A stretch of DNA of 26,433 nt from the NCBI GenBank assembly GCA_026785785.1, contig JAJAZI010000003.1:1-26433 (forward strand), in the 5' to 3' direction. Origin of the DNA: Microbacteriaceae bacterium. GTDB taxonomy: Bacteria > Actinomycetota > Actinomycetes > Actinomycetales > Microbacteriaceae. Each line of letters begins with the position of its first letter. Within the stretch, counting starts at the first letter, position 1. The position numbers and the translations under genes are program-made. Shown in pieces: positions 1-26,433 of the stretch. Under the pieces are notes generated by a model. The model searched no databases. It was not told the DNA's origin and was given only the letters and a program-made list of their open reading frames with translations.

Positions 1-629
1 ACGAAGCCTGTGACGCCGGGCGTGTGGCGCACGACAGACCAGGAGTCCTCGTTGAGGTCCATGCGGACGAGAACGTATCCCGGGATCCGCACGCGGTTGA
101 CGAGCTTGCGCTGGCCGTTCTTGATCTCGACGACGTCTTCCATCGGCACCTCGACCTGGAAGACGTACTCCTCCATCGACATGCTCACCTTGCGGTTCTC
201 GATGTTCTGCTTGACGCGCTTCTCGAACCCGGCGTAGGAGTGGATGACGTACCACTTGCCTGGCGCGAACTTCAGCTCGGCGCGGAAGGCCTCATAGGGA
301 TCAACCTCGACCTCCTCCTCCAGCTCGGCTTCGACCTCGGCCTCATCGCCGACAGCGGCGACGGATGCGTCGGCCTCCTCGAGCGAGTCGATGTCGAGGG
401 CGTCGTCGACGATCTCGTCCGCCTCGGGGTCGACTGCGGTCTCGATCGCGTCGAGTGCCGCGTTGAGGTCGGACTCGGCGTCGTTCTCGACGTGCATCGC
501 GGTGTGCTCGGCGGGCTCCACCGACGACTCGGCCTCGTCGAGGGTGTTGCCCTCTTGAGTCTCTTCCACCTCGGAGGACTGCTCGGCGGCAGTCGCGAGG
601 TCGATATCGTCGCGTTCTGTGTCAGACAC
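1..629 (-). CDS. nusG: Transcription termination/antitermination factor NusG (3' end beyond window)
   Basis: NusG binds RNA polymerase through its NGN domain and, in many bacteria, ribosomal protein S10 or Rho through a C-terminal KOW domain. About 209 residues are in the window. The NGN domain starts near residue 127 with [20 protein letters not shown] and runs off the edge at HTPGVTGF, so the KOW domain is not visible. The first 110 or so residues are an acidic, Glu/Asp/Ala-rich extension with no visible fold; such extensions are common in actinobacterial NusG. The start is a GTG at 629 giving MSDTERDD; the ribosome binding site is weak (GGAAATGGAA). It lies 112 nt downstream of secE on the same strand, the usual bacterial order, with ribosomal protein genes expected beyond the window. 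Confidence 0.95.
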
Positions 630-741
630 TGGATTCCATTTCCGTTGTTGTTGCAAGTCTGCGCGCACACCTTGCGGCTCCGCGCGCCGTCACGATTTCC
701 GGGGCATCCCGGGGATTCGGCCGCTCGCGCGACCGGGGGAA

Positions 742-1020
742 CTACTGGGCGGGCCCGTCACCGAAGACATACGCCACACCGAGAGCGAACAGGAAGTCGA
801 ACCCGGCCACGAGCGCCATCATGATGATGACGAATGCGAGCACGACGCCCGTGTAGCTGAACAGTTCCTTGCGGGTCGGGGTGACGACCTTCTTGAGTTC
901 GTTGATGACCTGTCGGATGAACAGGGCGATGCGACCGAATGGACCGCGCCTTCCGGCACGCTCCTTCCTGGCGTTGGCGACGACGTCCTCGCTGGACTCG
1001 TCGGTCACGTTCTGCGCCAC
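742..1020 (-). CDS. secE: Preprotein translocase subunit SecE
   Basis: Small membrane subunit of the SecYEG protein export channel. The 92-residue product has a basic, hydrophilic N-terminal half, the conserved amphipathic segment [20 protein letters not shown] near residues 34-53, and one membrane helix (about residues 57-83, [21 protein letters not shown]...). This is the short single-helix form usual outside enterobacteria. The start is GTG at 1020. The gene lies between tRNA-Trp and nusG on the minus strand, the classical arrangement, and is probably cotranscribed with nusG. Confidence 0.96.
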
Positions 1021-1106
1021 TGTTACTACCTTCCGGATACCGGTCGCCTTATCCGATGAGGATCAGGCAACTCGCTGGTTCGTGCATTCCCGCACGAATC
1101 GAGCTG

Positions 1107-1179
1107 CAGGGCGGACAGGACTTGAACCTGCAACCTGCGGTTTTGGAGACCGCTGCTCTACCAATTGAGCCACCGCCCT
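1107..1179 (-). tRNA. tRNA-Trp (CCA)
   Basis: The reverse strand folds as a standard 73-nt cloverleaf. The acceptor stem is AGGGCGG/CCGCCCT, the D-arm GCTC/GAGC, the anticodon loop CTCCAAA on a GCGGT/ACCGC stem (anticodon CCA), and the T-arm GCAGG/CCTGT with loop TTCAAGT. The 3' CCA is not encoded. It lies directly upstream of secE. Confidence 0.97.
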
Positions 1180-1354
1180 TCGGAGGAAAAAACCCCACAC
1201 CTTCGACCTGTCGATCGGTATCCGGATTGTTGGCTACAAACGGGCATGCAAAAGGATGGCAGATTTCCACAACCTCTTCCAGTCTAGGTCAGGTCTCAGG
1301 GGGTGTAAAGCCAGCCCGCGCTACGCGGCACAACACACCTCCGGTCTGGTTGGT

Positions 1355-1370
1355 TAAGCTGGGGATCGTG
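1355..1370 (+). promoter_or_regulatory. Leaderless-type promoter -10 box of the aminotransferase gene
   Basis: TAAGCT at 1355-1360 fits the actinobacterial TAnnnT -10 consensus and is followed by 7 nt and then the GTG start at 1368, so transcription would begin on or next to the start codon. No clear -35 box is visible. The 21 bases TTGGTTAAGCTGG...GTG closely match the start region of the MaoC gene at 7461 (17 of 21 positions). Confidence 0.5.
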
Positions 1371-2570
1371 GCCACCCAACTCCCCCGTATCTCGCAGCGC
1401 ATCTCCTCAATCGCGGAATCCGCGACCCTCAAAGTCGACTCGAAGGCCAAGGCACTGCAAGCGGCCGGGCGGCCGGTCATCAGCTACGCCGCGGGCGAGC
1501 CGGACTTCCCGACGCCGGCGAACATCGTCGAGGCAGCATCCGTCGCCGTCCTCGACCCGAAGAACCACCGCTATACCCCGGCGGCCGGCCTGCCGGAGCT
1601 GCGCGAGGCCATCGCGGCGAAGACCGCGCGGGACAGCGGTTGGGCAGTCACAGCGAATCAGGTGGTCGTCACGAACGGCGGCAAGCAGGCCGTGTACCAG
1701 GCCTTCGCGACGCTTATCGACCCGGGCGACGAGGTCATCCTGCCCTCCCCATACTGGACGACCTACCCCGAGGCGATCCGCCTGGCCGGCGGTGTGCCCA
1801 TCGAGGTCTTTGCCGGGGTGGAGCAGAACTACCTCGCCACTGTCGAGCAGCTGGAGGCCGCCCGCACCCCGCGCACCAAGGTTCTCCTCGTCGTTTCGCC
1901 ATCCAACCCGACCGGCTCGGTCTACTCCGCTGAGCAGACCCGCGCGATCGGCGAGTGGGCGCTCGAGCACGGCATCTGGGTCATCAGCGACGAGATCTAC
2001 CAGAACGTCGTCTACGACGGCATCCGCGCGGTCTCGATCGTCGAGGCCGTTCCCGCCCTCGCTGACACCACGATCCTCGTGAACGGTGTCGCCAAGACCT
2101 ATGCGATGACCGGCTGGCGCCTCGGCTGGATGGTCGGGCCCATCGACGCCATCAAAGCCGCTGCGAACCTGCAGTCGCACCTCTCCTCCAACGTGTCCAA
2201 CATCTCGCAGCGGGCGGCGATCGCCGCGCTGACCGGCCCGCAGGATGCGGTGGAAGATATGCGCCAGGCGTTCGATCGCCGTCGCGCGACCATCGTGGCC
2301 GAGCTCAACAAGATCGACGGGGTCAACTGCCCGATGCCGCAGGGCGCGTTCTACGTCTACCCCGACGTGACCGGCCTGCTCGGGCGCGAGTGGGGCGGGG
2401 TGACTCCCACGAGCTCGCTCGAGCTCGCGGACCTGATCCTCGAGCAGGCCGAGGTGGCCGTCGTTCCCGGAGAGGCGTTCGGGCCGAGCGGCTACCTGCG
2501 GCTGTCGTACGCCCTCGGTGACGAGGCCCTGCTCGAGGGCCTGCAGCGCCTGCAGCGCCTGTTCGCGTAG
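1368..2570 (+). CDS. aspC: PLP-dependent aminotransferase, aspartate aminotransferase-like (fold type I)
   Basis: A class I/II aminotransferase of 400 residues that moves amino groups between amino acids and 2-oxo acids in the cytoplasm; aspartate/2-oxoglutarate is the likely pair. Visible marks are the substrate-side [11 protein letters not shown] near residue 40, [10 protein letters not shown] (the family NPTG motif), [10 protein letters not shown] with cofactor-contacting Asp208, and [17 protein letters not shown] with Schiff-base Lys243. The length is normal for the Iβ/bacterial AspC group. The reading frame stays open upstream through the tRNA-Trp antisense, but similarity begins at [12 protein letters not shown], so GTG 1368 is chosen; it has a -10 box 7 nt upstream. 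The last codons and stop lie in the first copy of a 27-nt tandem repeat. Exact substrate is not provable from sequence. Confidence 0.92.
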
Positions 2571-2634
2571 GGGCTGTTGTAGCGCCTGTTCGCGTGGGTG
2601 CTGCTACAGCGCCTGTTCGCGTGGGTGCTGCCCG
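2554..2634 (+). repeat. 27-nt tandem repeat, three copies, starting inside the aminotransferase 3' end
   Basis: Copies at 2554-2580, 2581-2607 and 2608-2634 share the core agcgcctgttcgcgt. Copy 1 carries the stop codon of the aminotransferase (cgcgTAG); in copies 2 and 3 the same position reads cgcgTGG. Copies 2 and 3 differ only in their last few bases; copy 1 is more diverged. This looks like duplication of a gene end into the intergenic region. The rest of the gap to 2896 has no recognisable gene, only GGCAACTTG/GGCAACTCG motifs at 2652 and 2725 that resemble those on the far side of the next gene. Confidence 0.85.
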
Positions 2635-2896
2635 ACACCACCGCATCACCCGGCAACTTGCACCCCCACACCCCGCGAACCGCCCACTTAAGTCCCCTCC
2701 GCGACCTCCGACACCGCACAACCAGGCAACTCGCGGTCCGGAAGCTTGCGTAGGCAGGATCCGCAGCCAGACATCAAGCCGATGGAGCGGGCGCTCCACG
2801 GCGCTCCTCTCCTCCCCAGCCGCCACGTTCGCCCACTATTTCGCTCACCGCGGGCGATCAGGGGCCGGAGGTCCACCTGGCTTCGACCATTGGTCC

Positions 2897-3802
2897 ATGC
2901 ACCCGTCTCCGCTTCCACCGCAGTTGAATCGCCTACCATTCACGGTCGCCGGCGGCGAGCGCGCCGGCATCCAGCGCGCACGGATGCGAGCGCTCGATCT
3001 CGACAGGTCGATCTGGGGTGTGCGCCACCCCGACCCGGGCGACAAGTCCCTCGAGACCCGATGCGCGATGTTCGCCCTAAGAATGCCGGGTGAAGCGCTA
3101 TTCAGCCACGCAACATCCGCACTCCTTTTTCGCGCGCCACTACCCTTCGCAATCGAGGGGGATTCCCGCCTGCACATTGCGGTGTCCGCCCACGCGCGGG
3201 CGCCGCACGCGACCGGGATCCTCGGGCACAGCCTCGATCTCTCGCCGGAGGATGTCGTCGAGAGCAACGGTCTGCGCCACACGTCGGCCGCCCGAACCTG
3301 GTGCGACTTGGCCGCGCACCTGTCGCTGCTGGATCTCGTTGCCGTTGGCGACTATCTGATCCAGTGGAGGCTGCAGTTTGCGACGCAAATGGAGCTCGCG
3401 GCGTGCGCCTCCCGCCTCGCGGGGCGGCGAGGAGCGAAGCGGATGCGGGAATCTCTTCCTCTCCTGAACGACCGTTCCGAGTCCCGACCGGAGTCGTGGC
3501 TGCGCGTGATCATCGTTCGAGCGGGGCTGCCCACGCCGTCGATCAACCACGCGATTGTCGACGCCGAAACCGGCAAGGGGTACCGCACTGACATCGCCTT
3601 CTCTAAGCACAAGGTACTGCTCGAATACCAGGGCGACTACCACCGTGACCAGAGGCAATGGCGCAAGGACATGACCCGCCGTGCGCGCTTAGAGGCGAAT
3701 GGGTGGATCGTCATGGAGATCAACGCTGACGACGTGAGGAAACCGGTCGAACTCGCCGAGCGCATCCGCACTGCGCTTCGCAGTCGTGGATGGCGCGGCT
3801 GA
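2897..3802 (+). CDS. DUF559/Vsr-like endonuclease-domain protein
   Basis: A 301-residue protein of a type frequent in actinobacteria and usually annotated as hypothetical or DUF559. The N-terminal two thirds has no recognised domain; a [14 protein letters not shown] segment sits near residue 150. The C-terminal 100 residues look like a PD-(D/E)xK nuclease: [17 protein letters not shown], then [22 protein letters not shown] with candidate metal ligands Asp232 and Glu243, then [16 protein letters not shown]. Vsr mismatch endonuclease and related nicking enzymes share this fold, but the substrate here is unknown. The frame is open further upstream through repeats; ATG 2897 is taken as start because upstream codons lack similarity. 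It stands alone on its strand and is flanked on both sides by short repeats, so it may belong to a small mobile or repeat-associated unit. Confidence 0.75.
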
Positions 3803-3832
3803 GTTTCCCACCATGCCTCCACGGGCATTGGA

Positions 3833-3985
3833 GCCACGCGAGTCGCCCGCAAACGTCCCCTCCACCGCACCCAACCCGACACAAGCGGGCAACTCACGCC
3901 CGAAAAGACAACAAAGCCACGCGAGTCGCCCGCAAACGTCCCCTCCACCACACCCAACCCGACACAAGCGGGCAACTCACGCCCG
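3833..3985. repeat. Near-perfect 70-nt direct repeats
   Basis: Positions 3833-3902 and 3916-3985 are the same 70 bases apart from one difference (g at 3866, a at 3949), with 13 nt between them. Each unit begins gccacgcgagtcgcccgc and ends gcgggcaactcacgcccg, so the ends carry partly inverted gcgagtcgcc/ggcaactcac motifs. The block starts 30 nt after the nuclease-domain gene. No gene is visible between 3803 and 4119. Confidence 0.9.
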
Positions 3986-4042
3986 GCAGGGGGCGGGCAA
4001 CTCACGCCCGGCAGGGGGCGGGCGACTCACGTCAGACAGGGG
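3968..4042. repeat. 25-nt tandem repeat, three copies
   Basis: Units at 3968-3992, 3993-4017 and 4018-4042. The first two are identical (gcgggcaactcacgcccg followed by gcagggg); the third has diverged to gcgggcgactcacgtcagacagggg. The first copy overlaps the end of the second 70-nt repeat. A further GGCAACTCG follows at 4044-4052. Confidence 0.88.
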
Positions 4043-4086
4043 AGGCAACTCGAGCCCCCGACCACGGTTTGTTGTCGGCGACATCA

Positions 4087-4116
4087 TATACTGCAAGCCG
4101 GACAGCCAACGGAGGA
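4087..4116 (+). promoter_or_regulatory. Candidate -10 box and ribosome binding site of xylB
   Basis: TATACT at 4087-4092 is a good -10 hexamer but has no good -35 at 16 to 18 nt. GGAGGA at 4111-4116 lies 3 nt before the ATG at 4120 and fixes the start. The open frame upstream runs through the repeats and is not coding. Confidence 0.5.
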
Positions 4117-4119
4117 CCC

Positions 4120-5532
4120 ATGGCGCTCATCGCTGGCATCGACTCGTCGACGCAAAGCTGCAAGGTCGTCGTGCGCGACCTCGAGACAGGGGGGCTCGTC
4201 CGCGAGGGCCGCGCGAGCCACCCGGCCGGTACCGAGGTAAATCCGGTGCTGTGGTGGGATGCCTTGCTCGCCGCGGTGCTGGATGCCGGCGGACTCGAGG
4301 GGGTCGTCGCGCTCTCGATCGGCGGCCAGCAACACGGCTGCGTCTGCCTTGACGCCGCTGGCGAGGTCGTGCGGCCGGCGTTGCTCTGGAACGACACCCG
4401 GTCGGCGTCCTCCGCCGACGACCTCGTGGCGGAGCTCGGCGCCGAGGCCTGGTCGACCGGCGCCGGGAGTCTGCCCGTCGCCTCGTTCACCGTGACCAAG
4501 CTGCGCTGGCTGCGCGATCACGAGCCGACCAACGCGGACGCGACCGTCGCAGTCGCCCTCCCTCACGACTACCTGACCTGGCGCCTGCTGGGCTACGGCC
4601 CCGGCAATGCCGATTTCAGCGCGCTCGTCACCGACCGCTCCGACGCGAGCGGCACAGGCTACTGGTCGCCCGCGACCGGCGCCTACCGTCTCGACTTGCT
4701 CGAGCACGCGTTCGGGCGCGAGGTGATCGTGCCGCGCGTGCTCGGACCGGCGGATGCCGCGGGCGAGACCGCGGCGTTCCCGGGCGTGCCCGCCGGCATC
4801 CTCGTCGGTGCCGGCGCCGGCGACAACGCGGGGGCCGCTCTGGGGCTTGGCGCCGGACGTGGCGACGTCGTGGTCTCGATCGGCACATCCGGCACAGTCT
4901 TCGCGGTGACCGACACCGCGGTGGCGGACGCCTCCGGCACGGTCGCCGGGTTCGCCGACGCGACCGGGCTCTTCCTGCCCCTCGTCGCGACCCTCAACGC
5001 GGCCAGGGTGCTCGCTGCCGCCGGCACCCTGCTCGGCGCCGACCACGACCGGGTTGCCGACCTAGCAATGGAGGCGGCCCCCGGCAGCGGTGGGCTCGTG
5101 CTGCTGCCCTACCTCGAGGGCGAGCGCTCACCGAACCTGCCGACAGCACGGGGGTCGATCCACGGGCTGACCCTCGCGAACACGACGCCGTCGAACCTCG
5201 CGCGCGCGATGGTCGAGGGAATGCTGTGCGGTCTCGCCGACGGGCTCGACGCGATCGTGAGCCGCGGCGTCGCGGTCGAGCGGGTGCTGCTCATCGGGGG
5301 CGGGGCACGGAACTCCGCCGTGCAGCGGATCGCCCCCGAGGTGTTCGGGTTGCCGGTCACCGTGCCACCAACCAGCGAGTATGTCGCCGACGGCGCGGCG
5401 CGCCAGGCGGCCTGGGTCCGTACTGGCGAGCCGCCAGCGTGGACCCTCGGCCGGACGACACGCTTCGACGCGAGCACCCAGCCGGTGATCCGCGAGCAGT
5501 ACGCCGCGGCCGGGCGCGCGCTGGGCTACTAA
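4120..5532 (+). CDS. xylB: Xylulokinase-like FGGY carbohydrate kinase
   Basis: Phosphorylates D-xylulose (or a related ketose) with ATP, feeding the pentose phosphate pathway; cytoplasmic. The 470-residue length suits the FGGY family. Seen: the N-terminal phosphate-binding start [10 protein letters not shown] with Asp8; [11 protein letters not shown] with His72, in the xylulokinase-type sugar-binding loop; [21 protein letters not shown] with catalytic-base candidate Asp235; [11 protein letters not shown]; and near the C-terminus [25 protein letters not shown]. No xylose isomerase, xylose transporter or XylR gene is adjacent, so the substrate rests on these motifs alone. The gene is convergent with murB, with only 4 nt between the two stop codons and no obvious terminator there. 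Confidence 0.88.
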
Positions 5533-5536
5533 CCGC

Positions 5537-6568
5537 TCAGTACTCGGACGTCATGCCGATATAGCCGGGCTCCGGCTGAAGAGAGACGCCGAATTCGTTG
5601 CGCACGCGCTCCTGCACGAATCGGGCCAGCTCGAGGATGTCGGATGCCGTCGCCGACCCGGTGTTCACGATCGCAAGGGTGTGCTTGCTCGAGATCGCGG
5701 CCCCAGATCCGGGGAGCGAGAATCCCCGGCCGATTCCGGCCCGCTCGATCAGCCAGGCCGCCGACAGCTTCACCCGGTCGGGTTCGATCGGCCACTGGGC
5801 GGCATCCGGCGGCAGGGTCCTGGCGAAGGATGCGGCGACGAGCGGGTTGGTGAAGAACGAACCGGCGCTCGTGGTGTCGGGGTCAGCCGCGTCGAGCACC
5901 ATCCCCTTGACCCGGCGCAGGGCGAGCACGGCGTCGCGGATGACGCCGACCGGGATCCGGTCGCCGAAGGCGGCACCGATCGCGGTCGCGAGCTGCTGGG
6001 ATGCGACCGGGCGGCTGAGTCCCTCGGCATCCGTCAGCTCGAGCTCGATCGAGATCACGATGCCGCGGCGGCCCGCCTTGAACACAGAGCTGCGGTAGCC
6101 GAGCTCGAGCCGGGCGGCCGGGATGAGCTCAAGGCTGCCCGTCTCGTGGTCGAGGAATTCGACCGAGACCAGCGTGTCGGAAAGCTCCTGGCCGTACGCG
6201 CCGATGTTCTGGATGGGGCCTGCGCCGCTCGACCCGGGGATGCCGGCCATAGCCTCGATCCCCGCAAGTCCGCGATCGACGGTGTAGTTGACCAGCTCGT
6301 CCCACGGCTCACCTGCCTGCACGCGCAGCCGTGCCGTGCCGGGCGCCGACGGCAGTGTCTCGATGCCACGGGTGAGCACGCGGATGACGCTGCCGTCGAA
6401 TCCGTCATCGCCGACGACGATGTTGGAGCCGCCGCCGAGGGCCATCCACTCCTCGCCGCTCGCCCATACGTCGAGGCTCGCACGCACGAGTTCGTCGGGC
6501 GTTTCCGGGCTCAGCAGCGCGCGAGGCGCCCCGCCGACGCGCAGGGTTGTCAGTTCCCGAAGATCCAT
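5537..6568 (-). CDS. murB: UDP-N-acetylenolpyruvoylglucosamine reductase MurB
   Basis: FAD/NADPH enzyme that reduces UDP-GlcNAc-enolpyruvate to UDP-MurNAc, the second committed step of peptidoglycan synthesis. The 343 residues carry the FAD-binding GGGSNIVVGDDGFDGSVIRV near residue 46, the second FAD segment AGIPGSSGAGPIQNIGAYGQE near residue 107, LGYRSSVFK, and SAGSFFTNP with the serine that donates a proton. The presence of the Tyr-containing loop and SFF-NP resembles the E. coli-type enzyme. It starts at ATG 6568, 15 nt after the stop of the MaoC gene upstream, without a strong ribosome binding site, so translation may depend on the upstream gene. Confidence 0.96.
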   Translation of the reverse strand: MDLRELTTLRVGGAPRALLSPETPDELVRASLDVWASGEEWMALGGGSNIVVGDDGFDGSVIRVLTRGIETLPSAPGTARLRVQAGEPWDELVNYTVDRGLAGIEAMAGIPGSSGAGPIQNIGAYGQELSDTLVSVEFLDHETGSLELIPAARLELGYRSSVFKAGRRGIVISIELELTDAEGLSRPVASQQLATAIGAAFGDRIPVGVIRDAVLALRRVKGMVLDAADPDTTSAGSFFTNPLVAASFARTLPPDAAQWPIEPDRVKLSAAWLIERAGIGRGFSLPGSGAAISSKHTLAIVNTGSATASDILELARFVQERVRNEFGVSLQPEPGYIGMTSEY

Positions 6569-6583
6569 GGTGTGGCAGGCCGG

Positions 6584-7018
6584 TCAGCGCAGGCTGACGC
6601 GAACCTGCGCCTTCCCGAGTACGGTGCCGCCGTGCGCGGTGACGGTGAGGTCGATCCGCGCCTCCCCGGCATCCGGGTCGAGGGCTCCGACCTTGGCAAC
6701 GACCGCGATGCCGGCCCCCTCGATCGGATCCACGACGACCGGGCGGGTGAAGCGAACGCCGTAGTCGACGATGCGTCCGGGGTCGCCGAGCCAGTCGACG
6801 ACGGACTGCACTGCAATGCCCATCGTGAGCATGCCGTGCGCGAGCACGCCGGGAAGGCCGACGGCCTCGGCGACGTCGTCGCGATAGTGGATGGGGTTGA
6901 AGTCCCCTGATGCCCCCGCGTAGCGCACGAGGCCGTCGCGGCTGATGCGGTAGTCGGCGTCGGCGACGACCTGACCGATCTCGAGCGCATCGAGGCGAGG
7001 TGTGGTGGGGGTGCTCAC
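6584..7018 (-). CDS. MaoC-like hydratase/dehydratase, catalytic subunit (HadB-like)
   Basis: A hot-dog-fold enoyl-CoA hydratase or 3-hydroxyacyl-ACP dehydratase of 144 residues. The hydratase-2 motif is intact: YAGASGDFNPIHYRDD with Asp39 and His44, followed by GLPGVLAHGMLTMG. Its GTG start (7018) overlaps the stop of the preceding gene in GTGA, so the two are translationally coupled. The partner lacks this motif, matching the mycobacterial HadA/HadB arrangement of one catalytic and one supporting subunit. Its position near murB and the tRNA-Trp-secE-nusG block resembles the mycobacterial had locus, but Microbacteriaceae have no mycolic acids, so general fatty-acid metabolism is more likely. 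Confidence 0.9.
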   Translation of the reverse strand: MSTPTTPRLDALEIGQVVADADYRISRDGLVRYAGASGDFNPIHYRDDVAEAVGLPGVLAHGMLTMGIAVQSVVDWLGDPGRIVDYGVRFTRPVVVDPIEGAGIAVVAKVGALDPDAGEARIDLTVTAHGGTVLGKAQVRVSLR

Positions 7019-7461
7019 GCGTCACCCCGCACGACGAGAGTGGAGGAGGCGGTGACGACGTGGCTGCCCGTCGCATCGACGATGGAGGATTCGGCGGTCA
7101 CCATGGCGTTGGCTCCGAGGGTCTTGATGCTCGTCACCGAGAGAGTCGCGGTGAGTTCGTCGCCGGCCACGATCGGCCTCGAGTAGCTGAACCGCTGCTC
7201 CCCGTGCACGATGCGGCTGAAGTCGATTCCGGCATCCGGTACGGCGAGCAGCTGCGCGAGGGTCGACTCCTGCACGACGACCGCGAAGGTGGGCGGCGCG
7301 ACGATGTCGCGGTAGCCGGCTGACACCGCCGCAGCGGGATCGTGGTTAATCGGGTTGGTCGCGAAGACGGCGCGGGAGAATTCGCGCACCTTCTCGCGAC
7401 CGACGAGGTAGGGATCGGTTGGGGCGAAGACGCGGCCCTGCAGTTCTGGGTTCACTGGCAC
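7015..7461 (-). CDS. MaoC N-terminal-type dehydratase subunit (HadA-like, non-catalytic)
   Basis: A 148-residue hot-dog-fold protein that probably pairs with the next gene. The sequence (PELQGRVFAPTDPYLVGREKVREFSRAV, then NPINHDPAAAVSAGYRDIVAPPTFAVV) matches the N-terminal MaoC dehydratase family, whose members lack the GDxNPxH catalytic motif; it is absent here. GTG 7461 is chosen, giving VPVNPEL. The frame is open further up but would run through the terminator at 7511-7545. A TAGGCT box lies 7 nt before the chosen GTG, which suggests a leaderless mRNA; GTG 7455 is an alternative start. Confidence 0.85.
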   Translation of the reverse strand: MPVNPELQGRVFAPTDPYLVGREKVREFSRAVFATNPINHDPAAAVSAGYRDIVAPPTFAVVVQESTLAQLLAVPDAGIDFSRIVHGEQRFSYSRPIVAGDELTATLSVTSIKTLGANAMVTAESSIVDATGSHVVTASSTLVVRGDA

Positions 7462-7474
7462 GCTTGCCAGCCTA
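7459..7474 (-). promoter_or_regulatory. Leaderless-type -10 box of the HadA-like gene
   Basis: On the minus strand TAGGCT (7474-7469) is followed by GGCAAGC and the GTG start. It separates the MaoC-MaoC-murB transcription unit from the microprotein unit just upstream, which ends at the terminator at 7511-7545. No convincing -35 was seen. Confidence 0.45.
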
Positions 7475-7510
7475 ACCAATGGTGCCCGACGGAAGCCGAG
7501 CCGTCGCAAT

Positions 7511-7545
7511 GCGAAAGGTCCGGCCATCGTCATGATGGCCGGACC
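7511..7545 (-). terminator. Intrinsic terminator of the microprotein unit
   Basis: A perfect 12-bp stem, GGTCCGGCCATC paired with GATGGCCGGACC, around a 5-nt loop (7529-7533). On the minus strand it is followed by TTTCGCATT, a short U-rich tail as in many high-GC genomes. It begins 20 nt after the stop of the 26-residue peptide gene and precedes the promoter of the next gene. Confidence 0.85.
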
Positions 7546-7565
7546 CTCCGGGTGGACTTAGTCGC

Positions 7566-7646
7566 CTACTGGCAGCTGTCGCACTGCAGGAGGTCCATCG
7601 GGTCGACGGGGATTTCGTAGCCGCCTACGTTGTTGTCGTTGTCCAT
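7566..7646 (-). CDS. 26-residue microprotein with C-terminal Cys-x-x-Cys tail
   Basis: A short gene of no family that I recognise. The peptide begins MDNDNNVGGYE, continues through an IPVDP segment and ends DLLQCDSCQ. It is acidic, with the only two cysteines at positions 22 and 25, and has no signal peptide or membrane segment. Translation is well supported: GGAGGAGG at 7659-7652 sits 5 nt before ATG 7646. A dedicated promoter (7731-7760) and a perfect-stem terminator (7511-7545) bracket it, so it forms its own unit of about 210 nt. The asparagine-rich start and short CxxC tail could fit a metal-binding peptide, a redox peptide or a ribosomally made, modified peptide precursor. No modification enzyme is recognisable beside it; the neighbours are an SDR and MaoC dehydratases. 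Coding is likely, function unknown. Confidence 0.75.
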   Translation of the reverse strand: MDNDNNVGGYEIPVDPMDLLQCDSCQ

Positions 7647-7724
7647 GTTGGCCTCCTCCAAGCTCTGTTACCGATCGCACCGATCGGCTCCAGCAGTGCG
7701 GGGATCGAAACCCTCGCGTGCTGG
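7647..7724 (-). other. Structured 5' leader of the microprotein mRNA
   Basis: The predicted transcript would start near 7724, exactly at a long hairpin: CCAGCA (7724-7719) pairs with TGCTGG (7695-7690), with an inner GCG-GGG/CCC-GC stem. A second hairpin, CGATCG-GTG-CGATCG, occupies 7686-7672, and then comes the GGAGGAGG ribosome binding site. The inner loop (GGGTTTCGATCCC) looks like a tRNA T-arm, probably by chance. The two hairpins may protect the message or control access to the ribosome binding site. Confidence 0.55.
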
Positions 7725-7730
7725 ATCTCC

Positions 7731-7776
7731 ACTATATAACGCTAATGACACCCGTGTCATTCCACTACATGTAGTG
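7731..7776 (-). promoter_or_regulatory. Promoter with two adjacent palindromic operators
   Basis: On the minus strand ATGACA (7760-7755) as -35 is followed at 18 nt by TATAGT (7736-7731), or at 16 nt by TATATA (7738-7733). The -35 lies inside a perfect 8-bp inverted repeat, AATGACAC-CC-GTGTCATT (7744-7761). One base further is a perfect 14-bp palindrome, CACTACATGTAGTG (7763-7776). The first resembles operators of TetR-family repressors; the binding protein is not encoded next to it. Both palindromes sit just after the SDR stop codon, so they serve the microprotein gene. Confidence 0.7.
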
Positions 7777-7778
7777 TT

Positions 7779-8624
7779 TCAAGATTTTTTCGGAGACTTT
7801 TGCGTCACTCGCCCGGTGAAGTCGTCCATCGAGCGATAGACGCCGAAGAGGCGGCCGGCGACAAAGTCGAAGGCGCGCTGCGGGAGCAGCCCGTTGAGCG
7901 CCCGCCCCAGGCTCACCGTCCAGGGCAACATGAGGAACGGCCGGGCTGCAAGCATCGCCGCCCAGGCACGATCGACGACATAATCCGGTGCCATGATCGG
8001 CGTCAGCAGCGGCCCGCGAGCGCCGTCGAACATGCCCGTGCTGATGTAGCTAGGAGCGAGGGTCGTGACGCCGACGTGCGCGTGACCGGCTCGAACCAGC
8101 TCGAGACGAAGGGAGTCGCTCCAGCCGATCACCGCCCACTTCGAGGCCGCGTACACGCTCATTTTCGGATTCGAGACGGTTCCGGCCGCCGAGGCGACAT
8201 TCAGAATGCGGTGGGGGCCTGCCCCCTCGATCATTCCCGGCAGGAACTCGGCCGCGATCTGCATGGGCGCGATCGCGTTCACCCGCATGGTGAGCTCGGT
8301 ATCGCGCTCGGAATGGTGGTCCCAGAAGTAGCCCGACCGCACGATCCCGGCGTTGTTGACCAGCACCTCGGGGTGCCCGACCTCCGCGCGCACCCGCCCG
8401 GCAGCATCCGAGATGGACGCGAGCGACGAGATGTCGACGAGGTAGGGAACGACCCTGACCCCCGGGGTGGCGAGTTCCGCCGTGGTGGCGGCGAGGGCGT
8501 CCGCATCGATGTCCCAGAGGACAACTGCTTTCGCCCCCTCCAGCGCCGCCCGCTGCGCGTAGAGGCGGCCCATGCCCATGGCGGCCCCGGTGATGAGAAC
8601 GATCTTTCCCTCGACAGATTTCAT
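7779..8624 (-). CDS. Short-chain dehydrogenase/reductase
   Basis: A classical NAD(P)-dependent SDR of 281 residues, acting on an unknown alcohol or ketone, possibly a lipid or steroid-like substrate. It has the Rossmann glycine motif TGAAMGMG (residues 12-19), Asp38-region cofactor contact LWDID, NNAG near residue 90, and the catalytic set Ser145, Tyr158 and Lys162 (NVASAAGTVS...MSVYAASK). The C-terminal extension after residue 210 (LPWTVSLGRALNGLLPQRAFDFVAGRLFGVYRSMDDF) is hydrophobic and basic and is typical of the subgroup near human DHRS/17beta-HSD11 enzymes. ATG 8624 is preceded by TAGTGT and 6 nt, suggesting a leaderless mRNA. It is the first gene upstream of the microprotein unit. Confidence 0.9.
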   Translation of the reverse strand: MKSVEGKIVLITGAAMGMGRLYAQRAALEGAKAVVLWDIDADALAATTAELATPGVRVVPYLVDISSLASISDAAGRVRAEVGHPEVLVNNAGIVRSGYFWDHHSERDTELTMRVNAIAPMQIAAEFLPGMIEGAGPHRILNVASAAGTVSNPKMSVYAASKWAVIGWSDSLRLELVRAGHAHVGVTTLAPSYISTGMFDGARGPLLTPIMAPDYVVDRAWAAMLAARPFLMLPWTVSLGRALNGLLPQRAFDFVAGRLFGVYRSMDDFTGRVTQKSPKKS

Positions 8625-8659
8625 TTCTTGACACTACGCCGGGATCACCGGCGTGTCGC
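8625..8659 (-). promoter_or_regulatory. Leaderless-type promoter of the SDR gene
   Basis: GCGACA (8659-8654) is a fair -35, then 17 nt, TAGTGT (8636-8631) as -10, 6 nt, and the ATG at 8624. There is no ribosome binding site, which fits initiation on a leaderless message. Confidence 0.5.
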
Positions 8660-8741
8660 GGCGGCTCAATGACCCCAGCTTGAGGGACTGTCGAGGGAGA
8701 ACCAGCGCGCATACGCTGGGCCGAACAGGGTTGGAGGAGTG

Positions 8742-9050
8742 ATGTCGAACACCCCAGTCGTGGGTCAGGCCACCACGATCAGGACTTCCGCCGCCGTAGC
8801 GTCCGCGCCGGCGGGCTGGTACGACATCGGCTTCGGCCGCCGGCGCTGGTTCGACGGGCGCGGGTGGACCGACCACTACGCCCCGATGCCCACCGAGACG
8901 GTCGCCGCTTCGTCGCGCCGGCATCCGGCCGACCATGGATTCCACCTGATCATGACCGTCATGACGCTGTGCGCGTGGCTTCCGGTCTGGGCGCTCGCCG
9001 TCGGGTGGAGTGCCGTGCGCCATGCGCCGCGCCGCATGATCCGCTCCTAG
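8742..9050 (+). CDS. DUF2510-containing small membrane protein
   Basis: A 102-residue protein. Residues 24-48 (APAGWYDIGFGRRRWFDGRGWTDHY) form the DUF2510 domain (PAGWYxDP...WDGxxWT), a short actinobacterial motif usually linked to membrane or secreted proteins; its function is not established. One hydrophobic segment follows (about residues 66-88, FHLIMTVMTLCAWLPVWALAVGW), so it is probably a single-pass membrane protein with a short basic tail. GGAGGAG at 8733-8739 supports ATG 8742; a GTG one codon earlier overlaps that site and is less likely. TACGCT at 8712-8717 may be the -10. Confidence 0.8.
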   Translation: MSNTPVVGQATTIRTSAAVASAPAGWYDIGFGRRRWFDGRGWTDHYAPMPTETVAASSRRHPADHGFHLIMTVMTLCAWLPVWALAVGWSAVRHAPRRMIRS

Positions 9051-9069
9051 CGCGGGACTCGGAGGTGGC

Positions 9070-9396
9070 TCAGCGAGCCCCGTGCGCCGTCGGGTTCGCT
9101 CCGGGCTCGTCGGAGAAGTGCAGCCCACCCGGGCTGTTGGCCGAGATCGTGAGCGCTTCAACCCACTCGCGGTTGATCGCCGGGATGCGGCTGCCGAAAT
9201 AGCGGAAGTAGAGGGGGATGCTCGAGTGCATCCAGATGCTGCTGCGCCCATCGCCCACGTCGAAGGCGTCGCGCCACGAGAACACGAAGCATTCCTGTCG
9301 GCGAAGCTTGGCGGAAATGACGATCTGGAGATGCATGAGCGCGCGGTCGTCGAACTCGACCTCCATGCTCGAGCTGCCGTACAGCAATTTACCCAT
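9070..9396 (-). CDS. Small conserved protein, first of two paralogues (DUF7882-type, Microbacteriaceae)
   Basis: A 108-residue protein starting MGKLLYGSSSMEVEFDDRAL and continuing HLQIVISAKLRRQECFVFSW, VGDGRSSIWMHSSIPLYFRYFG and AINREWVEALTISANSPGG. From memory, this matches a short family common in Microbacteriaceae that databases sometimes call ATP-dependent DNA ligase-like on weak grounds; no ligase motif is present. ATG 9396 is chosen because the similarity to the paralogue at 9763-10107 begins exactly there, preceded by AGAGGAAG. No signal peptide is seen. Function unknown. Confidence 0.8.
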   Translation of the reverse strand: MGKLLYGSSSMEVEFDDRALMHLQIVISAKLRRQECFVFSWRDAFDVGDGRSSIWMHSSIPLYFRYFGSRIPAINREWVEALTISANSPGGLHFSDEPGANPTAHGAR

Positions 9397-9762
9397 CGTG
9401 CTACGTCTTCCTCTTGTTTCTTTCCACGCTAACCACGCTATCCGCTCGAGCAGCTCTTCGCTCAATTATCGCCACGTGACGAGGGCGCGTCGCCCCATGC
9501 ACTGAAATCAATCCCTTGAGCATCCGGCGCGGCGAAAGCGTGACTGTGGAAATTCTGTAAGCCGAGATGGTTGAACCGACATGGCGCGAGTGCACCGCCG
9601 GCCTCTGGGAACCACCACGCGACAACGGGCCCCTCCGCTCGATCGAGGAGACGCGCGCATGCGGGTGAGTCCTCACGAACTCGCGCGACGACTGGCTGGA
9701 GAGCCTCTCGGTTCTCGAGAATGCGATGTGATGCCTGCCCGTCGCGGGGCGGGCCAAGGTCT
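9397..9762. other. Intergenic region between the two paralogues
   Basis: This 366-nt gap has no gene that I can support. Two overlapping short plus-strand frames (33 codons from ATG 9567, 35 codons from ATG 9659) exist. They have no recognisable content and no strong ribosome binding site in the first case. Part of the gap must hold the promoter for the 9070-9396 gene. Confidence 0.5.
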
Positions 9763-10107
9763 CTAACCGGTGATGCGTTGACCCTTGGGCTTGGGGTGAG
9801 CGGTCTCGCGGTCAGGCTCTGCGGTGAACTGCAGGCCCGAGACGCTGTCGGCCGACTCCATCAGGGCGACGATCCAGGCGCGGTTGATCGCGGATGCCCC
9901 GGAGTGAAAGTACCGGAAGAAGAGAGGGATGCCCGGGTCCATCCACACACTGCTCCGCCCGCTGCCGACGGTGAGCGAATTCGTCCAGCTGAAGAGGAAC
10001 CGCTCGTTGCGCCGCAGTTTCGACGTGATCACGATCTGCAGATGAGCCAGTGCGCGATCGTCGATGTCGATCTCCATGCCGTGGCTGCCGTACAGCAATA
10101 CGCCCAT
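9763..10107 (-). CDS. Small conserved protein, second of two paralogues (DUF7882-type)
   Basis: A 114-residue paralogue of the 9070-9396 product. It starts MGVLLYGSHGMEIDIDDRAL, then HLQIVITSKLRRNERFLFSW, VGSGRSSVWMDPGIPLFFRYF and AINRAWIVAL. Somewhat more than half of the aligned positions are identical by eye. It differs in a longer basic, proline-rich tail (TAHPKPKGQRITG). ATG 10107 is preceded on the minus strand by a GGGGGGAC stretch. Its separation by 366 nt with no shared upstream sequence suggests an old duplication with separate promoters. Confidence 0.8.
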   Translation of the reverse strand: MGVLLYGSHGMEIDIDDRALAHLQIVITSKLRRNERFLFSWTNSLTVGSGRSSVWMDPGIPLFFRYFHSGASAINRAWIVALMESADSVSGLQFTAEPDRETAHPKPKGQRITG

Positions 10108-10205
10108 GTTGTCCCCCCGGTGAGGCTGCTCGCGTCCAAGTTCTTCTCAAGCTACCCGGTACAGCGCTCTGGCGCGAAGGTTTCTTGGACGCGCGAGGCC
10201 TGCGG

Positions 10206-10325
10206 TCAGCCCAACCAGCCGACAGAACAGGCGCGACACCAGCGGTAGGGCCTGTCCTCGGTGGCAATCTCGAGGCGGGCACGGCAGGTCGGGCAGTGGT
10301 CGCGCGGCATTATATTCACTTGCAT
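10206..10325 (-). CDS. 39-residue zinc-ribbon microprotein
   Basis: A short gene with two CxxC knuckles: HCPTCRARLE (Cys11, Cys14) and YRWCRACSVGW (Cys30, Cys33), spaced 15 residues apart, which is the pattern of a single rubredoxin-type zinc ribbon. The last residues are GWLG. Three in-frame starts are possible: ATG 10325, GTG 10319 and ATG 10310. ATG 10325 is chosen because GGAGAGAG lies 9 nt before it. Such mini-ribbons can be parts of larger complexes or RNA/DNA binders; function here is unknown. It sits between tRNA-Met and a small conserved protein on the same strand. Confidence 0.6.
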   Translation of the reverse strand: MQVNIMPRDHCPTCRARLEIATEDRPYRWCRACSVGWLG

Positions 10326-10429
10326 AGACTAGGGCTCTCTCCGGGGGGTGTCTATCATTCAGTCGAACATGACGTTAGGTCACATCTCTCCAGCGAACTC
10401 CGTCTTTTGGACCTGCTGGTGGTGCTGTG

Positions 10430-10503
10430 TAGCGAGGGCGGGACTCGAACCCGCGACACCACGATTATGAGCCGTGTGCTCTAACCACCTGAGCTACCCC
10501 GCC
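10430..10503 (-). tRNA. tRNA-Met (CAT)
   Basis: A 74-nt cloverleaf on the minus strand. The acceptor is GGCGGGG/CCTCGCT, the D-arm GCTC/GAGC, the anticodon loop CTCATAA on CACGG/TCGTG, and the T-arm GCGGG/CCCGC. The stem lacks the three G-C pairs of an initiator tRNA, so this is the elongator; a lysidine-modified Ile-CAT cannot be fully excluded. CCA is not encoded. Confidence 0.93.
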
Positions 10504-10538
10504 GGGCACGTCGCTTCCGAAATGCATCGGGAGGACGG

Positions 10539-10610
<72 letters not shown>

Positions 10611-10663
10611 GTGACCGCCTCGGCGACCGCGCTAACGGCACGCCGGTTTGGCACCGTAAGAGA

Positions 10664-12541
10664 CTAGCACCCCGGCGAGGCGTGCTTGATTCCGTTGCCG
10701 CCGAATGCGGGCAGTACGACACCAGGCAGGGCGAATGCGGTGAACGAGGGGCCGGCGCCGGTGAGGCGCAGCCCGCCGTGGACTGCCAGCGCGGCGGCGC
10801 TGCCGAAGATGCGTTCCGGCGCCCCGGCGACGGCGCACGCCGGGAGCACGAGGTCGTAGCCGTCCCGTGCGGCGACGACGAGGATCGACTCCTCGGCGGC
10901 CTCGCGCACGAAGGCGAGCACGTCGTCGCCCACGTGCACCCACCGCATTCCCCCGCCGTTGAGCGCGGGGTGGGCGGTGCGCAGGCGGATGAGAGCCGCG
11001 TACAGGTCGATCGAGTCCTTCGCCTCCTCGAGGCCGTCCCACGGCATCGGGGTGCGGGAGTGCTCCCCGTCGTCGCCGCCGAGGCCGAACTCGGCGCCGG
11101 CGAAGACCACCGGGATGCCGGGGAGGGTGACGGAGAGCCCGAACGCGACCGGCACCGCCCCCTCGATCGCGTGGGTACGGAATCTCGGGGTGTCGTGGGT
11201 GTCGAGAGCGTTCATGTTGTGCAGGCGCACCCGCCAGGGGATGCCGGACGTGAATCGCACGTGGGCGTCGTGCAGGAGCTTTCCGGAGGAAGCCGGGATG
11301 GTGCCGAATGGCAGTCCGAAGTAGCTCGAGGGTCGGCCCGGTTCCGACAGCCAGGCCCACACCGGGCGGGTGAAGTTGGCGTAGGTCATCGCGCCGTGCC
11401 AGCCGTCGCCCTGGAAGTCTGCGGTGGCATCATTCGTCGATTCCGCGATGAGCAGGGTGTCGGGGTTCACTTCGATCATCGTCTGGCGGATGATGCGGCG
11501 CACGACCTCGTTGAGGTCGTCGGAGCGGTGCCGGCCCGTCATGTTGGCGACGTCGATCCGCCAGCCGTCGAGGTTGTACGGGGGCGCGAGCCACTTGGCC
11601 ACGACCGACCCCTCCCCCTCGATGAACCGGGTGCGCAGCTCCCGCGAGTTCCAGTTGAACTTGGGCAGGCTCGCGACCCCGAGCCACGAGACGTAGCTGC
11701 GCTGCTCGTCGTCGAGCCAGTAGTAGAACTCGCTCTCCGGAGCCGACGGGGTCAGGTGCGAGGCACGGAACCACTCGTGCGCGTCTCCGCTGTGATTCGC
11801 GGTGAGGTCGCCGATCACCGTCAAACCGCGCGCGTGAGCGGCGTCGACGAGCGAGATGAGCGCCTCGTCGCCCCCGAGAAGCGGGTCGACGGCGTCGAAC
11901 GAGAGCGCGTCATACCGGTGGTTCGATCGCGCAGGGAAGACCGGAGTCAGGTAGAGCATGGTGACGCCGAGGCGTGCGAGGTGGTCGAGGCGCTCCTCGA
12001 CGCCGCGCAGGTCGCCACCGAAGTACTGCAGAGGCGTCGACGGACCGACATGCACGACGTCGTCGCCCCACTGGGCGGGCTCGGCCCATTCGGGCGGCTC
12101 GCGGTTCTCGGCGAGCGCCGACCGGGCGAACCTGTCGGGGAAGACCTGGTACATCACGCTCGACCGGCCCCACTTGGGCGGCGCGGGGTGGGCGAGCAGG
12201 ACGAAGTCCTCCGAGTCGCGGGTCTCGATGACGTGGAGCCCGCCCGCGTTGAGCCACTCGCGGCGCCCGTCGTCGAACACAAGCAGGAACCGGTAGCGGT
12301 ACTCGAGGTTCTCGACCTCGACAACCGCCTCCCACCAGTCCCAGCCGCCTGCGGTCGTGATCATCGCGGCCGCGGTGAACCGGGGCTCGGCGTCGGGGTT
12401 CGACCGCACGAGGACGGATGTCGGTGAGCCGTGAGCGTGCGGGACGCGCACGCGCACGGCCACCGCCTCGCCGAGGCCCGGCGCGTCGTTCGAGACGTGG
12501 AGCGGCGATCCGTCGTGGTGCGGGAGCAACGCCTCGATCAC
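10664..12541 (-). CDS. Cytoplasmic GH13 enzyme, neopullulanase/cyclomaltodextrinase-like
   Basis: A 625-residue alpha-amylase-family hydrolase that would break imported maltodextrins into glucose or maltose. An N-terminal beta domain (about residues 1-120) precedes the barrel, as in neopullulanases. All four GH13 regions are seen: DLTANHS, GWRIDVANM with nucleophile Asp330, LIAESTND with acid/base Glu367, and DTHDTPRF with Asp450. There is no signal peptide. The start is GTG 12541, overlapping the malG stop in GTGA; the open frame further upstream is antisense-like and lies over malG. It is the last gene of the malEFG operon. Whether it prefers pullulan, cyclodextrins or linear dextrins cannot be told from sequence. 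Confidence 0.9.
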   Translation of the reverse strand: MIEALLPHHDGSPLHVSNDAPGLGEAVAVRVRVPHAHGSPTSVLVRSNPDAEPRFTAAAMITTAGGWDWWEAVVEVENLEYRYRFLLVFDDGRREWLNAGGLHVIETRDSEDFVLLAHPAPPKWGRSSVMYQVFPDRFARSALAENREPPEWAEPAQWGDDVVHVGPSTPLQYFGGDLRGVEERLDHLARLGVTMLYLTPVFPARSNHRYDALSFDAVDPLLGGDEALISLVDAAHARGLTVIGDLTANHSGDAHEWFRASHLTPSAPESEFYYWLDDEQRSYVSWLGVASLPKFNWNSRELRTRFIEGEGSVVAKWLAPPYNLDGWRIDVANMTGRHRSDDLNEVVRRIIRQTMIEVNPDTLLIAESTNDATADFQGDGWHGAMTYANFTRPVWAWLSEPGRPSSYFGLPFGTIPASSGKLLHDAHVRFTSGIPWRVRLHNMNALDTHDTPRFRTHAIEGAVPVAFGLSVTLPGIPVVFAGAEFGLGGDDGEHSRTPMPWDGLEEAKDSIDLYAALIRLRTAHPALNGGGMRWVHVGDDVLAFVREAAEESILVVAARDGYDLVLPACAVAGAPERIFGSAAALAVHGGLRLTGAGPSFTAFALPGVVLPAFGGNGIKHASPGC

Positions 12542-13476
12542 TTGACCGCGCCGGCCGTGAGGCCGCTCACGATGTACTTCTGCAGGTAGAGGAACAGGGC
12601 CATCACCGGGATCGCGGCGAGCACCGCCCCGGCCGCGAACAAGGTCCAGTTCGTCGACGTCTCCTGCGAAACGAACTGGTAGAGGCCGACCGCGAGGGTC
12701 TGTGTCGACGGATCGGAGAGCACGATGCTCGCGATCACGAACTCGCTCGTGCTGCCGACGAAGGAGAGCAGTCCGACGACCGCGAGGATCGGCGAGACCA
12801 GTCGCAGAATGATGCCGAAAAAGATCTGTGCGTGGCTTGCCCCGTCGATCTTCGCCGCCTCGTCGATCGACATCGGGATCGTGTTGAAGAAGCCGTACAT
12901 CAGGTAGGTGTTTACGCCGAGCGCGCCTCCAAGGTATACGAGGATCAGCCCGGCCTGGGTTCCGAGGCCGATCGCCGGGAAGACGTCGCTGATCGCGGAG
13001 AGCAGCAGGAAGATCGCGACGACACCGAGCAGCTGGGGGAACATCTGCACGAGCAGCAGGCTGAGGAGCCCGATCCGCCGGCCTGAGAACCGCATGCGCG
13101 AGAACGCGTAGGCGGCGAGCGCGCCGAGGAACACGGTGCCGATCGCCGACACCGTTCCGATCACCATGGTGTTGAGGAACCACGCGGCGTACGGCTGCTG
13201 CGGGCGGTTGAACAACTCGACGTAGTTGGAGAAGTCGATCGACCGGAAGAGGGTGTTGGATCCGACGAGGGTGCCCGTCGGGTTGAGCGAGGCCGAAAGC
13301 ACGTAGAGCAGCGGGAACGCCGCGAACACGACCATGGCCAGGCCGACTGCGTGACGCCATCCGGTCGCGCCGAACCAGCGCCCCAAGCCGCGCCGGCGAC
13401 GCGGCGGGACGGGCCGAGTCGCGTTTGTCGCGTCGGGAGCGGGCGGATCCACCCTGGGGGAAATCGTGGTCGTCAT
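12538..13476 (-). CDS. malG: Maltose/maltodextrin ABC transporter permease MalG
   Basis: Inner-membrane permease of 312 residues. A Pro/Arg-rich cytoplasmic N-terminus precedes about six membrane helices (first near residue 45, VGLAMVVFAAFPLLYVLSASL). The EAA loop that contacts the ATPase is present: SIDEAAKIDGASHAQIFFGIILRLVSP. It starts at ATG 13476, one base overlapping the malF stop (TGATG), and ends inside the start codon of the GH13 gene, so the three genes are translationally linked. No ATPase gene is in the operon. Confidence 0.93.
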   Translation of the reverse strand: MTTTISPRVDPPAPDATNATRPVPPRRRRGLGRWFGATGWRHAVGLAMVVFAAFPLLYVLSASLNPTGTLVGSNTLFRSIDFSNYVELFNRPQQPYAAWFLNTMVIGTVSAIGTVFLGALAAYAFSRMRFSGRRIGLLSLLLVQMFPQLLGVVAIFLLLSAISDVFPAIGLGTQAGLILVYLGGALGVNTYLMYGFFNTIPMSIDEAAKIDGASHAQIFFGIILRLVSPILAVVGLLSFVGSTSEFVIASIVLSDPSTQTLAVGLYQFVSQETSTNWTLFAAGAVLAAIPVMALFLYLQKYIVSGLTAGAVK

Positions 13477-15107
13477 CAGTTCAGGTCCTCCAGCGCTCGC
13501 GTGCGTTTGAAGCCGTAGGCCGCGATGAGGCCGACGATGATGAAGATGAGGATCGCGAACGCACTCGCGAGCCCGTAGTCGCGCCCGGTTCCGCTGCCGA
13601 ACGCCACCTTGTAGACCAGAGTGATGAGCAGGTCGGTCGCCCCGGCATCCACCCCCGCCTCGATGTTGCGCGGCCCTCCCCCGGTGAGCATGTAGACGAT
13701 GTTGAAGTTGTTGAAGTTGAACGCGAACGACGAGATCAGCAGCGGCGCGACCGAGACGAGCAGCAGCGGGAACTTGATGAGGCGGAACACCGCCCACGGC
13801 CGGGCCCCATCGACGGTCGCAGCCTCGGTGAGCTCCTCGGGGATCGACTGGAGCGCCCCGGTGCAGATGAGGAACATGTACGGGAACCCGAGCCAGAGGT
13901 TCACGATGAGCACGCTGGCCTTCGCGAGCCAGGGGTCGTTGAGCCACGGGATGTCGGCTCCGCCGAGGAGCACCTGGTTGATGTACCCGAAGTCCTGGTT
14001 GAACAGGCCGAGCCAGACGAGGGCCGAGAGGAACGGCGGGAACGCGTAGGGGAGAATAATCGCGATCCGGTAGAACTTGCGCCCCTTCATGCGCGCGTCG
14101 TTGAAGACGATCGCGAGGAAAAGGCCGAGCACGAACGTGGAGGCCACCGAGAGGATCGCGAAGGCGAAGGTCCACAGGGTCACGCCGAGCAGCGGGCCAC
14201 GGATGTCCTCCTCGCCGAACGCGCGTGCGAAGTTCTCGAATCCCACATTGATCTTCCAGCCGGGGACGAGCTCCGCCCCATCGCTCGCAACGAATGCGCC
14301 GTCGCCGAGGTCGCGGTACACCTCGCTGGTCTCGATGTTGGTGAATGAGTCGGCCGCCTCGTCGTACTGCAGCGTGGACGCGTAGAGGTACGCCCGGCTG
14401 CCGTCGGGCGTGCGCAGGGCTCCCGAGTTGGGATCGTCCGAGAGCGGCACCGACAGTGCCCCGATCTCGGACTGGTTAGCCAGCAGATCGGCGAAGGTAA
14501 GCGCGGTGTAGCCCTCGAGGCCGACGGCCTTGCCGTTGGAATCGGTCTGCGCGTTCGAGGCGTCCTCGAGCGGGCGTTCGGCTCCGCCGACGCTCACTTC
14601 GCCGTCGGGGTCGGTGACGAGGAAGCTGTACTCACCGAGCCGCTCGAGCACGGTGAGCTGGAACGTGGGCGAGTCGGGCACGCGGAACTGCGACGTCGAG
14701 ATGATCGCGGAGGTCGCGTCCTCCTTCGTGCTGTTGTGACCGTCGCCGTAGTTGGTGAATGCGATGTAGCCGCTGTACAGCACGACGAAGATCTGGAAGA
14801 TCACCAGGAAGAAGACGCCGGGCGCCAGGTACTTCGCGGGAAGGGCCCCCGGCTTCAGGTAGATGTAGTTGACGATCAGCGTGACGAGCGCGGCGATAGC
14901 GAAGACAAGCCACGACTCCTGCATGAAGAGCACGAACAGCGCGAAGACGGCGAGCGCGTCGACCGCGCCCAGCAGGATGATCTTCGCGAGGGTCCCCTTG
15001 AGCCCCGGCGTGCCGCGCTGCTCGGCGAGCCGCCCCCGCGGGGCATCCGGCTCGTCGCCGGGTGGCACCACGGCGCGCGGCCCGGTGCTGGGAAGGGTGT
15101 TAGCCAT
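13476..15107 (-). CDS. malF: Maltose/maltodextrin ABC transporter permease MalF
   Basis: A 543-residue permease, the MalG partner. Several N-terminal helices (around residues 42-125) are followed by a large extracytoplasmic domain (about 130-280) like the MalF P2 domain, which in E. coli contacts the binding protein. The transport core then follows, with the EAA loop ELTEAATVDGARPWAVFRLIKFPLL and the MalF-typical NNFNIVYMLTGGGP. ATG 15107 is the start. It lies 84 nt downstream of malE, separated by a strong hairpin, and overlaps malG. Confidence 0.94.
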   Translation of the reverse strand: MANTLPSTGPRAVVPPGDEPDAPRGRLAEQRGTPGLKGTLAKIILLGAVDALAVFALFVLFMQESWLVFAIAALVTLIVNYIYLKPGALPAKYLAPGVFFLVIFQIFVVLYSGYIAFTNYGDGHNSTKEDATSAIISTSQFRVPDSPTFQLTVLERLGEYSFLVTDPDGEVSVGGAERPLEDASNAQTDSNGKAVGLEGYTALTFADLLANQSEIGALSVPLSDDPNSGALRTPDGSRAYLYASTLQYDEAADSFTNIETSEVYRDLGDGAFVASDGAELVPGWKINVGFENFARAFGEEDIRGPLLGVTLWTFAFAILSVASTFVLGLFLAIVFNDARMKGRKFYRIAIILPYAFPPFLSALVWLGLFNQDFGYINQVLLGGADIPWLNDPWLAKASVLIVNLWLGFPYMFLICTGALQSIPEELTEAATVDGARPWAVFRLIKFPLLLVSVAPLLISSFAFNFNNFNIVYMLTGGGPRNIEAGVDAGATDLLITLVYKVAFGSGTGRDYGLASAFAILIFIIVGLIAAYGFKRTRALEDLN

Positions 15108-15147
15108 GATGTCCGATCGTCATTGTTCGAAGTGGCGCCGAGGAAGG

Positions 15148-15178
15148 GGGCCGGGCCCGCGGAAGGAGGGCCCGGCCC
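15148..15178 (-). promoter_or_regulatory. GC-rich hairpin between malE and malF
   Basis: A perfect 11-bp stem, GGGCCGGGCCC with GGGCCCGGCCC, around a 9-nt loop. On the minus strand it is followed by CCTTCCTC rather than a T-run, so partial termination or mRNA 3'-end protection is likely. That would let the binding protein be made in excess over the permeases, as is known for malE-malF of E. coli by a different element. Confidence 0.75.
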
Positions 15179-15191
15179 GATCAGACGGGAA

Positions 15192-16469
15192 TCAGCCAGC
15201 GATCTTCGATTCGATGCTGGTGACCATCGCCTGCCACAGCGCGACGGGGTCGCCCTGTCCGTTGATGATCGCGACCTGCGTCGCTCCCCAGTCCGCCCAG
15301 ACGGCGTCCATCGCGGGCACGTTGGGCATCGGCACGCCGTCGGCGCCGACAGCGCCGAAGGCGGCGACATCCGCATCGCCCTGCGCCGCCTCGAAGGACG
15401 AGAGCAGCGCGGGGGCGCGGCCTCCTACCTCGTACAGCGCCGTCTGCACCTCCTCGGTGCCGAGGTAGTTCACGAGGAACTCGTTGGCGGCGAGGGCGTT
15501 CTCGCTCTGCGCGCTCACATAGAAGCCCTGCACGCCGACGAACGGGGTCGCCGCCTGGTCACCGGTGGTCGGGATGGGGTCGACCGCGTAGGCGATGCCA
15601 GCGTCCTTGATCGCCGGGAGGTTCCACGGACCGGTGAGGTAGTAGGGCGCCTTGCCGGCGTTGAACTCCTCGAGGGCGATGTCCCCGGAGATGTTCGTGT
15701 TGAGGACCCCCGAGGCCCCGAGCTCGGCGAGCTTGACGGCGAAGGCTTCGCCGGCGGCACCACCGAGTGCGAGGTTCGCGGCGTCATAGGTGCCGTTCTC
15801 GTCGACCCCGAAGACCGGGGCGCCGAGCGAGGCCTGCAGCGGGTACAGGTGGTACGGGTCGGATGCGGCCGGGTCGAGCCCGACGAGGAACGGGTACTCC
15901 GCGGTGCCCGCCTCGACCAGCCCGGAGCCCGTCGCGATCGCCTCGTCGAAGGTCGCCGCCGCCTCTGGGGCGAGGTCGGTGTTGCGCACGAGGGCGATGT
16001 TCTCGACGGAGTAGGGCAGGCCGTAGGTCTGTCCCTCGTAGCTCATCGCGGTGACGGCCACCTCCTGGAAGTCGCCCGCGATGTCGCCGAGCTCCAGCGG
16101 CGCCACGACCCCGTTCTGAACCAGCTTGCCGAGCCAGTCGTGCGCCCCGACGATGATGTCGGGACCCTTGCCGGTCGGCACTTGGGTGATGAAGTCGTCG
16201 CGGATGTCTCCGAAGTCCTTGTTCACGAGCTTGACCGTGATGCCGCGGTCTTCCTTGAACCGTGCCGCGACGTCCTCGAGCGCGTCGAGGCGGTCGGCGT
16301 CGAGCCACACCGTCAGGGTGCCCGTGTCTTCGGCAGGCGCTTCGTCGCCCGCGCCGGGGGCTCCTGTGGAGCAGCCGGCGAGCGCGAGCGCCGCGACCGC
16401 GGCAATGGCGCTTGTGGTGACGAGTCGCCGTGATCGGCCCGGGTTCGAGCCGTGTGATTTCACCGTCAT
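15192..16469 (-). CDS. malE: Maltose/maltodextrin-binding lipoprotein MalE
   Basis: The solute-binding protein of the MalFG transporter, 425 residues. A signal peptide ends in the lipobox LALAGC, so it is anchored outside the membrane by a lipidated Cys. The mature part opens with TGTLTVWLDADRLDALEDVAARF and contains KGPDIIVGAHDWLGKL, YGLPYSVENIAL and YYLTGPWNLPAIKDAGI, all typical of MalE-type binding proteins. ATG 16469 is chosen because AAAGG lies 8 nt before it; the GTG three codons earlier overlaps that site. It heads the operon malE-malF-malG-GH13. Confidence 0.94.
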   Translation of the reverse strand: MTVKSHGSNPGRSRRLVTTSAIAAVAALALAGCSTGAPGAGDEAPAEDTGTLTVWLDADRLDALEDVAARFKEDRGITVKLVNKDFGDIRDDFITQVPTGKGPDIIVGAHDWLGKLVQNGVVAPLELGDIAGDFQEVAVTAMSYEGQTYGLPYSVENIALVRNTDLAPEAAATFDEAIATGSGLVEAGTAEYPFLVGLDPAASDPYHLYPLQASLGAPVFGVDENGTYDAANLALGGAAGEAFAVKLAELGASGVLNTNISGDIALEEFNAGKAPYYLTGPWNLPAIKDAGIAYAVDPIPTTGDQAATPFVGVQGFYVSAQSENALAANEFLVNYLGTEEVQTALYEVGGRAPALLSSFEAAQGDADVAAFGAVGADGVPMPNVPAMDAVWADWGATQVAIINGQGDPVALWQAMVTSIESKIAG

Positions 16470-16561
16470 TGGTGACACCTTTCCAGTGTGGATCGGCCCC
16501 TGACGCGGGGTAACGGTTCATGTCCGATCACCCAGGTCGCGCGAGCGCGTTCCACCCCGCG

Positions 16562-16583
16562 CTCACGAGGCCGTTCTCGTGAG
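16562..16583 (-). promoter_or_regulatory. Hairpin in the malE 5' leader
   Basis: CTCACGAG and CTCGTGAG form a perfect 8-bp stem with a 6-nt loop, within the predicted 136-nt untranslated leader of malE. No T-run follows on either strand, so it does not look like a terminator. A role in mRNA stability is possible. Confidence 0.4.
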
Positions 16584-16597
16584 TTCGCTCGCAAAGT

Positions 16598-16640
16598 TGC
16601 AAGCGCTTACAGGTATACCCCGTCCGCTCCCATTTGCCAA
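16598..16640 (-). promoter_or_regulatory. malE promoter with LacI-type operator O1
   Basis: On the minus strand TTGGCA (16640-16635) is -35, the spacer is exactly 17 nt, and TATACC (16617-16612) is -10. Immediately downstream TGTAAGCGCTTGCA (16611-16598) is a LacI/GalR-family operator with the AAGCGCTT core, covering the predicted start site. This is a repression geometry for the malEFG operon. Confidence 0.8.
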
Positions 16641-16695
16641 ATGTCTTGTACGAAGCGTCACCCAGACGTGTTGTCCAGCCTCGCCGGGGTGCGGC

Positions 16696-16732
16696 TGCAA
16701 ACGCTTGCAGGAGATCAGGAATGGACTAGGAT
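16696..16732 (+). promoter_or_regulatory. Alpha-glucosidase promoter with LacI-type operator O2
   Basis: TGCAAACGCTTGCA (16696-16709), flanked by C and G to make CTGCAA/TTGCAG arms, is a LacI-type operator. Its right half overlaps TTGCAG (16705-16710), which serves as -35; 16 nt later comes TAGGAT (16727-16732), then 6 nt and the ATG at 16739. Repressor on O2 would block this promoter. The centres of O1 and O2 are 98 bp apart. Confidence 0.75.
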
Positions 16733-16738
16733 TTCCTG

Positions 16739-18487
16739 ATGACTTTAGAAAATCTTCGTGAAATCGTCGTGCCCGAGAGCGCCGAGGCCACGGCATCCGC
16801 CCCCACCGGCTCCGGCTCCGGCCGGGAATGGTGGCGCAACGCCGTGATCTACCAGATCTATCCCCGCTCGTTCGCCGACGACTCCGGCGACGGAATCGGC
16901 GACCTCCGGGGCATCACCACCCGGCTCCCCTCCCTAGTCGAACTCGGCGTCGATGCCATCTGGCTCTCGCCCTTCTGCGTGTCGCCCCAGCGCGACGCCG
17001 GCTACGACGTCGCGGACTATTGCGATGTCGACCCGCTCTTCGGCACTCTCGACGACTTCGACGCGCTCGAGGACGCCGCACACGCGCTCGGCCTCAAGAT
17101 CATCGTCGACCTCGTCCCCAACCACACCTCGAGCGACCATGCCTGGTTCCGCGCGGCTCTGGACGCCGCCGAAGGGAGCGTCGAGCGCGCGCGGTACATG
17201 TTCCGCGACGGCACCGGCGAGAATGGCGAACTGCCCCCGAACAACTGGCATTCCGTCTTCGGCGGCCCGGCATGGACCCGCACCACCAACACCGACGGCA
17301 CGCCCGGCCAGTGGTACCTGCACCTGTTCGACTCCACCCAGCCCGACCTCGACTGGGAGAACCCCTGGGTGCGCGACCAATTCCGCGACATCCTGCGCTT
17401 CTGGCTCGACCGCGGCGTTGACGGCTTCCGTGTCGACGTCGCCCACGGCATGATCAAGGAGGCCGGCCTCCCCGACTACACGGCCCCGGCCGACTCTGGG
17501 AGCATGGGCGGCGGCGCTGTCGGGCTCGAGCCCGAGATCGGCACCCACGTCGACGCTCCGACCCCGCCCTACTGGGCGCAGGACGGCGTGCATGAGATCT
17601 ACCGCGACTGGCGCCAGGTGCTCGACGAGTACGAGGGCAACCGGGTCATGGTCGCCGAGGCGTGGGTCGAGCCACTGACCAAGCTCGCCCGCTGGGTGCG
17701 CCCGGACGAGATGCACCAGGCCTTCAACTTCTCCTACCTCGAGACGTCGTGGGCGGGACCCGCCATCCGCCGGGTCGTCGACGATTCGCTCGACGCGTTC
17801 ACCGGCGTCGGCGCGCCGAGCACCTGGGTGCTCTCCAACCACGACGTCGTCCGGCACGCCACGCGCCTTGCGCTGACGGCCGACAACCCGCAGGGCCACG
17901 GCATCGGGCGAGAGTCCCCCGGTCAGCCGATTCCCGAGCTCGGCCTGCGCCGCGCGCGCGCCGCATCCGCACTCATGCTCGCGCTGCCCGGAAGCGCCTA
18001 CCTGTATCAGGGCGAGGAGCTCGGCCTGCCCGAGGTCATCGACCTGCCGGACCATGCGCGCGAGGACCCCACCTGGTTCCGCACGGATGGCGAGCGCTAC
18101 GGACGTGACGGATGCCGAGTGCCGATCCCCTGGGAGGCGGACGCGGCCGCGTACGGCTTCAGCGCCTCGGGCAAGAGCTGGCTGCCCCAACCGGCCGACT
18201 GGGCGAAGGTATCGAGGGACGCGCAGGTCGGCGTGCCCGGATCGACGCTCGAGCTGTATCGACTCGCGCTTTCACTGCGTCACGAGCACGACCTCGGCTT
18301 CGGCACCGTCGAGTGGCTGCCCGGCTACGGCGAGACCGTCGTCGCCTTCCGCAACGGCGCCGTCACCGTGATCGCCAACACGAGCGATCTCCCGGTCGGG
18401 CTGCCCGTCGGCGAGGTGCTGCTCAGCTCCGAGGAGCTTCAGGGGGCCGCACTCGCCCCGGACCAGACGGTCTGGATGCGTCTCTAA
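16739..18487 (+). CDS. GH13 alpha-glucosidase (maltase / oligo-1,6-glucosidase type)
   Basis: A cytoplasmic exo-acting enzyme of 582 residues that releases glucose from maltose and short maltodextrins. After a 27-residue variable start come REWWRNAVIYQIYPRSF, DLVPNHTSSDHAWF (region I), GFRVDVAHG with nucleophile Asp233 (region II), VMVAEAWV with Glu307 (region III) and VLSNHDVVRH with Asp369 (region IV), plus YLYQGEELGLPE. The Val after region II Asp (GFRVDVAH) is often linked with alpha-1,4 preference, but specificity is not proven. It is divergent from malEFG with a shared operator region, and an intrinsic terminator follows its stop. Confidence 0.93.
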   Translation: MTLENLREIVVPESAEATASAPTGSGSGREWWRNAVIYQIYPRSFADDSGDGIGDLRGITTRLPSLVELGVDAIWLSPFCVSPQRDAGYDVADYCDVDPLFGTLDDFDALEDAAHALGLKIIVDLVPNHTSSDHAWFRAALDAAEGSVERARYMFRDGTGENGELPPNNWHSVFGGPAWTRTTNTDGTPGQWYLHLFDSTQPDLDWENPWVRDQFRDILRFWLDRGVDGFRVDVAHGMIKEAGLPDYTAPADSGSMGGGAVGLEPEIGTHVDAPTPPYWAQDGVHEIYRDWRQVLDEYEGNRVMVAEAWVEPLTKLARWVRPDEMHQAFNFSYLETSWAGPAIRRVVDDSLDAFTGVGAPSTWVLSNHDVVRHATRLALTADNPQGHGIGRESPGQPIPELGLRRARAASALMLALPGSAYLYQGEELGLPEVIDLPDHAREDPTWFRTDGERYGRDGCRVPIPWEADAAAYGFSASGKSWLPQPADWAKVSRDAQVGVPGSTLELYRLALSLRHEHDLGFGTVEWLPGYGETVVAFRNGAVTVIANTSDLPVGLPVGEVLLSSEELQGAALAPDQTVWMRL

Positions 18488-18502
18488 CCGAAGCCGATCA
18501 CG

Positions 18503-18538
18503 GTCCCGCCGTGCCGCGCGTTGCGCGGCGGGACTTCT
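18503..18538 (+). terminator. Intrinsic terminator after the alpha-glucosidase
   Basis: GTCCCGCCG pairs perfectly with CGGCGGGAC (9 bp), and the loop holds a further CCGCGC/GCGCGG stem. It is followed by TTCTCC on the plus strand and lies 16 nt after the stop codon. Confidence 0.7.
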
Positions 18539-18699
18539 CCGCTCGCGGCCGACACGGCAGTCGGTGGTAAGTCTTCGGCGGCGGCGGCCCGGCGTGGTGC
18601 ACAACTCAGGCAGGTCTTCGCCCGGCAACATCCGCCGCCCGCGATTCCGGGGAGCCTGACCGGCCACCAGCAGAACAGCCTGAGTTACGCACAGCGGGC

Positions 18700-18787
18700 G
18701 CGGACAAGCAGCCCTGCATCGCGCTCGACTACGATCATGCCGCAGCCGTCGCGGACAAGCAGTCCTGCATCGCGCTCGACCACGATC
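18700..18787. repeat. 37-nt direct repeat, two copies
   Basis: Positions 18700-18736 and 18751-18787 are nearly identical (gcggacaagcag, then cctgcatcgcgctcgac, then acgatc) with two differences, 51 nt apart in register. They lie in the 320-nt gap between the alpha-glucosidase terminator and the convergent M23 peptidase. Nothing else is recognised in that gap. Confidence 0.85.
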
Positions 18788-18808
18788 CCGCCCCAGCGGG
18801 CACTGCGG

Positions 18809-19924
18809 TCAGCCCGCGTTGGCCTGCAGCCAGGCGAAGGGGTCGATCGGGGCGCCGTCGAGGTGGACCTCGAGGTGGAGGTGAGCTCCCGTGGAGGCCC
18901 CGGTGCTGCCCACCGCTCCGATCATGTCGCCGACTCCGACTGTCTGGCCGACGGCCACCTGGATCGAGCCGTACTGCATGTGAGCGTAGACCGACTGCAC
19001 CCGCTGGCCATTGACGACGTGGTCGACGATGACATGGTTCCCGAGTCCGCTGTTCGAGACTTCCACGAGGCTCACCGTACCGCCGGTGATCGACTGGATC
19101 GGCACGCCCGAACCGGGCGTGAAGTCGAGGCCCTGGTGATAGGTCGAGCAGAACCCGCACCCGGCTACCTGGCGCGGCCCGAAGCCGCTCGTGATGGGCG
19201 AGCCACCGGGGAATGGCCACTGGACGGCGCTGGTCGGATTGTTGGTGAAGTTGTAGCTGCGGCTGCCGGCGCGGGCCTGAACCTGGCGGACGAGCGACAC
19301 AACGGTGTATCCGTCGCGAGTGATCTCGGGTGCCGCCGCGGCCTCAACCTTGAGCTCCTGCGTCTTGGCGGTCGCCTCCGCGACCGCGGTCGCGCTCACG
19401 GAGGACTCGGGACGCGCGAAGGCGTTGGCGGGGACGGTCGTAGAGATAAGGATGAGCCCGACACCGGCCATGGCTCCGACGGTGGCGAGATTGGAGAGGA
19501 CGCGACGCTTGAGGTGGGAGGTCTTCGCGGCGAGGGAAGCGGAGGCGCGCGTGGGGGCTGGCGTTGCGGCGGCTGCGATCCTCGACGTGGGCGCGTTGCG
19601 CCTCGCGGAGCGGCCAGCCCGCGGCCCGGATGATTCGGAGCGCTTCGGGGTCGCACGCCGCGGCGCGGTTGCCGCGAAGAGCTTGGGGCGGGCGGCCTTC
19701 GCGTCACGTTCACGCAATTCACGGCGGGTGAGGGCGGGTGCTTCGGCGGAGGCACCAGCGGACGCGGACGCGGACGCACCAGCATCGGCGACTGTGGGCG
19801 ACGCGGCAGTTGAGAACTGGGCGGCGAGGCCGGTCAAGGGGTCGGCGTCGGGGGCGGTCTGGGCCGTGGTGTTGGGCGTCTCGGCCGGGGTCTGCAGACC
19901 GAGAAGGGAATCGAAGCTGCGCAC
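18809..19924 (-). CDS. M23-family peptidoglycan endopeptidase (LytM-like), membrane anchored
   Basis: A cell-wall metallopeptidase of 371 residues. A long low-complexity Ala/Ser/Thr-rich and basic N-terminus (1-150) precedes one hydrophobic segment, NLATVGAMAGVGLILISTTVPANAFA, then the M23 domain (about 235-371). Zinc ligands are visible in YHQGLDFTPGSG (His and Asp) and HLHLEV (His), with VYAHMQYG between. It likely cuts peptidoglycan cross-links outside the membrane. GTG 19924 is the first possible start because an in-frame stop lies two codons upstream. The long cytoplasmic N-terminus before the membrane segment is unusual for a simple signal peptide. Confidence 0.9.
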   Translation of the reverse strand: MRSFDSLLGLQTPAETPNTTAQTAPDADPLTGLAAQFSTAASPTVADAGASASASAGASAEAPALTRRELRERDAKAARPKLFAATAPRRATPKRSESSGPRAGRSARRNAPTSRIAAAATPAPTRASASLAAKTSHLKRRVLSNLATVGAMAGVGLILISTTVPANAFARPESSVSATAVAEATAKTQELKVEAAAAPEITRDGYTVVSLVRQVQARAGSRSYNFTNNPTSAVQWPFPGGSPITSGFGPRQVAGCGFCSTYHQGLDFTPGSGVPIQSITGGTVSLVEVSNSGLGNHVIVDHVVNGQRVQSVYAHMQYGSIQVAVGQTVGVGDMIGAVGSTGASTGAHLHLEVHLDGAPIDPFAWLQANAG

Positions 19925-20008
19925 TACCTATCGAACCTCGAATGCCGTGGGCGGTGTCGTCGAACACGTCTTGGTGCAGCATCCACGAAACGACAAACCC
20001 AAACTCCT

Positions 20009-20045
20009 CAAAAAATAGGACCAGCTCAGCGAGGCAGGCTGGTCC
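20009..20045 (-). terminator. Intrinsic terminator between the monophosphatase and M23 genes
   Basis: GGACCAGC and GCTGGTCC form a perfect 8-bp stem with a 12-nt loop, followed on the minus strand by TATTTTTT. It can end the inositol-monophosphatase-family transcript. If the M23 promoter lies upstream of it, it would instead act as an attenuator of M23. Confidence 0.85.
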
Positions 20046-20118
20046 GGATATCTATGTAATTCCTTCGGGGAAATATCACCGAAAGATAACGAACAGGTGA
20101 AGACTAGCGGAAAAGGGC
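20046..20118 (-). promoter_or_regulatory. AT-rich block with an MtrA-like direct repeat
   Basis: This 73-nt stretch is clearly more AT-rich than its surroundings. On the minus strand GTTAT (20090-20086) and GTGAT (20079-20075) are 11 bp apart, which resembles the direct-repeat sites of MtrA, the actinobacterial regulator of cell-wall hydrolase genes. CTTTCGG and CCGAAGG beside it can pair. The M23 gene downstream would be a fitting target, but a terminator lies in between. Confidence 0.3.
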
Positions 20119-20937
20119 CTAAATGCCCAAATTCTTCCGTCTCGGATGAAGCGCCGCGAGCAGGGTTTCGAGGGTTGCGGCCAAGCGCGGCGGGGCAGCA
20201 AGCAGAAATTCGCGTGCGGCCGGCGCGCCGCGCAGACCACTCACTGTCGCACCCGCCTCCTCGGCAATCAGCGCGCCGGCGGCGTGATCCCAGGGCGCCA
20301 GGCCCCGCTCGTAGTAGGCATTGATGCGGCCAGTGGCCACCGCGCAGAGGTCGAGCGACGCCGCGCCGGACCGGCGAATGTCACGCACCTTTGAGATGAG
20401 CTGCACCAGCACCTCGGCCTGCTCACGGCGGGTTTCGGCTACATAGGCGAAGCCCGTTCCGATCAGGGCGAGCGGGAGCTCCGCCTCGGCCACCCGCAGC
20501 CGACGGGTGCCCAAGTGCGCACCGCCGCCTGCACTGGCCGTGTAGACCTCGTCGATCGCGGGGTTCACGACGGCTCCCGCGAGCGCGCGCCAGGTGGCCG
20601 GATCGGGGTCGCCCTCGACGACGGCGATGCTGACGGCGTAGTGGGGCACGCCGTACAGGTAGTTCACCGTGCCGTCGATCGGATCGACGATCCAGGTCAG
20701 GCCGCTCGTTCCGGCACCCGCGTCGCTCTCCTCGCCGAGGAAGCCGTCCTGCGGCCTCGCCTCTGCGAGAAGGCCCCGGATGAGTGCCTCGGTCTCACGG
20801 TCGGCGTGCGTGACGACGTCCTCCGGGGACGACTTGCTCGCGGCGACCTCGACGCCCTCGAACCGTCGCTGGGCCGCGAGCGCACCGGCGCGGATGGCGG
20901 TGTCGCGCGCGAGATTCAGGAGCTCCGCGACGGCCAT
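20119..20937 (-). CDS. Inositol monophosphatase family phosphatase
   Basis: A Mg-dependent sugar or polyol phosphate phosphatase of 272 residues. Metal-binding motifs are GFLGEESD, WIVDPIDGTVNYLYG (the IMPase signature) and the C-terminal PWDHAAGALIAEEAGA. The family includes myo-inositol-1-phosphatase, histidinol-phosphatase and fructose-1,6-bisphosphatase types, and the substrate cannot be fixed here. AGGAGGAG lies 6 nt before ATG 20937, a strong site. The gene lies just after the tRNA-Tyr terminator on the same strand, so its promoter must be in that short gap. Confidence 0.9.
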   Translation of the reverse strand: MAVAELLNLARDTAIRAGALAAQRRFEGVEVAASKSSPEDVVTHADRETEALIRGLLAEARPQDGFLGEESDAGAGTSGLTWIVDPIDGTVNYLYGVPHYAVSIAVVEGDPDPATWRALAGAVVNPAIDEVYTASAGGGAHLGTRRLRVAEAELPLALIGTGFAYVAETRREQAEVLVQLISKVRDIRRSGAASLDLCAVATGRINAYYERGLAPWDHAAGALIAEEAGATVSGLRGAPAAREFLLAAPPRLAATLETLLAALHPRRKNLGI

Positions 20938-20962
20938 AATTCTCCTCCTGGGAAACCTTACG

Positions 20963-20988
20963 AAAAAAGCCCGGCGTGGAGCCGGGCC
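20963..20988 (-). terminator. Intrinsic terminator after tRNA-Tyr
   Basis: GCCCGGC and GCCGGGC form a 7-bp stem with loop GTGGA (TCCAC on the minus strand), followed on the minus strand by a run of six T. It lies 23 nt past the 3' end of tRNA-Tyr. Confidence 0.9.
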
Positions 20989-21010
20989 TTTCCCTCGTCA
21001 ATTTGTTCTG

Positions 21011-21092
21011 TGGCAAGTGCAGGATTCGAACCTGCGAAGTCTAAGACGGCTGATTTACAGTCAGATCCCTTTGGCCACTTGGGTAACTTGCC
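21011..21092 (-). tRNA. tRNA-Tyr (GTA)
   Basis: An 82-nt type II tRNA with acceptor GGCAAGT/ACTTGCC, a long variable arm (CGTCTTAGACTTC region), anticodon loop CTGTAAA (anticodon GTA) and T-arm GCAGG/CCTGC. CCA is not encoded. Confidence 0.95.
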
Positions 21093-21175
21093 AGGTGCGC
21101 ACCCGACCGAATGTAATCACCAACCGAAGGCGCGGCTCAAGGATACAACGCCGGAGCGCCTCTTCAGAACGCCGG

Positions 21176-21206
21176 TAGTATCGGCTCACTGACGGAGGAG
21201 ATGGCA
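21176..21206 (+). promoter_or_regulatory. -10 box and start-deciding ribosome binding site of the LacI gene
   Basis: TAGTAT (21176-21181) is a good -10. GGAGGAG (21194-21200) directly abuts ATG 21201 with no spacer, but lies 6 nt before GTG 21207, which therefore is the more likely start. Confidence 0.6.
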
Positions 21207-22232
21207 GTGCCCGGCATTATTGAGGTTGCCCTGCGCGCGGGGGTTTCCACGGCGACCGTGAGTCGGGCCCTGAGCGGACGAGGCCACGTCTCGCCGGCGA
21301 CGCGCGAGCGGGTCGTCGCGGCGGCGAAGGAAATCGGCTATGTCGTGAGCTCCAACGCGTCGGGCCTCGCGACAGGGCGGACGCGAAATGTCGGCGTCGT
21401 CATCCCCTTCCTCAACAGGTGGTTCTTCTCCAGCGTCGTCGAGGGAGCGGAGAGTGCGCTTATGGGCTACGGGTATGACCTCACCCTCTACAACCTCGGT
21501 GGCGGCGGCGAGGAGCGTCGGAGTGTCTTTGACGACTTCCTGCTGCGCAGGAGGGTCGATGCCGTCATCGCGATCTCGCTCGAGCTGACGACCGATGAGG
21601 TGGAGAGCCTGCTCGAGGTGAAGAAGCCGATGGTCGGGGTCGGCGGCCCTCTGGCCGGCGTGCGCACTCTCAGCATCGACGACGTCGAGGTGGCACGCCT
21701 CGCCACCGGGCACCTCATCGCGCTCGGGCACCGCAAAATCGCCCATCTCGGCGGGAACGAAGACCCGGGCGCCGCCTTCCACCTGCCAACGAACCGAAGA
21801 GTGGGGTATCAGTCAGCACTCGAGGCGGCAGGGATTCCTGTCGACCCCGCTCTGATCAGGTACGCCAACTTCACGCTCCAGGACGGATATGCGGCGGCCA
21901 CACAGTTGCTGGGCAATCCGCACAGGCGCCCGACAGCGCTGTTCGCCGCCTCGGACGAGATGGCGATCGGCGCGATCCTCGCCGCGCGCGACTTGGGACT
22001 GCGGGTGCCGCAGGAGGTCTCGGTCATCGGCATCGACGATCACGAGCTGAGCGGGTTCTTCGGGCTCAGCACCGTCGCCCAGTTCCCGGCACTCCAGGGG
22101 CGCCGGGCAGTCGAAATTCTCATGGACCAGCTGCACCCCACTCGCGCCCAGCTGCCCTCGCTCAACACGCCGCTGCCGTTCGAGCTGATCGTGCGATCGA
22201 GCACAGCGACGCCGGGGCCGACGGTCCGCTGA
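21207..22232 (+). CDS. LacI-family transcriptional regulator
   Basis: A DNA-binding repressor of 341 residues. The N-terminal helix-turn-helix and hinge are clear: IIEVALRAGVSTATVSRALSGRGHVSPATRERVVAAAKEIGY, then NASGLATGRTRNVGVVIPF. The periplasmic-binding-protein-like sensor follows, with ALGHRKIAHLGG, FAASDEMAIGAILAARDLGLRVPQEVSVIGIDDHELS near the end. GTG 21207 (PGIIEV...) is preferred to ATG 21201 because of ribosome binding site spacing. The effector is probably a sugar. It is the only LacI gene in the window and a natural candidate for the two operators at 16598 and 16696, about 4.5 kb away, but this is inference. Confidence 0.93.
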   Translation: MPGIIEVALRAGVSTATVSRALSGRGHVSPATRERVVAAAKEIGYVVSSNASGLATGRTRNVGVVIPFLNRWFFSSVVEGAESALMGYGYDLTLYNLGGGGEERRSVFDDFLLRRRVDAVIAISLELTTDEVESLLEVKKPMVGVGGPLAGVRTLSIDDVEVARLATGHLIALGHRKIAHLGGNEDPGAAFHLPTNRRVGYQSALEAAGIPVDPALIRYANFTLQDGYAAATQLLGNPHRRPTALFAASDEMAIGAILAARDLGLRVPQEVSVIGIDDHELSGFFGLSTVAQFPALQGRRAVEILMDQLHPTRAQLPSLNTPLPFELIVRSSTATPGPTVR

Positions 22233-22433
22233 CCGCGGCGGGACCAATCTCCCTCCGCGCCGTCAATCCCCTGACACCCTTGTGCGGGGAGAGCCGCGGA
22301 TCCGACGTCCGCCCGACATCAGCATCGCCACAGCAGGACCGCGAACGAACAGGACCGCGAGGAGGACCGTGTGAACGAGGAGCAGCAGCAGCAATAGCAG
22401 CGACCACCCGGCGTTGAGGGCGAGCTTCGCCCG
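22233..22433. other. Gap between the LacI gene and the SDR pseudogene
   Basis: About 200 nt without a supported gene. It holds a short CAG-rich stretch (22380-22396). The minus-strand reading of this is Leu-rich and hydrophobic (60 codons from 22445), but it lacks a ribosome binding site and probably reflects the repeat. The normal N-terminus of the following SDR family would extend into this region and is missing. Confidence 0.4.
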
Positions 22434-23036
22434 TTGGCCGATCATGGCGAGGAGAGCTATCCGGGCTCGGGCCGCCTGACGGGCAAGACGACGGTCATCA
22501 CCGGCGGCGACAGCGGAATCGGCCGGGCCGTCGCCATCGCGTGCGCGCGGGAGGAGGCCGATGTGCTCCTCTCGTACCTGAACGAGTACGAGGATGCCGC
22601 CCAGACCCGCACGTGGGCCGAGGCGACAGGCCGCACGGCCGTGCCTCGTGCCGGGCTACCTCTCCGACCCGGCACGCCGCCGCGCAATCGTGGCCAAGGC
22701 CGTCGAGGAATTCGGTCGTGTCGACGTGCTCGTGAGCCACGCCGCTTTCCAGATGAGCCGCGAGGCCGTGGAGGAGACGCCCGACAGGGAATGGGACGAC
22801 ACGATCGCGGTCAACCGCAGCGCCATGTTCCGCCTGGTGAAGGCCGGCATCGCGAACACGACCGCAGCGCCCGCCCCGTTGCGTGCCGGTCGCGGCATCC
22901 GGGCGTAAACGTCACACGTGGCCCGGTCTGGACCCCGCTCATTCCCTCCACAATGCCCGAAAACCAGGTGCAGAGCTTCGGCGAGCAGACGCAGGCCGAT
23001 CCTCTAACCCTGCCGAGGGTGTCGATCGGAGGTTAA
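22434..23036 (+). pseudogene. Degraded SDR oxidoreductase (general-stress-protein-39-like)
   Basis: Remnants of one SDR appear in two frames. Frame 1 holds ADHGEESYPGSGRLTGKTTV and ITGGDSGIGRAVAIACARE up to about 22638. A +1 shift leads to PGYLSDPARRRAIVAKAVEE, DVLVSHAAFQMSREAVEE and AMFRLVKAGIANTT, ending at a stop at 22906-22908. The original frame then resumes with PVWTPLIPSTMPENQVQSFGEQT. Between IANTT and the GIR/VNV segment an estimated 50 to 60 codons are gone, including the catalytic Ser and YxxxK. The C-terminal quarter is also missing. NNA in the family motif has become SHA. It cannot make a working enzyme. Confidence 0.88.
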
Positions 23037-23045
23037 GGTGATCAC

Positions 23046-23534
23046 ATGGCAGATTCCACTTTCGACATCGTCAGCAAGGTCGACCACATGGAGGCGGAGA
23101 ACGCCGTCAACCAGGCCCAGAAGGAGATCGCGCAACGCTACGACTTCAAGAACGTCGGGGCGTCGGTCGAGTGGAGCGGGGAGAAACTCCTCCTCAAGGC
23201 GAGCGCCGAGGAGCGGGTGAAGGCGGTGCTCGAGGTGCTCGAGGCGAAGATGATCAAGCGCGGCATCACACTGCGGAGCCTCGACGCCGGTGAACCCTAC
23301 GCCTCGGGCAAGGAATACCGCATCGAGGTCGGTCTCAAGAACGGCATCGGGTCCGATGACGCGAAGAAGATCGCCAAGATCATCCGCGACGAGGGACCGA
23401 AGACGGTCAAGAGCCAGATCCAGGGCGATGAGCTGCGGGTCTCGTCGAAGAGCCGCGACGATCTGCAGTCGACGATGGCGCTGCTCAAGGGGAAGGACCT
23501 CGATGTCGCCCTTCAGTTCATGAACTTCCGCTGA
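23046..23534 (+). CDS. yajQ: YajQ family nucleotide-binding protein (DUF520)
   Basis: A 162-residue cytoplasmic protein with the full YajQ length. The start is typical, MADSTFDIVSKVDHMEAENA, followed by QKEIAQRYDFKNVGASVEW and ending DDLQSTMALLKGKDLDVALQFMNFR. Family members have two RNP-like domains; some bind cyclic di-GMP and act in gene regulation, while the role in actinobacteria is not settled. GGAGG lies about 13 nt before ATG 23046. The gene follows the pseudogene closely and may have taken over its position. Confidence 0.95.
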   Translation: MADSTFDIVSKVDHMEAENAVNQAQKEIAQRYDFKNVGASVEWSGEKLLLKASAEERVKAVLEVLEAKMIKRGITLRSLDAGEPYASGKEYRIEVGLKNGIGSDDAKKIAKIIRDEGPKTVKSQIQGDELRVSSKSRDDLQSTMALLKGKDLDVALQFMNFR

Positions 23535-23556
23535 CCCTCGGACCCGCCCGGCGGCA

Positions 23557-23590
23557 CTGACCAACGCGCGCCCGTCGATACACTTCGAAA
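23557..23590 (+). promoter_or_regulatory. Leaderless-type promoter of cls
   Basis: CTGACC (23557-23562) may be -35; 16 nt later TACACT (23579-23584) is the -10, then 6 nt and ATG 23591. No ribosome binding site is present. Confidence 0.5.
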
Positions 23591-25054
23591 ATGGACTCCG
23601 CCTGGATCGTGCCGCTCGTCGCAGCGCTCGCGATCATCGTCGATGTGACGGTCCGCGTCGTCGCCCTCATCGTGGTGCCCATCAACCGTCGCCCCCAAAC
23701 CGCGGCGGCCTGGCTCCTGGCGATCTTCCTGATCCCGTACGTGGGGTTCCTGCTCTTCCTGATGCTCGGCAGCACCAAGCTGCCGAAGCATCGTCGGGAG
23801 AAGCAGCTCGAGATCACCAAGTACATCATCGAGACAACCGCTGGAATGGAAGACGTCTTGGTCGACCCTTCATGGCCCGACTGGCTCGAACCGGTCGTCG
23901 AACTCAACCGCACACTCGGAGCGATGCCCCTCGTCGGCGGCAACAGCGCCAAGATGTACCCCGACTACGACGCGTCACTCGAGGCGATGACGCAGGCGGT
24001 AAACGAGGCGACAAGGTTCGTGCACGCCGAGTTCTACATCATCTCGCTCGACACCACGACGAAGCCGTTCTTCGACGCGCTCGAGTCCGCCGTGCAGCGG
24101 GGCGTCACGGTGCGGGTGCTGCTCGACCACATCGCGTCCCTGCGCGCCCCCGGGTACCGGCGCACCATCCGCGCCCTGAAAAGGATCGGCGTCGACTGGC
24201 AGCTCATGCTCCCGGTGCAGCCGTGGCGCGGGCGCTACCAGCGGCCTGACCTGCGCAACCATCGCAAGCTCCTCGTCATCGACGGCATCCGTGCCTTCAC
24301 GGGCTCGCAGAACATGATCGACCGCAGCTACAACAAGCCGGGCAACATCAAGCGCGGACTTGAGTGGAAAGACGTCATGGTGCGCTTCGACGGGCCCATC
24401 GTCGTCGGCATCGACGCGCTGTTCGTGACCGACTGGTATAGCGAGACGGACGAGCTGCTGCTGCGCGAAACACAGCCGGTGGCCGAGGCCCCGCAGCGGC
24501 AGGGCCTCGACGCGCAGGTGGTGCCGAGCGGCCCCGGCTTCGATGGCGAGAACAACCTGCGCCTGTTCAACGCGCTGCTGTACAACGCTCAGGAGCGCAT
24601 CATCGTCACCAGTCCCTACTTCGTGCCGGATGACTCGATGCTCTACGCCATCACGACGGCGGCCCAACGCGGACTCGACGTGCAGCTCTTCGTGTCGGAG
24701 GTCGCCGACCAGCCTGTCGTATACCACGCCCAGCGCAGCTACTACGAGGTCCTGCTGCGGGCGGGCGTGCGCATCTGGCTGTACCCGGCGCCGACGGTGC
24801 TGCACGCGAAGCACTTCACGATCGACGAGGACGTCGCGGTGATCGGCTCGAGCAACATGGACATGCGCTCGTTCAGCCTCAACCTCGAGATCTCGATCAT
24901 GGTGCGCGGCGCGACGTTCATCGCCGCGCTGCGCGAGATCGAGGACGGCTATCGGCAGGTCAGCCGCGAGCTCCTCCTCGACGAGTGGCTCGAGCGACCC
25001 TTCCGCTCCAAGGTGCTCGATAATCTCGCCCGGCTCAGCTCGGTCGTTCAGTAG
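23591..25054 (+). CDS. cls: Cardiolipin synthase (phospholipase D type)
   Basis: A membrane enzyme of 487 residues joining two phosphatidylglycerol molecules (or PG and CDP-diacylglycerol) into cardiolipin. Two N-terminal membrane helices (about residues 5-32 and 37-60) are followed by the PLDc domains with two HKD motifs: NHRKLLVIDGIRAFTGSQNM (His224) and HAKHFTIDEDVAVIGSSNM (His405, Lys407). LEWKDVMVRFDGP lies between. Note that the first motif has Arg-Lys-Leu spacing as HxK. The length is normal for bacterial Cls. Confidence 0.94.
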   Translation: MDSAWIVPLVAALAIIVDVTVRVVALIVVPINRRPQTAAAWLLAIFLIPYVGFLLFLMLGSTKLPKHRREKQLEITKYIIETTAGMEDVLVDPSWPDWLEPVVELNRTLGAMPLVGGNSAKMYPDYDASLEAMTQAVNEATRFVHAEFYIISLDTTTKPFFDALESAVQRGVTVRVLLDHIASLRAPGYRRTIRALKRIGVDWQLMLPVQPWRGRYQRPDLRNHRKLLVIDGIRAFTGSQNMIDRSYNKPGNIKRGLEWKDVMVRFDGPIVVGIDALFVTDWYSETDELLLRETQPVAEAPQRQGLDAQVVPSGPGFDGENNLRLFNALLYNAQERIIVTSPYFVPDDSMLYAITTAAQRGLDVQLFVSEVADQPVVYHAQRSYYEVLLRAGVRIWLYPAPTVLHAKHFTIDEDVAVIGSSNMDMRSFSLNLEISIMVRGATFIAALREIEDGYRQVSRELLLDEWLERPFRSKVLDNLARLSSVVQ

Positions 25055-25122
25055 CCTCCGTGCGGTAGCAGGCGGCCGTCAAGGCCTAGCAGCGCGCGCG
25101 GCAGCACTGCCTACCCTGAGGA

Positions 25123-26262
25123 ATGACCAGAGAAGACGATTCCGCCGCGCCGCCGAGCGCGATGTTCGGCGACCGGCTGGGGCGGCTCGCGATCCGCAGC
25201 GCGCAGGTGCTTGTCTCGCTGGCCCTCGCCGCGGTGGTCATCTGGGCACTCTCCCAGGTGAAGCTCGTGGTCATCGCGTTGCTGGTGGCGCTGCTGCTCG
25301 CGGTGGCCATCGGGCCCGTCGTGAACTGGATGCGCCGGCGCGGGATCCCGGCGATCATCGCGACATGGCTCACCTTCCTCGGCGTGCTGATCGTGCTCGC
25401 GGCCATCGTCACTCTGGTCACCCTCGCGGTGCGCGACCAGTGGGACGAGCTCGCCGCCTCGGCTGCACAGGGACTCGACGAACTTCAGGCCTACCTCACC
25501 GAGGGGCCGATCCAGATCTCGGACGAGCAGGTAGCCGACGTGCGGGGCGCGATCATCGAGTTCGTGACGAGCACGCAATTCGGCTCCGGCGCCCTCGCCG
25601 GAGTCTCAGCCGCGACCGAGTTCGTGACGGGGGCGATCCTTGTCGTCGTCATCCTGTTCTTCTTCCTCAAAGATGGGGCGACAATCTGGAACTTCCTGCT
25701 CACCCCGTTCGCGGGCGAACGGCGGGCACGGGGCGTGCGGGCGGGCCAGACCGCGCTGCGCGTGCTGGGCGGGTACGTGCGCGGAACCGCGATCATCGCC
25801 CTGGTCGACGCCGTCGCCATCGGGTTGGGGCTGGTGATCCTGCAGGTGCCGCTCGCCCTCCCGCTCGCGGTGATCATCTTCCTCACAGCGTTCGTCCCCA
25901 TCGTCGGGGCCACCCTCGCCGGCGCCGTCGCCGCGCTCGTCGCGCTTGTCGCGAACGGGCCCCTCGTCGCACTCATCGTGGTGATCATCGTGGTGGTGGT
26001 GAACCAATTGGAGGGGGACCTGCTGCAGCCGCTCGTGATGGGCCAGAGCCTCAAGCTGCATCCGCTCGTCATTCTGGTGGCTCTGACGGCAGGCACCATC
26101 CTCGCTGGGCTGGCCGGTGCCGTGCTCGCTGTGCCCCTCACCGCCGTGGCGTGGTCGATCATCAAGGTCTGGGACAACCCCGACGCTGACATCTCGTGGC
26201 GGAGGCGGGGCTCGGGCACTGCGACCCGAACCGCCCCAGCAGGACCGGTGGCGCCGGTCTAG
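25123..26262 (+). CDS. AI-2E transporter family (PF01594-type) membrane protein
   Basis: A 379-residue protein with about seven to eight membrane helices arranged as a pair near residues 25-65, one near 70-100, and a cluster after 165. A conserved signature is NQLEGDLLQPLVMGQSLKLHPLVIL near residue 293. Members such as TqsA export the AI-2 signal, others are Na+/H+ antiporters; specificity cannot be assigned. TACCCT (25112-25117) lies 5 nt before the ATG, and the GAGGA in between may double as a ribosome binding site. Its stop overlaps the stop of the minus-strand gene in CTAG. Confidence 0.9.
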   Translation: MTREDDSAAPPSAMFGDRLGRLAIRSAQVLVSLALAAVVIWALSQVKLVVIALLVALLLAVAIGPVVNWMRRRGIPAIIATWLTFLGVLIVLAAIVTLVTLAVRDQWDELAASAAQGLDELQAYLTEGPIQISDEQVADVRGAIIEFVTSTQFGSGALAGVSAATEFVTGAILVVVILFFFLKDGATIWNFLLTPFAGERRARGVRAGQTALRVLGGYVRGTAIIALVDAVAIGLGLVILQVPLALPLAVIIFLTAFVPIVGATLAGAVAALVALVANGPLVALIVVIIVVVVNQLEGDLLQPLVMGQSLKLHPLVILVALTAGTILAGLAGAVLAVPLTAVAWSIIKVWDNPDADISWRRRGSGTATRTAPAGPVAPV

Positions 26263-26433
26263 CCGTCCGCCCTCGGGGCCGCGGTGGCGGAGGCGAGCGG
26301 CGCGTTCGATACCCGCACCATCTCCTCGCGAGGGACGACCTTGACGCGCAGCCGCCCCTCGGCATCGCCGAGCGCGATCTCGTGCTCGTCGAGGTGGCGC
26401 CAGCCGTTGAGGTCGGTGTACTCGACGCCGCGA
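26259..26433 (-). CDS. C-terminal end of a probable FAD-dependent oxidoreductase (ferredoxin-NADP reductase-like)
   Basis: Only the last 57 residues are in the window: GVEYTDLNGWRHLDEHEIAL, then GDAEGRLRVKVVPREEMVRV and an Ala-rich tail. This resembles the C-terminal GW..ID..EI..G..GR.R.K segment of FprA-like NADPH-ferredoxin reductases. The catalytic part lies beyond the edge, so the name is tentative. The stop TAG shares the CTAG palindrome with the convergent stop of the AI-2E-family gene. Confidence 0.65.
   Translation of the reverse strand, partial: RGVEYTDLNGWRHLDEHEIALGDAEGRLRVKVVPREEMVRVSNAPLASATAAPRADG

Follow-up and report, generated by a model that had tools for sequence, protein, structure and literature searches.

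Ribonucleotide reductase (RNR) is an essential enzyme. Class I RNRs are reported to carry, almost without exception, a double-cysteine motif at the C-terminus (PMC9669993). Thioredoxin or glutaredoxin reduces this pair, which in turn is believed to return the active site to its reduced state (PMC5704485). Among the closest described systems are enzymes that work in pieces. The class II RNR of Pseudomonas aeruginosa is split into NrdJa and NrdJb, both of which are reported to be needed in vivo, and according to the same paper, from 2015, no other split RNR had been found in a non-viral organism (PMC4520616). The nrdA gene of Aeromonas phage Aeh1 is also split and the enzyme is reported to be functional (PMC2988022, PMC3653736). 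C-terminal fragments of a fungal RNR are likewise reported to act when expressed apart from the enzyme (PMC3618301). Here we describe a 26-codon gene in a 26,433-nucleotide stretch of DNA from a member of the Microbacteriaceae (the whole of which we call the window) that appears to encode the redox tail of a class I RNR as a free peptide.

Results

A conserved 26-codon gene in its own transcription unit

The predicted features of the gene and its surroundings are collected in Table 1. The original prediction, made from the DNA letters and a list of open reading frames, described a promoter, a leader with two hairpins, a ribosome binding site, a 26-codon frame and a terminator, and all of these parts are present on one strand. 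The two NrdR-like boxes around the promoter were not named in that prediction. The terminator stem is directly followed by TTTCGC, a short U run, and a GC-rich hairpin lies 3' of the stop codon in all six orthologues from the genus. The frame itself is kept in 6/6 same-genus genomes, the window's included. Uncorrected pN/pS over the 26 codons is 0.12 for the six genus orthologues, the corresponding uncorrected value for 31 standalone copies across the family is 0.34, and both cysteines of the CxxC motif are invariant in a 14-sequence alignment. The kept frame, these values and the post-stop hairpins show that the arrangement is not a product of chance, and loss of the frame in relatives, named beforehand as the outcome that would favour a non-coding RNA or nothing at all, is not what we find. 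The locus is well described as a regulated unit that is complete in itself and codes for a conserved CxxC peptide of redox type, of a sort that annotation tends to miss.

Table 1. Predicted features of the peptide locus (window coordinates)
Feature	Position	Strand	Remarks
Transcription unit, all parts	7517-7777	-	Boxes, promoter, leader, ribosome binding site, 26 codons, terminator
NrdR-like box 1, ACACTACATGTAGTGG	7762-7777	-	15/16 positions fit the NrdR consensus applied
NrdR-like box 2, TAGCGTTATATAGTGG	7729-7744	-	10/16 positions fit the same consensus; weaker box
Predicted sigma-70-type promoter, ATGACA-N16-TATATA	7733-7760	-	Assigned by eye; between and over the boxes
Leader with two predicted hairpins, ~7725-7689 and ~7688-7670	7670-7725	-	Fold of the window sequence only
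Ribosome binding site, GGAGGAGG	7652-7659	-	Strong; 5 nt upstream of ATG 7646
26-codon frame, MDNDNNVGGYEIPVDPMDLLQCDSCQ and stop	7566-7646	-	Predicted free RNR alpha-subunit tail peptide; ends CDSCQ
Terminator hairpin, perfect 12-bp stem, 5-nt loop	7517-7545	-	20 nt past the stop

The neighbours of the gene, judged by eye from their translations, appear to be a MaoC-type pair and an SDR. The expectation that relatives would hold the gene in this same setting was borne out in part: by a crude motif test that counts the window in both figures, the MaoC start was found at 3/6 genus loci, the SDR at only 2/6. The longest MaoC-like frame (7015-7533) has its ATG at 7533, inside the terminator stem; the real start codon probably lies downstream of this one. 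A near-palindrome, ATGACACGGGTGTCAT, separates the NrdR-like boxes at 7745-7760, and its first half is assigned to the predicted -35 site. Elsewhere in the window, two similar frames of 114-131 residues on the same strand (9070-9465 and 9763-10107) carry the motif YGSxxMExxxDDRAlxHLQIVI, the second of them near two tRNA genes.

Database searches with the peptide returned no match in NCBIfam and none in Pfam except one at E 0.3; an Rfam search of the whole window at the gathering threshold returned four tRNAs only and nothing at the peptide locus. It had been proposed that the gene specifies a metal-binding peptide, the precursor of a modified peptide or a dual-function small RNA. The CxxC motif, the hairpins and the small size are all that speak for these ideas. 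Against them stand the results of the Pfam, NCBIfam and Rfam searches, conservation at the protein level and homology to NrdA tails (below). We give this group of explanations next to no chance.

A tail detached from class I NrdA

When the window's own genome was searched, a second match (E 2e-5) came from a frame of 23 codons, which begins at the nrdA stop codon and has nrdB as its next gene. The NrdA encoded there is made up of ATP-cone, all-alpha and barrel domains; its sequence closes with ...RKGFGFGKPGA, and its last 200 residues are free of Cys. Three of its cysteines align with cysteines of solved class I enzymes, and these three we take to be the active-site set. The arrangement is general in the family: in all of the 30 first-fetched nrdA loci the last 200 residues of NrdA are free of Cys, and in all 30 a separate CxxCQ frame with the ending PxDPMDxLQCxSCQ stands behind the NrdA stop. 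The family consensus of the separately encoded tail is xVPVDPMDxLQCxSCQ. An nrdB-like start is present in 79 of 89 family nrdA stretches. A script found the linked frame at 82 of these 89 loci, which represent 91 genomes with NrdA minus G027 and G105, where the 3' end of nrdA is missing. The other seven comprise G014, where the linked peptide is present, five loci without a linked copy within 420-450 nt, and one cut by the contig end. In G014 (L167) the NrdA frame runs past the peptide in another reading frame and holds one Cys.

Outside the Microbacteriaceae the same element is found fused to the enzyme. Among the nearest 20 outside-family NrdA loci (L090-L109, 68-74% identical), 18 end fused in CPVDPQERLQCESCQ or close variants, nine of them in exactly ACPVDPQERLQCESCQ and the rest in close variants of it; in the remaining two, L101 and L104, NrdA runs off the contig. 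An nrdB-like start is present at all 18 fused loci. Eight more distant NrdA sequences (L111-L118, 39-42% identical) likewise have a fused tail, a variant of CSIDDPECEACQ. A profile built from free peptides only, run against 296 genomes of the class at E 0.1, matched 32 genomes besides the window's. Eighteen of these matches fall at the very end of long NrdA frames, that in G411 falls in a frame of 63 codons at a truncated nrdA, and the remaining 13 are partial, in other frames and chance-like. Because a partial, chance-type match in G481 (E 2.7e-4) outscores several true fused tails, the profile alone is weak at that score level, and it did not report the distant CSIDDPECEACQ-type tails.

The paralogue behind nrdA and the fused C-termini recovered by the free-peptide profile together identify the predicted gene product as a detached RNR tail, and its homology to the C-terminal redox tail of class I NrdA is, in our judgement, nearly certain. 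The peptide had been taken for an isolated and undescribed one, and in this respect the comparisons give a different answer. By sequence, the catalytic and disulfide-exchange parts of this RNR reside in separate genes, as in a split RNR, and the cognate NrdA keeps its presumed active-site cysteines with no terminal pair of its own.

In a FastTree phylogeny of 65 NrdA sequences (L110 from G457 left out), all 45 tail-less family sequences, drawn from the 91 genomes, form one clade with support 0.951, and the fused sequence L102, from the same order, stands beside it. A single tail-less clade next to a fused relative fits one detachment of the tail early in the group. A tail-less NrdA also occurs in another family: that of G457 (L110, L178) ends without Cys, and the genome holds a second PF02867 protein. 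No peptide match was found in that genome, none linked within 420 nt of nrdA, and no nrdB was seen by eye in the neighbourhood, which indicates that there the loss of the tail need not be made good.

One alternative is that within the Microbacteriaceae the tail ends up attached to NrdA, through programmed frameshifting or peptide ligation. Most linked copies do lie a short way past the nrdA stop, in 22 of the 89 loci stop and start codons overlap as TGATG, and the upstream frame is often open. However, the linked frame stands at an offset of 0, 1 or 2 relative to NrdA, in-frame stops intervene in several loci and the peptide can end more than 100 nt past the nrdA stop; the varying frames and intervening stops argue against a fusion or a single programmed frameshift. 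Nor can frameshifting serve copies that are not linked to nrdA, and five genomes (G020, G058, G127, G142 and G180) have no copy beside nrdA, a Cys-free NrdA end and unlinked copies as the only tail source found. We regard joining as very unlikely. Open frames of 486-1475 codons at some peptide matches, which at first looked like NrdA-tail fusions inside the family, proved to be out-of-frame GC-rich frames over nrdA and were set aside.

Co-occurrence with NrdA and standalone copies

Tail-less NrdA is present in 91 of 199 family genomes, and the peptide is found in 91/91 of these as against 3/108 genomes without NrdA, counts that rest on related genomes. Two genomes, G117 and G175, encode the peptide without any PF02867 match, and the RNR is probably missing from their assemblies. 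A peptide match in G145 (E 0.017, no NrdA) was treated as chance. Among the matches listed, a copy away from nrdA occurs in 87 of the 91 NrdA genomes, a figure that may be up to two too high, since in G105 and G186 the nrdA 3' end is cut and the sole match may be the linked copy; the four NrdA genomes that lack such a copy are drafts. Two copies in G130 (L052, L053), which lie apart from nrdA, have the peptide as the last part of a longer small protein, MSTLITDxNAVLTFTGQWARQEMADYI...

For the most part these genomes have no other PF02867 enzyme. NrdA is the sole PF02867 protein in 6/6 genomes of the genus, and a single PF02867 match occurs in 81 of the 91 NrdA genomes; ten have more than one, which are fragments in at least G059 and G128. 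Of the five genomes lacking a linked copy, four (G020, G058, G127 and G180) have one PF02867 protein each. In the reduced 0.93-Mb genome G020 (L189, L179) that sole protein is the tail-less NrdA, and the peptide gene lies ~33 kb from nrdA behind NrdR-like boxes.

NrdR-like boxes

The box pair in the window measures 33 bp start to start, and its 17-bp spacer agrees with the optimum of 15-17 bp reported for NrdR boxes in the part of the source available (PMC12051234). Pairs scoring at least 22 are found upstream of 31/32 standalone genes, and a box pair upstream of 29/30 nrdA genes, in both groups mostly 32-33 bp start to start. None of 3000 background segments taken within genes (coding only) reaches a score of 22, and 0.25% of 1600 mononucleotide shuffles do; in a random background, which contains true sites, the figure is 3.1%. 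The best-scored spacing is 33 bp at most standalone loci, 32 at L006 and 35 at L004, L008, L019 and L029, the scored pair at L019 being other than the canonical one. An extra copy in G001 (L009) has no box pair. The five genomes that lack a linked copy contain six unlinked ones, of which five have the pair and the sixth lies on a 30-kb contig of G127. A gene for NrdR itself was found in 12/12 genomes searched, including the window's. Taken together, these predictions suggest that the standalone peptide gene is probably under NrdR control, and a 26-codon tail gene is a probable new kind of NrdR target.

The standalone and linked peptides differ in a characteristic way. The residue after DPMD/DPME is L in 29 of 38 distinct standalone peptides, a sample biased by choice for likeness to the window and including some mobile copies, and D or E in 62 of 81 distinct linked peptides (L003, L090-L125 and L180-L188 were left out of this comparison). 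This pattern suggests an old duplication and some division of labour. Two further readings of the standalone gene take this difference as their starting point. In one, the standalone peptide is an inhibitor or modulator that occupies the tail-binding cleft of NrdA in competition with the linked peptide, much as Sml1 acts on yeast RNR. The distinct signatures would suit such a role, but the standalone form keeps both cysteines, its promoter type is common to nrdA rather than opposite to it, and five genomes have unlinked copies only; we consider this reading unlikely and give it a small weight. In the other, the standalone copy has drifted away from NrdA and now works with a different redox partner. 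That this second paralogue has a separate signature and a transcription unit to itself would suit such a case, but the co-occurrence with NrdA, the box pair common to both genes and the genomes where the search turned up no other source of a tail make the proposal highly improbable.

Phage and plasmid copies

Relatives of the peptide are also encoded on mobile elements. Three named phages carry it, in five records: Pontimonas phage phiPsal1 (E 0.009) and the Clavibacter phages CN1A and CMP1. The Clavibacter matches are weak (E 1 and 0.1) and were retained in view of the full motif there, with a stop behind it. None of the five phage records has an annotated feature at the peptide. Five Staphylococcus phage matches (E ~10), which lie in antirepressor genes and cover residues 8-21 only, were put down to chance and discarded. 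Nineteen plasmid records, with Clavibacter, Leifsonia and Gryllotalpicola plasmids among them, encode the peptide at E up to 0.2. One of them names a 33-residue copy 'ribonucleotide-diphosphate reductase subunit beta', so the link to RNR has already been made in annotation, with the wrong subunit. Neither a PF02867 match nor a box pair was found in the seven records searched (three phages, L119-L121, and four plasmids, L122-L125).

A collection of viral contigs contained 336 stretches that encode a relative of the peptide. Eighty of these were kept (L204-L283) and 79 parsed (all but L236). All 79 parsed copies are unfused to NrdA, none has the box pair and 77 have no nrdA signature in flanks of up to 3 kb; the other two, L270 and L279, match a loose nrdA regular expression. 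When 30 neighbour proteins from ten of the 80 loci were compared with PHROGs, nine of the ten loci gave a match to a phage family (terminase, portal, head, endolysin, holin, helicase, exonuclease or tail), which indicates that the contigs are phage-like; at L213 one protein was tested and gave no match. At several viral loci the peptide lies within ~2 kb behind lysis-type genes (endolysin or holin).

Discussion

Altogether, we favor an explanation in which the gene encodes a free copy of the NrdA redox tail that would act in trans as an electron carrier coupled to the enzyme through NrdR, with mobile copies that support the host RNR. We put the probability of this explanation as a whole at roughly 0.87. 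The peptide most likely works in trans by carrying electrons from a redoxin to NrdA. We envision a scenario in which the free peptide docks on NrdA and its CxxC pair reduces the active-site disulfide formed at each turnover, after which the oxidised peptide would be re-reduced by a thioredoxin- or NrdH-type protein. In-trans work has reportedly been done on yeast Rnr1. Such a peptide would be a small exchangeable electron carrier whose synthesis could be matched to that of RNR through the response of NrdR to dATP and ATP, although at 26 residues it may be short-lived in the cell. The phage and plasmid copies, which in the records examined come with neither NrdA nor the box pair, would probably keep the host RNR running during replication.

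A broader proposal concerns the NrdA-bearing half of the family, where NrdA is in most cases the sole class I/II RNR: its tail would there have become a minimal, diffusible 26-residue electron shuttle that is dedicated to RNR and has its own NrdR-controlled gene, and the NrdR-free copies on phages and plasmids would relieve a limit on electron supply to the host RNR. We lean towards this proposal, with less assurance than the explanation given above. If it is true, the phage and plasmid peptide gene would be among the smallest auxiliary metabolic genes, and the 336 matching stretches in the viral collection point to just such a tiny phage gene. A detached tail would also account for a class of overlooked small genes in one actinobacterial family. 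Furthermore, with a tail that is naturally free one can test directly how it finds the active site, whether it can serve more than one subunit and in what way dNTP synthesis is limited by the supply of electrons.

A detached class I tail did not appear among the best matches of a search of open-access PMC, the terms sought were absent from the RNRdb description (PMC2795772), and the accessible parts of the descriptions of phage split RNRs mention no detached tail (PMC3653736, PMC2988022). Judged from sequence, the arrangement described here would be a new form of split RNR. With the canonical NrdA tail the sequence element is the same and the chemistry presumably so, the difference being that in canonical NrdA the CxxC tail is reported as part of the subunit (PMC9669993, PMC5704485). 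The likeness to the NrdR regulon, as far as the accessible accounts describe it, lies in paired boxes about three helical turns apart and placed over the promoter (PMC9110341, PMC12051234). The predicted target here differs in being a 26-codon tail gene in place of an RNR subunit operon, and box 2 in the window is weak.

The phage split RNRs, exemplified by Aeh1, share with our system a large subunit made as separate polypeptides, and in the available portions of these reports the breaks in the phage's own RNR gene are attributed to introns, inteins, homing endonuclease genes and other interruptions (PMC2988022, PMC3653736). In the Microbacteriaceae, by contrast, only the tail is detached and the genes lie in bacterial chromosomes, and phages carry the tail without a PF02867 match (three phage records). 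A parallel to the proposed mechanism is NrdJa/NrdJb, where the cysteines for thiol-disulfide exchange are reported to sit on a polypeptide of their own, which acts on the catalytic subunit (PMC4520616). In the same account NrdJa/NrdJb is a B12-dependent class II enzyme, with an NrdJb of 229 residues encoded in one operon with its partner (PMC4520616). The system described here differs on each of these points: it is class I, its tail peptide has 26 residues, and the tail is encoded again in an extra standalone gene and in mobile copies.
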